NCBI GenBank assembly: GCA_944325155.1
Contig: CALUYY010000009.1
Location: 1-64,000, forward strand
Source: Candidatus Gastranaerophilales bacterium
Lineage (GTDB): Bacteria; Cyanobacteriota; Vampirovibrionia; Gastranaerophilales; Gastranaerophilaceae
Reading direction: 5' to 3'
DNA: 64,000 nucleotides
The notes beneath the pieces were generated by a model. That model did no database searches, had not been told where the DNA came from, and saw nothing but the letters and a program-made list of their open reading frames with translations. The first letter of the stretch is position 1; the number at the start of each line of letters is the position of its first letter. Positions 1 to 64,000 of the stretch are shown in pieces. The position numbers and the translations under genes were made by a program.

Positions 1-72
<72 letters not shown>

Positions 73-95
73 TTATTCTTTAAACTTTTTGCTAA

Positions 96-131
96 TAACC
101 CCGTGAATCTCGCTAAGGAGCTGCTGAGGAT
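96..131 (-). repeat. Degenerate copy of the tRNA-Asn 5' part
   Basis: On the minus strand this stretch starts TCCTCAGCAGCTC, against TCCTCAGTAGCTC in tRNA-Asn. Similarity continues loosely through the D-arm (GAG then ATTC) and then fades. The shared block with the TAA before it is 16 bases with one mismatch. It lies between the predicted promoter and the real tRNA, so it should be transcribed in the precursor. It could be a remnant of a duplicated tRNA. Confidence 0.55.
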
Positions 132-142
132 TAACAAAATTT

Positions 143-170
143 ATTATAACAACAAAATATTTTTTGACAA
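143..170 (-). promoter_or_regulatory. Promoter for tRNA-Asn
   Basis: On the minus strand TTGTCA, a 16-base spacer and TATAAT lie upstream of tRNA-Asn. Transcription would start near 136, upstream of the partial tRNA copy. Confidence 0.6.
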
Positions 171-302
171 GAGCGAAAGTTGATTAAATCTAATTTATTT
201 GCATTATTTTTCTTTCCGACAACAAAAATTTACAAATTCCAAAACCCTTTATTATTGCGCTTAAAATCTTAAATATCTCTTGAATTAGCAATGTATAGGG
301 GG

Positions 303-331
303 TTTAAAGTACACTTAAAAAATGATATACT
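303..331 (+). promoter_or_regulatory. Promoter for the YtxH gene cluster
   Basis: TTTAAA, a 17-base spacer and an extended -10 (TGA TATACT) precede the gene starting at 366. The predicted start near 338 lies downstream of the ATG at 291, which argues for the later start codon. Confidence 0.5.
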
Positions 332-365
332 GAAAAAGTATTCTAAACACGGGAGAAAATGTCAA

Positions 366-674
366 ATGTGCAAAAAATCCAATTCAATTGCTTTTGCTAT
401 GGGCATTTTGGCGGGAGTTGCCGGCGGAGTGCTTCTCGGTGTGGTTTTTGCGCCTAAATCGGGCGAGGAGTCAAGAAAAGAAGTTAAAGAAGCATTTAAA
501 ACAATTGTTGATAAATGCAACCCCGAAATCAACAAAGTCAAAGAACAGGCAATTGATGTCATAAAATCTACAAAATACAAAATTGAAGCCGAATGTAAAA
601 AAATCGCAGATAACATTAAGGCTGAAAAACTTGCCAACGCAAAGAAAATTGAGACAGACGTATACAACATGTAA
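366..674 (+). CDS. YtxH-domain small membrane protein
   Basis: A 102-residue protein opening with a polar stretch, then one glycine-rich membrane segment (about residues 9-29), then the APKSGEESR box typical of YtxH proteins. The rest is a Lys/Glu-rich helix likely to form a coiled coil. YtxH proteins are stress-associated envelope proteins of unknown biochemical role. The start at 366 is chosen because GGGAGA lies 9 bases upstream and the promoter at 303-331 lies just before it; an in-frame ATG at 291 has neither. The gene leads a run of three small membrane proteins (366-1336) on one strand, with a second YtxH protein at the end. Confidence 0.8.
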   Translation: MCKKSNSIAFAMGILAGVAGGVLLGVVFAPKSGEESRKEVKEAFKTIVDKCNPEINKVKEQAIDVIKSTKYKIEAECKKIADNIKAEKLANAKKIETDVYNM

Positions 675-692
675 ATTCGGAGTTTATAATTA

Positions 693-1046
693 ATGGACGC
701 TATTCAAATCAGTTTAATAGTTTTGATATGCACAAGCGTGCTTTGTATTCTTGCGCTTACAATATTCGGGTCTATGCTTTTATATTCTTCAAAAAAATTC
801 ATGGACAGTTTGAATAAAGCTGCCGATACCGTAAATAAAGAGCTTGAACCTGCCGTTAAAGATTTAAAAGAAACCTTGGGCGGTGTAAATTCCATCGTTA
901 AAATGGCTGATAAAAGGGTACAGGTTCTAAATTGTGCTCTAAACGGTATAGTGGGCGCAACAGGCGTCTTGGGCGGTAAATTAAAAGGCGTTGTTGAAGG
1001 CGCCATTGCAGGCTTCAAGGCGGGAATCAACTTATTTAAAAAATAA
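693..1046 (+). CDS. DUF948-like membrane protein
   Basis: A 117-residue protein with one N-terminal membrane segment (about residues 5-30) followed by an amphipathic helical region with regularly spaced Ala/Val/Lys, and a glycine-rich C-terminus. The layout matches DUF948-type proteins, which often sit beside YtxH genes in Firmicutes and other bacteria; no biochemical role is known. It starts 18 bases after the first YtxH gene and ends 20 bases before the second, so the three are probably one transcript. Family assignment rests on topology and context more than on a diagnostic motif. Confidence 0.65.
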   Translation: MDAIQISLIVLICTSVLCILALTIFGSMLLYSSKKFMDSLNKAADTVNKELEPAVKDLKETLGGVNSIVKMADKRVQVLNCALNGIVGATGVLGGKLKGVVEGAIAGFKAGINLFKK

Positions 1047-1066
1047 AATAGAAAGGAATGAATAAT

Positions 1067-1336
1067 ATGTCAGCAGGAAAATTTATTGCAGGTTTTATCG
1101 TTGGCGGTGCAGTGGGCGCTGTTATCGGTATTTTGCTTGCTCCCCAATCAGGCGAAGAAACCCGTGAGCAAATCGGCTCAAAAACAAAAGAAGCATACGA
1201 TAAAGCACAAGGTGCGGTCAAAGAACTTCAGGCAAAAGCCGATGACGTTGTTTCGGAGATGCAGAAAAAAGGCGAAGAAATCATCGCTAAAATTCAAGAT
1301 TTAATAAATAAAAAAGAAGAAGCAAAAGCTGAATAA
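1067..1336 (+). CDS. YtxH-domain small membrane protein
   Basis: An 89-residue protein with a Gly-zipper membrane helix (residues about 5-26), the APQSGEETREQI box and a Lys/Glu coiled-coil tail. It is a clear paralogue of the protein at 366-674 but more canonical. An ATG at 1058 is in frame, but AGGA touches it directly, whereas the ATG at 1067 has GAAAGGA at a normal distance, so translation probably starts at 1067. It is the last gene of the cluster and is followed at once by a strong terminator hairpin. Confidence 0.82.
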   Translation: MSAGKFIAGFIVGGAVGAVIGILLAPQSGEETREQIGSKTKEAYDKAQGAVKELQAKADDVVSEMQKKGEEIIAKIQDLINKKEEAKAE

Positions 1337-1356
1337 GTTTTGAATTCTTAAATGTT

Positions 1357-1390
1357 TGCCCGCCTGATATCAGGCGGGCAATTTGTTTTA
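1357..1390 (+). terminator. Terminator of the YtxH cluster
   Basis: A perfect 24-base palindrome with arms TGCCCGCCTGAT / ATCAGGCGGGCA (1357-1380), followed by a T-rich stretch. Confidence 0.88.
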
Positions 1391-1423
1391 ATAAATTATA
1401 TTATGCGGCAAACGGCCAAAAGA

Positions 1424-1452
1424 AAAGCCTTGCATATTTTTGCAAGGCTTTA
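1424..1452 (-). terminator. Terminator of yggS-sepF
   Basis: Arms AAAGCCTTGCA and TGCAAGGCTTT around a short T-rich loop, with a T-rich tail on the minus strand, lie just past the sepF stop codon. Confidence 0.82.
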
Positions 1453-1496
1453 ACATATTTAGATATAAAACTTCCCTCTATAAGTCCTTTTTATAC

Positions 1497-2018
1497 CTAG
1501 TTTGCTTGAGGAGCAGGCGCATTCCAAAGTGCGTCTCTTGTTAATTTGGAACTTACCATCTCTTGAGTCAAATTAATGTTGTTAGGTGTAAAAATAAACA
1601 CAAAGTCGCCGATTTTTCTTTGATTTCCGTCAAGTGCGTGTGTGCATCCGCATAAAAAGTCAACGATTCTTTGTGATTCTTCTCTGTCTAACAGTTGTAA
1701 ATTCAAGATAACGGTTTTTCTTTCTTTAAGTGCCTGGGCAATTTGGATTGATTCATTGTAGGCTCTGGGTTCAAATACTACAACTTCATATCCTTTCTGG
1801 TGTTCATAACCTCTTTGCGGCATCGAAATAACTTTTCTTTCATTTCTAATCGGTGATGTTTGTTTAAATGCCGGTTCTAATGCTGCATTTCTGTCTGTTT
1901 CGTAGCCTGTTTCAAATTCTTCCTGAAGGTCGCCGAAAAAGTCGTCTTCTTTTCCGCTTTCAAATGGTGATGTTAAAAATCCTACTATGGATTTAATTTT
2001 GTCTGAAACGCTGGTCAA
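1497..2018 (-). CDS. sepF: Cell division protein SepF
   Basis: A 173-residue SepF, which tethers FtsZ filaments to the membrane and acts at mid-cell. The N-terminus is an amphipathic helix (residues 1-18) suited to membrane binding, then an acidic linker. The globular SepF domain spans about residues 75-160 and includes EVVVFEPRAYNES and VILNLQLLDREESQRIVDFLCG. The start is TTG at 2018 with a strong AGGAGG 8 bases upstream. That ribosome binding site overlaps the end of yggS, so the two genes are translationally close. The yggS-sepF pair is also found in cyanobacteria and Gram-positives. Confidence 0.92.
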   Translation of the reverse strand: MTSVSDKIKSIVGFLTSPFESGKEDDFFGDLQEEFETGYETDRNAALEPAFKQTSPIRNERKVISMPQRGYEHQKGYEVVVFEPRAYNESIQIAQALKERKTVILNLQLLDREESQRIVDFLCGCTHALDGNQRKIGDFVFIFTPNNINLTQEMVSSKLTRDALWNAPAPQAN

Positions 2019-2033
2019 TGCCCTATCCTCCTG

Positions 2034-2687
2034 TTATTCAAATAATTTTCTACCTATTCTTATGATTGTTGCGCCGGAATCAAGCGCGATTTTGTAATCG
2101 TTGCTCATCCCCATGGATAATTCTTTAAGCTTGAAAGTTTCTTTTAAATGATACATTTCGTCAAACAGTCTTTTTAATAATTTCACATCGTCCGTTAACG
2201 GCGCAATATTCATAAGACCGATTAATTCAACGCCTTTCATTTTTGAAACTTCGCTTATCGTATTTTCCAGTTGAGAAGGTGCAATTCCGAACTTTTGCTC
2301 TTCATTAGCATTGTTTACCTGAAGTAAAATTTTCTGTGTGATGCCAAGCGTGAGAGCTTTTTTTGAGATTTCATCCGCGAGCTTTATTGAATCAACTGAG
2401 TGAATTAAATTAAAATATCCTACCGCCCATTTAACCTTGTTGCTCTGCAGGTGTCCTATTAAATGATAATTGCAATCAGAGTGTATTTCATCGTCTAAAC
2501 TGTTGATTTTTTCAACAGCCTCAGGAAGCCTGCTTTCGCCAAAATCCCTTAATCCTGCATTGTAGGCTTCAATCATTCTATCCGTTCCGTAATATTTTGA
2601 AACCGCAACGATTTTCGGATTATACTTACTTACTTCATCCTGAATCTTTTTTAAATTTTCAAGTACTCTGTTTGCTTTGCCTTCCAC
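2034..2687 (-). CDS. yggS: YggS-family PLP homeostasis protein
   Basis: A 217-residue PLP-binding protein of the YggS/PROSC family, which balances free pyridoxal phosphate and amino-acid pools without a known catalytic reaction. The cofactor lysine is in AVSKYYG (K31). Other family marks are FGESRLPE, HLIGHLQSNK, QVNNANEEQKFGI, GLMNIAP and a C-terminal SMGMSNDYKIAL...IRIGRKLF. The start appears to be GTG (2687) with GGGA about 10 bases upstream; a TTG three bases earlier is possible. It is followed by sepF. pdxJ, which makes the same vitamer, lies nearby (3494-4201) but is not in the same transcript. Confidence 0.93.
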   Translation of the reverse strand: MEGKANRVLENLKKIQDEVSKYNPKIVAVSKYYGTDRMIEAYNAGLRDFGESRLPEAVEKINSLDDEIHSDCNYHLIGHLQSNKVKWAVGYFNLIHSVDSIKLADEISKKALTLGITQKILLQVNNANEEQKFGIAPSQLENTISEVSKMKGVELIGLMNIAPLTDDVKLLKRLFDEMYHLKETFKLKELSMGMSNDYKIALDSGATIIRIGRKLFE

Positions 2688-2963
2688 AATACCTTTTTCC
2701 CGTTAAAAGAAGTTCCTTGTTTTCAGCACTGAATTAATTATATAAACGCTTTTGGAATGTGGCAATTTTTTGTTCAATATTGGTGCATTTTTTACACCAT
2801 TTTGTCAAATCATGCTTCCTGACATGGTTTTGGCATGTTCAATATCCTTTACAATTGGTTACATGTGCTTAATTTTTCTTAAAATATGCATATTCTACAC
2901 TTATTTTTCGCAAAATTTTTTCTTTTTGCGTATTTAAAAATTACAAGAGAAGGATTTTTTATA

Positions 2964-3497
2964 ATGCAAATTTCACCCGTTAATAATTTAAATTTTAGTG
3001 GCAGTGTTTACCTTGATAAAATTCAAACCGCAAAAGAAATTGCTAAAATTTCCGAATGTTTCCCGCAAATTTCTGATATCGACGAATTTAAAAAGGATGA
3101 GCAGGTTCAAAGTTTTATAGGAAATATTAATACCCTAAAATCAAGACTGCAGCAAAACACCCCCGATATTAACAGCTATGAAATAAGTTTTAATCTGGGT
3201 TGTGAAAATAATTACAGCGCTTTTGTTACCGTTTATGACAGAAACAACGAGCATTCGTCAATGAGTTATGTTGATTTATGCCAGCATTTATCATCCGTTA
3301 ATCTTAATGTCCAAAGAAGAGCAAGCGGGGAAAGAATTTTTGAAAGTGCTTTTAAACCGGTTTATGAATCTGTCATTAAGCGTGCATGCGGACCCCAAAA
3401 GCACACGGCGCCGAATAGCGATGAGCCTTCTTATTCAAAACGGGAATTAAAACAATTAAGTGAAAAAGAAAAATACGTTTTTGACAGACTTATTTAA
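2964..3497 (+). CDS. Uncharacterised lineage-type protein with F-S-G N-terminus
   Basis: A 177-residue protein not recognised as a named family. The first residues, MQISPVNNLNFSGSVYLDK, carry a short F-S-G motif near residue 12 of a kind recurrent in gut Melainabacteria proteins. The rest is soluble, mixed alpha/beta, and ends in a charged Ser/Lys/Glu-rich tail. There is no membrane helix and no classical signal peptide. The start at 2964 has AGAGAAGGA about 9 bases upstream; an in-frame ATG at 2886 lacks one. The stop codon overlaps the pdxJ stop by four bases (convergent). The 276 bases upstream contain small inverted repeats (TGGTG..CACCA at 2781-2799) but no convincing promoter. Confidence 0.7.
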   Translation: MQISPVNNLNFSGSVYLDKIQTAKEIAKISECFPQISDIDEFKKDEQVQSFIGNINTLKSRLQQNTPDINSYEISFNLGCENNYSAFVTVYDRNNEHSSMSYVDLCQHLSSVNLNVQRRASGERIFESAFKPVYESVIKRACGPQKHTAPNSDEPSYSKRELKQLSEKEKYVFDRLI

Positions 3498-4201
3498 ATT
3501 AAAGCCATCATATCTTTAACTGCTTTTTCAAATCCCACAAAAACGGCTCTTGAAATTATGCTGTGGCCTATGTTTAATTCATAAATCATCGGAATTTTAT
3601 GCATTAACTTGACGTTTTCATAATTTAACCCGTGGCCGGCATTGACTTTTAAGTTTAAATCCTGCGCCAAAGACGCCGCAAACTGCAATTTTTCAAGCTC
3701 TTTTTCATAATCGCCCTTTGCAAACGCATTTGCAAAGAAACCGGTGTGCAGTTCTATGTAATCGGCATTTGTTCTTTTTGCGGCTTCAACCTGTGCGGGG
3801 TCTGCGTCTATAAAAAGACTTACAAGTATATTTTTTGAATGAAGCGAATCATTTAATTTTTTAATCTTCTCTTCAAATTTAACAACATCAAGCCCGCCTT
3901 CTGTCGTAATTTCAAGTCTTTTTTCAGGCACTATGCAGCATGAATGAGGGACGACATCAAGCGCAATTTTCTCCATTTCTTCCGTTGCCGCCATTTCTAA
4001 ATTGAGTCCTATTTTTAATTCTTCTTTTAAAAGATAAACATCTTCATCTTTAATATGGCGCCTGTCTTCTCTTAAATGGGTCGTAATTTGACTTGCACCC
4101 GCATTTTGTGCAACGAAAGCGGCTTGCAGAACGGAAGGTTCAACGCCCATTCTTGCGTTTCTTAATGTTGCTATATGATCTATATTTACTCCTAAATCCA
4201 T
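3494..4201 (-). CDS. pdxJ: Pyridoxine 5'-phosphate synthase
   Basis: A 235-residue TIM-barrel enzyme, the family's usual length. It condenses deoxyxylulose 5-phosphate with 3-amino-2-oxopropyl phosphate to pyridoxine 5'-phosphate, the last ring-closing step of DXP-dependent vitamin B6 synthesis. Family motifs are GVNIDHIATLRNAR at the N-terminus, TTHLREDRRHI, MAATEEM, VSLFIDADP, ELHTGFFANAF, VNAGHGLNY and ELNIGHSIISRAVF. No Shine-Dalgarno sequence precedes the ATG; instead an extended -10 ends 6 bases before it (see 4208-4216). The gene converges with the preceding protein by a 4-base overlap, leaving no room for a terminator between them. Confidence 0.96.
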   Translation of the reverse strand: MDLGVNIDHIATLRNARMGVEPSVLQAAFVAQNAGASQITTHLREDRRHIKDEDVYLLKEELKIGLNLEMAATEEMEKIALDVVPHSCCIVPEKRLEITTEGGLDVVKFEEKIKKLNDSLHSKNILVSLFIDADPAQVEAAKRTNADYIELHTGFFANAFAKGDYEKELEKLQFAASLAQDLNLKVNAGHGLNYENVKLMHKIPMIYELNIGHSIISRAVFVGFEKAVKDMMALI

Positions 4202-4207
4202 ATCAAA

Positions 4208-4216
4208 ATTTTATCA
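4208..4216 (-). promoter_or_regulatory. Extended -10 of pdxJ (leaderless)
   Basis: On the minus strand TGA TAAAAT is followed by six bases and the pdxJ ATG. The expected transcription start falls on the start codon, and there is no Shine-Dalgarno sequence. A weak TTGCTT lies 19 bases upstream. Confidence 0.55.
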
Positions 4217-4341
4217 TAAAGAAAATTTAATAAAGCAAGCAGTTGATTTTAAAACATGTGTTATTTTAAAATTCAGCATTTTATAATAGAATAAGACTGT
4301 TAACATTATAAATTTATCTATCTGCAGAAAAGATTAAAAAA

Positions 4342-7300
4342 GTGAATTGTCCAAAATGTAAAACCGAAATCTCCTCAAAGGACGTATTTTGCCCTAATTG
4401 CAACTTAAGGCTTATAATTGAATGCCCTAAGTGTAAAAGCAAGGTGCGTCTGGGGTCTGCTTCATGTAAAAATTGCGGATACGTTTTTGTTAAATTCTGC
4501 CCCAGATGCAACAGTGCAAACTATGTTTCAAGCCCCACATGCAGAAAATGTTTTTACGTTTTTGAAGACATTAAAGACGACGTTAAAATTGAACAAAACC
4601 CCTCTCATATAATAAAAAAAGACGAACCTGTCATATTAAGGCAGGAAAATAAAAATTTAAGCTCAAACGATGATATTAAAAAACAGCCGAAAGCCTTATA
4701 TAAAGGGGATGGGCGTCTTGAACTACTGATTGATTTTATTAATCTTCCATCCGTATTTAAAAAATTTAAAGACGAAGAATTTAAAAACAAAGTTTTATTG
4801 AACATAAAAACTTCAATTAAGGTTGCATTCGGTTCAACCGCAGAATTTCATAAAGAAAATGTTGCAAGGTTTAAAGTTAACTATAACAAAAATAACGGCA
4901 TAAAGGATAAAATCGAAAAATTTAATGCGGAAATGCTTAAGTTTAATACGTTTTTAAATGAAACTTTAGGGGCTGAAATTTCGCATAAATTTGTTATCTT
5001 ATGCTCCGGCGAAATTGAACCTGATAAACCCGTTATGCAGCTTGCAATCGGGCATGATAAAGATATCGTAACTACAAAAGCGGCTTATGAAGTTTTATGT
5101 GAAGAAATTCCGCTTGTTAAAATTTCGCCCGATTCATATAAGATGGCAAATCTTGAAAAAGACAACATAAAAACATCGGAAATTAAAGAAACGGATGAAT
5201 CCGTTGCGCTTGAGATGGTATATCAGGCAATTTGCAAAGATAACAATATAAAAGGAATTTCAATTAATGCGCCGAGGGGCACGGGTAAAACCTATATATT
5301 AAATTCTTTGTATAAAAGGCTTGAAGATTCCGACATGGCAATTTTGCCGGCAAGATGCTCGGCATTATCACAGGTGGCTCCTTTCGGATTGTTTCAGGAT
5401 GCTTTTTTAAATTTGTTTGCGCTTCCTTTTGCGCCCGTTAACTACAGAGAAACATCGGAAGAATTAAGAAGTTTAATTAATAATTATCTGCCTTCAAGCT
5501 TTGATAAAGAAAAAATCGAAACGTTAATTAATGTTATTTATCCTTTGGGTGAAGCATATTATGAAGAATTGACCAAAAACAAAGAAAAAACTTTTTCGCA
5601 TATAAAAGATATTCTTGATGCATTAAGATTAAATGCAAAAGTTCTTCTTGTCGTTGATGATTTTGACTTAATAGATGAGATGTCTTTTGAATTTTTGACA
5701 TATTTAATTGAAAACAATTTCTTTACGGACGGAAGCAAATTTTTGCTCTGTTACAGAAACCAGAATTCATTGAATATGTATATCCCGCAGGAAATTTTAA
5801 GCAAAGAAAATTGTCTTGATATAAGCCTTAAAAAAAGAGAAATAGGATCGGTAAGAGCGTATATCAAAAAACATCTCGGGGATGTTTCCGTATTGCCGAG
5901 AAAAATTTCAGATCAGATAATAATGAATGCTAAGGGCGATCTTGCATATACGGGTCAGGTTTTATACCATTTAACCGAAACCAAAAAAATTAAGCTCCAA
6001 CAGGGAAAATTCGTATTTTCAAGCGCTTACGAAGATTATTTTGTTCCGCAGACAATGGCGGATATTACGGCGGAAAGATTAAAATTTTTGTCCGTAAAAT
6101 CAAAAACTGAATTTGTGATTTTGTGTTTAGCTTCTTTTTTGGGAGGCAAATTTACAAAATCGGTTATTCAGGCCGTTATAGATACAACGGAAGACGATTT
6201 TAACCGAATTATGAATTCGCTTGAAGTGGGCGGATATATTACAAAAATCGATGATGAAATTTATACGTTTAAAAACAGTCTTTTGTGGACAAACGTTTAT
6301 ATAATCGCAAGAAGCAACCCTGATATGAAGCCTTATTTAGAAGCTTTATTAAAAGTTTTATTGTCAAGAACAATATCATCGCCCGCCATTTGCGCACTTT
6401 TAGCTCAAATTGCGGGAAATAAGGCGGTTGCGCTTGCGCTGTGGACAAAGAATTTAAAAATCTCATCGTATATAGGCGATTGCGCACTATACGTAATGAG
6501 CCAGAAACAAAGTTTAATAAATCTGGAAGGGCTTAATTTGCCGCAGGAAGGGTATATAAGAAATAATATTTATGAAAGGCTCGGCAAATTAACTTATAAG
6601 AAAAATCCGATTCAAGCCATTGAGTATTTATCCAATGCGGTTGTTGAAGCAAAAAATCAGGAAAACACAAAAAAAATAATTGAATTATCGGGGTATTTAA
6701 CCGAAAGCTGCAAACTTGCGCAAAAGTATCCCGCCGTAATTGAAACGATTGATAACTTATTAAATCTTTTTGAAGGAAAATCAAAGGCGGAAATCCAAAA
6801 AGCATTAATTAAAACAAGAAAACTCGGTGCGCTTCTTGCGGTCGGAAATTATGAAGAAATAAATAATACGGTAAACACGGAAATTAACCTTGTATTGTCG
6901 GAAGCAATAAGGCAAAAGAAAAAATTATCTTATATTTCAAAAGAAGATTTATACAGAAGCTGGATAGATTCAAACATTACATTAATTGAAGCATACGCAT
7001 ATCAGGGCAACCCCGTTGCGTTTGAGCTTGTTGATGTTGTTGAAAAAGAAATATTTAAAGATGAAAAAAATGTAGATGAAGAACTTGAAAAGAAATTAAA
7101 GCTTTCATGCGCCCTTTGTTATACGACAAAAGGAATTTTCTCGCAGTCGGATGAAATTTTGCACACGCTTATAAAAGAACTTTCAAATTCAAAAGAAGAT
7201 TCAATGCTGACTTCAAAATGGAATATGATTACTTTATTTAATAAAATTTTGAGATCCGATTTTGAAAATATTAAAGAGGATTTATTTGAAGCGGCAACTT

Positions 7301-7920
7301 ATGCAAATAATATCGGAGATAATTTTACAAAAAATATTTTAAAAACTCTTCTTGCATACGTTATTTTGGAAGAAGGAGATTCGCTCCGTGCACTTGAAAT
7401 TTGTCAGGAGCAGATGAATTATTTTTCAAACGAAAAAATCGCTCTGGGCGCTTTAATTGCCTGGTATATAAGTGCAAAAGCAACGTTGAACATATCGGGC
7501 GCAGATAAAGCAATCGAGATTTGCGAAAAATCAATCCAAATTTCCGAAAGTACAAAAATAAATTCAATTTGGTTTAAAGTTTTATTCCAAATTTTAATGG
7601 CGCATGCCTATATTATAAAAGGCGATCTTGAAAGCGCCAAAATGTATACGGAGCTTGCGAGCCAGGATGTTAACCAGAACGAATTAAATTATTTTATGCT
7701 TTTGATTGTAAGATTAAGGGCTTTAATTATGCAGGAATCCGTTGATTCAATCGAAAAAGACAAAAAACCGGAGCTTGCGCTTGCTGCGGTTAAGATGTTT
7801 GAAAAGGCTTTATCTTTATCAAACAAATTAAATCTTGAAAAATTAAATTATAAAATTCAAAAAGAACTCACTTCTTTTAAGGCTTCATGCCAGTTAAAAA
7901 GAATAACTTTACAAGAGTAA
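4342..7920 (+). CDS. Triple zinc-ribbon, degenerate cyclase, AAA/STAND ATPase and TPR protein
   Basis: A 1192-residue signalling protein. Three evenly spaced zinc ribbons, each CX2C-X10-CX2C, have cysteines at 3/6/17/20, 28/31/42/45 and 53/56/67/70. Residues about 122-285 resemble a class III nucleotide cyclase fold: LLIDFINLPS (D131) aligns with the first metal-Asp strand, but the second metal-Asp position is not seen (the region reads ARFKVNY), so catalysis is doubtful. An ATPase domain follows, with a Walker A-like APRGTGKT (310-317, Ala in place of the first Gly) and Walker B VLLVVDDFD (434-442). The remainder, about 590-1192, is helical TPR-like. The architecture is that of multidomain cyclase/AAA/TPR regulators. 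The start is GTG, which places the first cysteine at residue 3; the ribosome binding site is weak. Confidence 0.78.
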   Translation: MNCPKCKTEISSKDVFCPNCNLRLIIECPKCKSKVRLGSASCKNCGYVFVKFCPRCNSANYVSSPTCRKCFYVFEDIKDDVKIEQNPSHIIKKDEPVILRQENKNLSSNDDIKKQPKALYKGDGRLELLIDFINLPSVFKKFKDEEFKNKVLLNIKTSIKVAFGSTAEFHKENVARFKVNYNKNNGIKDKIEKFNAEMLKFNTFLNETLGAEISHKFVILCSGEIEPDKPVMQLAIGHDKDIVTTKAAYEVLCEEIPLVKISPDSYKMANLEKDNIKTSEIKETDESVALEMVYQAICKDNNIKGISINAPRGTGKTYILNSLYKRLEDSDMAILPARCSALSQVAPFGLFQDAFLNLFALPFAPVNYRETSEELRSLINNYLPSSFDKEKIETLINVIYPLGEAYYEELTKNKEKTFSHIKDILDALRLNAKVLLVVDDFDLIDEMSFEFLTYLIENNFFTDGSKFLLCYRNQNSLNMYIPQEILSKENCLDISLKKREIGSVRAYIKKHLGDVSVLPRKISDQIIMNAKGDLAYTGQVLYHLTETKKIKLQQGKFVFSSAYEDYFVPQTMADITAERLKFLSVKSKTEFVILCLASFLGGKFTKSVIQAVIDTTEDDFNRIMNSLEVGGYITKIDDEIYTFKNSLLWTNVYIIARSNPDMKPYLEALLKVLLSRTISSPAICALLAQIAGNKAVALALWTKNLKISSYIGDCALYVMSQKQSLINLEGLNLPQEGYIRNNIYERLGKLTYKKNPIQAIEYLSNAVVEAKNQENTKKIIELSGYLTESCKLAQKYPAVIETIDNLLNLFEGKSKAEIQKALIKTRKLGALLAVGNYEEINNTVNTEINLVLSEAIRQKKKLSYISKEDLYRSWIDSNITLIEAYAYQGNPVAFELVDVVEKEIFKDEKNVDEELEKKLKLSCALCYTTKGIFSQSDEILHTLIKELSNSKEDSMLTSKWNMITLFNKILRSDFENIKEDLFEAATYANNIGDNFTKNILKTLLAYVILEEGDSLRALEICQEQMNYFSNEKIALGALIAWYISAKATLNISGADKAIEICEKSIQISESTKINSIWFKVLFQILMAHAYIIKGDLESAKMYTELASQDVNQNELNYFMLLIVRLRALIMQESVDSIEKDKKPELALAAVKMFEKALSLSNKLNLEKLNYKIQKELTSFKASCQLKRITLQE

Positions 7921-7929
7921 ACAAAAGGT

Positions 7930-7959
7930 TTGTCATGCCTTTGTGATTTAGTGTATTAT
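7930..7959 (+). promoter_or_regulatory. Promoter of the SLH gene
   Basis: TTGTCA and TATTAT are separated by 18 bases, with the predicted start near 7966 and the ATG at 8005. Confidence 0.55.
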
Positions 7960-8004
7960 GTTTCAATCAGAAGAAATGTATTACTTAAGGATGAAGGATA
8001 GAAT

Positions 8005-9282
8005 ATGAGAAAGTTATTCAATTTATTTGCTTCGCTTTTAGTGTTTATGGCGATGATTTTTGTGCCAAAGGCACAAGCAGCCCAGATTGCGGATGTTGCC
8101 GATGATTATTGGGCAAAAGCGGAAATTTACCGTATGGTTGATGACGGGGTTATGAAGCTTGATGAAAACGGCAATTTTAACCCGACGGGTTCTGTTGAAA
8201 GAGCTGAATTTACATCAATGTTAATTAAAGTTTTAAGCCAAAGCGACCTTGAAATTTACATTGAAAACCCGTTTGAAGATGTTGACGTTAAAACGGAACA
8301 TTATGATGACATTATGCGTTCCGAACAAATCGGACTCGTATACGGATATCCGGACGGCACATTTAAACCTAAAAACGACGTAAATAAAGCCGAAGTTACA
8401 TCGGCCGTCAGCCACATTACAAAAGATACAATCTATGATTTATCGATTTTGGACGAATACATTGATACTGACCAGATTCCCGATTGGGCAAAACTTGCTT
8501 ATGCAAAAACGGTTAAATACAATTTATTTGTAAATTATCCCGACAGAATGAAATTTGAACCCAACAGAGAAATTACAAGAGCGGAAACTGCGGTTTTGCT
8601 TGCTAAATTAAAAGATGCAATTACAAACGTTAAAGAGGAATATACGGCAGAAGAAGTTGAAAAATCTTTATCGGTTGAACACTTATCAATTAATTCCCAT
8701 GCCGAATCAAACGTTGTAACAATTACAAACTTAAGAAAAATTATTGCACAGGGAAATATTTTAAAAGTTTCTTTTGTTGAAAGATTTAAAGCCAAAAAAG
8801 CAAATGTAGGCGATGAAGTTGTATTTACAAACGCAAAAGACGTTGTAACCGATGAAGGAACGCTTGTTATTCCTCAAGGTGCCAAATTCTATGCAACGAT
8901 TGAAAATATGATTCAGCCCAAAATCTTTAACAAAGCGGGTGCCGTTAAATTTGCGTTCAACAGATTGGAACTTCCCAACGGTCAGGTAAGCGATTTGAAC
9001 GCAAACGTATACAACAAACTTGACGGATATGTTAAAAATTCATCAAGAAATAAAATGATAGGATATACCTTAGGCGGTTTGGCAGTCGGTGCGGGTGCAG
9101 GTGTTGCAATCGGCGCTCCCACGGATGAAATGGGAACGGCTCTTGCAATCGGCATTCCCTGCGGCGGTGTATTAGGATTTGTTACATCTCTTGTTACAAA
9201 AGGTGTAAACTATAAAGCAGATAAAGGCGATGAAGTTTATATTTACTTGAACGAAGAATTGTCAATTCAAGAAAGCCTTTAA
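8005..9282 (+). CDS. Secreted SLH-domain protein with C-terminal glycine zipper
   Basis: A 425-residue exported protein. The signal peptide is residues 1-26, ending KAQA-A. Three SLH domains follow (about 27-72, 87-135 and 150-200), with typical cores such as GLVYGYPDGTFKPKNDVNKAE and FEPNREITRAETAVLLAKL. SLH domains anchor proteins to peptidoglycan-linked polymers. A middle beta-rich domain (about 240-340) includes LVIPQGAKFYATIE. A glycine zipper at about 351-395 (IGYTLGGLAVGAGAGVAIG) could insert in a membrane. Cyanobacterial SLH porins have a beta barrel in place of this part. A strong GAAGGA lies 6 bases before the ATG. It is a single-gene transcript with its own promoter and terminator. 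Confidence 0.85.
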   Translation: MRKLFNLFASLLVFMAMIFVPKAQAAQIADVADDYWAKAEIYRMVDDGVMKLDENGNFNPTGSVERAEFTSMLIKVLSQSDLEIYIENPFEDVDVKTEHYDDIMRSEQIGLVYGYPDGTFKPKNDVNKAEVTSAVSHITKDTIYDLSILDEYIDTDQIPDWAKLAYAKTVKYNLFVNYPDRMKFEPNREITRAETAVLLAKLKDAITNVKEEYTAEEVEKSLSVEHLSINSHAESNVVTITNLRKIIAQGNILKVSFVERFKAKKANVGDEVVFTNAKDVVTDEGTLVIPQGAKFYATIENMIQPKIFNKAGAVKFAFNRLELPNGQVSDLNANVYNKLDGYVKNSSRNKMIGYTLGGLAVGAGAGVAIGAPTDEMGTALAIGIPCGGVLGFVTSLVTKGVNYKADKGDEVYIYLNEELSIQESL

Positions 9283-9303
9283 TAATATAAAAATATAAAT
9301 TTT

Positions 9304-9333
9304 AAAAGGGATTAGTTTTTCTAATCCCTTTTT
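9304..9333 (+). terminator. Terminator of the SLH gene
   Basis: Arms AAAAGGGATTAG and CTAATCCCTTTT with a T5 loop and a T tail. Confidence 0.88.
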
Positions 9334-9408
9334 TGTTTCAAAACCTTGTCAAATCGCATTAAAATAACATTATTTAAGTAAATATTTGTTAATTTAAATC
9401 TTTAACAT

Positions 9409-9437
9409 TTGCAAAATATCTTTCTCCTTTATATAAT
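9409..9437 (+). promoter_or_regulatory. Promoter of acpP-fabF
   Basis: TTGCAA, exactly 17 bases, then a consensus TATAAT. The predicted start is near 9444, 33 bases before the acpP ATG. Confidence 0.78.
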
Positions 9438-9476
9438 CGTTACTGTTAGTATTATTTATTATTTAATGAGGTAAAA

Positions 9477-9710
9477 ATGAGCACATTAGAAAGAGTAAAA
9501 AAAGTTGTTGTTGATCAATTAAGCGTTGATGAAGCCCTTGTTACACCCGAAGCAAGCTTTACAAATGATTTGGGCGCTGATTCTTTAGATACCGTTGAAT
9601 TGGTTATGGCATTTGAAGAAGAATTCGGCTGTGAAATCCCTGATGAAGAAGCTGAAAAAATCGCTACGGTTCAAGACGCTGTAAGCTATATTGACGCACA
9701 TCTTTCATAG
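9477..9710 (+). CDS. acpP: Acyl carrier protein
   Basis: A 77-residue acidic helical protein that carries growing acyl chains on a 4'-phosphopantetheine arm. The attachment serine is S36 in the canonical [18 protein letters not shown]. Length and charge match bacterial AcpP. GAGG lies upstream of the ATG, and a consensus promoter lies at 9409-9437. It is followed 95 bases downstream by fabF, the standard acpP-fabF pairing of fatty-acid elongation genes. Confidence 0.97.
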
Positions 9711-9805
9711 TATAAAACTATTTTATTCATTTGCAAAAAAGTTGCATTGAGATAGTATCGATTTGTAACTTTTTGCGTGAAAAAGGACATTTTAAAGGAA
9801 ACAAA

Positions 9806-11065
9806 ATGAGTACAAATAAAAGACGAGCAGTTATTACGGGTATCGGAATAATTTCTCCCTACGGTATGGGGGTTGATAAGTTTTGGAACAGCCTTATTGA
9901 AGGCAAGAGCGGAATTTCAAAGATTGAAAATATTTCTCTTGAAGGGCATACGGTTCATGTGGCCGGAGAAATTAAAAACTTTGAAGAATTTTCAACAATC
10001 GATTCTAAAGATTCCAAAAGAATGGACCGCTATACACAATTTGCCGTTATGGCAGCAGACGAAGCGGTTAAAGATTCGGGAATTTCAACTGAAAATGTTG
10101 ACCCGTACAGATTCGGCGTTATAGTCGGTTCTGCCGCAGGCGGATTTGCCACATTTGAAAAACAACACCACATTATTATTGAAAGAGGTCCTTCAAAATG
10201 TTCACCTTTCACCGTGCCTATGATTATTGCCGATATGGGTGCGGGAAGAATATCAATGAAACATGGAGCAAAAGGCTTAAATAAAGCCGTTGTTACCGCA
10301 TGTGCAACTTCTGCTCACTGTATAGGCGATGCGCTTCGTGAAATTCAATACGGCGAAGCCGATGCCATTATTGCGGGCGGTGCGGAAGCGGTTATTACAA
10401 GATTGGGCATAGGCGCTTTTACATCCGCAAGAACATTGTCTAAAAGAAATGATGAGCCGACAAAAGCTTCACGCCCTTATGACAGGGACAGAGACGGTTT
10501 TGTAATGTCCGAGGGGGCTGCCGTTGTTATTGTCGAAGAACTTGAACATGCCAAAGCAAGAGGCGCTAAAATTTACGGTGAAATCGTCGGTTACGGTCAA
10601 ACGGCGGATGCATATGATATCGTTGCTCCGGATCCTTCCGGAAAAGGTGCCGCTAAAGCCATGGAGCTTGCGGTTAAAGATGCAGGGTTGAAACCCGGTG
10701 ATATTCAATATATTAATTCTCACGGCACTTCAACCGGCCTTGGCGATGTTGCGGAATCTTTGGCGATTGCTGAAGTATTCGGTGATTTATCCGTTAATAA
10801 GGACTTAAAAGTCTCCTCTACAAAATCAATGCACGGGCATATGCTCGGTGCAACGGGTGCCGCCGAAGCGATTGTCTGCCTTAAAGTTATTAATGAGGGA
10901 ATTATTCCGCCCACCATTAATTTGGACAATCAGGATGAGCATGTTGCAAATTTAAACTATGTGCCTCATAAAGCAATTAAGGCTCATGTTGACTGTGCGC
11001 TTTCAAATTCGTTCGGATTCGGCGGACACAACGCATCTTTGGTATTTAAAAGATACGTTGAGTAG
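9806..11065 (+). CDS. fabF: 3-oxoacyl-ACP synthase II
   Basis: A 419-residue thiolase-fold condensing enzyme that elongates acyl-ACP with malonyl-ACP. The nucleophile is C166 in VTACATSAHCIGDA. The two catalytic histidines are in NSHGTSTGLGD and KSMHGHMLGATG, and the C-terminal NSFGFGGHN glycine loop is present. The start at 9806 (MSTNKRRAVITG) has AAAGGAA just upstream; 25 more in-frame residues upstream are unlike the family and lack a ribosome binding site. It is the second gene of the acpP transcript. No clear terminator is visible before the repeat block that follows. Confidence 0.96.
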   Translation: MSTNKRRAVITGIGIISPYGMGVDKFWNSLIEGKSGISKIENISLEGHTVHVAGEIKNFEEFSTIDSKDSKRMDRYTQFAVMAADEAVKDSGISTENVDPYRFGVIVGSAAGGFATFEKQHHIIIERGPSKCSPFTVPMIIADMGAGRISMKHGAKGLNKAVVTACATSAHCIGDALREIQYGEADAIIAGGAEAVITRLGIGAFTSARTLSKRNDEPTKASRPYDRDRDGFVMSEGAAVVIVEELEHAKARGAKIYGEIVGYGQTADAYDIVAPDPSGKGAAKAMELAVKDAGLKPGDIQYINSHGTSTGLGDVAESLAIAEVFGDLSVNKDLKVSSTKSMHGHMLGATGAAEAIVCLKVINEGIIPPTINLDNQDEHVANLNYVPHKAIKAHVDCALSNSFGFGGHNASLVFKRYVE

Positions 11066-11151
11066 TTTCTTATTTGACAAGCTTTTTTGTCCATAATAAG
11101 ATTTATTTGTAATAGGATTTGGTGCTTATATATAGAACTGGCACCGCCTGT

Positions 11152-11464
11152 GAAGATAAAATAAATAACTTTGAAAATTGAATAATTCCATTTGTGTCGG
11201 AGTGGCACTCTGCCGACGAGAAAGCAACTAAATGTTGCTTTCGATGGAGAGGGCAAAAGCGAAAGCGATTGCTCCGCCACGAAGATAAAATAAATAACTT
11301 TGAAAATTGAATAATTCCATTTGTGTCGGAGTGGCACTCTGCCGACGAGAAAGCAACTAAATGTTGCTTTCGATGGAGAGGGCAAAAGCGAAAGCGATTG
11401 CTCCGCCACGAAGATAAAATAAATAACTTTGAAAATTGAATAATTCCATTTGTGTCGGAGTGGC
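11152..11464 (+). repeat. 129-bp tandem repeat running into tRNA-Leu
   Basis: Two identical 129-bp units (11152-11280 and 11281-11409) are followed by the first 55 bases of a third (11410-11464), which merges into tRNA-Leu. Each unit holds about 45 bases of AT-rich sequence that abuts the tRNA in the third copy, then the first 11 bases of the tRNA (GTCGGAGTGGC), then about 70 bases with an 8-bp hairpin AAAGCAAC/GTTGCTTT. Each unit ends in TCCGCCAC, the reverse complement of tRNA bases 7-14. Because 129 is divisible by three, frames stay open across it on the minus strand, but these look spurious. Confidence 0.95.
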
Positions 11465-11534
11465 GGAATGGTAGACGCGCACGTTTGAGGGGCGTGTGGA
11501 GAAATCTGTACGGGTTCAAGTCCCGTCTTCGACA
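11454..11534 (+). tRNA. tRNA-Leu (GAG)
   Basis: An 81-base class II tRNA. The acceptor GTCGGAG pairs with CTTCGAC, with discriminator A at 11534. The anticodon loop TTTGAGG gives GAG. A variable arm (TGGAGAAATCTGTA) and the T-loop GGTTCAAGTCC are present. No CCA is encoded. A T run follows directly and may act as a terminator. Confidence 0.95.
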
Positions 11535-11597
11535 ATTTTTTAGAGTCTCCATGAAGAGACTCTATTTTAGTAATAGAATTGTTTTTATGGGTTTCTG

Positions 11598-12722
11598 TTA
11601 ATCCATAAATAAAAGCACATAATCTTTAAAAAAGTATTTTTTATTCCGCATTTTTGCTTTGTTTAATTCTGCTAAAATCCCGACTTTGCAAAAATCATTT
11701 ATAAGTCTGTTGGCTCTTGGATACGTTAAACCAAGCTTTTTGGCCGCAAAATTTGTATCAATAATTATATTTGAGTACAAAAGAGATAATAATTCTCTAC
11801 CTATTTTTGCTCTTGCGCCTAAATTCAACAATTTTTTTCGGAAGTTTCTTTAATTTGAATAATTTCTTTAAATTTATCAATAGATGACTGAGAAGTTGTT
11901 AAAACTCCATTTAAAAAGAATTTAATCCAATATTCCATATCGCCATTTTCTTTAACAGAACTTAAGGAACTATAATATAAATCCTTGTTTTTTGCAAAAA
12001 AGTTTGAAATATATAATGTCGGTTTATCTAAAAAACCATTTCCTATAAGTTGTAAAGTAATTAACAGTCGTCCAATTCTGCCGTTTCCATCACAAAATGG
12101 GTGAATTGTTTCAAATTGGTAATGAGTTATGGCAACTTTAATTAATTCCGGCATTTCCAAATTAGGATTATTTATAAATTTTTCCAAATCGGAAAGTAAA
12201 ACAGGTAAATCATCAGGATGAGGAGGAATATATCTTGCATCCATTATTGAAGAACCGCCAACCCAATTTTGGCTTTTTCTGACTTCACCCGGTAATTTAT
12301 TTTTACCTCTGACACCTTTTAAAAGAGTTTTATGGGCATCGCAAATTAATCGCATACTTATTGATAATTCTTTTAATGCTTTAATTGCTTCATCCGTTGA
12401 AAGTATATAATTTTGAATTTCGTGCCAGTCATCTTTTTTTCAGGGGCAACATCTTTTATTGGTAATAAAGCATCTTCTATCTCTGTTTGGGTTCCTTCAA
12501 TTTTGCTTGAATCAGTAGCTTCCTTTGTTATATGCATTTTTATAAAAAATCTATATCGGGAATTAATTTAGAAAAAGCATTTAGTTCTCCCAATGCACCA
12601 CGAGCACTTTCTAACAGTACATTTATTTTGCTATCATTCCACGTAAAATTTTTATTTACTAAAGACGGATAAAAGCTTTTATACTTATATTGTTGCTTGT
12701 ATATTCCTGAATTATATTTCAT
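11598..12722 (-). pseudogene. Fic-family AMP transferase, broken by three -1 frameshifts
   Basis: On the minus strand the reading starts at ATG 12722 and runs through Fic_N, the Fic core with HPFCDGNGRIGRLL, and a C-terminal winged-helix segment. The product is broken three times. Adding one base in each of three homopolymers (T6 near 12546, A7 near 12437, A7 near 11832) gives one uninterrupted 375-codon frame. The restored region between the first two breaks includes SSKIEG, fitting the (S/T)xxxE(G/N) inhibitory motif of class II Fic proteins. Fic enzymes AMPylate hydroxyls of target proteins. No stop codons occur outside the shifts, so the damage is recent, phase-variable or a sequence error. 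It lies beside tRNA-Leu and its repeats. Confidence 0.9.
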
Positions 12723-12751
12723 TTACATCTCAAAATATTAATAAAAATCTA

Positions 12752-12802
12752 TTATTAACGTTTTAGCACGTAAAATGTTAATAAGTAAACATGTTATTAA
12801 CG
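12752..12802. promoter_or_regulatory. Inverted repeat upstream of fic
   Basis: Arms TTATTAACGTTTTA (12752-12765) and TAAAATGTTAATAA (12771-12784) match with one mismatch around GCACG. A third TTATTAACG lies at 12794-12802. It sits just upstream of the fic start and could be an operator; the regulator is unknown. Confidence 0.45.
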
Positions 12803-12881
12803 AAATTTAAATTTTATATTTTACACACACTTTAATTCCGGGAGCTATTCTTATGCTATGGCATTTTATTGTTAACTCTTT

Positions 12882-13004
12882 CATAATGCGGATATTGAAC
12901 TTGTTTTGGAATTGTTAAAAAATGCGGGAGTTTGTTATTATAACCATGGTTTTAAATTTGTCAATATAAGACCGGCTTTTGTCGCCATAAAAGCCCGATT
13001 TTAA
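12882..13004 (+). pseudogene. Possible short gene remnant
   Basis: An open stretch of about 40 codons reads like protein (IELVLELLKNAGVCYYNHG) but has no start codon with a ribosome binding site and is preceded by an in-frame stop. The hairpin GGCTTTT..AAAAGCC near its end may be a terminator. Nothing else is evident in the 12803-13127 gap except a GAGG ribosome binding site for the next gene. Confidence 0.2.
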
Positions 13005-13127
13005 GCCGCATTTTTTATTTTATTTCTCTGTTTAACACGCTTATAGTAATTATAAGGCGGGGTGTTGTTATGCCGCATTGTTCTTTTTAATATTTCTGAT
13101 ATTTTTAAAAAGCAAAGTGAGGTGTAT

Positions 13128-13448
13128 ATGAAAAAATGCAAAATTACGGTTTTAAGAACAACTTTAATTGAAGATTTGGCTGAAAAATACGGAATGGATA
13201 ATCTCGGCAAGTGCCCCATGCTTAAAGAAGGGCAGGTATTTTATGCCGATTATGCAAAACCTGATGGGTTTTGCGATGAAGCATGGAAAGCAATTTATCA
13301 GTATGTTTTTGCCCTTTCGCACGGGGGCGGGGCAGACGGGTTTTACAATAACACCTGGATTAAAGATAAAAATCTTGCAATTGTTTCTTGTAATGACGGG
13401 CTTCGTCCTGTAATTTTTAAGGTTGAGCCGGCTGATATTGAATCTTAA
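13128..13448 (+). CDS. TIGR04076-family protein
   Basis: A 106-residue small protein of the TIGR04076 family, found mostly in anaerobes, function unknown. It matches the family pattern: MKKCKITVLRTTL, DLAEKYG, GKCPMLKEGQ, PDGFCDEAWKAIYQYV and CNDGLRPVIFKVE. Conserved cysteines (at CP, FC and SC) suggest metal or redox involvement, but this is not shown. The start at 13128 has GAGG 5 bases upstream; in-frame codons further upstream are not family-like. It is a monocistronic unit ending in a hairpin shared with gap. Confidence 0.8.
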   Translation: MKKCKITVLRTTLIEDLAEKYGMDNLGKCPMLKEGQVFYADYAKPDGFCDEAWKAIYQYVFALSHGGGADGFYNNTWIKDKNLAIVSCNDGLRPVIFKVEPADIES

Positions 13449-13469
13449 ATGTTGACTTATAAAGCAATA

Positions 13470-13499
13470 AAAAACCCGAAACAATTGTTTCGGGTTTTT
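13470..13499. terminator. Bidirectional terminator between the TIGR04076 gene and gap
   Basis: A perfect 30-base palindrome, AAAAACCCGAAACAA and its reverse complement, with A and T tails serving both convergent genes. Confidence 0.9.
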
Positions 13500-13521
13500 A
13501 TATTTATTGCAATTCAAAAGA

Positions 13522-14541
<1,020 letters not shown>

Positions 14542-14560
14542 TTAGTAATACTACAAGTTT

Positions 14561-14589
14561 TTTATATTACAAACAAACTCATTTATCAA
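14561..14589 (-). promoter_or_regulatory. Promoter of gap
   Basis: On the minus strand TTGATA, exactly 17 bases, TATAAA; the start would lie about 30 bases before the ATG. Confidence 0.7.
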
Positions 14590-14669
14590 TATTTTTTAAT
14601 TTAAAGCAAAAAATTTTTTTTAAGCGTTTTTATATTTCTGCCCGCAATTTTATATAAGTAAGGAAAAAT

Positions 14670-15386
14670 ATGATTACAAAAATTTCAAATTCAACGCCTT
14701 TTACAAGCACCTATAAAGCAATTTATGATAAAAGCGCAGGAACAAGAGGTTTTATTGCGCTTGATAATTATTCGGACAGTCAGGATATACCGTATCTGAA
14801 TGTTTTTCATAATGACGGCACGGTTTCAAAAGTTATATATGCAAAAGGAAAAGAATTTGACGCCGATATCGAATCAATTCTTGCATCTTACGGCGTAAAA
14901 TTTGAAAAATACGACCCGAATGAATTATTAACCCCCGAATCTATCGATAAAAGAGTTAAAAAACCGGAAAGCGCTTCAAGAAATTCAATTATTGCATATG
15001 TTAATCCCGATAAATTAAACGAATTAACAAAAACCCAAACACAAGGAAACATTGACCATTGCAGAAATGATTACAACGATTATTATAAAAAAGAAACAAA
15101 AAGAATTCTTGAAACTCCGTCTTCAATAACGGCTCCGACTATGTATATTATACCCGATATGGCGGGCTCTGTTGACGATACGGTAAAATATATAAAAAGA
15201 TACGGAAGCGAAAATCTTAATCCCGATTCTCTTTTGATTGATTTTTCACAAAGAACGGATGAGCCCGATCATTGTTTGTTTTTTGCAATGGAGGATGCGG
15301 GTATGAAAGAAATCCCCGTTTGTGTGGACCCTGAAACGTATAAAATCGGTAAGGCAATAGGGCTTATAACAGGCTATAAAAAATAA
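14670..15386 (+). CDS. Uncharacterised protein, lineage-type N-terminus
   Basis: A 238-residue protein not recognised as a known family. It opens MITKISNSTPFTSTYKA, with an F-T-S motif near residue 11 comparable to the F-S-G and F-T-G starts of two other proteins in the window. The body is soluble and mixed alpha/beta, with PTMYIIPDMAGSVDDTVKYI and a final FFAMEDAGMKEIPVCVD; no catalytic motif is evident. AAGGAA lies upstream of the ATG. It stands alone between gap and slt and ends before a strong hairpin. Confidence 0.65.
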   Translation: MITKISNSTPFTSTYKAIYDKSAGTRGFIALDNYSDSQDIPYLNVFHNDGTVSKVIYAKGKEFDADIESILASYGVKFEKYDPNELLTPESIDKRVKKPESASRNSIIAYVNPDKLNELTKTQTQGNIDHCRNDYNDYYKKETKRILETPSSITAPTMYIIPDMAGSVDDTVKYIKRYGSENLNPDSLLIDFSQRTDEPDHCLFFAMEDAGMKEIPVCVDPETYKIGKAIGLITGYKK

Positions 15387-15419
15387 ATTTATATATCAAT
15401 TTAATCATTAGGACTATCT

Positions 15420-15445
15420 GCCGAAAAATTTTTTTCGGCTTTTTA
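15420..15445 (+). terminator. Terminator of the 14670-15386 gene
   Basis: Arms GCCGAAAAA and TTTTTCGGC followed by TTTTT. Confidence 0.85.
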
Positions 15446-15481
15446 TTATATCTTCCATGACGATTTTTAAAATTCGGCCTA

Positions 15482-15490
15482 TGGTATAAT
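15482..15490 (+). promoter_or_regulatory. Extended -10 of slt (leaderless)
   Basis: TGG TATAAT, a consensus extended -10, ends six bases before the slt ATG. No Shine-Dalgarno sequence exists and the next possible start codons would cut into the membrane anchor. Confidence 0.65.
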
Positions 15491-15496
15491 TTTTTT

Positions 15497-17452
15497 ATGG
15501 AATCAAAGAAGCTGATAACAATAATAATTTCAGGCTTTAGCTTAATTTTTTTGTTGTGTTTTTCCGGGTTTAAATTATATTCGTATAACCATAACAATAA
15601 TGCGGTTAATTATTATAAACAGGGTCTTGAATATTATTCAAAAAATGATTTTCAAAACGCTTATTACAATTTTTCAAAAATTTCTTTTGTATCGGATATT
15701 TATCCGAATGCGCTTTTTAAATGTGCCAAATCGGCGGATATGATAAATGATTATAAAACCGCAATAAGAAATTACAGACTTTTTGACTTTATTTTAAAAG
15801 ATAAAAATATTTCCCCTTTTATTTTGTGGAGAATAGGAAACTTGTATTTTGATAACGGTAAAATACAAGAATCCAAAAAAACTTTTCTTAAATTAATAAA
15901 GCTCTACCCCGAATCCGAATACGGAATTGCTTCTTATTATATGCTCTCAAAAATTGATGACGGCAAAAAGAGAGAATATCTTGTTAACTATATTAAATAT
16001 TCTCCCAAAGGAAAATATTCAACCAATGTTTCAGAGGAGCTTTTAAAAACTAAAGATGAACTTAATGTAAAAGAGGCTCTGCCTCTTGCAAATTCATTAT
16101 ATGAAAACGAAAAATATATTGAAGCAATAGATGTTTATAAAGATATCCCCATTGAATATTCCTGGGTTTCTCTGGTTAAATTATTGGATAAAATAAATTC
16201 AAAAAAGAATATTATAAAAGTTGTTCAAAAAGGAATTACTCTTGATAATTCTCATTATGACGAAGATACCTTATCTGAAGTTATTGAAATTTATGCAGAT
16301 TCCAATATAACAAAACTTAAAGCCTATGATTATATTTATTCAAATGCAAAAGACAGAAGAATAAAAGCAATTGCACTTTTTAAATCGTCTTATTTACTGA
16401 ATAATGACGGGTTTATAAAAAGAAATCTTTTGTTGAGCGAAAAATTCCCGGATTCAAAATTTGCACCTTATGCTTTATATAATTTATTTATAGAAGCGTA
16501 TAAAGAAAACAAAATCCCGCTTGCATTAAAATACGGTAAAAAACATCTTGCATTATATAAAGATAAAAATCTTACCCCGAATGTTCTTTATTTTGCCGCC
16601 TCATTAAAGAAAAAAATTCAGGACGGTTCATATAAAGAGTTGTTTAATCGCCTCATGAAAGAATATCCGAATAATTATTTTGCATACAGAGCTTATTCGA
16701 AAGAAATAAATAAAAATTTTGCCAAAAAAAGAGATTTAAAAATTAGAACGAAACTTCAAAAAATAAACTATCCGTACGGTGAAAATAAAAAAACGGCAAT
16801 GTTTTTTGAAAATTTTTCAAATATGAACGATTTAGATGTTTATGAAGATTTCAGAATACAGAATATTTTAATTAAAAGCTGGATAGAATATAAAAAAGGA
16901 AACAGGGCGCTATCAAGCGTTTATGCAAGAGATTATATAAATAATTCGGATATTTTGCCTTCAAGAAGCCATATTGTATGGAAGCTTGCATATCCTGTTT
17001 ATTATCCGGAATTAATCAATAAATATTCCGAAATTAATAATTTAAACCCTTATTTAATCTTATCTTTAATAAAAGAAGAAAGCCATTTTAACCCGAGCAT
17101 TCAAAGCTATGTCGGGGCAACCGGCTTAATGCAGATTATGCCTTCAACCGCATATATGGTATCGGGGATAAATTATAAATACGGTGATTTAATTAACGAA
17201 GAATTAAACATAAAACTCGGAACAAAATATTTTAAATATTTAATGGATGTATTTTCAAACAATGAAATGCTCTGTATCTTAGGATACAATTCCGGTCCGA
17301 ATGCCGTTTTAAGATGGATTAAAAAAGAAGGAAACGTCCCTTTTGATATCCTTGTTGAAAATATACCGTACGGCGAAACGAAAAATTATGTTAAAAAGGT
17401 TTATAGCGCTTATTGGAATTACCTTTTAACGTATGAAAAAATAAAAATATAA
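15497..17452 (+). CDS. Membrane-anchored lytic transglycosylase with TPR-like region
   Basis: A 651-residue Slt70-type enzyme that cleaves peptidoglycan between MurNAc and GlcNAc with anhydro-sugar formation. A membrane anchor spans residues about 6-29. Tandem helical repeats (about 35-500) are followed by the SLT domain (about 510-640). The catalytic glutamate is E528 in IKEESHFNPS, followed by GATGLMQIMPSTA and LGYNSGPNAV, all standard. The ATG lies 6 bases after a TATAAT, so the mRNA is probably leaderless. It acts in the periplasm, and stands as a single gene upstream of a pseudopilin. Confidence 0.93.
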   Translation: MESKKLITIIISGFSLIFLLCFSGFKLYSYNHNNNAVNYYKQGLEYYSKNDFQNAYYNFSKISFVSDIYPNALFKCAKSADMINDYKTAIRNYRLFDFILKDKNISPFILWRIGNLYFDNGKIQESKKTFLKLIKLYPESEYGIASYYMLSKIDDGKKREYLVNYIKYSPKGKYSTNVSEELLKTKDELNVKEALPLANSLYENEKYIEAIDVYKDIPIEYSWVSLVKLLDKINSKKNIIKVVQKGITLDNSHYDEDTLSEVIEIYADSNITKLKAYDYIYSNAKDRRIKAIALFKSSYLLNNDGFIKRNLLLSEKFPDSKFAPYALYNLFIEAYKENKIPLALKYGKKHLALYKDKNLTPNVLYFAASLKKKIQDGSYKELFNRLMKEYPNNYFAYRAYSKEINKNFAKKRDLKIRTKLQKINYPYGENKKTAMFFENFSNMNDLDVYEDFRIQNILIKSWIEYKKGNRALSSVYARDYINNSDILPSRSHIVWKLAYPVYYPELINKYSEINNLNPYLILSLIKEESHFNPSIQSYVGATGLMQIMPSTAYMVSGINYKYGDLINEELNIKLGTKYFKYLMDVFSNNEMLCILGYNSGPNAVLRWIKKEGNVPFDILVENIPYGETKNYVKKVYSAYWNYLLTYEKIKI

Positions 17453-17549
17453 ATGTAAACTTTTTGATGATTTTATGTATTTAAGCTTGTATAAACCGAA
17501 ATAAAAACCTATACTGAAAATTAAGTATTTAAAAAAGGGATAAATAAAG

Positions 17550-18290
17550 GTGGCAAAAAAAGGTTTTACGCTTGCCGAAGTTTTGATTACGCTGGCAATT
17601 ATAGGAATAGTTGCCGCACTGTCAATTCCTTCGGTTATATCAAATACACAGCAGCAGGAATTTAAAACGGGTTTAAAAAAGGCGGTTTCTGTTTTAAATT
17701 CGGCGATAGGGGCAAACATTGCTTTTCAAAACGAAAGTCCTTATGATAATTCCGATTTGTTTAACTATCTTCAAAGATATATGTCCATAATGAAATCAAC
17801 AACACTGATGCATTATTATACATATACAAAAAGAAATGACGGTGTTTTAAATTTAAATCATGATAACGCCGCATTTTATACAACGGACGGTATGAGATTT
17901 GAATTTAATATTGCCCATTCCGATGATAAAGGCGAAGCCTTAAAACTTCATGAAAGCGATGTATACGCTTGTGAAGGAACATCTCCGAGAGTTGACGATA
18001 CGGGGCATAGGGGGTGCAAAGGCTGCGGCTCTTTCGGTTTAACGCATAATCCGAATAATACGACAAAGCCTCCCTGCGTTATTTTGGTTGATGTTAACGG
18101 CGACAGAAAACCGACCCCGGGGAATGTTAACTGTACAAATTCAACCTGCGCACAAAAAGATAATTTATATATAGTGCCTCTTCCCGCCGAAAAAAGGCTG
18201 AGAGATATTTTTGCTATTTTAATAACCGAAGACAGAGCAATCCCGTACGGAGTTACCGCTCAAAAGGCAATGTACGGTTCACAAAAATAA
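17550..18290 (+). CDS. Type IV pilin-like (pseudopilin) protein
   Basis: A 246-residue prepilin with the motif KKG-FTLAEVLITLAIIG at residues 3-19. The prepilin peptidase would cut after G5, with the conserved Glu at mature position 5. A hydrophobic helix continues to about residue 29. The C-terminal domain is large and has several cysteines (CEGT, CKGCGSFG, CTNSTC) that could form disulfides. DVNGDRKPTPG resembles a calcium-binding D-x-N-G-D loop seen in pseudopilins. The start is GTG with AAAGGGA 9 bases upstream. No other pilus genes are adjacent; such scattered pseudopilins are common in this lineage (recalled, not searched). Confidence 0.88.
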   Translation: MAKKGFTLAEVLITLAIIGIVAALSIPSVISNTQQQEFKTGLKKAVSVLNSAIGANIAFQNESPYDNSDLFNYLQRYMSIMKSTTLMHYYTYTKRNDGVLNLNHDNAAFYTTDGMRFEFNIAHSDDKGEALKLHESDVYACEGTSPRVDDTGHRGCKGCGSFGLTHNPNNTTKPPCVILVDVNGDRKPTPGNVNCTNSTCAQKDNLYIVPLPAEKRLRDIFAILITEDRAIPYGVTAQKAMYGSQK

Positions 18291-18295
18291 TAAAT

Positions 18296-18325
18296 AAAAA
18301 CCTCTTAAAAATTTAAGAGGTTTTT
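18296..18325. terminator. Bidirectional terminator, pseudopilin / PEBP
   Basis: Arms AAAAACCTCTTAAA and TTTAAGAGGTTTTT, serving both converging genes. Confidence 0.88.
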
Positions 18326-18341
18326 ATTATATTTGAAATCG

Positions 18342-18818
18342 TTATCTTTGATAAACCGCCGTTACTTTTGCGCTTGCAAGGCTGTGGGCCTGAACTTCTT
18401 TTTCAACTTCAACGGGCGGTTTTGATTTAATTGAATTATCAAAAGTTGTATCAAGCGCATAGATTACAAAATTATAATGGTGAATGCCGTGTCCTATCGG
18501 GGGGCAGGCGCCGCCGTATCCCGTTTCGTTAAAACTTGTCATTGTTTCAAACATCGGAGATTTAATTTTTTGTCCTTTTTCAAAACCGGTAATTTCACTC
18601 GGTATATTTAAAACAATCCAGTGATACCAGCCGTTTTTTACGGGTGCATCCGGGTCATGCATAATAATTGCAAAACTTTTTGTATCAGCGGGGGCATTTT
18701 CCCATTTTAAATCGGGAGAAATATTCCCCCCGTCGCACCCGTGGCCTTTATAAATTTGTTCATAAGGAAGGGTGTCGCCGTCATTAAAGCTTGCAGTGGT
18801 TAATTTAAAATCTGTCAT
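18342..18818 (-). CDS. YbhB/YbcL-type PEBP family protein
   Basis: A 158-residue phosphatidylethanolamine-binding-protein fold of the bacterial YbhB/YbcL (Raf kinase inhibitor-like) branch. Family ligand-pocket motifs are present: CDGGNISPDLKW, AIIMHDPDAP, WYHWIVLNIP, YGGACPPIGHGIHHYNFVIYAL. The physiological ligand in bacteria is unknown. The start at 18818 has AAGGAGA upstream; codons further upstream are in frame but not family-like. It lies 16 bases after the prenyltransferase gene and is probably co-transcribed. Confidence 0.92.
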   Translation of the reverse strand: MTDFKLTTASFNDGDTLPYEQIYKGHGCDGGNISPDLKWENAPADTKSFAIIMHDPDAPVKNGWYHWIVLNIPSEITGFEKGQKIKSPMFETMTSFNETGYGGACPPIGHGIHHYNFVIYALDTTFDNSIKSKPPVEVEKEVQAHSLASAKVTAVYQR

Positions 18819-18834
18819 CAGGTTCTCCTTAATA

Positions 18835-19881
18835 CTAAAAAAAGTTAACGGTGTGTATGATTTCAAGTCTGTATTCCCTGAATATATCGGGGGTGAAGCA
18901 AAGAAGGCATACAAGCGCAAGAATTATATTAAAAATTGAAGCTAAATTTCTTGCAAGATAAAATCTGTACATAAAATATGCCATATTATTTTTTTTGATT
19001 TCTTCCCAGTTTTCCATAACGCCCAAATACCATTTTGGTATAAATTGAACATCTTTGATATTTATATAATCGTATAAAGATTTAATAAGCTTATATGAAA
19101 CGGGAAGCGTTAAAATAACCGGAGCAAGGAATAGTTTTGCCGTTTCATATTTTATTGTCGTATAAATTATAAGGATATATGAAATAAGGATTATAACGCC
19201 TATAAAATTAATTGTTTCGGGCTTATTTTTAATAAGGACGGGAATTGTTTTTTTATCCGTTGTTATATCGTATTCATAATCCATTAAGCTGTGTGCGATA
19301 AGCAAAATCGAAGTTAAAAGCCCTGATGCTATTGAAAACAAAATGATTTGTACATCAAAGGTACCGGTAAGCGCATAATATGCGCCGTTTATTAACAAAG
19401 GGCCGAATAATAAAGTGATTACAATTTCAGAAAGCCCGTATTTTGCGCTTTTGGGGTAAAAAAGACATAATATTGCCGATATAACCATAAAATAAAAAAC
19501 GGTTTCACCTTTTAAATATGTAAAATAAAGTCCGATTAATACGGCAATTGAAAACATTACGGCAAGAATTTTTGCAATTGATTTAAGTGAATAGGTTTTG
19601 TTTAGAATCAATTTTGCTTTTTCTTTGTTTCTGAAATTAATATCAGATAAATTTTTGCCTTTTTTTAATTCGGATAAAACATCTCTGTAATCGTCAAAAA
19701 GGTTTCCTCCAAGGTGCAGTAAAACGATTGCGATTAAAATTAAAAGTGCGTTTGCACCGAATAAAATTCCGTTATCATAAAACCCCGCAGCCGAATATGC
19801 CGCACAAAGCGCAATCAAAAAGGGAGTAATTGAAACGGGGAGACTGTATGCACGGGTTAATTCTTTGAATTTGTTTAACAA
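18835..19881 (-). CDS. UbiA-family prenyltransferase (MenA-like)
   Basis: A 348-residue integral membrane protein with eight to nine hydrophobic helices. The two Asp-rich prenyl-diphosphate motifs are present: GNLFDDYRD (N60, D63, D64, D67) and DYEYDITTDKKTIPV (D201, D205, D209). The first motif has the NxxxD form common in MenA-like members. These enzymes join a polyprenyl chain to an aromatic or other acceptor; the acceptor cannot be read from sequence. A menaquinone role is possible but no other men genes are in view. It is longer than most MenA (about 300), with an extra C-terminal helix region. The PEBP gene follows directly. Confidence 0.85.
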   Translation of the reverse strand: MLNKFKELTRAYSLPVSITPFLIALCAAYSAAGFYDNGILFGANALLILIAIVLLHLGGNLFDDYRDVLSELKKGKNLSDINFRNKEKAKLILNKTYSLKSIAKILAVMFSIAVLIGLYFTYLKGETVFYFMVISAILCLFYPKSAKYGLSEIVITLLFGPLLINGAYYALTGTFDVQIILFSIASGLLTSILLIAHSLMDYEYDITTDKKTIPVLIKNKPETINFIGVIILISYILIIYTTIKYETAKLFLAPVILTLPVSYKLIKSLYDYINIKDVQFIPKWYLGVMENWEEIKKNNMAYFMYRFYLARNLASIFNIILALVCLLCFTPDIFREYRLEIIHTVNFF

Positions 19882-20192
19882 GATTCTATCCTCTATAATA
19901 ATACGAGTTAATTATATCATAATTATTACAACTTATTAAATTGTTTTTTTATAAATAGAATAAATTAAAATTGTTACAAAACTTAATAATATATGTTTAA
20001 AACCCAATAACAGAGCCAAAATCTATATAAAATAAAATTATAAAAGTATCTATATATAAAAAAACAAAAATTAAAAAATAAGGAAAAATTACTAAATTTA
20101 CGTTATTTTTGCTTGCTTTTAAGATTTCAACATGTATTATTGATTATGCTCGGATATTTTGGGCAAATTAACTACAACAAAAAAGGATAACA
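19882..20192. other. AT-rich divergent intergenic region
   Basis: No gene is seen here. It must hold promoters for the prenyltransferase (minus) and the infA operon (plus). The best plus-strand candidate is TTGCTT (20113-20118), 16 bases, TATTAT (20135-20140), which would give a leader of about 45 bases before infA. Confidence 0.5.
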
Positions 20193-20408
20193 ATGTCAAA
20201 AGACGTAATCGAATTTGAAGGCACTATCCTTGAAGCTATGCCGAATGCAATGTTTAGAGTGGAACTGGAAAACGGACATGAAATTCTGGCGCACATTTCA
20301 GGGAAAATAAGAAAAAATTTCATAAGAATATTGCCCGGCGACAAAGTAAAGGTTGAAATGACCCCTTACGATTTAACCAGAGGCAGAATTACATACAGAC
20401 TTAAATAA
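20193..20408 (+). CDS. infA: Translation initiation factor IF-1
   Basis: A 71-residue OB-fold protein that occupies the ribosomal A site during initiation. It matches IF-1 end to end: [36 protein letters not shown], then [27 protein letters not shown] lies upstream of the ATG. It heads the operon infA-rpmJ-rpsM-rpsK-rpsD-rpoA-rplQ-truA-rplM-rpsI, here separated from the rest of the spc cluster by the prenyltransferase gene on the other strand. Confidence 0.98.
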
Positions 20409-20424
20409 ATAAAGGAAAAAGATA

Positions 20425-20541
20425 ATGAAAGTCAGAGCATCAGTAAAACCTATATGCAAAGATTGCAAGGTTATTAAAAGAAGAGGCAGAGTAACGGTAG
20501 TCTGCAAAAAATACCCCAAGCATAAACAAAGACAAGGCTAG
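20425..20541 (+). CDS. rpmJ: Ribosomal protein L36
   Basis: A 38-residue protein, [15 protein letters not shown] at the start and [10 protein letters not shown] at the end. The zinc-binding set is C11, C14, C27 and H32, the C+ form of L36. AAAGGA lies upstream. It is 16 bases after infA, the standard order. A structured spacer follows before rpsM. Confidence 0.97.
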
Positions 20542-20735
20542 TTTTGCAGGGGCCGGCTTTTAAACCGGTTAATTTCCGGCTTAAAGCAACAGATTATGAT
20601 AAGAGCCGTTATGAACGGCAAGCCCGCACGGGGCGAAAACAAACGGATAAATTTTGTAAAAAAACAGACAATCCGAAAAACCGTAAAACAATAAAGCCAA
20701 ACAATTAATGAATTAACAATAGGAGAAAAATATAA
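20542..20735 (+). promoter_or_regulatory. Structured spacer before rpsM, possible ribosomal-protein leader
   Basis: The 194 bases hold a series of stems. GCCGG (20552-20556) can pair with either of two downstream CCGG blocks (at 20565 or 20576). GCCGTT-ATG-AACGGC (20605-20619) is a perfect hairpin. GCCC/GGGC (20622-20634) follows it, and CGGAT/ATCCG (20644-20675) closes another. All other gaps in this operon are under 40 bases. In E. coli the same position, before rpsM, holds the S4-binding leader of the alpha operon. Mutually exclusive pairings hint at a switch; S4 binding is inferred. Confidence 0.5.
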
Positions 20736-21104
20736 ATGGCAAGACTCGTTGGGGTTGATCTCCCCCGTAACAAAAGAATGGTTATAGCACTGACCTATAT
20801 ATACGGCATCGGACCCACGTCCAGCAGAAATATATTGGCAGCCTGCAACATTTCTGAAGATTTAAGAACAGATGATTTAACCGATGACGATATCAAAAAA
20901 TTAAGAAATGAAATCGCTCATTACACAATTGAAGGCGACCTTAAAAGAAACGAATCCTTAAGCATTAAAAGATTGCAGGAAATTGGTTCTTACAGAGGTT
21001 TCCGCCACAAAAAGAAACTTCCCTGCAGAGGACAGAGAACAAAAACAAATGCAAGAACAAGACGCGGTAAGAAAACCGGACCTATCGCAGGTAAGAAAAA
21101 GTAG
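20736..21104 (+). CDS. rpsM: Ribosomal protein S13
   Basis: A 122-residue 30S head protein. It matches S13 throughout: [58 protein letters not shown] and a basic C-terminal tail ending GKKK. AGGAGA precedes the ATG. It is the first gene after the structured spacer, so its translation is the likely control point for rpsM-rpsK-rpsD-rpoA-rplQ. Confidence 0.98.
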
Positions 21105-21140
21105 TTTAATTTAAGAAATACTAAAAAGGAATAATATAAA

Positions 21141-21527
21141 ATGGCTAAACCGATTAAAACCAAAAAAAAGGAAAGAAAGAATATTTTGCAAGGTGTTGTG
21201 CATATTCAAAGCACATTCAATAACACCATTGTAACTTCAACCGATACGCAGGGTAATGCCGTTGCATGGGCTTCTGCAGGTGCCTGCGGTTTTAAGGGCG
21301 CAAGAAAAGGAACACCTTTTGCCGCTCAATCAGCTGCCGAACTGGTTGCTAAAAAATCAATTGACCAAGGCATGAAAAAAGTTGAAGTATTTATCAAAGG
21401 ACCCGGCTCGGGCAGAGAAACCGCAATAAGGGCTATCCAGGCTGCCGGTCTTGAAATTACATTAATTAAGGATGTAACGCCCATCCCGCATAACGGATGC
21501 CGTCCTCCTAAAAAACGTAGAGTATAA
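21141..21527 (+). CDS. rpsK: Ribosomal protein S11
   Basis: A 128-residue platform protein of the 30S subunit. Diagnostic stretches are [54 protein letters not shown] and the C-terminal [20 protein letters not shown] is upstream. It lies between rpsM and rpsD with short gaps. Confidence 0.98.
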
Positions 21528-21545
21528 ACATAAGGAGCAATAAAA

Positions 21546-22148
21546 TTGGCTAGATATACCGGACCTACTAATAAACTATTCAGAAACTTCGGTGTTAAGG
21601 ACTTGTCCAACCGCAAATTAACATCGTCAATGAGACCCAATGCTTCGGGTCAGCATGGCGCAATGAGAAAGAAACCTTCCGATTATGCGCTTCAATTAAA
21701 AGAAAAACAAAAAATCCGCTTAACATATCTTGTATCAGAAAAACAATTTGCAAGATATTATGAAAATGCTTCAAGAAAAACCGGCGTAACAGGCACCATA
21801 ATGCTGCAAACACTTGAAAGCCGTCTTGATAACGTTATTTTCAGAGCCGGATTTGCCATCACAAGAAAACAGGCAAGACAAATCGTAAACCATGCCCATG
21901 TTCTTGTTAACGGCAATAAGGTAGATGTTCCTTCATACATTTTAAAAGCCGGAGATGTCGTTACCATTAAAGAATCAAGCAAAAACTATATTAAAACCGT
22001 TAAAGAATCAATCGATATGGCTTTAAATTATGCTTGGCTCACAGTTGATTATAACAATTTGCAGATCACCTTTGACAGAGTCCCTTCAAGAGACGAAATG
22101 GACCCTGAATTTAAAGAACAACTTGTTATTGAATACTACTCTAAATAA
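21546..22148 (+). CDS. rpsD: Ribosomal protein S4
   Basis: A 200-residue primary rRNA-binding protein of the 30S body. The N-terminal region lacks the zinc-binding cysteines of C+ S4, so it is the C- form. The S4 domain (about 90-150) includes LESRLDNVIFRAGFA, RKQARQIVNHAHVLVNGNKVDVPSY. The start is TTG at 21546 with AAGGAG 8 bases upstream. In several bacteria S4 is the feedback repressor of this operon, which fits the structured spacer before rpsM. Confidence 0.97.
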   Translation: MARYTGPTNKLFRNFGVKDLSNRKLTSSMRPNASGQHGAMRKKPSDYALQLKEKQKIRLTYLVSEKQFARYYENASRKTGVTGTIMLQTLESRLDNVIFRAGFAITRKQARQIVNHAHVLVNGNKVDVPSYILKAGDVVTIKESSKNYIKTVKESIDMALNYAWLTVDYNNLQITFDRVPSRDEMDPEFKEQLVIEYYSK

Positions 22149-22162
22149 TTAGGAGAAAATTA

Positions 22163-23143
22163 ATGGAACTTAAAATTAAAAATGTAAATACCACAACGAG
22201 CTCAGACGGTTCACAATACGGTAAATTTTTTATAGAACCCCTCGAAAGAGGATACGGCGCAACAATAGGCAACTCCTTAAGACGTGTATTATTATCAAGC
22301 CTTGAAGGTGCTGCGGTTACGGCTGTAAGAATCGAAGGAATAACTCATGAATATACTTCAATCCCCGGGATTGTCGAAGATGTTATTGATATTATGCTGA
22401 ACTTAAAATCACTCGTTTTAAAATGCGATACCGATGAAGTTCAACATTTAAGAATTGACGCCGTTAAACCCGGCCCCGTTCTTGCATCCGACATTCAGCT
22501 TCCCTCGGGTGTTAAAATCGTTAACCCCGACTGCTTAATTTGTACGATAGCCGAAGGCGGTTCATTCCACGCAGATATCGTTGTAAGCACGGGCAAAGGA
22601 TATGTTAACGTTGATCCCTTGAAAGAACAAAAGAACGGTATGCCGATAGACATGCTTCCGATTGATGCGGCATTTATGCCTATTAAGCGTGTAAGCTATG
22701 TTGTTGAACCCACAAGGGTCGGCGAAGTTCTTGATTACGATAAATTAACTCTTGAAATTTGGTCAAACGGTTCTGTGGATGTTACAACCGCACTTTCAAA
22801 AGCAGCCAATCTTTTAATTGACCACTTTAAACAAATTGCCGCTATTTCGGGTCAGCCCGTAAGCTCACAGATTATCACGGAAGATGTTCAGGACGAACAA
22901 ACCGAAGAACCCGCTTCAAATTATACGATTGAAGATTTGGAATTATCTGTCAGAGCATATAACTGCCTGAAACGTGCAAGCATTAATTCAATGGCCGAAT
23001 TATTGAAAAAATCCGAACATGATTTATTGAATATTAAAAACTTCGGCAAAAAATCTTCAGATGAAGTCATTGAAAAATTACACGAACTCGGACTTGACCT
23101 TCAACCCAACCCTGAAGGCGTGGACGATTTAGAATTATTATAG
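22163..23143 (+). CDS. rpoA: RNA polymerase alpha subunit
   Basis: A 326-residue protein that scaffolds assembly of RNA polymerase. The N-terminal domain (about 1-230) has the assembly motif FFIEPLERGYGATIGNSLRRVLLSSLEG. An acidic linker follows, then the C-terminal domain (about 252-315) with IEDLELSVRAYNCLKRA, which contacts UP elements and activators. An AGGAGA ribosome binding site is present, and it lies 14 bases after rpsD. Confidence 0.98.
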   Translation: MELKIKNVNTTTSSDGSQYGKFFIEPLERGYGATIGNSLRRVLLSSLEGAAVTAVRIEGITHEYTSIPGIVEDVIDIMLNLKSLVLKCDTDEVQHLRIDAVKPGPVLASDIQLPSGVKIVNPDCLICTIAEGGSFHADIVVSTGKGYVNVDPLKEQKNGMPIDMLPIDAAFMPIKRVSYVVEPTRVGEVLDYDKLTLEIWSNGSVDVTTALSKAANLLIDHFKQIAAISGQPVSSQIITEDVQDEQTEEPASNYTIEDLELSVRAYNCLKRASINSMAELLKKSEHDLLNIKNFGKKSSDEVIEKLHELGLDLQPNPEGVDDLELL

Positions 23144-23168
23144 TTAAGTAAAAATAAGGTAAATAAAA

Positions 23169-23597
23169 ATGAGACACCAATGTAAAAGACACCATTTATC
23201 AAAAGCATCCGACCAAAGAAAAGCTCTTATGAGATCTTTGGCTACGGAACTTTTCCTTCATGGTGAAATAACAACGACAATGGCAAGAGCAAAAGCCTTA
23301 AAACCTTATGCGGAAAATATTATTACTTTCGCAAAAAAAGGCGATTTGGCTTCAAGAAGACAAGCTCTAAAGTTCATTTTCGATAAAGAAACAGATAAAT
23401 ACATTAACCTTGAAACGGGCGAAGTTAAAGAAACTTTAGCCGAAGGCGAAAAGCTTCCCAAACAATCCGTTTTAAGACAATTATTTGTTGTTATCGGAAA
23501 GAAATATGCCGCAAGAAACGGCGGGTATACAAGAATTATGCGTCTTGTTCCCCGCAGAGGCGATGCGGCGGAAATGGCGCTTATTCAATTGGTATAA
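23169..23597 (+). CDS. rplQ: Ribosomal protein L17, with an internal insertion
   Basis: A 142-residue 50S protein, longer than the usual 116-130. Family parts are MRHQCKRHHLSKASDQRKALMRSLATELFLHGEI, TMARAKALKPYAENIIT and RNGGYTRIMRLVPRRGDAAEMALIQLV. An extra segment at about 77-100 (NLETGEVKETLAEGEKLPKQ) separates the two halves. The insertion would sit on a surface loop. truA begins six bases after its stop. Confidence 0.97.
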   Translation: MRHQCKRHHLSKASDQRKALMRSLATELFLHGEITTTMARAKALKPYAENIITFAKKGDLASRRQALKFIFDKETDKYINLETGEVKETLAEGEKLPKQSVLRQLFVVIGKKYAARNGGYTRIMRLVPRRGDAAEMALIQLV

Positions 23598-23603
23598 TAA
23601 CCG

Positions 23604-24380
23604 GTGCGCTACAAAATAAATTTTGAGTATTTGGGGGCTGATTTTTTCGGTTCCCAAATGCAAAAAAACGAAATAACGGTTCAGAGTGAACTTACCTATG
23701 CACTTTGTACTTTGACAAAAAATATTAATACTAAGGTCATATTGGCGGGAAGAACGGACGCAAAAGTAAGCGCAAAAAACCAAGCTGCGCACTTTGACAG
23801 TTCTTTTGAAATTAAAGATAAAATAAAATTTTTAATTTCCTTAAATGCCCTTTTGCCCAAAAGTATCAGAGTTTTTGAAATTGAAAGTGTTGCTTCCTTT
23901 CATGCTCAAAAATCCGCAACTTACAGGCACTACCAATATAAAATAAATAATTCGCCTTATAAAAATTCCGTGTTTGATTTGAATGTTTATCATACAAGAC
24001 AAAAATTAAACACGGAAAGAATGAATCAGGCAATTTCTTTTATAAAGGGCGAACATGACTTTAGCGCTTTTAAATCCGTTTCGGATAACCCTTCCAAAAA
24101 TTGTATAATTTATTATGCAGGTGTGAAACGTGATTTAGAATACGTTCTTATTGATATTGTGGGAAACAGATTTCTCTATAATATGGTAAGAGCAATCGTA
24201 GGCACGCTTTTTTTAATTGAATCAAAGGACTTAACCCCCTTTTTTATGAAGGATGTTCTTGAATCAAAACAAAGAAAAAATGCAGGCGCAAACATTGACG
24301 CTATCGGGCTTACGTTAATAAAAACGGGATATGACAATCCTTTGGAATACATTAAAAACTTAAATGAAAGGCAAATATAA
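23604..24380 (+). CDS. truA: tRNA pseudouridine(38-40) synthase, altered active-site signature
   Basis: A 258-residue TruA, which isomerises uridines 38-40 in the tRNA anticodon arm. The catalytic aspartate is D52 in [18 protein letters not shown]. The family signature here is normally GRTDAGVHA; Gly is Lys and His is Ser, while the Asp is kept. Other motifs fit: [14 protein letters not shown], the YRHYQYKI region and [16 protein letters not shown]. The start is GTG with no clear ribosome binding site, so translation is probably coupled to rplQ. The stop overlaps the rplM ATG (TAATG). Confidence 0.94.
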
Positions 24381-24823
24381 TGAAAACTTACAGCGCAAAG
24401 CCGCTTGAAGTCGAAAGAAAATGGCACTTAATCGATGCCGATGGTCAGACATTGGGCAGATTAGCCGTTGTTGCAGCAAATCTTCTTCGCGGCAAAAATA
24501 AACCGCAATATACGCCTAACGTTGATACGGGCGATTTTGTAATTATCATCAATGCCGAAAAAATTAAAGTTACGGGAGCAAAAGAAACGGATAAAATGTA
24601 TTATCATCACACGGGCTACCCGGGCGGATTAAGATCGGCTTCGTTTAAAGAATTGATGGAAAAAGACCCCAGAATGCCTATTGAAAAGGCAATTAAGGGT
24701 ATGCTTCCCAAAAATACTTTAGGCGCTCAGCAATTTACGAAATTAAAAGTATACGTTGGCGATAAACACAACCACGAAGCACAAAAACCCGTTAAATATG
24801 AATTTAAAGGAGAAAACAAATAA
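24380..24823 (+). CDS. rplM: Ribosomal protein L13
   Basis: A 147-residue 50S assembly protein. Diagnostic stretches are [53 protein letters not shown] and [12 protein letters not shown]. Its ATG overlaps the truA stop and its stop overlaps the rpsI start, both as TAATG, so the three are translationally coupled. truA-rplM-rpsI is the common order. Confidence 0.98.
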
Positions 24824-25227
24824 TGGCAGTTGAAAATAAAAATGAAATCGTAAAAACGGGCAGAAGAAAATGCTCAATTGCCGTTGCTAAAGTTGTATCC
24901 GGCAAAGGCAGAATTTTTGTTAACGGCAAAACTTTAAAAGGCTATTTCGGCAACCGTCCCAGCCTTGAAGTTTTAATATACAGACCCCTTGTTTTAACCG
25001 ATAATCAGGATAAACTTGATGTAAGAGTTAAAACAACCGGCGGCGGCGTAAGCGCACAGGCTGATGCCATTAAGCATGCAATCTCAAGAGCGTTGCTTGC
25101 AATGAACGAAGAATATAAACCCGTATTAAAACAAGAGGGACTTCTTACAAGAGATGCAAGAATCAAAGAACGTAAAAAATACGGAAGAAAAAGAGCAAGA
25201 AAAAGATTTCAATTCTCAAAAAGATAA
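24823..25227 (+). CDS. rpsI: Ribosomal protein S9
   Basis: A 134-residue 30S protein whose C-terminal tail reaches the P-site tRNA. Motifs are GRRKCSIAVAKVVSGKGRIFVNG, the glycine-rich TTGGGVSAQADAIKHAISRALL and the basic end KYGRKRARKRFQFSKR. Last gene of the infA operon, followed by a terminator. Confidence 0.98.
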   Translation: MAVENKNEIVKTGRRKCSIAVAKVVSGKGRIFVNGKTLKGYFGNRPSLEVLIYRPLVLTDNQDKLDVRVKTTGGGVSAQADAIKHAISRALLAMNEEYKPVLKQEGLLTRDARIKERKKYGRKRARKRFQFSKR

Positions 25228-25241
25228 TCTTTATATATATA

Positions 25242-25273
25242 AAAAAGACCTCTTTATTAAAGGGGTCTTTTTT
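25242..25273 (+). terminator. Terminator of the infA-rpsI operon
   Basis: The arm AAAAGACC-TCTTT pairs with AAGGGGTCTTTT, with a long T tail. Confidence 0.88.
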
Positions 25274-25308
25274 TGTTTAAAAATTTTATTTATACGTTTT
25301 AAATTTAT

Positions 25309-27414
25309 ATGCAAATTCAAAACTTTTCTTTGAATTTTAATTCATACAATAAAATAAATTTTAATAAAAGCCCTTTTTTAATTAAGCCCGTCAGTGTTGA
25401 TACAGTTTTATTTACGGGTAAAAAAAGAAATAAAAATAACGGGGGCTTATATCGTTTTGCCGATAAATTATACGATGCGGACGAAAGATATATAAATTCT
25501 TTGGATATATCAAATGAAAGAAGATATGTTTTATTAAAACTTCATTCCTTAAGAAATAATTATCATCAAAAAGCTTATCCCGATTTATATTTAAAATCTT
25601 TTGAAAATGAGGATTGTGTCAGCGAAGAAAGTATTCAAAACATAATAAAAAGAAATCTTTTGGATGGAGAAAAACAGCATTCTTTTATATATGCGCTTAA
25701 AGAATTTGCACAAATTGATGATGATAAGTGGGAAAAAATAAAAGCGTTTGCATTTCCTATGTATCAGGTTTTTTACGAAACATCCGCTCTTGATTTTATT
25801 GACGGATATAAAAAAGGAGAAATCGGATTTGACGAATTAATTTTAAATTATTCAAAGAATAAAATTTTAAGTCTTTTCGGGATAACGGGAGCAAAACAAA
25901 GAGCGGGCAATATGAAAAAATATGTTGAGCCTGCTATTGAAAAATTGCAAAAAGGCGATGTTCAATCAAGCAATCTGGGTATGATTTTGGATTTAATTCA
26001 AGACGGCGTTCTTTCAAATAAATTTTTATATTCAATTACTTTGGATACAAAACTCAATAAAGAAGCGGAAGATGACCTTGAAAGACTATATTTTGCTTAT
26101 ATAAACGGGTTAAATATTGAAGATGTTTTTGTTCCTTCTTTTGAATTTGAAAAAGAAGCTCTTGAACAAATTCCCGTCGGAGAAGTTTGTAATATTAAAG
26201 GGGAAAGTCATATAAGAATTAAAACAAGCGATAAGACATTAACCCACATTCAGCTTTCAAAAAATGCTTATATGAAACTTTTTCCTCCCGTTCAAAGATA
26301 TTCTGCAATACAGCCGGATGAACTGGGGGATTGTTATTTGGTTGCCGTTTTTGATTCAATTTATTCAAACCCCAATACAAGGGACAGAATTTTAAGACTA
26401 TTCAAAGAAAACGATGACGGCTCAATAAGCGTTAATTTTGACGGGTGGCAATATAAAAACGGTGTTATTAAAGAAAGAAACAAAGATGAAAAAACATATA
26501 CATTTGATTTACTGCCCGATTACAATTCAATACTTGCCGAAACCCCGATGGCTCTAAGGCTTATTGAAAATGCTTATGATAATAATAAAGAAGACGGCGC
26601 TTATTTTGATATTATGAGAAGATACGGTGCTTTCAGAAAAGCTCTTAAACACTATCCCGATTCTCAAATAATTCCCGTTGAAGGCAGAGAATATTCAAAA
26701 GAAGAGGTCTTAGATTATATTTCAAAAATTGATATGTTAAAGAAGGTAAGCCCGAGAAAAAATTTAACCTCATATTTTGCCTCTCTTGCGCAGAAAGGAA
26801 AAATAATAGTAATTCCTTTTTCAAATAATGACGGCACAAGAGAAGAAAAGATTGATGAAATAATAGCAAAAATGAAAAAAAGACAATATGATGTTACCCG
26901 ATATGATATAAAATATCTTGAATATTTGAAAAAAAGACCACTGAATTCCGGAGATAAAAATTCTTTCGGCTATATATTAAGCGATGAAATTATGCCCTGG
27001 AATGTTTATAATTTTTTATTGTCGGGTGAAGACGAAAATGCAAACAGCCGTTACAAAATATACAGAAACGGCGGGAATCCCAAAGAAATTTTTGAATTAT
27101 TCAAATTAAGAGCGGAACAATATTCAACGGAAGAATTTATTAAACAATTAAATGATAAAGAAATGCGATTAAAATATCTAAACGGCAAATATTCATTTGC
27201 GGTGTCAACAAAAAAAGACGCAAAACAGGTAAGAAATACAAACCTTGTTCCTAACCACTGTTATTCACTTTGTTTATCGGATAATGACGGCGAAATTAAA
27301 TTTTTGATAAAAAATCCCCATAATTCTTCCCAAAGTCTTGAATTAAACCCGGATGAGATTAAAGAAAATTTTGATTTTATAACATCTGCAAAAAAGGGCG
27401 GTTTTAGGTATTAA
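25309..27414 (+). CDS. Calpain-like (C2 papain-fold) cysteine protease, lineage-type N-terminus
   Basis: A 701-residue protein. The second half carries the three catalytic positions of a calpain fold in the right order: C342 in DELGDCYLVAVFDSIYS, H650 in VPNHCYSLCL and N669 in FLIKNPHNSS. Between C342 and H650 lie about 300 residues, longer than in classical calpains and including a Lys-rich insertion. The first 340 residues are helical and unrecognised, with an N-terminal MQIQNFSLNFNSYN and FTGKKR at residues about 35-40. No signal peptide or membrane helix is seen. An intact triad suggests an active protease with an unknown target. No clear ribosome binding site is visible. It is a single gene between two terminators. 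Confidence 0.75.
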   Translation: MQIQNFSLNFNSYNKINFNKSPFLIKPVSVDTVLFTGKKRNKNNGGLYRFADKLYDADERYINSLDISNERRYVLLKLHSLRNNYHQKAYPDLYLKSFENEDCVSEESIQNIIKRNLLDGEKQHSFIYALKEFAQIDDDKWEKIKAFAFPMYQVFYETSALDFIDGYKKGEIGFDELILNYSKNKILSLFGITGAKQRAGNMKKYVEPAIEKLQKGDVQSSNLGMILDLIQDGVLSNKFLYSITLDTKLNKEAEDDLERLYFAYINGLNIEDVFVPSFEFEKEALEQIPVGEVCNIKGESHIRIKTSDKTLTHIQLSKNAYMKLFPPVQRYSAIQPDELGDCYLVAVFDSIYSNPNTRDRILRLFKENDDGSISVNFDGWQYKNGVIKERNKDEKTYTFDLLPDYNSILAETPMALRLIENAYDNNKEDGAYFDIMRRYGAFRKALKHYPDSQIIPVEGREYSKEEVLDYISKIDMLKKVSPRKNLTSYFASLAQKGKIIVIPFSNNDGTREEKIDEIIAKMKKRQYDVTRYDIKYLEYLKKRPLNSGDKNSFGYILSDEIMPWNVYNFLLSGEDENANSRYKIYRNGGNPKEIFELFKLRAEQYSTEEFIKQLNDKEMRLKYLNGKYSFAVSTKKDAKQVRNTNLVPNHCYSLCLSDNDGEIKFLIKNPHNSSQSLELNPDEIKENFDFITSAKKGGFRY

Positions 27415-27419
27415 ACATT

Positions 27420-27451
27420 AAAAACCCCTTCTTTATAAAGAAGGGGTTTTT
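27420..27451. terminator. Bidirectional terminator, protease / rplL
   Basis: A perfect 32-base palindrome, AAAAACCCCTTCTTTA and its reverse complement. Confidence 0.9.
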
Positions 27452-27473
27452 AAAAACGTTCAAACGGTTAAAA

Positions 27474-27854
27474 CTATTTGATTTCAACGGTAGCGCCTGC
27501 TTCTTCAAGTTTTTTCTTGAGTTCTTCGGCTTCTTCTTTTTTAACGTTTTCTTTAATCGGTTTGGGAGCGCCGTCTACTAAATCTTTAGCTTCTTTTAAG
27601 CCAAGACCGGTGATTTCTCTAACGATTTTTAATACCGGAATTTTGTTAGCGCCGGCTGAAGCCAAAACAACCGTTACTTCGGAAGGAGCGTCTGCAGCGG
27701 CAGCATCACCTGCAGCAGCAGCGGGAGCAGCAGCAACCGCAACGGGAGCAGCAGCTGACACACCGAATTTTTCTTCCATAGCTTTAACTAATTCGCTTGC
27801 TTCGATAAGCGTTAATTTTTCGATTGATTCTAAGATTGCTTCTACATTACTCAT
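27474..27854 (-). CDS. rplL: Ribosomal protein L7/L12
   Basis: A 126-residue stalk protein that recruits translational GTPases. The N-terminal dimerisation domain (1-35) is followed by an Ala/Pro-rich hinge (about 36-58) and the C-terminal domain with [42 protein letters not shown] good ribosome binding site (AGGAGA) is present. It lies 34 bases after rplJ. The opposite strand also has a long open frame here, caused by the biased Ala/Lys codons. Confidence 0.98.
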
Positions 27855-27888
27855 TTTTATTTCTCCTTTTAATTTTTTTTAAGTAAAT

Positions 27889-28407
27889 CTACGCTTTTTG
27901 TTTGCTTACGGCATCAATTGCCCTTACCAATGCGGACATAACGCCGTTGATAGAGTATACAATGCCTGATGCAGGTGAATTGATGGAACCGAGAATTTTT
28001 GCATAAAGTTCTTCTTTTGAAGGAAGATTTGCAAGTTTCTTTGCTTCGTCTGCGGATAATAAGTTTCCGTCAAGAACGGCACCGGTTATTTCGCCTTTTT
28101 TGTTGTCTTTAATGTATTTTGAAACAATTTTTGCTGCCGCCACTTCGTCGCCGAATCCGAAAGCAATTGCTGACGGTCCTTTTAAAAGTGATTCAATGAC
28201 TTCAAAATTTGTTCCTTTTGAGGCAATTTTGCACAATGTATTTTTTGTTACCGTGTAATCGCAATTTTCTTTTTGAAGGGCGCGTCTTAATTCGGTAATT
28301 TCTTCTACACTGTATCCGCGGTAATCAGTAACAACTGCAACTTTAGCATTTTCAAAACTTTTTTTGAATTTTTCGATTTTTTCGTTTTTAAAAGCCTTTG
28401 TTGTCAT
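27889..28407 (-). CDS. rplJ: Ribosomal protein L10
   Basis: A 172-residue protein that anchors L7/L12 dimers to 23S rRNA. It matches L10: AVVTDYRGYSVEEITELRRALQKEN, YTVTKNTLCKIAS, LLKGPSAIAFG and the C-terminal helix that binds L7/L12. The leader upstream carries the L10-binding RNA structure, so expression is expected to be autoregulated. rplK and rplA are not adjacent. Confidence 0.97.
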   Translation of the reverse strand: MTTKAFKNEKIEKFKKSFENAKVAVVTDYRGYSVEEITELRRALQKENCDYTVTKNTLCKIASKGTNFEVIESLLKGPSAIAFGFGDEVAAAKIVSKYIKDNKKGEITGAVLDGNLLSADEAKKLANLPSKEELYAKILGSINSPASGIVYSINGVMSALVRAIDAVSKQKA

Positions 28408-28465
28408 AATCGTAACCTCTCTGATTGGTATTGTTTACATAAAATAAATTTTGTATGCACAAAAA

Positions 28466-28545
28466 CGGTAAACGCACGATTATGTCTGTTTTTTACCTGA
28501 GCAGGAAATTAAGACAAAATGCCACCTGCCGTCTTTGGCATAATC
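28466..28545 (-). ncRNA. L10 leader (rplJL autoregulatory RNA)
   Basis: On the minus strand the transcript contains CCAAAGACGGCAGGTGGC, then TTAATTTCCTGCTCAGG. This is the conserved kink-turn/stem block of L10 leaders (consensus parts AAAGACnGnAGGTG and CCTGCCGAGG). CAGG(T) and CCTG pair across it. It lies about 60 bases upstream of the rplJ ATG and starts just after the predicted transcription start. L10 bound to L12 represses translation through this element in other bacteria. Confidence 0.8.
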
Positions 28546-28547
28546 AT

Positions 28548-28576
28548 AATTTATATAAAAGAAAACTTTTTGTCAA
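28548..28576 (-). promoter_or_regulatory. Promoter of rplJL
   Basis: On the minus strand TTGACA (consensus), 17 bases, TAAATT. The start near 28541 places the L10 leader at the 5' end of the transcript. Confidence 0.65.
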
Positions 28577-28650
28577 TTCAAATTTATGTTTCGTTACATT
28601 AATGGAAAATGAGTACATTTTATGTTATTAATTAAATATATCACGACTTT

Positions 28651-28659
28651 TGATATATT
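28651..28659 (+). promoter_or_regulatory. Extended -10 of the sigma factor gene (leaderless)
   Basis: TGA TATATT ends seven bases before the ATG at 28667, and the gap is almost pure A. No Shine-Dalgarno sequence is present. Confidence 0.6.
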
Positions 28660-28666
28660 TTAAAAA

Positions 28667-29293
28667 ATGGAAAATACCAGAGAAAAAATTGAACACAATG
28701 TTAAGTTACGGCAGTATTTGGGGTTAATAAACAAGATTGCCAAAGTTGAATATAAGTCAATGGCAGCCCAGCATTTAATCGAGTTTGACGAGCTTGTAAA
28801 TATAGGTATACAAACTATTGATGTTTTGTTTTTAAACCGTGATGATAACAAAGAAGAATACAATGAATCTTATTTGACAACGGCTGTTAAATGGGCAATC
28901 AGAAATGAATTAAGACGCCGTTACAGATGGCACGGAGTTAAAATGCAATCCGGAGATTCAGAGCCCGATAAAAACGAATTAAGAGAAGCGATTTATAAAA
29001 CGATTTTATCGACGGATGAAATGCTTGATGCGGATAAACCCTTTGAAGTTAAAGATTCAAGAAAAAACCCTGAAGAAGCCTGCGAGTTTAATCAGATGTC
29101 CGTTCTTTTAAGAAAAGCGATAGCGGAGCTCCCGAAAAGAGAAAGAGAGCTTATCGAGGCAAAATTCTTTAAAGAAAAGAAATTAATGGAATTATCGGAA
29201 GAATTTTCAATTTCGGCTTCAAGAATTTCAAGGATTATAAAATCCGGGCTTGATAAAGTAAGGGATTATCTTGTACAAAATGATATTAATTAA
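28667..29293 (+). CDS. Alternative sigma-70 family factor
   Basis: A 208-residue small sigma factor. Region 2 spans about residues 35-86, with FDELVNIGIQTIDVLFLNR and YLTTAVKWAIRNELRRRYR (the -10 recognition and melting helix). Region 3 is replaced by an acidic linker (about 90-145). Region 4 is at about 150-205, with LPKRERELIEAKFF and a helix-turn-helix ELSEEFSISASRISRIIKSGL. The primary sigma factor is elsewhere (39542-40609), so this is alternative. The closest group cannot be fixed from sequence. No anti-sigma gene is adjacent. The mRNA is predicted leaderless. Confidence 0.85.
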   Translation: MENTREKIEHNVKLRQYLGLINKIAKVEYKSMAAQHLIEFDELVNIGIQTIDVLFLNRDDNKEEYNESYLTTAVKWAIRNELRRRYRWHGVKMQSGDSEPDKNELREAIYKTILSTDEMLDADKPFEVKDSRKNPEEACEFNQMSVLLRKAIAELPKRERELIEAKFFKEKKLMELSEEFSISASRISRIIKSGLDKVRDYLVQNDIN

Positions 29294-29323
29294 AAACCCT
29301 TTTCAAGTTTGAAAAGGGTTTTT
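29292..29323. terminator. Bidirectional terminator, sigma factor / trxA
   Basis: Arms AAAAACCCTTTTCAA and TTGAAAAGGGTTTTT around a short loop, overlapping the stop codon of the sigma gene. Confidence 0.87.
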
Positions 29324-29327
29324 GTTT

Positions 29328-29651
29328 TTATAAATATTTTTGAATGTTTGATATAATTGCCGATTTTGGCATAAGCCCCACCATTGTTTCTTTTGCTTCA
29401 CCGTCTTTAAAAATAAAGATACTCGGCAGGCTTGAAATCTGGTATTCGGTTGCGGTTTTTAAATTTTCATCGGTATTTATTTTAACCACTTTGATTTTAT
29501 CTTTTAATTCATCCGCAATTTCATCCAAAACCGGACCCATTTTTCTGCAAGGTCCGCACCAGGGCGCCCAAAAATCAACAACGGTAAGTTTATCCGAATT
29601 TAAAACTTCTTTTTCAAATAATGCGTCTGTGATATCTGCTGCATTTGACAT
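29328..29651 (-). CDS. trxA: Thioredoxin
   Basis: A 107-residue disulfide reductase. The active site is WCGPC (C32, C35) in VVDFWAPWCGPCRKMGP, and the cis-proline loop is SSLPSIFIFKDG. AAGGAGA precedes the ATG. It is monocistronic and converges on the sigma factor gene. Confidence 0.97.
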   Translation of the reverse strand: MSNAADITDALFEKEVLNSDKLTVVDFWAPWCGPCRKMGPVLDEIADELKDKIKVVKINTDENLKTATEYQISSLPSIFIFKDGEAKETMVGLMPKSAIISNIQKYL

Positions 29652-29729
29652 AATGCTTTCTCCTTATAATTTATATTTATGTATTATAATCATGACCGTT
29701 AAGAGTTGTCAAAATAAGAGAAATTAAAA

Positions 29730-30368
29730 TTGGATATTAAAAGTATAGTTGAATGTTTAAAAAAAGATAATGCCTTAAATAATGTCAAAAGGACTGATTT
29801 TGTAAATTTTATGGAAGAAGTTAAAGATCCTTATATTGTTCTTATTTGCTGCATATTGTCGTTAAGAACAAACGATAAAACAACATATCCCGCTTCAATG
29901 AGAATGCTTAATTTAGGGAAAACCCCGGTTGAGATTTCAAAAATTGATATTAAAACTTTGGAAAATGCAATTTATCCCGTCGGGTTTTATAAAAATAAAG
30001 CCGAGCAGATTATTGAATTATCAAAAATTCTTGTTGAAAGATATAATTCAAAAGTACCGGATACAATTGAAGAGCTTATAAAATTTAAAGGTGTCGGAAG
30101 AAAAACCGCTAACCTTGTTTTAACAAAAGGATTTAATAAGCCCGCAATTTGTGTTGATGTTCATGTCCACAGAATTTGCAACCGTTTGGGATACGTTAAA
30201 ACAAAAACCCCCGAAGAAACCGAATTTAAGCTTCGGGAGATTTTGCCCAAAGAATATTGGATTGATTTTAACACTCTGCTTGTTACCCACGGACAAAACG
30301 TCTGCAAGCCGCAAAGACCGAAGTGTGAAATTTGTTCAATAAATAAATATTGTAAAAAAATAATTTAA
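29730..30368 (+). CDS. nth: Endonuclease III
   Basis: A 212-residue base-excision glycosylase/AP lyase for oxidised pyrimidines. The helix-hairpin-helix has the catalytic lysine K125 in GVGRKTAN, and the catalytic aspartate is D143 in VDVHVHR. The [4Fe-4S] cluster ligands are C192-X6-C199-X2-C202-X5-C208, exactly the Nth spacing. The start seems to be TTG (29730) with only a weak ribosome binding site; no alternative ATG fits. It is convergent with the ferritin gene, whose stop codon is directly adjacent. Confidence 0.96.
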   Translation: MDIKSIVECLKKDNALNNVKRTDFVNFMEEVKDPYIVLICCILSLRTNDKTTYPASMRMLNLGKTPVEISKIDIKTLENAIYPVGFYKNKAEQIIELSKILVERYNSKVPDTIEELIKFKGVGRKTANLVLTKGFNKPAICVDVHVHRICNRLGYVKTKTPEETEFKLREILPKEYWIDFNTLLVTHGQNVCKPQRPKCEICSINKYCKKII

Positions 30369-30866
30369 TTATTCGATATATTCTTCATCAAGTTTTAAAT
30401 TTCTGTCTATATGAATAATTTCACACCCTAAATTTTTTGTCTGTTCTATTTTATCTAACAGACATCTGAATTTTGATTCTTCTTCAACCTGTTCTTCAAT
30501 GAACCACTGGAGAAAAACTTCCGTTGCATAGTCTTTTGTTTCTTTTGACATTTCATATAAATGTTTAATGTCATTGGTTATCGTTTTTTCATGTTCAAGT
30601 GCGCTTTTAATCGTGTCATAAGGGTTTATCCAGTTTGTATCGGGTGCTTTTATGTCGTTTAAGATAATTTCTTCATCTCTTGATAATAAATAGTTATAAA
30701 TTTTTTTGGCGTGGTTTAATTCTTCTTTTATCTGGTTTTTTATAACTTTTGCAAACCCTTCCATATTAATTTCCAAAAAATAAATACTCATTGCAAAATA
30801 AAGATATGCCGAATATAATTCTTTATTTATTTGGAGAGATAAATTTTCCAAAAGATTTTTATCCAT
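30369..30866 (-). CDS. ftnA: Bacterial ferritin
   Basis: A 165-residue four-helix ferritin of the non-heme FtnA type, which stores iron as ferric mineral. Ferroxidase-site residues are visible in QINKELYSAYLYFAMS, KNQIKEELNHAKKIYNYL and FLQWFIEEQVEEESK. The start at 30866 lies 8 bases after AAGGAG. Its first bases overlap the end of the superoxide reductase gene by 8, so translation is coupled. Iron storage and superoxide removal are thus expressed together, as in other anaerobes. Confidence 0.94.
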   Translation of the reverse strand: MDKNLLENLSLQINKELYSAYLYFAMSIYFLEINMEGFAKVIKNQIKEELNHAKKIYNYLLSRDEEIILNDIKAPDTNWINPYDTIKSALEHEKTITNDIKHLYEMSKETKDYATEVFLQWFIEEQVEEESKFRCLLDKIEQTKNLGCEIIHIDRNLKLDEEYIE

Positions 30867-31263
30867 TTTCATTCTCCTTTTTGTTTGAATAAAGCCCGTG
30901 GATATTGCAATATTCCCTTGCAAAAAAATCATCATCATCAAGACATTTTATTATCATCTCGGGTTCTTCGTTTTCATATAAATATTTTCTTTTAACGTAT
31001 CTTTTATCATTTGAAATTGCTTCTATAAATTGAATATAGTGTTCTTTTTCCATCGGATGGGGAATTGAACCTATTTTTATAATTTTTGTTGTTCCTAAAA
31101 TCTCAATAACGGGTATGTGTTTTTCTTTTGCGCCGTCTTTTGTTCCGGGCTGCAATAATTCCATCTCTTCATTACAGCAAACAAGAACCCCTTCTCCTTC
31201 AAGCACAACTTCAACAAGATTTCCGCATATTTTACATCTGTACAGGTTTAATTTTTCTGTCAT
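30859..31263 (-). CDS. Desulfoferrodoxin-type superoxide reductase
   Basis: A 134-residue protein that reduces superoxide to peroxide without making oxygen, an anaerobe's defence. The N-terminal desulforedoxin iron site is C10, C13, C29, C30 (YRCKICG, VLVCCNEEM). The SOR site has H49 (KEKHIPV), H69, H75, C119 and H122 (EYCNIHGLY). This is the two-centre (2Fe) class. AGGAGG lies upstream. It is followed by ferritin in one transcript. Confidence 0.93.
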   Translation of the reverse strand: MTEKLNLYRCKICGNLVEVVLEGEGVLVCCNEEMELLQPGTKDGAKEKHIPVIEILGTTKIIKIGSIPHPMEKEHYIQFIEAISNDKRYVKRKYLYENEEPEMIIKCLDDDDFFAREYCNIHGLYSNKKENENG

Positions 31264-31307
31264 AATTCCTCCTTTATATTCTAAATTCTTATAAAGAAGG
31301 CATAAAA

Positions 31308-31336
31308 AAATCGGACAGTTTATTATGCCCGATTTT
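31308..31336 (-). terminator. Terminator of clpC
   Basis: On the minus strand the arms AAATCGG and CCGATTT with a T7 tail lie 18 bases past the clpC stop. Confidence 0.75.
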
Positions 31337-31353
31337 ATTATTTTATATTTTTT

Positions 31354-33870
31354 TTATTCTTTATCTTCTTTTTGTTCTTCTTTATTTTCGTCTTTCGGCT
31401 CTTCTTTTTGTTCAAGTGTTTCAGACGATTCTTTTTTGGCGATTTTTATTTTATCTTCGCCTTCCATTGACATCACAAGAACATCTTTCGGTTTATAATT
31501 TCCCGTTAAAATTTCTTCCGCAAGAACATCCTCGATTTTTTTCTGGATTACCCTTCTTAAGGGTCTTGCGCCGTAGGCTTCAGAGTATCCCTCTTTTGCA
31601 AGATAATCTTTAACATCATCGCCGACTTCAATTGTCAACTCTCTTTCATCAAGACGTTTAAACAAGTCTTTAAGCATTAAATCGACAATTTGTCTGATTT
31701 CTTCTTTGGACAGGTGGCTGAATACGATGATTTCGTCTATTCTGTTTAAAAATTCGGGGCGGAAGGCTTTTTTCAATTCTTCCATAACCGTATCTTTCAG
31801 TTTTTCGTATTTATCTTTCTTGTCATCGTTTGAAACCGAGAAACCTAATTTTTGCGTTGTTGTTATCATTGAAGCGCCGACATTTGATGTCATAATAATT
31901 ATCGTATTTTTGAAGCTGACAAGGCGTCCTTTGGAATCGGTCAAACGCCCGTCATCCAAAATTTGAAGCATTATATTAAATACATCGGGGTGTGCTTTTT
32001 CGATTTCGTCAAACAATACGACAGAATAAGGTTTTTTTCTGATGATTTCCGTCATATGCCCGCCGTCATCATATCCGACGTACCCCGGTGGCGAGCCTAT
32101 TAATTTTGCGGTTGAATGTTTTTCCATAAATTCGGACATATCAACCCTTACGATATTGTCTTCAGAACCGAATACCGCTTCTGCAAGCGCTTTTGCAAGC
32201 TCGGTTTTACCGACACCCGTAGGTCCCGAGAAAATGAAACTTCCAATCGGACGGTTAGGAGCTTTAAGACCGACTCTTGCTCGTCTTATCGCTTTAGACA
32301 GGGCAACAACCGCCTCATTTTGACCGATTACTCTGTTATGAAGCGTTTCTTCAAGTTTTAATAATCTTTCTGATTCGCCTTCAGTAATTTTTGTAACGGG
32401 TACTCCCGTGATGGTTGAAATAACTTGAGCGACTTCTTCAATTCCGACAACGGGTTTGTTGTTTTCTTGTGAACTTCTCCATGAATCTTGCAGTTCTCTG
32501 ATTTTGTCTTTAATTTGTACTTCAACATTTCTAAGATTTGAGGCTGTTTCAAATTCCTGGCTCCTTATAGCGTCTTCTTTTTGTTTAATTGTTGCTTTCA
32601 GTTCTTTTTCAAGCTCTTTGCCTTCGGGCGGCAGGCTTGAAACGTTTAATCTTACTCTTGATGCGGCTTCATCGATTATATCGATTGCTTTATCGGGCAA
32701 GAATCTTTCGGTTATATATTTGTTTGATAATTCGGTTGCGGCAATAATTGCTTCATCCGAAATTTTCAGCTTATGGTGTTCTTCGTATTTTGATTTTAAT
32801 CCCATTAAAATTTCTATCGTTTCTTCAACGGAGGGCTGTTCAACAAGCACCATCTGAAAACGGCGTTCAAGCGCAGAGTCTTTTTCGATATGTTTTCTGT
32901 ATTCATCCAGTGTTGTTGCGCCTATAACCTGAATTTCGCCGCGGCTCAATGCGGGTTTTAAAATGTTTGCCGCATCAATTGCACCTTCTGCAGCTCCGGC
33001 ACCGATTAGAGTATGCATTTCATCAATGACAAGAATAATGTTTCCCGCTTGTCTGATTTCGTCCATAATTTTTTTAAGACGTTCTTCAAATTCACCTCTG
33101 TATTTTGTGCCCGCAACCAAAAGCCCCATATCCAGCTGGACGATTTTTTTGTTTTCCAGAATGTCGGGAACTTCACCGTTTACGATTTTCATCGCCAACC
33201 CTTGAGCTATTGCGGTTTTACCGACACCGGGTTCGCCGATTAATATCGGATTATTTTTGGTTCTTCTTGCTAAAATTTGGATAACTCTTTCGATTTCTTT
33301 TTCTCTTCCCACGACGGGATCAAGTCTTTGTTCCTGTGCGGCAAGTGTTAAATCCGTTCCGAATTCATCCAATGAAGGTGTTTTTGCTTTGGATTGAATG
33401 TTTCCCGCAGCTGCCGTTTGGGCCTGGGTTGTTCTTGTTTCTCCCAATAATTTTATGACGTTGGAACGGCATTTATTAAGGTCAACACCTAAATTTTCAA
33501 GAACTTTTGTTCCGATACCTTCGCCTTCCCTGATTAACCCCAAAAGAAGGTGTTCCGTTCCTATGTAATTATGCCCGAGCTGTCTTGCTTCATCCCAGGA
33601 AAGTTCAAGAACTTTTTTGGCGCGCGGCGTGAAAGGAATTTCAACGGCAACAAACCCCGAACCCCTTCCTATGATTTTTTCAACCTGTTCTCTGGCGTCT
33701 TTAATCGTAACACCCATTGATTTTAATGTTTTTGCTGCAACGCCCGTGCCTTCGCCAATAAGACCCAAAAGCACCTGTTCGGTGCCCACAAAATTATGCC
33801 CGAGGCGTCTTGCTTCTTCCTGAGCCAGCATAATAACTTTAATTGCTTTTTCGGTAAATCTTTCAAACAT
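31354..33870 (-). CDS. clpC: ATP-dependent Clp protease ATPase subunit ClpC
   Basis: An 838-residue Hsp100 unfoldase feeding ClpP. Two Clp_N repeats fill residues 1-145 ([15 protein letters not shown] and [15 protein letters not shown]). AAA module 1 has Walker A GEPGVGKT (212-219). A UVR-type coiled coil follows ([20 protein letters not shown]). AAA module 2 has GPTGVGKTE. The ClpP-contact loop QKLGFS is present. The last 35 residues are an unusual Glu/Lys-rich tail. No ctsR, mcsA or mcsB genes are nearby, as in cyanobacterial ClpC. Confidence 0.96.
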
Positions 33871-33994
33871 ATTTTATATTTTTCCTTAAAAAAATAGGTT
33901 ACTAATTCTATATACCGATTTTACCACAAACTCCAAAAAACTGAAACAACTAAAACTCTTTATACTGTTAAGATTTTATTAAATTTAATACTAA

Positions 33995-34020
33995 AAAAGC
34001 CTGCAAATTTGCAGGCTTTT
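33995..34020 (-). terminator. Terminator of rpmB
   Basis: A perfect 26-base palindrome, AAAAGCCTGCAAA and its reverse complement. Confidence 0.87.
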
Positions 34021-34041
34021 AGAAATAAAATTTTAAACCGG

Positions 34042-34236
34042 TTAAACAGCTTTTGTAAAGTTTCCTTTTCTTATGCAGGATGTGCAGACTTTTGCTTTTT
34101 TAACGGTGCCGTTAGGAAGAACAACCTTAACGGATTGAAGGTTGGGCATTTGTCTGTATACATTGTGTTTATGTGAAAAAGAAAGCTTTGAAGCTTTTTT
34201 TGATGTTTTACCGCATATATCGCAAACTACTGACAT
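34042..34236 (-). CDS. rpmB: Ribosomal protein L28
   Basis: A 64-residue 50S protein. The N-terminal CDICGK and C-terminal CTSCIRKG supply the four cysteines of the zinc-binding form. SFSHKHNVYRQMPNLQSVKV is typical of L28. The start at 34236 (MSVVCDICGK) has AAAGGA 9 bases upstream; an in-frame TTG six codons earlier overlaps that site and is unlikely. Confidence 0.96.
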   Translation of the reverse strand: MSVVCDICGKTSKKASKLSFSHKHNVYRQMPNLQSVKVVLPNGTVKKAKVCTSCIRKGNFTKAV

Positions 34237-34281
34237 TTTATTATATCCTTTCAAGTGATTATATTTTTTATTCCATATTTT

Positions 34282-34310
34282 AAGTTAAAACAAACAAATA
34301 CCCTTGTCAA
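34282..34310 (-). promoter_or_regulatory. Probable promoter of rpmB
   Basis: On the minus strand TTGACA (consensus), 17 bases, TAACTT (weak -10). Confidence 0.45.
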
Positions 34311-34326
34311 ATAAATGTTAAAGTTT

Positions 34327-35199
34327 TTATTGCAAAATCCAAACATCGTATCCTTTAAGCTTATATTGTGCGGCAACCGATTTTGCCGTTGCAAAATTTT
34401 CATAAGAGCCGATTTGGATTGAATAATAGCTGTTTATTTTTTTAACAAAAGGTAAAACCCCTTCCGGTAAATCCGTTAACGTGCTTTGAACTTTTCTTGC
34501 ATCAGAGAGGCTTTGGAATTTTCCGATTAAAACTTTTGAAGCAATTCCCTGCGCCTGAATTAAACTTATCGGCTTCGGTTTATTTATTTCATTAACGGGA
34601 AGTTTGGGCTTCATTGCTATTTTTTGGTCTGATATAGAATTTTGTGCACTTAAAGGTGTCGGCGCCGAAACTTTTTTATTTTGCCGCTCGGTATCTTTAA
34701 CGAGATTTCCCTTTATTTTGTCGTTTAATTCAATTGTTTGTAAATTATTTTCTTCTTTTGACGTTATTTGTTTTATTTCTTCGTTATTTGATTTAATCAT
34801 CTCAAATTCTTTTTTCGAGATAACTTCGCTGTGTTCTTTTGTTTTTGCGATAACTTCGCTTGTTGAAGGGCCTTTTTCTTCCTGCTGTATTAAAAACAGT
34901 CTTTTATCGATTGTATATTTTTCTCTTCTTTCAGCTTCCGGTTCTTCATCAAAATTTTCATAGTTATATACGGGTTTATCGGGAGTAACGGAAGGAGTGT
35001 TTTTGCCCAAACGGCCGTATTCGATATCTATTTTAGAGGTTTTTGAAGATATGACGTTAAAAACAAGTAAAAAACAAATAATAAAAGTGAAAACACAAAT
35101 TGAAGCGATAATAATTTTATGTTTTTTATCAATGCCCGATTTCGGCTTTTTAAATTTATTTTTTTTGTATGTAAGATAATCAAACGGCTCCATGCCCAT
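34327..35199 (-). CDS. Membrane-anchored SPOR-domain protein
   Basis: A 290-residue protein with a short cytoplasmic N-terminus, one membrane helix (about residues 28-50), a long low-complexity Lys/Glu/Ser/Pro periplasmic region, and a C-terminal SPOR domain (about 222-290, with SKVLIGKFQSLSDARKVQSTL and YYSIQIGSYENFATAKSVA). SPOR domains bind denuded glycan strands at the septum, so a division role is likely. The start at 35199 is chosen because GAGGGG lies 5 bases upstream; the ATG at 35274 is inside the preceding DUF366 gene. With that correction the two genes are separated by 20 bases. Confidence 0.85.
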   Translation of the reverse strand: MGMEPFDYLTYKKNKFKKPKSGIDKKHKIIIASICVFTFIICFLLVFNVISSKTSKIDIEYGRLGKNTPSVTPDKPVYNYENFDEEPEAERREKYTIDKRLFLIQQEEKGPSTSEVIAKTKEHSEVISKKEFEMIKSNNEEIKQITSKEENNLQTIELNDKIKGNLVKDTERQNKKVSAPTPLSAQNSISDQKIAMKPKLPVNEINKPKPISLIQAQGIASKVLIGKFQSLSDARKVQSTLTDLPEGVLPFVKKINSYYSIQIGSYENFATAKSVAAQYKLKGYDVWILQ

Positions 35200-35219
35200 A
35201 AAAACCCCTCTTTTTAAAA

Positions 35220-35771
35220 TTATACGCCTCTTACTTTTACTTTTGCAAATTCTATATCTTCTTCTTCCAAACAAAATCTTCTCATAACTTCTTCAATAAA
35301 ATCATCCTCATTTATATTTTCCATATCGGCAATTGACGAAATTTCAATCGGGGCGCCCGATGAGATTAAATTAATTCCCGTATGTATAAGAGTTGAAGTT
35401 ATTGATTTTGTTGCAATGGATACGCTTAATTTTTTGCCGTTATAAAAAAGGTCATCGCCCTTTCTTTGCGTTATATATCCCATATCAAAAAGAACTTCTT
35501 TAATTATTGAAATAAAAAGCCTTTGTCTGAATATCATTTCTTTTAAATTTGAATTAAAAACTTCAATGATAAAATTTGCCATTTTATCGCTTTTTATGGG
35601 TTCGTTATTTATAACATCCTCTATATCAACCATATGTGATAAATCAACATCGACGTTTCCTTTGAAACAGACGATTGAATCCCCCTTAAGGTTAAAATTT
35701 TTATATATCCAGTGCGGAGCAAGTTCAGCGCCTGTATATGTTATTTCTTTTTTAACAAATAATTTTTCCAT
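35220..35771 (-). CDS. DUF366 family protein
   Basis: A 183-residue protein of the DUF366 family, function unknown. Recognised by ITYTGAELAPHWIYKNF, GDSIVCFKGNVDVDLSHMVDIEDVINN and RQRLFISIIKEVLFDMGY. Close after queC, on the same strand; DUF366 genes are recalled near queuosine or deazapurine genes in other genomes (not checked). The start has no Shine-Dalgarno sequence, but a promoter within the 3' end of queC ends 6 bases before the ATG, so the gene may have its own leaderless transcript. Confidence 0.78.
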   Translation of the reverse strand: MEKLFVKKEITYTGAELAPHWIYKNFNLKGDSIVCFKGNVDVDLSHMVDIEDVINNEPIKSDKMANFIIEVFNSNLKEMIFRQRLFISIIKEVLFDMGYITQRKGDDLFYNGKKLSVSIATKSITSTLIHTGINLISSGAPIEISSIADMENINEDDFIEEVMRRFCLEEEDIEFAKVKVRGV

Positions 35772-35777
35772 ACTTTA

Positions 35778-35805
35778 ATAGTATTTAAAATATTAAATTT
35801 ATCAA
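35778..35805 (-). promoter_or_regulatory. Internal promoter before DUF366 (leaderless)
   Basis: On the minus strand TTGATA, 16 bases, TACTAT, then six bases to the ATG at 35771. It overlaps the queC stop codon region. Confidence 0.5.
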
Positions 35806-36489
35806 GCTTTTATCATTACTTTTTAAAATAGCGTTATACAGTCTTTTGCAGGATTCGCATTTTTTGCAGTGTTTTTTATTTTCATTATCCGAAGAATTAT
35901 AACAGCTTTTAAGCAGTGAAAAATCAACTTTATTTTCTATTCCAAGATTTATGATTTCAAATTTTTCAAGATTTATAACGGGGGAAATTACCGAAGGGCG
36001 CTTTAATGTCGAATATTTAAAAAATTCGTTTGCAATATTATTAAATTCAACCGAATTGTCGCTGAAAGTTCCGGCTTCTTCTTTGTTTGCGCCGAAAATT
36101 ATATAATCGATATTATATGCATCACAATACATTGCGGCTATATTTAAAAATAAACCGTTTCTGTTCGGCACCCATACCGCTTTCATTGAATTAACATCCA
36201 AATTTTTAAATTCAAGGGATTTATTTTCATTTGTGAGAGAATTATTTGTTGATTCTTTCAGAAAAGGAAGTTTTATTACTTTATGTTCAATCTTATATTT
36301 ATCCGCAATTTTTTTTGCCGCATTAATTTCGTCTTCAGCCGCTTTTTGACCGTAATCAAAAGTAAGCGCCAAAGTTATATCAATTGTTTTAATTGCTTCG
36401 GATAAAGAAATATATGAATCAAGCCCCGAAGATAAAAGTATTATTCCTTTTTTATTGTTCTTCTTCTTCATATTCGGCATAAATTTCAT
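35785..36489 (-). CDS. queC: 7-cyano-7-deazaguanine synthase
   Basis: A 234-residue N-type ATP pyrophosphatase that turns CDG into preQ0 for queuosine (or related deazapurines). The PP-loop is SSGLDS (20-25). The zinc ligands are C196, C208, C211 and C214 (KKHCKKCESCK). WVPNRNGLFLNIAA is the family's substrate region. The start is uncertain: ATG at 36489, 36480 or 36471 are all in frame, with GGGAAG just upstream of the first. It overlaps the HEAT gene by 38 bases. queD, queE and queF are not nearby. Confidence 0.93.
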   Translation of the reverse strand: MKFMPNMKKKNNKKGIILLSSGLDSYISLSEAIKTIDITLALTFDYGQKAAEDEINAAKKIADKYKIEHKVIKLPFLKESTNNSLTNENKSLEFKNLDVNSMKAVWVPNRNGLFLNIAAMYCDAYNIDYIIFGANKEEAGTFSDNSVEFNNIANEFFKYSTLKRPSVISPVINLEKFEIINLGIENKVDFSLLKSCYNSSDNENKKHCKKCESCKRLYNAILKSNDKSLINLIF

Positions 36490-37393
36490 CGGCTTCCCGT
36501 TTTGCCGTGTCGGATAAAGTTTCGTCTTTTAAAATTTCAATTAATGCTTCTTTTCCTTTAAGATTATACATTGCAACCACGGCATTTTTTATAACTTCTT
36601 CGTTTGTGTCTTTCAGTTTTTCTTTTATAAGGTCGTATGCATGTTCATATCCCGAATTCATAAGACATTCCATTGCATTGATTTTAACCTGCGGCGAATC
36701 ATCATCAAGAGCGTTTTTAAAAGCGGAAATTATTCTTTCGGTGTTTGTAAAATTAATTTTTCCCAAAGCTTCAAGCACTCTTTCTTTTAAGAAAGTAAAT
36801 TTATCGAGAAAATTTTTCTTTGCTTCCAGAATGCTTAAAAAAGGACCGATAGCTCTCATATCTCCTATCATACCCAATGCAACGGCCGCCGATTCTCTGA
36901 CATAAACCGATTTTTCTTCTTCGTCTGATACAACGTTTATTAAAGATTCAACCGCATTTTTATCTCCGATTTTCCCTAAAGCTTCCGCCGCCTGAAGGCG
37001 CATTTTGTAATTTGCGCATTTGTCGTTAAGGCAATATAAAAGTACGGGAATGCATCTTTTGTCTTTGAAATTCGAAATTGCTTTTATACAGAGAGTTTTT
37101 GCATAGATGATTTCATTTATATCCGTTGTATCATCAAAAGATTTTGTCATTAAAAAGTCGATTAAATCATCTATATTTTTTTCATCTCTTAAATCATTGA
37201 TTTCTTTTATTGTTATTCTGATTAGTTTTATATCTTTTGTATTAGCTAAAAAGTAGCCAAGAAGGCTACTTAATTCAAATTTATTATAGCGTGCGGAAAT
37301 TCCGGTGAAGAATTTAAAGGGGTCTTCTTCCGCCTTTTTTAATTCATTTTCAAATTTAACGATTTCTTCTACCGACAATGTTTTCTTTTCCAT
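36452..37393 (-). CDS. HEAT-repeat protein (PBS lyase-like repeats)
   Basis: A 313-residue all-helical protein with HEAT-like repeats over about residues 100-300, for example RLQAAEALGKIGDKNAVESLI, RESAAVALGMIGDMRAIGPFL and KINAMECLMNSGYEHAY. The repeats resemble those of phycobilisome lyases and related scaffold proteins, but there are no phycobiliproteins here and the role is unknown. It is first in a minus-strand cluster HEAT-queC-DUF366-SPOR. A TATAAT lies about 20 bases upstream of the ATG. Confidence 0.82.
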   Translation of the reverse strand: MEKKTLSVEEIVKFENELKKAEEDPFKFFTGISARYNKFELSSLLGYFLANTKDIKLIRITIKEINDLRDEKNIDDLIDFLMTKSFDDTTDINEIIYAKTLCIKAISNFKDKRCIPVLLYCLNDKCANYKMRLQAAEALGKIGDKNAVESLINVVSDEEEKSVYVRESAAVALGMIGDMRAIGPFLSILEAKKNFLDKFTFLKERVLEALGKINFTNTERIISAFKNALDDDSPQVKINAMECLMNSGYEHAYDLIKEKLKDTNEEVIKNAVVAMYNLKGKEALIEILKDETLSDTAKREADEIYAEYEEEEQ

Positions 37394-37640
37394 CCTGAAG
37401 CCTGAAAATAAATTATATAATCAACTTACAATAAAAACGGTATAAAATCCATCTTATAAAAGTATTTTCTTTAAAATTCTTAAAAAATAATAAGTCTTAT
37501 TTGAAACTATGGTTAAATTTTGTAAAAATTAGAAGTTTTTTTGATTAAAAATGTACAAAAACCACTTTATTGGTGTTAAAACTTATAAGGGCATGTTTTT
37601 TGAATTAGTACCCTTGGTTAAATTTTGAGGCAGGGAAATT

Positions 37641-39521
37641 TTGAATACAACCGAAAGCAATTATACCGGAGTAGTTGAAGAAATAAAAAACCGTCTTGAT
37701 ATAGTTGATGTGATATCAAAATATGTTGTCCTTAAAAAAAGCGGAAGAAATTTTATGGGTTTGTGCCCTTTTCATAACGAAAAAACCCCTTCTTTTACCG
37801 TTACCCCCTCAAGACAGATTTTTAAATGTTTCGGATGCAATGAAGGCGGAGATGTTATTTCATTTTTAATGAAAATAAATAACCAGTCTTTTATTGAAGT
37901 TATAAAAGAACAGGCGCAGAATTTGGGTATTGAATTGCCTGACACATACGGGCAAAATTCCAAAAATTCAAAAGAAGAAACTTCAAAATTAAAAGAAGCC
38001 GTTTATGAGGCTATGAAATTTTACCATAATAATCTTTTGGACAATGAAAAAGCGCTTGAATATTTAAATAAAAGAGGCGTCGGAGAAGTTGCGGCGGGAA
38101 AATTTTTCCTCGGGCTTTCCCTAAATTCAAATTTTGAACTTAAAAACCATTTGAGAAATAAAGGCTTTACAAACGACGAACTTTATAAAGCGGGGCTTTT
38201 ATACGAGAAAAACGGCGAATATATCGACAGATTTAAAAACAGAATAATGATTCCGATATTTGATGTTAATTCAAATCCGGTTGCATTCGGCGCAAGAGCA
38301 ATAACGGAAGGGCAGAACCCCAAATATTTAAACTCGCCCGAAAGCGTTATATATAACAAAAGCTCGGTATTATTCGGCTTAAGCAACGCAAAAGAAGCAA
38401 TAAGAGAAGAAGATTCCGTTATTATTATGGAAGGATATTTTGATGTAATATCGGCGCAGATTGCGGGCGTAAAAAACGTTGTTGCTTCATGCGGAACGGC
38501 TTTAACTCCGCAGCATATTAAACTTTTATCCAGATATACGATGTCAAGAAAAATTTATCTTGCGTTTGATGCGGACGGTGCCGGAAGAAAAGCAACAAAA
38601 TCCGGCGCAGATGTTATAAAAGAAATTTTTAAAGGGCTTGGCGACATTAAACAGTGCGATATGTCGTATGCAAATATTGATGAACAAAATGTATGCGAGA
38701 TAAGAGTTGTGGAACAGCTTGGCGGAAAAGACCCGGATGAATATATAAGAGAGTTTGGCGCACAGTCATATAAAGAACAAATTAAAAAAGCGCCCCTGTT
38801 GTTGGATTATGAACTTAATCAATTAACCAAAAAATATTCAAAAGACACGACCCCGCAGGAAAAAAGCGTTCTTGTACAACAAATAACCGATATTTTAAAA
38901 GAAATTAAAAATCCCGTTATTTTAGCCGATTATATTAGAACAACCGCATATAAGATTGATGTGGATGAGATGATATTGAAAAAACAGGTTGCATATCTGC
39001 AAAATTACGATACTTCTTTTAATCAGTCAAATGTTATTCCTTTTGTAAAAAGAAACAAACATAAAGAAGACATTAAAAAAAGATATGAATCGATTGAATC
39101 GCGCCTTATAGAGCTTGGGCTTCAAGCCGAAGGGCATGAAAAAGTTTCCTCTTTTTTGGAATTAACGAAAGATTATGAACCCGAGAATGAAACCAACGCT
39201 TTAATAATTAAAGAATTGAGAGAAATTTTATCGGCAGAGCATAATTTTTCCGATGTGGCAAAAAAACTTTTTTTGAAGTTTTATAATGACAACGAAATAC
39301 AGAAGCGAATTTCAGATATGGTTTTTGCTTCACAGGAATTTGAGAACATAACTTCCGAAGATTTCGCCTGCTCATTAGTTGAGGTTTTTAGACGACTGAA
39401 AGAATTAAACAGAAAAATAAAAATCGAAGAACTCAAAAACAGATATAATCAGCCTGACATATCCGAAGAGGAAAAAATTAAAGTTTCGAGAGAAATTATT
39501 GAGCAGGTAAAACAATATTAA
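37641..39521 (+). CDS. dnaG: DNA primase
   Basis: A 626-residue primase that lays RNA primers at the replication fork. The N-terminal CHC2 zinc site has C42, H45, C63 and C66 (GLCPFHNEKTPSF, FKCFGCNEGGD). The core is followed by TOPRIM with the catalytic Glu in VIIMEGYFDVISA and the DxD-type YLAFDADGAGRKA. The C-terminal region binds the helicase. The start is TTG with AGGGA upstream. rpoD follows 20 bases downstream, the classic dnaG-rpoD pair. The 247-base region upstream contains a 13-base direct repeat TGGTTAAATTTTG (37510-37522 and 37615-37627). Confidence 0.96.
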   Translation: MNTTESNYTGVVEEIKNRLDIVDVISKYVVLKKSGRNFMGLCPFHNEKTPSFTVTPSRQIFKCFGCNEGGDVISFLMKINNQSFIEVIKEQAQNLGIELPDTYGQNSKNSKEETSKLKEAVYEAMKFYHNNLLDNEKALEYLNKRGVGEVAAGKFFLGLSLNSNFELKNHLRNKGFTNDELYKAGLLYEKNGEYIDRFKNRIMIPIFDVNSNPVAFGARAITEGQNPKYLNSPESVIYNKSSVLFGLSNAKEAIREEDSVIIMEGYFDVISAQIAGVKNVVASCGTALTPQHIKLLSRYTMSRKIYLAFDADGAGRKATKSGADVIKEIFKGLGDIKQCDMSYANIDEQNVCEIRVVEQLGGKDPDEYIREFGAQSYKEQIKKAPLLLDYELNQLTKKYSKDTTPQEKSVLVQQITDILKEIKNPVILADYIRTTAYKIDVDEMILKKQVAYLQNYDTSFNQSNVIPFVKRNKHKEDIKKRYESIESRLIELGLQAEGHEKVSSFLELTKDYEPENETNALIIKELREILSAEHNFSDVAKKLFLKFYNDNEIQKRISDMVFASQEFENITSEDFACSLVEVFRRLKELNRKIKIEELKNRYNQPDISEEEKIKVSREIIEQVKQY

Positions 39522-39541
39522 GAATGGAGAAATTTTTGTAA

Positions 39542-40609
39542 ATGACAAGAAAAAGAAACCAGGACTCTCCGATTGGAGTAATTGATAAAGCAACTGATGC
39601 ATTGGATGATACCTTCTTTGAATCAAACGCCCTTGAAACGGATAATATTTCAAATATTATAAGAAATCACGGCGTCATGGGAATGGATTCGCCAATTAGT
39701 GCTTCCTTGTACGATAAAACGGAAGAAGATGACGAACAGGAAGACGATCTTCAGGCACCCAAAGGTATATCGATTGATGATCCTGTCAGGATGTATTTAA
39801 GAGAAATCGGCAGAATTAAACTTTTAACCGCCGATGAAGAAATCGACCTTGCAAGAAAAATTGTTGCGGGCGGAAATCAAGGCGCAATTGCAAAAAGAAA
39901 ACTTGTTCAGGCAAACCTTCGCCTTGTTGTTTCAATTGCAAAAAAATATGTAGGAAGAGGCATGCTCTTTTTGGATTTAATTCAGGAAGGAAATTTAGGC
40001 TTAATAAGAGCGGCCGAAAAATTTGACCATGAAAGAGGCTATAAATTTTCAACTTACGCTACCTGGTGGATAAGACAGGCGATTACAAGAGCGATTGCGG
40101 ATCAGGCAAGAACAATAAGAATCCCCGTTCATATGGTTGAAACAATAAATAAACTGAAAAAAGTTACAAGGAAACTTGCCCAGGAACTTGCAAGAAAACC
40201 GACCGAAGAAGAATTGTCGGCAGAAATGGGAATTTCAATAAATAAATTAAGAGAAATTATAAAAGTGGCTCAAGAACCCCTGTCGCTTGAAACTCCTATC
40301 GGTAAAGAAGAAGATTCAAGGCTGGGCGATTTTATTGAAGATAAAGATGCCGATGCTCCAGTTAAAACTGTTGCCCATGAGCTTTTAAGGGAAGATTTGG
40401 CCGAAGTTTTATCAAGCTTATCCCCGAGAGAAAGAGATGTTCTCCGTTTAAGATTCGGTATGGATGACGGCAGACAAAGAACACTCGAAGAAGTCGGGCA
40501 ATTGTTCGGCGTTACGAGAGAACGTATCAGACAAATTGAAGCAAAAGCTTTAAGAAAATTAAGACACCCCAACAGATCAAAACGATTAAAAGAATATATT
40601 GAAGTATAA
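39542..40609 (+). CDS. rpoD: Primary sigma factor
   Basis: A 355-residue group 1 sigma factor. An acidic N-terminus replaces a long region 1.1. Region 1.2 is [18 protein letters not shown]. Region 2 includes the -10 helix with [19 protein letters not shown]. Region 3 is at about 200-260. Region 4.2 is [29 protein letters not shown]. It has no large non-conserved insertion. GGAG precedes the ATG, and it is co-transcribed with dnaG. It is the factor expected to read the TTGACA/TATAAT promoters in this window, including the extended -10 sites. Confidence 0.97.
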
Positions 40610-40611
40610 AT

Positions 40612-40638
40612 AAAAGGGGTTTTAAAAAGCCCCTTTTA
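40612..40638 (+). terminator. Terminator of dnaG-rpoD
   Basis: Arms AAAAGGGG and CCCCTTTT with a short AT-rich loop. Confidence 0.85.
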
Positions 40639-40645
40639 AATATTA

Positions 40646-40674
40646 AAAAGACCGCTTAATTTAAGCGGTCTTTT
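40646..40674. terminator. Second terminator, serving ycf23
   Basis: A palindrome with arms AAAAGACCGCTTAA and TTAAGCGGTCTTTT, directly before the ycf23 stop on the minus strand. Confidence 0.87.
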
Positions 40675-40691
40675 GATTTTGAAATTTTTAA

Positions 40692-41477
40692 TTACATTGA
40701 ATATGTATAAAATTCGCTTTTGGCTTCTTTTTTGATAACATCTTTGTAAGCAATTGTTCCTACAAGTTCTCTTACCGTTTGAGCCATTGCAATTTGTGTT
40801 CTTAATTTATTGACGGCCGAACCGACACCCACTGCTGAAGCGCCTGCGGCAAATGCCAAAGGAGCCGTTTGCGGAGTGATACCGGAAGCTGTCATAATCG
40901 GAGTTGAAACATGTTTTGCAATTTCCATTGTGTTTGCAATTGTTGCTTGTGCAACCGAGATTAAATCTCTTGCGGATGATTCTTTTGATGCTCTCATGGG
41001 TTTAATGCCTTCCGTTTGGATAAGGTCAACACCCAATAATTCAAGCTTTTTGGCAAGTTTAATCTGTTCTTCTATTGAAATGCACCCCGGGATTGTAACA
41101 CAGGTGAAAATATTATCTTTTTCGGTCAGGCTCATTGTTTCAAGCGCGATGTCATAAATTTCATCGGCGCCGAAATTTATGCCTTCAGCGTACAATGCGT
41201 CAAAGTTGCCGACTTCAAGAGCGTCAGCACCCCATTTAACGGCTTTTTTAAGACTGAAGGGCTGAGTTGAAGAAACAAACACGGGTAATTTAGTATTTTC
41301 TTTTGCGGTTTTAATTACTTCTTCGCTGCAGGCAACGTCAACTGCGCTTGCCAAGCCGATTTGGGCAGCTCTGCAAACATTTGCGACAGAAGTTAAATCA
41401 AAATTATTTATACCTGAAATAATTTTAACCGCTCTTTTTTCTCTTAAATGTCTTTTAAAAACTTCTAAACTTCTCAT
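40692..41477 (-). CDS. ycf23: Ycf23 / DUF561 TIM-barrel protein
   Basis: A 261-residue TIM-barrel-like protein matching cyanobacterial and plastid Ycf23: AVKIISGINNFDLTSVANVCRAA, LPVFVSSTQPFSLKKAVKWGADALEVGNFD, FTCVTIPGCISIEEQIKLAKKLELLGVDLIQTEG and PIMTASGITPQTAPLAFAAGASAVGVGSA. Function unknown. Its presence is a strong marker of cyanobacterial kinship. The start at 41477 has AAAGGAAG upstream; an ATG five codons earlier overlaps that site. Its promoter overlaps a CRP-like palindrome. Confidence 0.87.
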   Translation of the reverse strand: MRSLEVFKRHLREKRAVKIISGINNFDLTSVANVCRAAQIGLASAVDVACSEEVIKTAKENTKLPVFVSSTQPFSLKKAVKWGADALEVGNFDALYAEGINFGADEIYDIALETMSLTEKDNIFTCVTIPGCISIEEQIKLAKKLELLGVDLIQTEGIKPMRASKESSARDLISVAQATIANTMEIAKHVSTPIMTASGITPQTAPLAFAAGASAVGVGSAVNKLRTQIAMAQTVRELVGTIAYKDVIKKEAKSEFYTYSM

Positions 41478-41498
41478 TTTTCTTCCTTTCATAAAAGC

Positions 41499-41534
41499 TA
41501 TGTGAATTATATCACATATAACCTATGGGAGCAA
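41499..41534 (-). promoter_or_regulatory. ycf23 promoter overlapped by a CRP-like palindrome
   Basis: On the minus strand TTGCTC (41534-41529), 17 bases, extended -10 TGA TATAAT (41514-41506). The -10 is the centre of a perfect palindrome TATGTGA-N6-TCACATA (41499-41518), which contains the CRP-family consensus TGTGA-N6-TCACA. Position over the -10 suggests repression of ycf23; the protease gene at 41598 is divergent. Confidence 0.6.
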
Positions 41535-41597
41535 TGAAATCCGTAATCTTTGATGATTTAATTCCATTCGTTCACGCTTTATGGAGCTTCACACAAC

Positions 41598-42296
41598 ATG
41601 ATAAAAACAAAATTTTTACAAATATTGCCTGTTTTCATGCTTTTTGTAACATTTTTTTCACATAATCTTTCTATTGAGGCTTTTGCTTTTGAAGATGATA
41701 ACACTTATTCAATTGTTTATGAAAAAATTTCTCCCTGTATTGTATCAATTGAAGCTAATCTTCAACAGGGAATTTCATCGGGTACGGGTTGTGTTATAAC
41801 GCCTGACGGCGTTATATTGACAAGTTTGCATGTTGTAAATAAAGCAAGAAATATCGAAGTTACGACGCAATCGGGAAAAATTTATAAAGGAAGAGTTATT
41901 GCAATTTTAAGGGATAAGAACGATTTGGCGCTTGTAAAAATTGACAATAAAGAACCGCTTCAAACGGTTAAATTCGGAAATTCGGAAAATATCAGAGTGG
42001 GGCAGAGAGTTCTTGCAATCGGAAACCCTTTTGGTTTTAGGGGCACTCTTACAACAGGTATAATCTCAAGAATTGATTATGAGCGGAAAAAAATTCAAAC
42101 GGACGCCGCTATTAACCCCGGGTGCTCCGGAGGTCCTTTAATTAATTTGGACGGCGAAGTTATTGGAATAAACCAATCAATTTATAATCCCGACAACAAC
42201 CGCTCAAATATAGGCATAGGTTTTGCTGTTCCTTCAAATTATGCAAAGGATTTTATTTTAACGGTTAACGATAAAAACGGATTCAATAACCGATAA
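41598..42296 (+). CDS. Secreted trypsin-like (HtrA-type) serine protease without PDZ domain
   Basis: A 232-residue exported protease. The signal peptide covers about residues 1-30. The catalytic triad is H78 (LTSLHVVN), D109 (KNDLALVKI) and S177 (NPGCSGGPLIN, Cys in place of the usual Asn). VGQRVLAIGNPFG and QTDAAINPG are typical of HtrA/Deg. The chain ends after the protease domain, so PDZ-based regulation is absent. GGAG lies about 12 bases upstream. The last 14 bases overlap a converging membrane protein gene. A role in envelope quality control is inferred from the family. Confidence 0.92.
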   Translation: MIKTKFLQILPVFMLFVTFFSHNLSIEAFAFEDDNTYSIVYEKISPCIVSIEANLQQGISSGTGCVITPDGVILTSLHVVNKARNIEVTTQSGKIYKGRVIAILRDKNDLALVKIDNKEPLQTVKFGNSENIRVGQRVLAIGNPFGFRGTLTTGIISRIDYERKKIQTDAAINPGCSGGPLINLDGEVIGINQSIYNPDNNRSNIGIGFAVPSNYAKDFILTVNDKNGFNNR

Positions 42297-42633
42297 GAGA
42301 TATAAACGATGAAATGCACCCGGTCAGAATAATTAAAATCTGCAAATACGTATAAAATTTTAATTTTTTATAATTTGAAAAATACCCGAGTATAAAAGGA
42401 AAGAGAATAAAAGAGATATAGGGTATATAATTTAATTCTTTTAAATAAATCGCATTAAGCCCGAGAACAATTGACGAAAACAAATACAGAGTCATTAAAA
42501 AAGCAAGAAAAACGGAATACAGATTTTTTAATTTTAATTTTGTATTTTTGTTAAATATAAAAATACATCCGATTAAAAATGACATTAAAAATATAAAACT
42601 TATTATAAAAAATATGCAAAGAGAAATTTTCAT
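42283..42633 (-). CDS. Small integral membrane protein
   Basis: A 116-residue protein with four predicted membrane helices (about residues 5-27, 38-60, 68-85 and 93-114) and basic loops. No family is recognised. It overlaps by four bases the end of the hydrolase-like gene upstream (ATGA-type overlap), so the two are translated together; its 3' end overlaps the protease gene. It completes the ABC-HAD-hydrolase-like run on this strand. Confidence 0.65.
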   Translation of the reverse strand: MKISLCIFFIISFIFLMSFLIGCIFIFNKNTKLKLKNLYSVFLAFLMTLYLFSSIVLGLNAIYLKELNYIPYISFILFPFILGYFSNYKKLKFYTYLQILIILTGCISSFISLIGY

Positions 42634-43388
42634 TTTAATACAACCTCTTTATTAAAGCCGAATATAGCGCCGTAAGATTTTTTGTTTTCAAGATTGAATA
42701 AAAATTCAAGAGTTTTATTTTCTATATAATTTTTTTCATTTGTGCTTGATAAAAAAAGATTATTCTCGTTTAAAATTATTTTTTCTTTTGTTTTGGAGGA
42801 TATTTTTTTATATATAAAATCAATATCGTTTGTCTGCCTGCCGGCAAAGAACAGACAGGGTGAAGTTATATTAACGATATTTTTATATAAAAGATTTTTT
42901 AATTTTGAAATTTCATTCAGATAATTAATCGGATAATATTTATTTTCGCTTATTTTTAAATATGAATAATGTTTCAAAATTGAATTTTTGGCGATCATAT
43001 CAAGCAGCTTATTTTTTGAATAATTAAAATTTATATAAGGAAAAAAACAAATAATTCCCGATACCGCTTTTAGCATTGCACTTAAATATAAACAAGGATA
43101 TATACCCGAATAAAATCCGAGGATATAAAAATTTGTATAATATCCTCTTAAACATCTGTATTTTTCCATTGCAAAATTTATCCAATCTTTATAAGAATAA
43201 AAACTTTTATCACATTCGGGGCAAAAAACATCAAAGCCTTTTGAATAAAGAAATTTTGCATATCGATTCAATTCAAAATTCAAACCGTTCTTTTCTTTTA
43301 AAATTAAAACCGCACTTTTTATAAAATCGGGGTGGGTTAATTCCAAATTAAGAATTTCTTTCTTTTTTTCCGACATCATTTTTTGCAT
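42630..43388 (-). CDS. Divergent alpha/beta-hydrolase-like protein
   Basis: A 252-residue protein whose pattern suggests an alpha/beta hydrolase fold: SAVLILKEKNG, LNRYAKFLYSKGFDVFCPECD and FYILGFYSGIYPCLYLSAML. The nucleophile elbow would be GFYSG, which puts Tyr rather than Ser in the central position of G-x-S-x-G, so activity is uncertain. The later IVNITSPCLFFAGRQTNDID fits the acid-bearing strand. It starts inside the HAD gene (41-base overlap) with AAGGAG 8 bases before the ATG, and overlaps the small membrane protein by four bases. Not an assigned enzyme. Confidence 0.6.
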   Translation of the reverse strand: MQKMMSEKKKEILNLELTHPDFIKSAVLILKEKNGLNFELNRYAKFLYSKGFDVFCPECDKSFYSYKDWINFAMEKYRCLRGYYTNFYILGFYSGIYPCLYLSAMLKAVSGIICFFPYINFNYSKNKLLDMIAKNSILKHYSYLKISENKYYPINYLNEISKLKNLLYKNIVNITSPCLFFAGRQTNDIDFIYKKISSKTKEKIILNENNLFLSSTNEKNYIENKTLEFLFNLENKKSYGAIFGFNKEVVLK

Positions 43389-44043
43389 TTGAATTCTCCT
43401 TAAAAAGCGTTTCTATGATGTCTTGAAAAGTTTTATAGGGGATGTGGGGGATATTTTCTTTTTTGCAAAAAGTTTCAAGACTTTTTTTAGCAAACAATAA
43501 GCTTGATTTTTTTGCAATACATCTGTCGGACAATCCGTCGCCTATATAGGTGTAGTCGGCCGAATAATTGCTTGCCGCATGGCACTTGCAATTTCCCGAA
43601 CCTATAAGGCATTCTTTTTTTAAATTCGGATATTCGGTTTCAAAAGTTAAAAAGCCTTCGTTTTCTTTTATTATCAGTTTATTTGAATAAAATTTAATTT
43701 CTTCAAGATTATATTTTTCAAGCGCGCTTTTAATAAAAACATCAAACCCGTCGCTTAAGATTATAAGTTTTTTATTATATTTTTTTAAAATGTTATAAAA
43801 TTCAATAAACCCTTCATCGATTTCAATTGAAGATAAAAAATCGTCAAATTCCGATTTTTTTATTTTATCAATTAATTTGAATTGAATTTCAATGCATTCT
43901 TTTGTTGTAATTTTTCCTTCCATCCAGAGCTTTTCTGCTTTTTTCGTATCTCCTTTTGCAAAAGTTTCGATAAACTTGTGGATTACGTCAAATTTTGAAA
44001 TCGTTCCGTCAAAATCGGAGAAAAAATAATCCGTTAAATACAT
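43348..44043 (-). CDS. HAD-superfamily phosphatase, MtnX/SerB-like
   Basis: A 231-residue phosphatase of the HAD superfamily, closest in feel to the MtnX/PSP-like group. Motif I is FFSDFDGTIS (nucleophile D10, acid D12), motif II is LIILSDGFD, and motif IV is YIGDGLSDRC. GNCKCHAASNY resembles the cysteine-bearing cap of MtnX-like proteins. The substrate is not deducible. The ATG overlaps the stop of the ABC permease (TAATG). The 3' end overlaps the following gene by 41 bases. Confidence 0.82.
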   Translation of the reverse strand: MYLTDYFFSDFDGTISKFDVIHKFIETFAKGDTKKAEKLWMEGKITTKECIEIQFKLIDKIKKSEFDDFLSSIEIDEGFIEFYNILKKYNKKLIILSDGFDVFIKSALEKYNLEEIKFYSNKLIIKENEGFLTFETEYPNLKKECLIGSGNCKCHAASNYSADYTYIGDGLSDRCIAKKSSLLFAKKSLETFCKKENIPHIPYKTFQDIIETLFKENSNAKNDVGKKERNS

Positions 44044-45269
44044 TATTCATACCTCAGGGCTTCAATCGGGTTTAAAAGAGAAGCTTTATATGCGGGATAA
44101 AATCCGAATATAACGCCCACAAGCGCCGAGAAACCCAAAGAAAGAATTATTGAAAATGCGGAAATTTCGGTTGTTAAATCGGAAAATGCCGTAACGATTT
44201 TTGCCGTGATAACGCCCGCAACAACGCCAATCATTCCGCCTATTATTGCAAGCATAAGCGCTTCAATTAAAAATTGTTTTCTTATATCTGACGCTCTTGC
44301 TCCGATTGCCATTCTTATTCCTATCTCTCTTGTGCGCTCCGTTACCGATACAAGCATAATATTCATAATTCCTATGCCGCCGACAAGAAGAGAAACGGAA
44401 GCGATTGACCCTAAAAGAATTGAAAAGGTTTTTACGGTTGATTTTAATCTTTCCTGAAATTCGGCAGAATTTCTTATTTCAAAATCTTTTTCCTGATTGA
44501 CGCCTATATTATGTCTTATGGTTAAAATTTCATCAATATCTTCTTCCGTATATGTCATAACTTCGGGGTTTTGGGCTTTTACCACTATCATATTGACCGT
44601 GCCCGGGAAATATACGCCGAAAACCTTTTTTTGAGCGGTTGTAATCGGGATAAAAATTAAATCATCATTATCAAAGGGGCCGGTTGAGCCCTTTGTTTTT
44701 AATAATCCCGCTATTCTGAAAGGAACGCCGTCCACTCTTATTGTTTTTCCGACGGGGTTCATATCGCCGAAAAGTTCAGTTGCAACGGTTGAACCTATAA
44801 TTGCAACTTTTGCCGAATTTTGAATGTCTTCTTTGGTAAAGTTTCTGCCCGTTAAAATTTCATAGCTTTTAATTGAAAGATAAGAAGCGGTTGTTCCGTA
44901 TACCGTTGTCTGCCAGTTCTGGTTTCCGTATACCACCTGTTTGCTTCCGTTTGAAACGGGAGCTACGGATTCTACGCCTCTTACGTATCTTCTTATTGCT
45001 CTTGCGTCTTTCAGGGTTAAACTCGGTCTTGTTCCCATTCCCACTCTTACGCCCGCCTGATTTGCCGCAGCGGAGCGGATGGTTAAAAGGTTAGAGCCCA
45101 TAGCTTCCATATCCTTCGTTACTTTTGTGCTTGCTCCCGTTCCTATTGCAAGCATAACAATAACGGCGCCGACACCTATAATAATACCGAGGCTCGTTAA
45201 GGATGAGCGCATTTTATTTGTCTTAAGCGATAAAATTGCCATTTTAAAAGTTGATTTAAAATCTATCAT
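44043..45269 (-). CDS. macB: MacB-type ABC transporter permease
   Basis: A 408-residue permease without a fused ATPase. There is an N-terminal membrane helix (about 20-42), a large periplasmic MacB domain (about 45-270) and three C-terminal helices with the FtsX core (ERTREIGIRMAIGARASDIRKQFLIEALML). It overlaps the ATPase gene by four bases. Together with 45266-48521 it makes a tripartite MacA-MacB-TolC-type exporter. Likely cargo are peptides, lipids or macrolide-like compounds; none is indicated. The symbol is used in the family sense. Confidence 0.9.
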   Translation of the reverse strand: MIDFKSTFKMAILSLKTNKMRSSLTSLGIIIGVGAVIVMLAIGTGASTKVTKDMEAMGSNLLTIRSAAANQAGVRVGMGTRPSLTLKDARAIRRYVRGVESVAPVSNGSKQVVYGNQNWQTTVYGTTASYLSIKSYEILTGRNFTKEDIQNSAKVAIIGSTVATELFGDMNPVGKTIRVDGVPFRIAGLLKTKGSTGPFDNDDLIFIPITTAQKKVFGVYFPGTVNMIVVKAQNPEVMTYTEEDIDEILTIRHNIGVNQEKDFEIRNSAEFQERLKSTVKTFSILLGSIASVSLLVGGIGIMNIMLVSVTERTREIGIRMAIGARASDIRKQFLIEALMLAIIGGMIGVVAGVITAKIVTAFSDLTTEISAFSIILSLGFSALVGVIFGFYPAYKASLLNPIEALRYE

Positions 45270-45955
45270 TTTTTATTTGCCTCATCCGATACAATTTTAC
45301 CGTCCCTGAATCTTACAGTTCGTTTGCAAAATTCGGCAATGTCATCTTCGTGAGTAACGATAACGATTGTCTTTTTATATTTTTCGTTTAATTCGACAAA
45401 AAAATTCATAACATCAACGCTTGTTTTGGTGTCAAGGTTACCGGTTGGCTCGTCTGCCAAAATAACCGGCGCATCGTTTACTATTGCTCTTGCAATTGCA
45501 ACTCTTTGCTGTTGTCCGCCCGACATTTGACTCGGGAAATGATGTATTCTTTTTTCAAGCCCGACAATTTTAAGCGCCTGAAGAGCTTTTTTTCTTCTTG
45601 TTATTTCGTCTATTCCTTTATAAATCATCGGAAGTTCAACGTTTTCAACCGCAGATGTTTTTGCAATCAAGTTAAATCCCTGAAAAACAAACCCCAGTTT
45701 TAAATTTCTTATTTCGGCAAGTTCATCCGAACTTAAACTCTTAACGTTAACACCGTCCAAATAATATTCGCCTTTTGTCGGTCTGTCCAGACATCCTATC
45801 ATATTCATAAAAGTTGATTTACCCGACCCCGACGGTCCCATAATTGCGACCATCTCGCCGTAATTTACCGTTAAGGATACGTCATTCAGCGCATTAAATT
45901 CCGTATCGCCCGTTTTATATGTTTTTATTAAATTTTCAACCTTTATTACTGACAT
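45266..45955 (-). CDS. MacB-type ABC transporter ATP-binding protein
   Basis: A 229-residue ATPase of the MacB/LolD family. Walker A is GPSGSGKST (40-48), the Q-loop is FVFQGFNL, the signature is MSGGQQQR (144-151), Walker B is VILADEPTGNLD (164-175) and the switch His is in VTHE. It starts 2 bases after the membrane fusion protein and overlaps the permease gene, so the subunits are made together. Confidence 0.95.
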   Translation of the reverse strand: MSVIKVENLIKTYKTGDTEFNALNDVSLTVNYGEMVAIMGPSGSGKSTFMNMIGCLDRPTKGEYYLDGVNVKSLSSDELAEIRNLKLGFVFQGFNLIAKTSAVENVELPMIYKGIDEITRRKKALQALKIVGLEKRIHHFPSQMSGGQQQRVAIARAIVNDAPVILADEPTGNLDTKTSVDVMNFFVELNEKYKKTIVIVTHEDDIAEFCKRTVRFRDGKIVSDEANKK

Positions 45956-45957
45956 TT

Positions 45958-47112
45958 TTATAAAAACCTCGGCGGCCTCATTCCTTTAGCTGTGGATGTT
46001 TCCATTCCTTTTCTTCCGATTATTACCATATCTCCTTCTTTTAATTCGTTTGATATAATCTCGGTTTTGGAATCGTCATATACACCTGTTTGAATGTCTA
46101 CTCTTGTCGGTTTATTGTTTTTTAATACCCAAATTCCCTGTGTATCATATTTAACATCTTTCCCCAACGGTGTAAATTTAAGCGCAGGGTTAATTGCGGT
46201 TAAGATATTTTCTTTTTTACCGACAACAATGGAAACGTTTGCCGTCATTCCGGGTTTTAATTTTAAGTCTTCGTTTTTAACCGATATTACAACGGTATAC
46301 GTTACAACGTTTGATGTGTTTGTTGAAGACAATCTTACCTGATCGACGTGTCCTTTGAAGGTTTCATTCGGGTACCCGTCAAGAGTGTAGTCGGCTTCCT
46401 GTCCCACGGAAACATTTCCTATGTCTGCTTCAGATACGTTTGCTTCTATTTGCATTTCGGTTAAGTCTTCCGCAACCGAGAATAATTCAGGCGTTTGGAA
46501 GCTTGATGCAACGGTTTCACCGACTTCAACGTTTTTTGAAATTATAACCCCGTCAACGGGAGAAATTATTTTTGTGTAGCCAAGGTTTGATTCTGCGGTT
46601 CTAAGGGATGCTTCACTTTGTTTTATCTGTGCTTTTTGGGCTTGAATGTTTGCAACATCCGCAAGATAAGTTGCTTCCAGCTGGTCAACTTCCGCTTTTG
46701 AGACATAGCCTTTTTTCAAGAGGTTTTTATATCTTTCATACATTAATTTATCGTAATTTGTTGTTGCTTCAAGCCTTCTTAACTGTGCTTTTGAATTTTC
46801 AATGCTTGCTCTTTGCTGGTCTACGCTTGCCTGAAATAATGAAGTATCGATTTCTGCCAGAAGCTGTCCTTTTGTAACGGGTGAATTAAAATCAACATAA
46901 ACGCCCGTTATTTTTCCGGATACCTGTGCACCGACCGTTGCCGTTTGAACGGGGTTTATCGTTCCCGAGGCTTCGATTATTTTTATTATTGTCGCTTTTT
47001 TTAAGGGAGCGGTAACATATTCATCTTTTGAGCCGATTAATTTTTTTGCCGTTAAAAACAATAATGCGGCTATTATAAGAGATATAATTATTAATATTAT
47101 TTTTTTCTTCAT
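45958..47112 (-). CDS. macA: MacA-type membrane fusion protein
   Basis: A 384-residue HlyD-family periplasmic adaptor. It has an N-terminal anchor (about 4-23), a lipoyl-type halves region (GTINPVQTATVGAQVSGKITGVYVDF), a coiled-coil hairpin (about 95-175) and a beta-barrel with VKNEDLKLKPGMTANVSIVV. It links the permease to the outer-membrane channel. The ATG overlaps the stop of the TolC-like gene by four bases. Confidence 0.93.
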   Translation of the reverse strand: MKKKIILIIISLIIAALLFLTAKKLIGSKDEYVTAPLKKATIIKIIEASGTINPVQTATVGAQVSGKITGVYVDFNSPVTKGQLLAEIDTSLFQASVDQQRASIENSKAQLRRLEATTNYDKLMYERYKNLLKKGYVSKAEVDQLEATYLADVANIQAQKAQIKQSEASLRTAESNLGYTKIISPVDGVIISKNVEVGETVASSFQTPELFSVAEDLTEMQIEANVSEADIGNVSVGQEADYTLDGYPNETFKGHVDQVRLSSTNTSNVVTYTVVISVKNEDLKLKPGMTANVSIVVGKKENILTAINPALKFTPLGKDVKYDTQGIWVLKNNKPTRVDIQTGVYDDSKTEIISNELKEGDMVIIGRKGMETSTAKGMRPPRFL

Positions 47113-48521
47113 TTGACCCCCATTACAAATTCAAGGTTTGCGCGTGCAAGGTTATATTGATAAACCGTATTTATATATTCCTGCTGTGCATTAAGATATG
47201 CGCTTCTTGCGTCTTGTAGTTCTATATAATTTCCGATACCTTCAAGATATCTCCCGTTTGCAAGTTCAAAATTTTCTTTTGCCTGATTAATTCTGTTAAA
47301 AACAAGAGGAATCTGGTTTTCCAAAATTTTTGTTTCACATAATGCCTGCTGAATATCATAATATATATTTTGATAAATTAATCTTATATCTTCGTTTGCA
47401 CTGTCTAATTGCGCATTTGCGGCATCTATTTGATATTTAATGCTTAAGGGGTTTATCATCGGAAATGACAAATCGGCGCCGTATGAGAAAGAATTTGTGT
47501 TTGTGCCGTCATTTCTTCTGTATGTATAGCCGCCGTTTGCGCTTATTTCGGGGTACCATTGTCTTTTTGTATATTTAAGCATTTCCTGCATTGCACCTTT
47601 TGTTGCGATGTATGTTTTTAAGTCGGGGCGGTTTTCTTTTGCAATGTCTAAAACTTCATCGAAAGTTTTATCAAATATATTTAATTTATGGTCTTTTACG
47701 ATTTCATTTTCTCTTATTATTCCTTCAAGAGTAATTTCTTTTTCTTCGTTTTCCTGAAGTTTTTCATGGTTATGTGCCGTTGTATGGCTGTGGATATGCG
47801 TAACGGGGGTCATTTCATCGGTATTAAATTGTTCAATCGGAACAATCGAATAATCGGGGTTATTTGTTATATATAACGATTGGTTTAATTGAACCATGGC
47901 ATCACAGTATCTGTCTTGTGCACTTAACATATCTATTTTTGCATTTGAGAGATTAACATCCGCATTTACAAAATCTATTCTTGATCTTATTCCTTCGTCA
48001 TAATAAGACTTTATCATATCGTATTGTCTTTCGTTTATTTCAACGTTTTGAACCTGAATATCTTTGTTTGCTTTTGCGGCAAGAACGTTAAAATAAGCTT
48101 CTTTAACGGCAAGAATTGTTTCTAAAGTTACCTGTTCCAATTCGTATTCGCTTGCAAGAGTGTTAAATTTTTGAATGCCTATATTTGCGTTTGTTTTTCC
48201 GAAATCGTATATAAGCTGGCTTATCATTGCATCCGCCATAAAGTAGTTGTTGTCCGAATTTCTGTGCCCTATTCTTGAATGCGAGCCGCTAAAACCCGTG
48301 CCCGCCGAAATTGAAGGCACCCAGGCGGATTTGGATTGCCCGAGATTTGCTTTTGAATATCTTATGTTTGCTTTTGCTTTGCTTATGTAAGGAGAATTTC
48401 TGAGCGCAATTTCAATGCACTTATCCAAATTTAAAACATCTCCTTCGTTTATTTCCTGAATTGCAAATGAAGGAAGTATTGTTGCGGCAATTAAAGCAAT
48501 TGTTGTTAAAAATCTATGCAT
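47109..48521 (-). CDS. TolC-family outer-membrane efflux protein with His-rich loop
   Basis: A 470-residue outer-membrane factor. The signal peptide is residues 1-20 (ends PSFA). Two OEP repeats with long helical parts (about 25-220 and 275-470) form the channel in the trimer. A His-rich loop between them (H242, H244, H246, H250, H252, then an acidic stretch) is not usual for TolC and suggests metal binding. The start at 48521 puts a clean signal peptide first; codons back to 48704 are in frame but would overlap the divergent gene at 48634. First gene of the exporter operon. Confidence 0.92.
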   Translation of the reverse strand: MHRFLTTIALIAATILPSFAIQEINEGDVLNLDKCIEIALRNSPYISKAKANIRYSKANLGQSKSAWVPSISAGTGFSGSHSRIGHRNSDNNYFMADAMISQLIYDFGKTNANIGIQKFNTLASEYELEQVTLETILAVKEAYFNVLAAKANKDIQVQNVEINERQYDMIKSYYDEGIRSRIDFVNADVNLSNAKIDMLSAQDRYCDAMVQLNQSLYITNNPDYSIVPIEQFNTDEMTPVTHIHSHTTAHNHEKLQENEEKEITLEGIIRENEIVKDHKLNIFDKTFDEVLDIAKENRPDLKTYIATKGAMQEMLKYTKRQWYPEISANGGYTYRRNDGTNTNSFSYGADLSFPMINPLSIKYQIDAANAQLDSANEDIRLIYQNIYYDIQQALCETKILENQIPLVFNRINQAKENFELANGRYLEGIGNYIELQDARSAYLNAQQEYINTVYQYNLARANLEFVMGVK

Positions 48522-48531
48522 GGCAACAAAT

Positions 48532-48540
48532 ATTTTAGCA
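48532..48540 (-). promoter_or_regulatory. Extended -10 of the exporter operon
   Basis: On the minus strand TGC TAAAAT ends 10 bases before the ATG at 48521, predicting a leader of only a few bases. There is no Shine-Dalgarno sequence. Confidence 0.5.
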
Positions 48541-48598
48541 TTTTTGTTAAGGTAAATGTAATTTAAAAATATAAAATACAACGTTTGTAGCAGGAATT

Positions 48599-48626
48599 TT
48601 GACAATCTGTTTGTTTGTTTTACGAT
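48599..48626 (+). promoter_or_regulatory. Promoter of the NrtR-like gene (leaderless)
   Basis: TTGACA (consensus), 16 bases, TACGAT, then seven bases to the ATG at 48634. No Shine-Dalgarno sequence. Predicted start of transcription is at the start codon. Confidence 0.68.
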
Positions 48627-48633
48627 AAATAAT

Positions 48634-49329
48634 ATGGGCGCAAACAGAACTTTTACGGAAACAAAAACACATGAAATCACGGTCGACGTCGTGATTTTAA
48701 CCATTATTAAAAATAAACTTAAAGTGCTTTTGTTAAAAAGAATTAATGAACCCTTCAGAGGCCGCTGGTCAATCCCGGGCGGGTTTATCAGATTGTCTGA
48801 AAACCTTGATGACGCCGCACTCCGTGTTTTAAAGGAAAAAACAAACGTTCAAAATATTTATCTTGAACAATTGTATACATTCGGCGATCCTTTAAGATAC
48901 CCTAATACAAGGGTTATAACCTGTGCTTATTTTGCTTTGTTAAGGGCTGAAGATTTGGATGTTAAAATAACCGATGAATCGCAGGCGTCCGAAATCGGAT
49001 GGTACAGCGTTGAAAAATTGCCGCCTCTTGCGTTTGACCATAAAGAAATTATTGAATATTCCCTTAAAAGAACAAGAGAAAGACTTGAATTGTGCCCGAT
49101 AGCATTTCAATTGCTGCCCAAAAAATTTACTTTAACCGAGCTTCAAAAATCTTATGAATTGATTTTGAAAAAAGATTTGGATAAAAGAAATTTCAGAAAG
49201 AAGATGCTTGCTTCAAACATATTAATTGAGCTGAACGAATTTTCAAAAGCGGGTTCAAAACGCCCCGCCGCGCTTTATTCTTTTGATTCTATTACGCTTG
49301 ATTCCAAAAGAGGACATTTTTTCAGTTAA
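48634..49329 (+). CDS. NrtR-like regulator (degenerate Nudix domain + winged helix)
   Basis: A 231-residue protein with an N-terminal Nudix-fold domain and a C-terminal winged helix (about 155-225), the architecture of NrtR, which senses ADP-ribose and represses NAD genes. The Nudix box reads GGFIRLSENLDDAALRVLKEK; the catalytic REUXEE core is RVLKEK, lacking key glutamates, so it probably binds but does not hydrolyse its ligand. LEQLYTFGDPLRYPNTRVITCAYFAL fits the family. It is divergent from the exporter operon, so it could regulate it, although NrtR usually controls NAD genes; none is nearby. Confidence 0.85.
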   Translation: MGANRTFTETKTHEITVDVVILTIIKNKLKVLLLKRINEPFRGRWSIPGGFIRLSENLDDAALRVLKEKTNVQNIYLEQLYTFGDPLRYPNTRVITCAYFALLRAEDLDVKITDESQASEIGWYSVEKLPPLAFDHKEIIEYSLKRTRERLELCPIAFQLLPKKFTLTELQKSYELILKKDLDKRNFRKKMLASNILIELNEFSKAGSKRPAALYSFDSITLDSKRGHFFS

Positions 49330-49333
49330 AAAA

Positions 49334-49651
49334 TTATTCTCCCCAGACGGTTACCGTTAGTCTTCTCCAAAAAATAAATACGGATTTTTCATTTACGTCT
49401 ATGTGGGTTATTTTTGTAATACCCGCTTCTTTTGCCGCTTTATTTATACTTGCATCGCCCGTTTCAAACAGAAAAAGAATGTTCGTTGTTTTTGATGTTC
49501 CTTTTTTAAGTGTTGAAAAATCGGTTATTTCGTTTCCGGTTGCCGTTACGGGGTATGTCGCATTTGTATAAAAAAGACCTATTGCACGGGCGGGAATCTG
49601 TATTAAAGAAAATATTATAAGTATTGACAGTAAAGTGAATGTTTTTTTCAT
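49334..49651 (-). CDS. TRL-like family secreted protein
   Basis: A 105-residue secreted protein. The signal peptide is about 1-23 (ends PARA). The mature part matches the TRL domain: GLFYTNATYPV, KGTSKTTNILFLFETGDASINKAAKEAGITKITHIDV. TRL proteins were named from a tRNA-linked locus; function unknown. It lies 1 base after a longer paralogue and converges with the NrtR-like gene. GGAG precedes the ATG. Confidence 0.8.
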   Translation of the reverse strand: MKKTFTLLSILIIFSLIQIPARAIGLFYTNATYPVTATGNEITDFSTLKKGTSKTTNILFLFETGDASINKAAKEAGITKITHIDVNEKSVFIFWRRLTVTVWGE

Positions 49652-49652
49652 T

Positions 49653-50150
49653 TTATTCTCCGTAAACTATTGTTAAATGTCTTGTAACTCTCACCGGGAT
49701 AAAAAACGGAACATATACTTTTGTTGTTCTTTTGTCTATGTAATGTATTTTTGTTATATTGCCGTTTTTTGCCGCTTTGTATATGCTGCCGTCCCCCGTT
49801 TCTATGAGTCCCAGAAAATTATCCGTGTATGAAACTCCTTTTTTCAGTTTTTTTGTTTTTTTATGATAAGTTTGTTTTATTTGATTATCGGGGTTGTCCG
49901 TGTCAAAGAAACCGGTCTTATAGTCAGGATTTATTAATTTATCCGAATTTTCCGTCTTTATTTTATCCGATATATTTTCAATTTTTTTATTTTCCGTTTT
50001 TGTTGCATCAAGGGGAAAGGAAACTCTTGTATAAAAAATTCCGCCGTCTGAATATTTATATCCGCCAAGCGCATAAGCGGGCGTATGTAAAAGAAGGATA
50101 ATAAAAAACAGTGATAATATTTTTATAAAATTGTACATATTTAATGCCAT
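49653..50150 (-). CDS. TRL-like family secreted protein, longer paralogue
   Basis: A 165-residue paralogue of the preceding gene. The signal peptide is about 1-27 (ends PAYA). The TRL core is split: GIFYTRVSFPLDATK at one end and KKGVSYTDNFLGLIETGDGSIYKAAKNGNITKIHYID at the other, separated by an insertion of about 48 residues rich in Asp, Asn and Lys. The paralogues are directly adjacent, evidence of tandem duplication. The first ATG (50150) has no ribosome binding site; a second ATG four codons later is possible. Confidence 0.75.
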   Translation of the reverse strand: MALNMYNFIKILSLFFIILLLHTPAYALGGYKYSDGGIFYTRVSFPLDATKTENKKIENISDKIKTENSDKLINPDYKTGFFDTDNPDNQIKQTYHKKTKKLKKGVSYTDNFLGLIETGDGSIYKAAKNGNITKIHYIDKRTTKVYVPFFIPVRVTRHLTIVYGE

Positions 50151-50203
50151 ATTAATTTCATTTTATAAATTATGAGCCGAAAGGCAAAAATGTAACAAAA
50201 AAA

Positions 50204-50884
50204 CTAATTTAACAAATCGGGGCGTCTCAGTTTTGTTCTTATAAGCCTTTGTTCTTTTTTAAACCGTTCTATTTTTTCATGGTCCCCGCTTAATAAAACT
50301 TCAGGCACTTTCATCCCTCTGTATTCTCTGGGTTTTGTATATTGAGGATGTTCAAGCATTCCCATAAGAGCGTCGGAGAAGCTGTCGTTCAGTGATGATT
50401 CTTTTTTGTTTAATACTCCTTCTATTTGTCTTGAAACGCTGTCTATTATGCATAATGCGCCAAGCTCTCCCCCCGTTAAGATAAAATCGCCCAGAGAAAT
50501 TTCTCTTGGTTTTAACCCCAGCCTTATTCTTTCGTCAAACCCTTCATATCGCCCGCAAAGTAAAATTAACTGCTTTTTTTGGGATAATTCAACGCTTATT
50601 TTCTGGTTAAATTTTTCGCCCTGCGGGGTCAGCATTATAAATTCAAAATCGTCCGTTTTTTCAATTGCTTCATAAGCTTCAAAAACGGGCGGAGCCATTA
50701 AAACCATTCCCGATGTTCCGCCGTAGGGCGTGTCGTCTACTTTATTGTGCTTATCGTGGGTATAGTTTCTGAAATTAATCGTATTAACTTCAATTATTCC
50801 TTTTTCTATTGCACGTTTCATAATGGAATAAGAACAATAATTTTTTATAATGTCTTCAAATAATGTTAAAACATCAAATCTCAT
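50204..50884 (-). CDS. trmD: tRNA (guanine-N1)-methyltransferase
   Basis: A 226-residue SPOUT enzyme that methylates G37 of tRNAs to prevent frameshifting. Motifs: MRFDVLTLFEDII, DDTPYGGTSGMVL and the knotted cofactor site with LLCGRYEGFDERI and EISLGDFILTGGELGA. The C-terminal domain includes GMLEHPQYTKPREYRG. It overlaps rimM by four bases (ATGA), the standard rimM-trmD order. Confidence 0.97.
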   Translation of the reverse strand: MRFDVLTLFEDIIKNYCSYSIMKRAIEKGIIEVNTINFRNYTHDKHNKVDDTPYGGTSGMVLMAPPVFEAYEAIEKTDDFEFIMLTPQGEKFNQKISVELSQKKQLILLCGRYEGFDERIRLGLKPREISLGDFILTGGELGALCIIDSVSRQIEGVLNKKESSLNDSFSDALMGMLEHPQYTKPREYRGMKVPEVLLSGDHEKIERFKKEQRLIRTKLRRPDLLN

Positions 50885-51393
50885 AAAAGACCTTCAATCG
50901 GTTTGATTATTATTTTTCCGGTTTTTATATCAACAACGGGTACAATTTCTTTAACAAAAGGAACCATTATAATTTCTTTTTTATCGTCTTCGGGCTTTAT
51001 ACACAGAATATCGTTTGCCAAAGTTTCTTTAATTTCGACAACTTCGCCGATATAATCTTCATTATTGTCAAAAACTTTCATACCGATTAAATCTTCAATT
51101 AAAAATTCGTTTTTATCAAGCCGTTTTTCGATTTCTTCTTTTAAAAGGTATATGTTTTTGCCTTTAAATTCAAGAAGTTCGTTTATGGAATTTATTTCTT
51201 TAAATTTTATTATTGCAAAATTTTTATGAAACCTTATTGATGAAACTTCAAGCTTTATTTTTTCGTTTTGTTTATTTATATAGCAAAATTTAAGCGAAGA
51301 TATGACGCTTTTGTTTGAATAGCCCACTTTTGCCTCGCCTTTAATGCCGTGAAAGTTTATAATTTTTCCTATTGATAAAAAATCACTCTGCAT
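50881..51393 (-). CDS. rimM: Ribosome maturation factor RimM
   Basis: A 170-residue 16S rRNA processing factor binding S19. An N-terminal RimM beta-barrel (IGKIINFHGIKGEAKVGYS) and a C-terminal PRC-barrel (FLIEDLIGMKVFDNNEDYIGEVVEI, ILCIK, IIMVPFVKEIVPVVD) are visible. It starts 8 bases past the small cysteine-rich gene and overlaps trmD at its end. Confidence 0.95.
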   Translation of the reverse strand: MQSDFLSIGKIINFHGIKGEAKVGYSNKSVISSLKFCYINKQNEKIKLEVSSIRFHKNFAIIKFKEINSINELLEFKGKNIYLLKEEIEKRLDKNEFLIEDLIGMKVFDNNEDYIGEVVEIKETLANDILCIKPEDDKKEIIMVPFVKEIVPVVDIKTGKIIIKPIEGLL

Positions 51394-51401
51394 AAGAAAA
51401 A

Positions 51402-51569
51402 TTATACATCAAAATTATTTATATCTTCTTTTAGAGTTTTTTCTTCAATGTAACCGTTATATATAAGCCAGTATATGCAGTCTGTCTGATTGCAGCCGTT
51501 ACAGTTAAAATCGGCGGAGTGGTATTTATTTTCTTTTTCTTTTTTTGTCGGTTTGCAATTATTATCCAT
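51402..51569 (-). CDS. Small cysteine-containing protein upstream of rimM
   Basis: A 55-residue frame on the minus strand, from ATG at 51569. It has four Cys, three grouped as NCNGCNQTDCIYW (C23, C26, C31), with a basic N-terminus and a charged C-terminus. The frame has Lys/Glu/Asn use like its neighbours and lies 8 bases before rimM, suggesting an operon. No Shine-Dalgarno sequence is present and no family is recognised. It could be a metal-binding peptide, or chance. Confidence 0.5.
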   Translation of the reverse strand: MDNNCKPTKKEKENKYHSADFNCNGCNQTDCIYWLIYNGYIEEKTLKEDINNFDV

Positions 51570-51656
51570 AGTTTTTAAAAAAAGGCAGAGTTAAAACAAT
51601 ATCCGTGAAATTCACGGGCGCAGGGCCCGTTTAAAATAAAGTAAGAATTCCTTTCT

Positions 51657-51772
51657 TAACTAATGCTTGATATACCGTCTTAACCCTGCTAATATGAAAA
51701 CAGTGCGTAAGTACTTTCTTATAGTATACGTTAGTTGAAATATAGTCAACATGTTAGTTAAAAAAAAACTAA
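51657..51772. promoter_or_regulatory. Cluster of TTAGTT boxes upstream of the AbrB-like gene
   Basis: TTAGTT occurs at 51731-51736 and 51754-51759 (23 bases apart, within CGTTAGTTGA / TGTTAGTTAA), and inverted AACTAA near 51659-51664 and at 51767-51772. The last two form TTAGTT-N7-AACTAA. A hairpin CCGTGAA/TTCACGG also lies at 51603-51617. They are candidate operator sites for the AbrB/MazE-like protein encoded just downstream. Confidence 0.4.
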
Positions 51773-51816
51773 TAATTGTTACAATATTTCATACTGCGCC
51801 AAATAGGTTTTTTTAA

Positions 51817-52146
51817 ATGGCTCTCAAGCGAAAAGTACGTCAAATAGGTAACAGTCTGGCATTGCCCGTGCCCAATGAGGTGTTTGAATTTTTGGGCTTT
51901 AATTCCAAAGATATAAAATATAAACTAATCCAGGAAATCTCGGGGCAGGTTTTTATTTTGATTTTAAAAAAAGATGTTATTTCTCTTGATGAGAAAAAAT
52001 TTCAAAAATTGGGACGAACCCCCGCAATTATTATCCCGAAGCCTCTTTGTATTTTATGGAATATAGGTTTGGAGGAAGATAAGAACAGGGAACTGTGTAT
52101 TGAATTTGATGATTCTCCCCTGAAATGGAGATTATATCCCGTTTAA
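51817..52146 (+). CDS. AbrB/MazE/SpoVT-like DNA-binding protein, tandem half-domains
   Basis: A 109-residue protein with a swapped-hairpin type N-terminus, KVRQIGNSLALPVPNEVFEFLGF. A second related segment, KFQKLGRTPAIIIPKPLCILWNI (about residues 64-86), matches the first in spacing (G-[NR]-[ST]-x-A-[LI]-x-[VI]-P). AbrB-type domains are usually one copy per chain and act as dimers; here two may form an intramolecular dimer. A toxin partner is not adjacent. It is 83 bases before the NfeD-like gene and may regulate the flotillin cluster. Confidence 0.7.
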   Translation: MALKRKVRQIGNSLALPVPNEVFEFLGFNSKDIKYKLIQEISGQVFILILKKDVISLDEKKFQKLGRTPAIIIPKPLCILWNIGLEEDKNRELCIEFDDSPLKWRLYPV

Positions 52147-52228
52147 TCTTTTCAATTGATTGTAGGATTTAAGAATTTTAAAAATGCATTAAAATTGTGT
52201 GGTCAGCAATTTATAAGGTGTTTTTATT

Positions 52229-52774
52229 ATGGCAATCGACTCAGAAATTTTAGCGGGTTTTTACTGGTATTGTGCAATTATCGGAACGATAATTTTTGTT
52301 ATTAAAACTGCTCTTCCCATTAATTCGGGAACCGAAATCAGTGCGGATTTTACTTCAATAACGGATACCGATTCATCTTTCGGATTATTTACGATTGAAG
52401 GTATCAGTGCATTTTTTATGTGTTCGGGGTGGATGGGCTGGCTTTCTTATGACCATTTAAAATACGGACTTGAATTAAGTGCCGCAATTGCCGTTATTTC
52501 AGGTATTTTGGGTATGGTGTTTTTTACCTGGCTTATTTCAATATTTAAAAAGCTTGAACATAACCCGAAACCCAATTTGGCGGAATTGGTCGGAAAAACG
52601 GGCAAAGCTTATTTAAAATTTAAACCTTTTTCATCGGGCAAAATTGAAATTGAATTAAATTCAAAACTCTCCGTTATTGATGCATATAATAATTCAGACA
52701 AAGAAATCGAAGTGTTTGATTTAATCAAAGTGGTTAAAGTTGAAAATGATAATGTTTATATCGTGAAAGAATAA
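52229..52774 (+). CDS. NfeD/YqiJ-like membrane protein with C-terminal OB-type domain
   Basis: A 181-residue protein with three membrane helices (about 8-27, 54-75 and 80-108) and a C-terminal beta-rich domain (about 120-181) beginning AELVGKTGKAYLKFKPFSSGKIEIE, the pattern of NfeD OB-fold domains. NfeD-type proteins are the usual partner of flotillins (YuaF-YuaG, YqiJ-YqiK). AAGG lies 11 bases before the ATG. It is followed 1 base later by the next gene and then flotillin. Confidence 0.82.
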   Translation: MAIDSEILAGFYWYCAIIGTIIFVIKTALPINSGTEISADFTSITDTDSSFGLFTIEGISAFFMCSGWMGWLSYDHLKYGLELSAAIAVISGILGMVFFTWLISIFKKLEHNPKPNLAELVGKTGKAYLKFKPFSSGKIEIELNSKLSVIDAYNNSDKEIEVFDLIKVVKVENDNVYIVKE

Positions 52775-52775
52775 A

Positions 52776-53417
52776 ATGTCTTTTTTGTCCAATCCTTTTA
52801 TGTCTTATATTGTTTTTTCGGCAGCTATTGTTTTTGTGCTTATTCTGTTGTTCGGATATAAAAAAGCAAGAGCCGATGAAATTGTTATTTTGTATAATCT
52901 GTCAACCTGGAATGGCATTATTACCGTTTTGGAAGGTATGGATAAAGGTGTTTTTTATAACAGACTTACAACCAAGACAATAAACATTAAAAAAGATATA
53001 AAAAAATTATCCGTTACTTTGGATGACAGTTTTGAAAACATTATCAAAAAATCTAAATTTGAAAGCGAAAATATTCTTTTTGAACAAAGAAAAATGTTTT
53101 TTGAAAATCTCTGTAAAAAAAATATAAATATAGACATTGAATTTAACTATAAAATTTCAGAGGACAAAAAAATATTATCCTGTATCGATAAAGCAAGATT
53201 TTTAAATATTTATAATTCCAAAGCAAATGAAAACGAGCTTCTTGATAATTATATGAAGCTTGTTATTTTGTATGTTTTGAATTTAAATCCGGCGTTCAGC
53301 AAAGCTGAATTTGAAGACAAATTAAATGTCTGTTCAAAGCCGGCATTTGAACGCTATATGTATCAATTTGTTGATTTGAAAATAAAAAAATATGAAATAG
53401 AAACACTAAAGGAGTAA
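52776..53417 (+). CDS. Uncharacterised membrane protein between NfeD-like and flotillin genes
   Basis: A 213-residue protein with one N-terminal membrane helix (about 8-27), then GYKKARADEIVILYN, which is similar in position and shape to the flotillin start (YKRCPSNKVIVVYG). The remainder is highly charged and helical with short beta strands. It may be a reduced, diverged SPFH relative, but this is inference. It starts 1 base after the NfeD-like gene and ends 13 bases before the flotillin, so the three are one operon. Confidence 0.6.
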   Translation: MSFLSNPFMSYIVFSAAIVFVLILLFGYKKARADEIVILYNLSTWNGIITVLEGMDKGVFYNRLTTKTINIKKDIKKLSVTLDDSFENIIKKSKFESENILFEQRKMFFENLCKKNINIDIEFNYKISEDKKILSCIDKARFLNIYNSKANENELLDNYMKLVILYVLNLNPAFSKAEFEDKLNVCSKPAFERYMYQFVDLKIKKYEIETLKE

Positions 53418-53430
53418 AAAGGAGAAAATT

Positions 53431-55035
53431 ATGGAACTACTTACAGGTGCAAGTATGCTTTTTATTATCCTTGTTTTGGGCGCAATTACGTTTGCCGCAA
53501 GCAGATATAAAAGATGCCCTTCAAACAAGGTAATAGTCGTATACGGTAAGGTTGCAGGCAGCGGAACCGCAAAATGTGTCCACGGCGGCGGCGTTTTTGT
53601 CTGGCCTTTAATTCAGGATTATTCAATGCTTTCATTGGAACCCATGACAACCGATATTGACCTTAAGGGTGCTTTATCAAAAGGAAATATCAGGGTTGCC
53701 GTTCCTTCAACATTTACTTTTGCAATTTCAACAAACCCCAAAATTATGCAAAATGCCGCAGAAAGGCTTTTAAATTCAAACAAACAGACAATAATTTCAA
53801 TGGCAAGCGATATTATTCTGGGTCAATTAAGGCTTGTTATTGCTACATTATCCATTGAAGAAATCAACCAGGACAGAGAAAAATTTCTTGAACAAATTAA
53901 CATTAATGTCGACGCCGAATTAAACAAACTCGGTTTAAGCGTGATAAACGTAAACATACGAGATATAACCGATGAATCGGGATATATTGACGCAATAGGT
54001 AAAAGAGCCGCAGCAGAAGCAATCAACAAGGCAAAAGTCGAAGTTGCGCAACAGGAAAAACTCGGTGCAATCGGCGAGGCTGACCAAAACAGGGAAAAAG
54101 AAGTTCAGGTTGCAAACCAAATTGCCCAAACGACAATCGGTCAGGCAAATGCGGAAAAAGAACAAAGGGTTCAAACCGCACAATTGGAAGCCCAGGCCGT
54201 TGAAGGCGAAAACATTTCAAAAGCAAATATTGCGGAATACAATGCGGTATTAGCCGTTAAACAGGCTGAAGCCATGAAAACGGGTGAAGTTGCAAAAGCT
54301 AATGCGGAACGTGATATTTTAATCGCTCAAAAGGAACAGGAAGAAGCAAGACTTAAAAAAGAAGAACTTGCAGAACAGGAAGTTGAAAAATTAAAAGTTC
54401 AGGTTGAAGCCGATGCCGAAGCCGAAAGATTAAGAAGAATAGCAAACGGTGAAGCCGATGCCATAAGAGCAAAATATTTTGCGGAAGCCGAAGGTGTGAA
54501 AGCGGTATTGGAAGCAAAAGCCGCAGGTTATGATAAACTCGTTGCCATTTCAAACAACAAACCCGAAGTTGCAACAAGCTTTTTAATGATTGAAAAAATC
54601 GAAGACATTGTTTCAAAACAGGTTGAAGCCATTAAAAATATTAAATTCGATAAAATTACCGTTTGGGACGGCGGTGCAGGCAGCGCACAAGGGTCAACGA
54701 CGGCCAATTTTATGAAAGAATTAATTAAGGCACTTCCTGCCATGCATGATTTAGCTGGTCAGGCAGGAATAGAACTCCCCAGAATTTTAGGTAAAGTTGA
54801 TGACTGCCAAAATCCTTCAAATGCTTCCGTTGAAAATATTCCCGACGGAAAGTTGGTTCATAATGAAGATAATACACAAAATGTTTTATGTCCTCATTGC
54901 GGCGCCAAATATAAAGCAAAAGACGCTGAAGGAAAAGTTCAAATTCCGGGGTTTAACGATATTGATGAAAGTTTAGCCGGCCAGCAGATTTATTGCATTA
55001 AATGCGGCACTAAATTTTCGATTCCCGAAAAATAA
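53431..55035 (+). CDS. Flotillin (YqiK/FloT type) with C-terminal zinc ribbon
   Basis: A 534-residue SPFH protein that organises membrane microdomains. It has an N-terminal membrane segment (about 4-24), an SPFH domain (about 28-190, with KVIVVYGKVAG, GNIRVAVPSTFTFAIS, VINVNIRDITDESGYI) and a long Glu/Ala/Gln coiled coil (about 195-370) with EAE repeats. The C-terminal extension has a zinc ribbon, CPHC (487-490) and CIKC (522-525), absent from standard flotillins. GGAG precedes the ATG. Last gene of the AbrB-NfeD-flotillin cluster. Confidence 0.92.
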   Translation: MELLTGASMLFIILVLGAITFAASRYKRCPSNKVIVVYGKVAGSGTAKCVHGGGVFVWPLIQDYSMLSLEPMTTDIDLKGALSKGNIRVAVPSTFTFAISTNPKIMQNAAERLLNSNKQTIISMASDIILGQLRLVIATLSIEEINQDREKFLEQININVDAELNKLGLSVINVNIRDITDESGYIDAIGKRAAAEAINKAKVEVAQQEKLGAIGEADQNREKEVQVANQIAQTTIGQANAEKEQRVQTAQLEAQAVEGENISKANIAEYNAVLAVKQAEAMKTGEVAKANAERDILIAQKEQEEARLKKEELAEQEVEKLKVQVEADAEAERLRRIANGEADAIRAKYFAEAEGVKAVLEAKAAGYDKLVAISNNKPEVATSFLMIEKIEDIVSKQVEAIKNIKFDKITVWDGGAGSAQGSTTANFMKELIKALPAMHDLAGQAGIELPRILGKVDDCQNPSNASVENIPDGKLVHNEDNTQNVLCPHCGAKYKAKDAEGKVQIPGFNDIDESLAGQQIYCIKCGTKFSIPEK

Positions 55036-55058
55036 AATTTGAATTTAATAATAAAAAG

Positions 55059-55090
55059 AAAAGCGTTAAGTTTTTACTTAACGCTTTTTT
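55059..55090. terminator. Bidirectional terminator, flotillin / EF-hand gene
   Basis: Arms AAAAGCGTTAAG and CTTAACGCTTTT around a T-rich loop, with A and T tails. Confidence 0.88.
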
Positions 55091-55108
55091 GGTCCTTGTT
55101 CATAATGC

Positions 55109-55921
55109 TTATTGTGCATTAAATGAATCGTTTGACATATCCATTTCCATTTCCCCACCCATAAAAACATCGTCATTCGATGTTATGTCAGATGTTGTTT
55201 CTCTTTTATCCCTGTTTAGAGTTGAGGAATAAAAAGAGCCTATCAGTTCGCTTTGTTCAAGATAGCCGCTTGAATTTGCATCAAGATTATTAAACATATT
55301 TTCAATTGCCGTATTTCTTTGGGCATTTGTTATGCCGTCCGTTGCAAATTGTGAGCCGTATTTTGATTCAAAACCGTTTAAATCGAGTCCTTTGTCTTCT
55401 TTTTCGTCTTTATCTTCTTTTTCATCGCTCTTATCTTCCGCTTTTTCCGGTTCTTCGTCATTGCCGAAATTATAAAATTCGTCGTAATCTACGGCTTCAT
55501 ATTCATCTATATCATACATAGGTTCGGGTAAATCCATAATGTTGGAGCCGTCGCCCATAATTTTATTTCCCGCAAGGTTAAAAGTGAAATCGTTATTATA
55601 CGATTGCATTAAGGGTGAAATAGGTCCGTTTGACAATTCGCCGACGGAATATATTGAAGCTATTTCTTCAAATTTTGAATTTTCAAAAGGATTTTCGTTT
55701 AAAGAAACCCTTTGCACCATAATATCAGGAGAACTTACACCGTTAAAAATGCTTGATGAAATTGTAAGACTTTGTTTTTCATCGGCGTCTTTAATACTGT
55801 CGATATGGTTATCGGATTCAACCTGCCTTATGGCTTTATTTAAGTCTTTGGTTTTAATTCCGTTTTCTCTCAGCGTGCTTTTTAATCCGTTGTAGTCGAA
55901 TTTTCCTGACAAATCTGTCAT
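55109..55921 (-). CDS. EF-hand domain acidic protein
   Basis: A 270-residue acidic protein. One EF-hand loop is clear near the C-terminus: D214-A-N216-S-S218-G-Y-L-E-Q-S-E225, with Asp, Asn, Ser and Glu at the calcium-binding positions. A second EF-like helix may precede it. A Lys/Glu/Asp-rich stretch lies at about 155-180. No signal peptide or membrane helix is seen. A calcium-responsive scaffold is possible; the family is unknown. AGAGGA precedes the ATG. Confidence 0.72.
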   Translation of the reverse strand: MTDLSGKFDYNGLKSTLRENGIKTKDLNKAIRQVESDNHIDSIKDADEKQSLTISSSIFNGVSSPDIMVQRVSLNENPFENSKFEEIASIYSVGELSNGPISPLMQSYNNDFTFNLAGNKIMGDGSNIMDLPEPMYDIDEYEAVDYDEFYNFGNDEEPEKAEDKSDEKEDKDEKEDKGLDLNGFESKYGSQFATDGITNAQRNTAIENMFNNLDANSSGYLEQSELIGSFYSSTLNRDKRETTSDITSNDDVFMGGEMEMDMSNDSFNAQ

Positions 55922-56092
55922 GGTATCCTCTTTTCATCTCTCTTTTGTATATATAAAGTATATGTATTTAAAATAATTGCCTTTTTGTAACATTTCTTTA
56001 CATAAAGTTAATCAAAATGGATTAAATTCGGATATAAAACCGCTTGCAAGATAAGTTTTATCATTGTATATTATGAAAAGGAGAAATTTGAA

Positions 56093-56338
56093 ATGAACCA
56101 GATTACAAAAATCGCTTGGGATTTAAACGAAAAAACAGAAAACAGATATCAATTGGTGTATGAATTAATTGAAATTGCAAAAAGACTTGTTGACGAGTCG
56201 CAAATCAAGAAAAATAAAGATGATTTCGGTTATGATTTTGAAACATCATACGACGTTAACATTAAAAAAGAAAAGCCCGTTCAGCATGCGATTATGGTTA
56301 AAGCTTCGGAATCTGACGACAGCGGGTTAGTCGGCTAG
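56093..56338 (+). CDS. rpoZ: RNA polymerase omega subunit, cyanobacterial type
   Basis: An 81-residue protein resembling the short cyanobacterial RpoZ: ENRYQLVYELIEIAKRLVDE aligns with the conserved NRYxLVxxxAKRA helix, and KPVQHAIMVKASE with the KPVxxAIxEMA motif. It assists beta-prime folding. The similarity is short, so confidence is moderate. GGAGA precedes the ATG. punA follows 18 bases after the stop; the two are likely co-transcribed. Confidence 0.75.
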   Translation: MNQITKIAWDLNEKTENRYQLVYELIEIAKRLVDESQIKKNKDDFGYDFETSYDVNIKKEKPVQHAIMVKASESDDSGLVG

Positions 56339-56356
56339 TTTATAAGGATTTTTGTT

Positions 56357-57157
56357 TTGGAAAATACCCTTAATTTTATCAAGGAGAAAACCGCGGGTTT
56401 TACCCCTCAGATTGCTGTCATTTTAGGTTCGGGTTTAGGCGGCTATACAAAAGAGATTGAAGGAATTGAAATTCCATACGGCGAAATTGAAGGTTTTATG
56501 CCGTCCGGTGTTCAGGGGCATAAAGGTTCTTTATTTTTTGGCGAGATTCAAAATAAAAAAGTTGTTATTATGCAGGGCAGATTTCATTTTTACGAAGGGT
56601 ATTCAATGAAATCCGTTACGTTTCCCGTCAGGGTTTTTAAGAAACTCGGCGTTAAAGACATAATAATTACAAATGCCGCAGGATCATTGGATTTATATCA
56701 TCATCCGGGTGAATTAATGATTATAAGCGATCATATCAATTTTACGGGAACAAATCCCCTTATAGGAAAAAATGATGATAATGAAGGCGAAAGATTTCCC
56801 GATATGAGCGAGGTTTATTCTTTGGAATTAAGAAAACTCGCTTTTGATTGCGCAAGGGAATTGAATATTGATATAAAAGAGGGCGTATATGCGGCAACAA
56901 CGGGTCCTTCTTATGAAACTCCCGCAGAAGTTAATATGCTTAAATTATCGGGCGCAGACGTCGTCGGTATGTCGACCGTGCCGGAGGCAATTGTTGCAAA
57001 TTGGCTTAATATGAGAGTTCTTGGTATAAGTCTTATTTCAAATTATGCGGCAGGTGTTTTTAACAATAAATTAAGCCATAATGAAGTTATTGAATCGGGC
57101 AGGAATGCCTCCGATAAGGTTAAAAAGCTTCTTGATTTAATTATAAGCAGAATTTAA
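56357..57157 (+). CDS. punA: Purine-nucleoside phosphorylase
   Basis: A 266-residue trimeric-type (class I) phosphorylase that splits inosine and guanosine with phosphate. Motifs: VILGSGLGGY (phosphate loop), GRFHFYEGYSM, ITNAAGSLD, SDHINFTGTNPLIG, ATTGPSYETPAEVNML and DVVGMSTVPEAIVAN, with the base-binding Asn in SLISNYAAG. The start is TTG with AAGGA upstream. It overlaps the converging mlaE-like gene by four bases. Confidence 0.95.
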   Translation: MENTLNFIKEKTAGFTPQIAVILGSGLGGYTKEIEGIEIPYGEIEGFMPSGVQGHKGSLFFGEIQNKKVVIMQGRFHFYEGYSMKSVTFPVRVFKKLGVKDIIITNAAGSLDLYHHPGELMIISDHINFTGTNPLIGKNDDNEGERFPDMSEVYSLELRKLAFDCARELNIDIKEGVYAATTGPSYETPAEVNMLKLSGADVVGMSTVPEAIVANWLNMRVLGISLISNYAAGVFNNKLSHNEVIESGRNASDKVKKLLDLIISRI

Positions 57158-57894
57158 TAGTTTGAAGCATAAAATAAAAAGCCTATAAGAAGATCGGCCA
57201 AAAGAAGATATACCGTGCATAAAATTGCGGATTTTGTTGTTGAATCGCCCACGTTTCTTGCGCCGCCTTCCGTTTCATATCCGACGGTTGCGCAAACCGT
57301 CGCTATAATTGCACCGAATATAAAACCTTTTAATAAACTTATATAAATATCTTTTGTGTTAAACATGAGCCAGACGGAGTTTAAGTATCTGTTCGGGTGA
57401 AGATCGATTGAATGGTAAGAAACAAACATTCCGCCCATTACACCCAAAAATTCCGCAAGAATAACTATAAAAAGACAGCTGAAAGCGCCCGCTATAATTC
57501 TCGGGGCAAAATAATATCCGACGGGATTAACCCCTAATACTTTCATTGCGCTTACCTGGGAAGTTACTTTCATATTTGCAATTTGAGCCGTTATTGCGGT
57601 TCCCGCTCTTGCACCCATTGCAAGCGCCGCAAAGCCGGGGGCTATTTCTCTTATCAGTGCAATTCCCAAAAAGCCGCCTATATAATCATCGGCGCCCGAT
57701 AATAAAAATTGTTTTGAAACCTGAAGCGCAATTACGCTTGAAGCAATCATAACAATAAGCATACAAATGCCCAATGAATCAAAACCTATAATCGCCGCCT
57801 GTGAAATCACGCTTTTAAACGTTACATTGCCCTTAAACGTGTATTTCATCGCACTTATAAAATTTTGAACACATTTACCCAAGAAAGAAATCAT
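57154..57894 (-). CDS. mlaE: MlaE-family ABC permease
   Basis: A 246-residue permease of the MlaE/YrbE family, which moves phospholipids between the membranes. There are five to six membrane helices and the conserved core IREIAPGFAALAMGARAGTAITAQIANMKV, then SAMKVLGVNPVGYYFAPRI. The rest of the Mla system (MlaF ATPase, MlaD) is not adjacent. The start has no Shine-Dalgarno sequence; a full promoter ends 7 bases before it. Confidence 0.93.
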   Translation of the reverse strand: MISFLGKCVQNFISAMKYTFKGNVTFKSVISQAAIIGFDSLGICMLIVMIASSVIALQVSKQFLLSGADDYIGGFLGIALIREIAPGFAALAMGARAGTAITAQIANMKVTSQVSAMKVLGVNPVGYYFAPRIIAGAFSCLFIVILAEFLGVMGGMFVSYHSIDLHPNRYLNSVWLMFNTKDIYISLLKGFIFGAIIATVCATVGYETEGGARNVGDSTTKSAILCTVYLLLADLLIGFLFYASNY

Positions 57895-57901
57895 GGCTTT
57901 A

Positions 57902-57930
57902 ATTCTACAATTAAAAATCCTTTATTTCAA
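57902..57930 (-). promoter_or_regulatory. Promoter of mlaE (leaderless)
   Basis: On the minus strand TTGAAA, exactly 17 bases, TAGAAT, then seven bases to the ATG at 57894. No Shine-Dalgarno sequence. Confidence 0.68.
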
Positions 57931-58016
57931 ATTTTATTCGGAATAAAAACTTAAACAATATAAAATTTTAAAGCAAAATAAGTTAAAAAATGCTGGATTT
58001 TTATGGAATTTTTATT

Positions 58017-58022
58017 TAATAT
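58017..58022 (+). promoter_or_regulatory. Possible -10 of the GT2-like gene (leaderless)
   Basis: TAATAT ends six bases before the ATG at 58029. No ribosome binding site and no clear -35. Confidence 0.35.
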
Positions 58023-58028
58023 TCTTTT

Positions 58029-59621
58029 ATGCTTTCATCTATTTTAAATTTTATTTTGTTTTTGGCTTTTATATACCTTTTTTTATACGGTATTTATCTT
58101 TTGACGATTAATCTGAAAGCGCTTTTATCAAGAAAAAAATTTTTAAACGGAGAATATTTTTCCGTTAATGAAGAAGAATTTAAGAAAAATAAAATTTGTG
58201 TCGTTATCTGGGCAAATTCAAAGTCAAAAAAACTTGAAGGGCTTTTAAGAAGTTTAAACGAACAAACTTATTTAAAAGAAAATTATTCGGTGCATGTAGT
58301 TTATGCAAAAGATTCAAACTCTCTTTTGTATACGCCCGATTGTATGGCGGGTGCACAAATCCATTGTATAGAAAATCCCGAATTTTTTAATAAAAATAAA
58401 GCTTTAAATACTTTTTTGTCAAAGCTTGTTGTCGGCTCAAAATTTGATATATACCTTTTTTTGGGCGCAGACAGATATGTTAATCAATATTATCTGGAAA
58501 ACGTTAATTATTCTTTTAATACATCAAATGCAAAGGTTATAACGGGTAAAACCACCGTTGTTCCGGAATTTAAAAATCATTTAATAAGAGCAAAAATTTT
58601 AGAAACAAGACAGGAATTTAAGAATAATACAACAAATGTTGCAAGAAGAATGTTTTCCCTGTTTTCCGTTATTGATTCCGATAATTGCGCAATAGCTTCC
58701 GACATTCTTGAAAAAACGGGGCGTGTTTGTTTTGAAACAAGGGAAGATGAACTTAAATATTCTTTGTTTTTGGCTTCCAATAATATTGCGCCCATATATT
58801 CCCCTTTTATGGAAACAATTGTTGAAGCGGCGGATTTTAACCCCACAAGCGCAAGTCTCGGCATAAGATATTCTTTATTTAAATATTATTTAAAACTTTT
58901 ATTTAAAAAACCGTGGAATTTTGTCGAATTTGTTTTATCCCTTTTATATCCCAATGTTGCCGTTATTGTTTTATTGTTTATAACGATTTTTTATGCATCT
59001 TTTAACTTTATAAGCTCAATAGAACATACCTACATTCTTCATCTGATTGCATTTTATCTGCTTGTCTGGACATTGGGCATAATCGCTTCTTCTTTGGGGT
59101 TTAAAAGAACGATTCTTTTTATGATTTATCCTTTTTATTCTTTTGCTTTTAATTTTAAAAAAATAACAAAAGATATATCAAGACGTGCCATTCAAAAATC
59201 AATATCGGAAGAAAAAAATATTAAATCGGCAACGATGGATGCAATTGTTACGGACGGAAGCAAAGAAGTTATGTGCAAAATGGATTTGATTTCGGATAAC
59301 GGAATGAGAAGAGTTATTTTAAGGTTCAGAAAAAAACATGTTATATCCGAAGAATCTATAAGAATGTATGATGCCGTTCAGAATATTTCAAAAAAAGTAA
59401 AGACCCACGGTTATACTCTTAAAATATGCCAGAATTGTTCGCATTTTAAAATTACCCCGGACGGCACTGTTGATTTATTGAAAGGAAAATGTTTCGTAAA
59501 TATGACGCCGGATAACCCGGATGAAACGTTTGAAACGTTAATCTGGAATACGTGCAACTGTTTTGTTCCGCACAAAGGAACAGATGTATTGGATGTTTTA
59601 AATAACGAAAATAAAAATTAA
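58029..59621 (+). CDS. GT2-like membrane glycosyltransferase with C-terminal cysteine cluster
   Basis: A 530-residue protein. It has an N-terminal membrane helix (about 3-28), a GT-A-like domain (about 55-260, with ICVVIWANSKSKKLEGLLRSLNEQTY, NKALNTFL and the DXD-like LGADRYVN) and two to three membrane helices at about 300-380. Thus the topology is that of processive GT2 enzymes, but the DXD reads A-D-R and the QXXRW motif is not seen, so activity is uncertain. The C-terminal domain (about 400-530) carries C467-X2-C470, C488 and C509-X-C511, a likely metal or cluster site not normal for GT2. It lies 39 bases before the PBP gene, so a cell-wall role is possible. Confidence 0.68.
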   Translation: MLSSILNFILFLAFIYLFLYGIYLLTINLKALLSRKKFLNGEYFSVNEEEFKKNKICVVIWANSKSKKLEGLLRSLNEQTYLKENYSVHVVYAKDSNSLLYTPDCMAGAQIHCIENPEFFNKNKALNTFLSKLVVGSKFDIYLFLGADRYVNQYYLENVNYSFNTSNAKVITGKTTVVPEFKNHLIRAKILETRQEFKNNTTNVARRMFSLFSVIDSDNCAIASDILEKTGRVCFETREDELKYSLFLASNNIAPIYSPFMETIVEAADFNPTSASLGIRYSLFKYYLKLLFKKPWNFVEFVLSLLYPNVAVIVLLFITIFYASFNFISSIEHTYILHLIAFYLLVWTLGIIASSLGFKRTILFMIYPFYSFAFNFKKITKDISRRAIQKSISEEKNIKSATMDAIVTDGSKEVMCKMDLISDNGMRRVILRFRKKHVISEESIRMYDAVQNISKKVKTHGYTLKICQNCSHFKITPDGTVDLLKGKCFVNMTPDNPDETFETLIWNTCNCFVPHKGTDVLDVLNNENKN

Positions 59622-59660
59622 TAGCCATGTTTATTTTTCTATATTAAAATAACTTTTGAT

Positions 59661-61838
59661 ATGGCAAGAACAAGAATAAAAAGAGTAACAGTGAAGAGGA
59701 AAAGAAAAAAGCAGCCGGGGTGCCTTTCTTATATTCTGGTATCTTTGATTTCGGCTTATCTTGCCGTAATTTTGGCGTTTAATTTATATCTTGCAAGTTT
59801 GCAGCCGATAAGTAACTTTAAAGATATTAAGCCGAATCCCGTTACTGCCATATATTCTTCAGACGGCGAAAACATTAAAACTTTTACCGCATATAAATTT
59901 GAAAAAGTTTCGATTGATGATATCCCCGATAATCTTAAAAATGCCGTTATCGCAACGGAGGATAAAAACTTTTACAGACACAGAGGCTTTGATACCATGG
60001 GGCTTATCCGCTCCGCCATTACAAACATAAGAGCGGGATCTTTAAAACAGGGCGCAAGCACAATTACCCAGCAATTGGCAAGAATTTTATTTTTATCAAA
60101 CGAAAGAACGTTTGACAGAAAAATTAAAGAATTAATCATTGCGCACAGAATTGAAAAAACAATTTCAAAAGATGAAATTCTTGAAATGTATATGAATTCC
60201 GTATATTTAGGTGCCGGAACTTACGGTGTATTGTCCGCTTCAAAGACCTATTTTGATAAAGAGCTTGATGAATTAACGCTTGCCGAAGCCGCTTTAATTG
60301 CAGGACTTCCTCAGGCACCGAGCGTTTATTCGCCTTTTACAAACCCTGATGCCGCAATAAACAGACGTAATCAGGTTTTAAAAAGGATGTTAAAAACGGG
60401 ATATATTGATAAAAAACAATATAAACAGGCGCTTGATGAACCTTTAAAATTGAACGATAAACCGAGAATTTATTCTTTTAATAAAGCTCCTTACTTCATT
60501 GATTTCGTATTGAGGGAGCTGAATGATATCGGGTTTGACGAAACAGAAATCTCGCAGGGCGGATTAAAAATATATACCACTCTTAATTATAAAGACCAGC
60601 TGGCGGCGGATGAAGCTATTACAAACGGACTTAAAAACGCAGGCTTAAGAGCGGATAAAACCCAGATGGCACTATTTGCATTCAGCCCCACAACGGGAAA
60701 AATTATAGCTTATGTCGGCGGCAAAAACTATGAAAAAAGCCAATATGACAGAATTGTAAATGCAATAAGACCGCCGGGGTCATCGTTTAAACCGTTTGTA
60801 TATACGGCAGCTCTTCAGCAGGGATTCAGCGTTAACGATATAGTTGATGATAAACCCGTTAATTTTAATAACTGGGCGCCGAGAAACTACGGCGGAAAAT
60901 TCAGAGGTAAAATTCCTTTATGGAAAGCTTTGGCTGTTTCATCAAATGTGATAGCGGCTTCTTTGATTGACAGGGTGGGTGTCGGCGCCGTTATTTCCAC
61001 CGCAAGGGATTTAGGAATTACCACCCCTCTTCAAAACGACCTTACGATTTCTTTGGGTTCAAACGGCGTAAAACTTTATGATATGGTTATTGCATACGGC
61101 GCTTTTGCAAACGGAGGATTCAGAGTCCGCCCTTATGCGGTTGAAAGAGTCGAAAATTCAAGAGGTGTTGTAATTTATGAAGCAATGCCCACAAAAGTTA
61201 TAAAGGTTATAAGCTATGATACTGCGGCAGGCATGACTTTTATGTTGAAAAAAGTTGTTGAAGTGGGAACCGGGCGCGGTGCAAACGTCGGAAGAGAAAT
61301 TGCGGGCAAAACCGGTACGACGGATGATTACCGCGATGCATGGTTTATGGGTTTCAGTCCCGATATAGTGGCGGGTGTTTGGCTCGGCAATGACGACAAC
61401 TCAAGGCTCCCCGGAATAACCGGCGGAGGATTGCCCGCAAGAATCTGGGGTAATTTTATGAAAACGGCTTTAAGCGATTATCCCGAATCCGTGTTTGATT
61501 ATCCCGATTTTACAAACAAACCCCAATCAATTAACAGTGAAGTAATCTATGTTGATGAAGAAAACGTAAATTCGACTTACAACGATTCAATTATTATAGA
61601 TGAAGATGTTGCAGACGGTTTTTCCGATGATGATACATCGTTTGATAATGATTTTGATGTAAAAAAAGATAAAGAAAGCGGCAAAATGCAGGTTTCGGCG
61701 CCCAAGAAAGCACCGATGCCGATTATTATCGATAAAACAAACGAAGTAAAAAGAGAAAAATTAAAGGTGAAACCTTTAACTCCGTTTGATTCAACCAAGC
61801 CGGAAAAATCAAATTCGGCGCCGCTTCCCGGTATTTAA
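59661..61838 (+). CDS. Class A penicillin-binding protein (PBP1A type)
   Basis: A 725-residue bifunctional peptidoglycan synthase. Basic N-terminus, one membrane anchor (about 21-45). The GT51 domain has the catalytic Glu E100 in ATEDKNFYRHRGFD and QGASTITQQLARILFL. The transpeptidase has SxxK (S374-K377, GSSFKPF), SxN (S427-N429) and KTG (550-552). An acidic/Pro-rich C-terminal tail (about 640-725) follows. No Shine-Dalgarno sequence is evident; TATATT/TAAAAT lie 10-20 bases upstream of the ATG. pyk follows closely. Confidence 0.96.
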   Translation: MARTRIKRVTVKRKRKKQPGCLSYILVSLISAYLAVILAFNLYLASLQPISNFKDIKPNPVTAIYSSDGENIKTFTAYKFEKVSIDDIPDNLKNAVIATEDKNFYRHRGFDTMGLIRSAITNIRAGSLKQGASTITQQLARILFLSNERTFDRKIKELIIAHRIEKTISKDEILEMYMNSVYLGAGTYGVLSASKTYFDKELDELTLAEAALIAGLPQAPSVYSPFTNPDAAINRRNQVLKRMLKTGYIDKKQYKQALDEPLKLNDKPRIYSFNKAPYFIDFVLRELNDIGFDETEISQGGLKIYTTLNYKDQLAADEAITNGLKNAGLRADKTQMALFAFSPTTGKIIAYVGGKNYEKSQYDRIVNAIRPPGSSFKPFVYTAALQQGFSVNDIVDDKPVNFNNWAPRNYGGKFRGKIPLWKALAVSSNVIAASLIDRVGVGAVISTARDLGITTPLQNDLTISLGSNGVKLYDMVIAYGAFANGGFRVRPYAVERVENSRGVVIYEAMPTKVIKVISYDTAAGMTFMLKKVVEVGTGRGANVGREIAGKTGTTDDYRDAWFMGFSPDIVAGVWLGNDDNSRLPGITGGGLPARIWGNFMKTALSDYPESVFDYPDFTNKPQSINSEVIYVDEENVNSTYNDSIIIDEDVADGFSDDDTSFDNDFDVKKDKESGKMQVSAPKKAPMPIIIDKTNEVKREKLKVKPLTPFDSTKPEKSNSAPLPGI

Positions 61839-61860
61839 AAAAAAGGAGCAATTGACAACA

Positions 61861-63291
61861 ATGACATTTACAAAAAAAGCAAAAATAGTGGTAACACTGG
61901 GTCCTGCCACGGATAGTGAAGAATCGGTCAAAGAGCTGATTAAAGCGGGTGCTAACGTATTCAGATTTAATACATCCCATGGTGAATACGATTATCATAA
62001 AGCAAAAATCAGAATGGTAAAAAAAGTTGCCGAAGAAATGAAAGTATTTGTTGCAACTTTAGTTGATCTTCAGGGTCCCAAAATAAGAATAGGAAAACTT
62101 AATAAAGAAATTCCCTTAAATAAAGGCGATGAAATAGTTTTGGAACATTATGAAGGTGAAATTAAAGAAGGAATCATCCCCGTTGATTATAAAGGAATTG
62201 CCGATGATGTCAAAAAAGATGCGGTTATTCTCGTTGATGACGGCAAAATCCAATTAAAAGTTAAAGACATTAATGATAACAAAGTTTATACCGAAGTTAT
62301 CGTGCCGAACATTTTAAAACCGAGAAAAGGAATAAATATCCCGGGTTCTACCGCAAGCCTTTCGGCTGTTACCGAAAGAGACATTGAATTTATTAAGCTT
62401 GCGGTAAATGAAGACGTTGATTTTATTGCCTTATCTTTTGTAAGAGAAAAAAATGACGTATTATTGGCAAAAAAATATATTCAAGAATTTAACGGCGATA
62501 TTCCGGTTGTTGCAAAAATGGAAAAACCGCAAAGTATGGCAAATTTAAGCGAAATCGTTTCAAGCGCCGATGCCGTTATGGTTGCAAGGGGAGATTTGGG
62601 GATTGAATTATCACCGGTTGAAGTCCCCATTTGCCAGAAAAAAATCATTCAGGAATGCAGCAAGTATAAAAAACCCGTTATTGTTGCAACACAAATGCTT
62701 GAATCTATGATAGATAATCCGATACCGACCCGTGCGGAATCATCAGATGTTGCAAACGCTATTTTGGACGGAGCGGATGCCGTTATGCTGTCGGCCGAAA
62801 CATCCGTCGGAAAATATGCAACGGAAGCCGTAAAAATGATGAGTGAAATCATTATTGCAACGGAAGCCAGCGGGTTTTATAAATATGATTATGAACCGGA
62901 GATGCTTCCCGAGATTTCAACCCTTACAAGACAGGCAATCGTAACGGGCGCAGACAGGATGATAAAAACGGTTAACGCAAAAGCCGTTTTATCATTTTCG
63001 CATTCGGGCAAATCCACAAAAATAATGTCAAAAATGAAACCCAAAGTGCCCATTATTCTTATTTGCGATACAAAACAAACCGCAAGAAGAATGGCTTTAA
63101 GCTGGGGCGTTTTTTCGTATTATAAAAATTGGGACGAAACCATAACAGGGGAAATTTTGTTAAGTTTTGACGAATTTTTAATTAACGAAATCGGCTTAAA
63201 AACCGATGATTATGTAATTATAATAGGCTCTCAGCCCAATTTAATTACAAGCAGAACAAACTTTATCAGAGTTCACAGAATCGGAGCGTAA
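61861..63291 (+). CDS. pyk: Pyruvate kinase
   Basis: A 476-residue glycolytic enzyme making ATP from phosphoenolpyruvate. KAKIVVTLGPATDSEESV opens the barrel; VFRFNTSHG has the substrate Arg; FVATLVDLQGPKIRIGKL, the MVARGDLGIELSPVEVPICQK loop and RAESSDVANAILDGADAVMLSAET are all standard. The C-terminal domain is complete. The start at 61861 (MTFTKKAKI) has AAGGAG 12 bases upstream; in-frame codons from 61786 lie inside the PBP gene. metY starts 12 bases after it. Confidence 0.97.
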   Translation: MTFTKKAKIVVTLGPATDSEESVKELIKAGANVFRFNTSHGEYDYHKAKIRMVKKVAEEMKVFVATLVDLQGPKIRIGKLNKEIPLNKGDEIVLEHYEGEIKEGIIPVDYKGIADDVKKDAVILVDDGKIQLKVKDINDNKVYTEVIVPNILKPRKGINIPGSTASLSAVTERDIEFIKLAVNEDVDFIALSFVREKNDVLLAKKYIQEFNGDIPVVAKMEKPQSMANLSEIVSSADAVMVARGDLGIELSPVEVPICQKKIIQECSKYKKPVIVATQMLESMIDNPIPTRAESSDVANAILDGADAVMLSAETSVGKYATEAVKMMSEIIIATEASGFYKYDYEPEMLPEISTLTRQAIVTGADRMIKTVNAKAVLSFSHSGKSTKIMSKMKPKVPIILICDTKQTARRMALSWGVFSYYKNWDETITGEILLSFDEFLINEIGLKTDDYVIIIGSQPNLITSRTNFIRVHRIGA

Positions 63292-63303
63292 AGGAAAAAA
63301 CAG

Positions 63304-64000
63304 ATGAAAATTGAAACCAAATGCCTGCATTCAGGCTACAAACCCGAAAATGCGGGACCAAGAGTAATGCCTATTTATCAAAGCACCACATACCGTTTTA
63401 ATTCAACGGATGAAGTGGGCGCGGTGTTTAATGACCCTACAAAAGCGCACATCTACACAAGATTTACAAACCCCACCGTTGATGTTGTCGAAAAGAAAAT
63501 AGCGGATCTTGAAGGCGGAGTTGCTGCAATGTGTACATCATCAGGGCAGATGGCTTCAATGATGTCTATTTTAAATTTATGCCACTCGGGAGACAGCTTT
63601 ATTTCAACATCGACAATATACGGCGGAACGGTTAATTTATTTGCGGTAAGCCTAAAAAAACTCGGTGTTGAATGTATTTTTGTCGACCCCGATGCGAGTG
63701 AAGAAGAAATCCAAGCTAAAATAAAACCCAATACAAAAGCAATTTTTGCAGAAACTTTATCTAATCCTGCGGTTGTTGTTTTGGATATTGAAAAGTTTGT
63801 TAAAATCGCACACAAAAATAAAATGCCTTTAATTTTGGACAACACCTTCCCGACGCCGATTTTATGCCGTCCTTTTGAATGGGGAGCGGATGTTGTTATT
63901 CATTCAACTTCAAAATATATGGACGGGCATGCGCTTCAAGTCGGCGGTGTTATAGTTGATTCGGGCAAATTTGATTTTACAAACGGCAAATATCCGGAAT
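63304..64000 (+). CDS. metY: O-acetylhomoserine sulfhydrylase (MetY-like), cut by the window end
   Basis: The first 232 codons of a Cys/Met-metabolism PLP enzyme; the rest lies beyond the window. Family marks: TKCLHSGYKPENAGPRVMPIYQSTTYRF, YTRFTNPTVDVVEKKIADLEGG, CTSSGQMASMM and the PLP site STSKYMDGH with lysine K204, followed by GGVIVDSGKFDF, which favours MetY (sulfide + O-acetylhomoserine to homocysteine) over MetB. AAGGA precedes the ATG at 63304. It follows pyk by 12 bases, so the two are probably co-transcribed. Confidence 0.9.
   Translation, partial: MKIETKCLHSGYKPENAGPRVMPIYQSTTYRFNSTDEVGAVFNDPTKAHIYTRFTNPTVDVVEKKIADLEGGVAAMCTSSGQMASMMSILNLCHSGDSFISTSTIYGGTVNLFAVSLKKLGVECIFVDPDASEEEIQAKIKPNTKAIFAETLSNPAVVVLDIEKFVKIAHKNKMPLILDNTFPTPILCRPFEWGADVVIHSTSKYMDGHALQVGGVIVDSGKFDFTNGKYPE

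What the first reader, a model, noticed from the sequence alone, without database searches (positions are those of the whole stretch)
25309..27414. Lineage-type calpain-like cysteine protease with intact triad
C342 (DELGDCYLVAVFDSIYS), H650 (VPNHCYSLCL) and N669 (FLIKNPHNSS) match the calpain-family catalytic positions, but 300 residues separate Cys and His, and the first 340 residues look unlike known domains. The start has the lineage F-T-G motif. Bacterial calpains are sporadic and mostly uncharacterised.
Basis: partly seen in the sequence, partly recalled or inferred. Interest (0 to 1): 0.62.

Follow-up and report, generated by a model that had tools for sequence, protein, structure and literature searches.

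The report
Divergent calpain-like protease of gut cyanobacteria
A non-photosynthetic gut cyanobacterium carries a strongly diverged relative of the calpain proteases known from animal cells; it belongs to a large, fast-changing protease family that this bacterial order has expanded and that the held literature does not describe.

Summary
The ORF at 25309-27414 (701 aa) keeps C342, H650 and N669, plus the oxyanion glutamine Q335. Q, C, H and the motif glutamate E420 are invariant in 45 relatives, and N669 is N in 43 and D in 2. A 45-member profile matches solved human calpains (calpain-9, E = 9e-8), although P0001 alone falls below Pfam's C2 cut-off. The predicted structure's best PDB matches are all calpain protease cores (Z 13.0, 205 residues, 3.5 Å); unrelated clan-CA folds follow at Z about 8. 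The 308-residue Cys-His gap comes from a family-wide variable insertion between E420 and G588 (32-191 aa; 168 here).

This is a new subfamily of calpain-type peptidases in the Gastranaerophilales. It carries an extra upstream module ending in LFPPvxRF, separates in a tree from plain cyanobacterial calpains, and also forms domains of 1,200-3,500 aa proteins. Calpain-like genes occur in 88 of 146 genomes of the order, so they are not sporadic here. The gene sits in a variable rpsI-rplL slot and is only about 28-30% identical to same-slot relatives whose neighbours are 70-97% identical. The enzyme identification is strong. An exported, effector-like role is inference. The F-T-G leader is real but only weakly supported.

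The parts
25309..27414 (+). ORF of 701 aa, calpain-like cysteine peptidase (P0001)
25241..25275 (+). Terminator-like hairpin with T run after rpsI, upstream of the ORF
   Evidence: seen by eye; not listed by the consensus scan
25309..25587 (+). Residues 1-93: N-rich leader of very low model confidence (pLDDT about 30-40), no strongly hydrophobic stretch
25411..25419 (+). F35-T36-G37 of the lineage leader
25588..26124 (+). Residues 94-272: all-helical module without Pfam or clear fold match
26125..26301 (+). Residues 273-331: family-specific beta hairpin (GDVxxxxGxxxIxIK) and LFPPvxRF motif, leading into the catalytic core
   Evidence: hairpin resembles the collagen XV/XVIII trimerisation domain weakly
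26260..26583 (+). Residues 318-425: first catalytic subdomain (PC1-like), with Q335, C342 and E420
26311..26313 (+). Q335, oxyanion-hole glutamine
   Evidence: invariant in 45
26332..26334 (+). C342, nucleophile at the start of helix 342-353
26584..27063 (+). Residues 426-585: variable insertion that separates Cys and His; partly low confidence
27064..27411 (+). Residues 586-701: second catalytic subdomain (PC2-like), with G588-G589, H650 and N669
27256..27258 (+). H650, general base, directly before strand 651-659
27313..27315 (+). N669, orienting asparagine at the end of strand 662-669
   Evidence: N in 43, D in 2
27418..27453 (.). Hairpin between the converging ends of this gene and rplL, terminator-like on the minus strand

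Best explanation
It is a calpain-type (clan CA, family C2) cysteine endopeptidase of a Gastranaerophilales bacterium. C342 is the nucleophile, H650 the base, N669 orients the histidine and Q335 forms the oxyanion hole; both halves of the calpain core are present, joined by a loop domain of about 150 residues. Conserved residues and predicted fold are shown here; catalysis is inferred from them. The core lacks the acidic residues of the two calpain calcium sites at the positions checked, so control by calcium is unlikely and control by the upstream module and insertion is more likely (inferred). Most likely it is an accessory, effector-like protease. It is made without a classical signal peptide but with the lineage's N-terminal leader (MxIxx(I/V)N..FxG), and would be exported to act on proteins of neighbours or host, while other family members are carried on giant surface-type proteins. 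Probabilities: calpain-type peptidase fold and active site 0.93; active protease 0.85; exported effector-like role 0.45.
For: Invariant Q-C-E-H and near-invariant N in 45 relatives at 16-28% identity. Profile hits to many distinct calpain sequences in the PDB, best E = 9.2e-8, aligned at QGxLGDC, GG, HAYS and NPW. Predicted model, pLDDT above 90 over most of the core, with Cys at a helix start, His before a strand and Asn at the end of the next, as in papain-like folds. The top 21 PDB matches are all calpains, Z 13.0 down to 8.5. PF00648 is the commonest Pfam match in the family (33 of 45 members, best 4e-9). Tree: one subfamily apart from plain calpains, 96/95. For an accessory role: variable gene content between rpsI and rplL in sister genomes, and 28-30% identity for same-slot homologues next to neighbours at 70-97%; absence from several complete sister genomes; tandem paralogues. 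For a surface or outside role of relatives: domains at the C-terminus or inside proteins of up to about 3,500 aa, with LysM or repeats like those of haemolysin-type calcium-binding proteins. Leader test in an independent gene set: odds ratio 3.3, p = 0.018, none at control positions.
Against: P0001 alone is below Pfam's C2 cut-off (16.0 against 23.8 bits). Foldseek's best E is only 1.1e-3, probably because the large insertion breaks the core. Q335-C342 spacing is 7, not 6; only 4 of 45 members have this. Triad distances were not measured. No expression, secretion or substrate data exist. No signal peptide or strongly hydrophobic N-terminus is seen (Kyte-Doolittle only), which fits a cytosolic enzyme equally well. 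The leader statistics are modest and the pattern was chosen after looking at the first set.
Confidence: 0.55

Rival explanations
1. A cytosolic calpain-like protease for internal regulation or stress, with the leader serving another purpose (folding, binding inside the cell) or none.
For: No hydrophobic signal. Most bacterial calpains lack signal peptides (PMC4631099: only 3 of 66 have one). Eukaryotic calpains are mostly cytosolic. The gene sits beside ribosomal protein operons on the same strand.
Against: A hairpin with T run separates it from rpsI. The gene is missing or replaced at this slot in sister genomes and diverges much faster than its neighbours. Several relatives are fused to domains typical of the cell surface.
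Confidence: 0.33
2. A self-processing protease domain: it cleaves its own N-terminal module or leader to mature or release it; in the giant relatives it would release parts of the chain.
For: In the giant proteins the domain often lies at the C-terminus, and some have two copies. Calpains are known to autodigest (PMC4631099).
Against: The stand-alone members have little to release, and no conserved cleavage site was sought or found.
Confidence: 0.12
3. A non-catalytic calpain homologue that only binds proteins.
For: Non-peptidase calpain homologues exist in eukaryotes (PMC4631099). Q-C spacing is off by one residue.
Against: Every catalytic residue is kept in P0001, and Q, C and H are invariant in 45 members, which is not expected without catalysis.
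Confidence: 0.06

Closest known systems
Calpain protease core, peptidase family C2 (human calpains 1, 3 and 9; PF00648)
   Same: Q-C-H-N residues, motifs GDC[YW], LExAY, GG, HxY and NP[WH], and the two-part core fold.
   Different: About 150-residue insertion between the E and GG motifs; no calcium-site acids at the positions checked; no C2-like or penta-EF-hand domains; extra N-terminal helical module and hairpin.
Bacterial and cyanobacterial calpains (PMC4631099, PMC9380684), e.g. loci L152-L156 from elsewhere in the phylum
   Same: Same catalytic core, often no signal peptide, peptidase domain usually C-terminal, varied architectures.
   Different: Separate side of the tree (96/95); LFPPvxRF module and large insertion; wide spread in one order. 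Neither paper's main text mentions Melainabacteria, and no paper held pairs Gastranaerophil- or Melainabacteria with calpain.
Tpr protease of Porphyromonas gingivalis (according to PMC4631099 the only biochemically studied bacterial calpain)
   Same: Bacterial C2 peptidase.
   Different: Not compared by sequence here.
Papain-like toxins and peptidases of clan CA (CDI toxins, C39 domains, staphopain, phytochelatin synthase)
   Same: Same general papain-like fold and Cys-His order.
   Different: Z about 8, fewer aligned residues (116-171) and 5-14% identity, against Z 13 and 205 residues for calpains.

Membership tests
Calpain family C2 (protease core) | Cys-His-Asn triad in this order | tested here: met
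   C342, H650, N669; C and H invariant, N in 43 and D in 2 of 45. D at this place is tolerated in a known functional C2 peptidase, yeast PalB (PMC4631099).
Calpain family C2 (protease core) | Oxyanion-hole glutamine before the cysteine | tested here: met
   Q335 invariant in 45; spacing 7 here, 6 in 41 members.
Calpain family C2 (protease core) | Sequence homology to C2 peptidases beyond the cysteine motif | tested here: met
   Profile of 45 members against calpain-9 E = 9.2e-8 in two stretches that cover Cys and GG-His-Asn. P0001 alone is below the Pfam cut-off: 16.0 against 23.8 bits.
Calpain family C2 (protease core) | Calpain protease core fold (PC1 + PC2) | tested here: met
   Model pLDDT 78.6, pTM 0.79; the best 21 PDB rows are all calpains, best Z 13.0, 205 aligned, 3.5 Å.
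Calpain family C2 (protease core) | Proteolytic activity | not testable with these tools
   No assay.
Classical (eukaryotic, calcium-regulated) calpain | Calcium sites 1 and 2 in the core and penta-EF-hand domain | tested here: not met
   Position of calpain-2 D96 is never Asp in 45 members (E in 2) and that of E292 is E in 1 (positions from PMC4631099). No EF-hand in P0001. So not filed as a classical calpain.
Lineage FxG-leader proteins | MxIxx(I/V)N-type start followed by FxG within 60 residues, enriched over controls | tested here: met
   P0001: MQIQNFSLN...LFTG. Odds ratio 4.1, p = 0.006 in this genome's sample (pattern chosen there; control windows weaker, p = 0.05 and 0.11); odds ratio 3.3, p = 0.018 in other genomes, controls 0.94 and 0.45. 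Function unknown.
Anti-phage defence or phage proteins | Match to PADLOC or PHROGs models | tested here: not met
   No match for P0001; none in phage or plasmid records.

The most novel reading that the evidence does not exclude
Gastranaerophilales have turned the calpain core into a diversified set of exported proteases. Stand-alone enzymes such as this one would be delivered through an undescribed N-terminal leader (MxIxx(I/V)N..FxG), and sister domains would sit on giant surface proteins, giving a calpain-based arsenal for acting on host or competitor proteins in the gut.
Probability: 0.2. Interest if true: 0.75.

Novelty: new variant of a known kind. Interest (0 to 1): 0.45.

Why it matters
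Bacterial calpains are described as rare and almost unstudied. Here one order of gut bacteria has them in most genomes, in many copies and in architectures from 280 to about 3,500 residues. That gives a rich natural set for testing how calpain cores are controlled without calcium, and points to proteases by which an uncultivated, common gut lineage may touch its host or neighbours.

Tried and rejected
Single-sequence search of the PDB gave only a chance hit to a kinase. NCBIfam, PADLOC and PHROGs gave nothing for P0001. Viral contigs, phages and plasmids hold no relative. The N-terminal part folded alone gave no clear match: Foldseek best E 1.1, VIA best Z 3.9. Its hairpin (residues about 273-316) resembles the collagen XV/XVIII trimerisation domain (42-43 residues, 1.9-2.3 Å, Z 3.5-3.6), too short to claim. 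Weak MavC-like rows (Z 2.5) were rejected as chance. Chance similarity of the active-site motif alone was rejected because the triad is invariant across the family. A co-transcribed ribosomal gene was judged unlikely because of the hairpin with T run after rpsI.

Full report
What was checked. The ORF at 25309-27414 (+) is intact, 701 codons, first start ATG at 25309. The gene lies between rpsI (ends 25227) and the converging rplL (27474-27854). A hairpin with a T run is visible after rpsI (by eye), and another hairpin separates the two converging genes.

Host.

Family. P0001 alone gives only a sub-threshold Pfam match (PF00648, E = 0.0064). Homologues were found in 20 of 58 searched genomes, the own genome among them, and as 39 loci in species genomes; those whose record title names a lineage are Gastranaerophilales, Galligastranaerophilus, Melainabacteria or Cyanobacteria. 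An alignment of 45 has Q335, C342, E420, H650, Y652 and P670 invariant, with L324, F325, P326, R330, G340 and N669 nearly so. A profile of these 45 matches human calpain-9 at E = 9.2e-8 and other calpains, aligned at the Cys motif and at the GG, His and Asn motifs. PF00648 matches 33 of 45 members, best E = 4e-9.

Fold. The predicted model (pLDDT 78.6, pTM 0.79) is confident over most of 131-480 and 590-696; residues 1-93 are not modelled with confidence, and parts of the insertion (480-590) are weak. The 21 best PDB rows are all calpains (Z 13.0 to 8.5, about 190-210 residues, 3.2-4.5 Å), followed by other papain-like folds at about Z 8 mixed with a few more calpain rows. C342 opens a helix, H650 precedes a strand and N669 ends the next strand, which is the papain/calpain arrangement.

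The long gap. The spacing E420 to G588 varies from 32 to 191 residues in the family (168 here), while His-Asn spacing stays at 15-22. The 308-residue Cys-His gap is therefore an insertion between the two halves of an ordinary core; the family's Cys-His distances run from 176 to 334 in this alignment, and the shortest seen in other relatives is 158.

The first 317 residues. Residues 94-272 are helical and match no Pfam family or clear fold. Residues 273-331 carry a hairpin and the LFPPvxRF motif, which mark the subfamily. The hairpin resembles the collagen XV/XVIII trimerisation domain over 42-43 residues (Z 3.5-3.6), a lead only.

Calcium. Positions of calpain-2 D96 and E292 (sites as listed in PMC4631099) are not acidic in P0001 and almost never in relatives, in line with that paper's statement that bacterial homologues mostly lack the sites. 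Calcium control of this enzyme is unlikely.

Spread and evolution. With the family profile, 88 of 146 genomes of the order match at E <= 1e-6, up to ten matches each; this tally includes plain calpains, and one gene can give two matches. The own genome has four calpain-like loci. Fourteen genomes from elsewhere in the phylum match more weakly. A tree of 57 cores puts plain calpains of the order and those from elsewhere in the phylum on one side of a branch (96/95), and P0001 in a 13-member clade (100/99) on the other. The core stands alone, in tandem (L069 has three), or within proteins of up to about 3,500 aa, sometimes twice. Some large relatives carry LysM, FHA or EF-hand-like stretches.

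The slot. Between rpsI and rplL, or directly after rpsI, sister genomes have a calpain (two genomes, 28-30% identical over the aligned part, next to rpsI 96-97%, rpoA 92%, truA 72%), a different 434-aa leader-type protein, a membrane protein that looks like a glycosyltransferase, or a regulator and a pilin-like gene. The gene is accessory and either evolves very fast or has been exchanged.

Leader. In 464 kb of this genome, proteins that start MxIxx(I/V)N carry FxG within 60 residues more often than others (8 of 19 against 60 of 395, p = 0.006; the pattern was chosen here, and the control windows gave weaker enrichment, p = 0.05 and 0.11). In an independent set from other genomes the figures are 7 of 21 against 59 of 450 (p = 0.018), with none at control windows. 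About half of the stand-alone calpains seen have it. It is a real but loosely defined lineage feature of unknown function.

Mechanism. Shown: conserved catalytic set, calpain fold in a predicted model, insertion, accessory setting. Inferred: C342-H650-N669 catalysis with Q335 as oxyanion hole; calcium-independent control; export and effector-like use. Export is the weakest step; a cytosolic protease is the main rival (0.33).

Novelty. Calpains in bacteria and in cyanobacteria are known (PMC4631099, PMC9380684), including haemolysin-type repeats before the peptidase domain in Gloeobacter. New here are the subfamily with its upstream module and insertion, its wide use in one gut order, and the link to the leader. 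No paper in the held library pairs calpain with Gastranaerophil- or Melainabacteria. Verdict: a new variant of a known kind, interest 0.45.

Noticed in passing
window 25228-27473, with L120-L126: The rpsI-rplL slot is an accessory-gene spot: calpain, another leader protein, a glycosyltransferase-like membrane protein or other genes in sister genomes.
   Followed up: partly
window 2964-3497 (inner Met of the ORF at 2886), 14670-15386; L095:3400-3915, L101:8559-10286, L104:7740-8507 and others: Further proteins of this genome start MxIxx(I/V)N, most with a nearby FxG: a possible lineage-wide N-terminal signal.
   Followed up: partly
L152:1163-2551, L153:1373-2755 (genomes elsewhere in the phylum); N-termini of the large relatives L143, L145, L150: Bacterial calpains with EF-hand stretches at the N-terminus. 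PF00036 is above its cut-off in L152 and L153, below it in the large relatives. Bacterial calpains were described as lacking calcium-binding sites.
   Followed up: partly
L130:436-3153 (G000 contig C15): Own-genome 906-aa protein with a calpain-like region followed by a phosphoribosyltransferase domain of the PRTase-CE / PADLOC PRTase_III-A type; its active-site motif was not found by a simple pattern.
   Followed up: no
window 11152-11464: Perfect 129-bp tandem repeat (2.4 copies) overlapping the start of the tRNA-Leu gene at 11453-11535.
   Followed up: no
window 55109-55921: Predicted 270-aa protein with an EF-hand-like loop (DANSSGYLEQSE) near its C-terminus.
   Followed up: no
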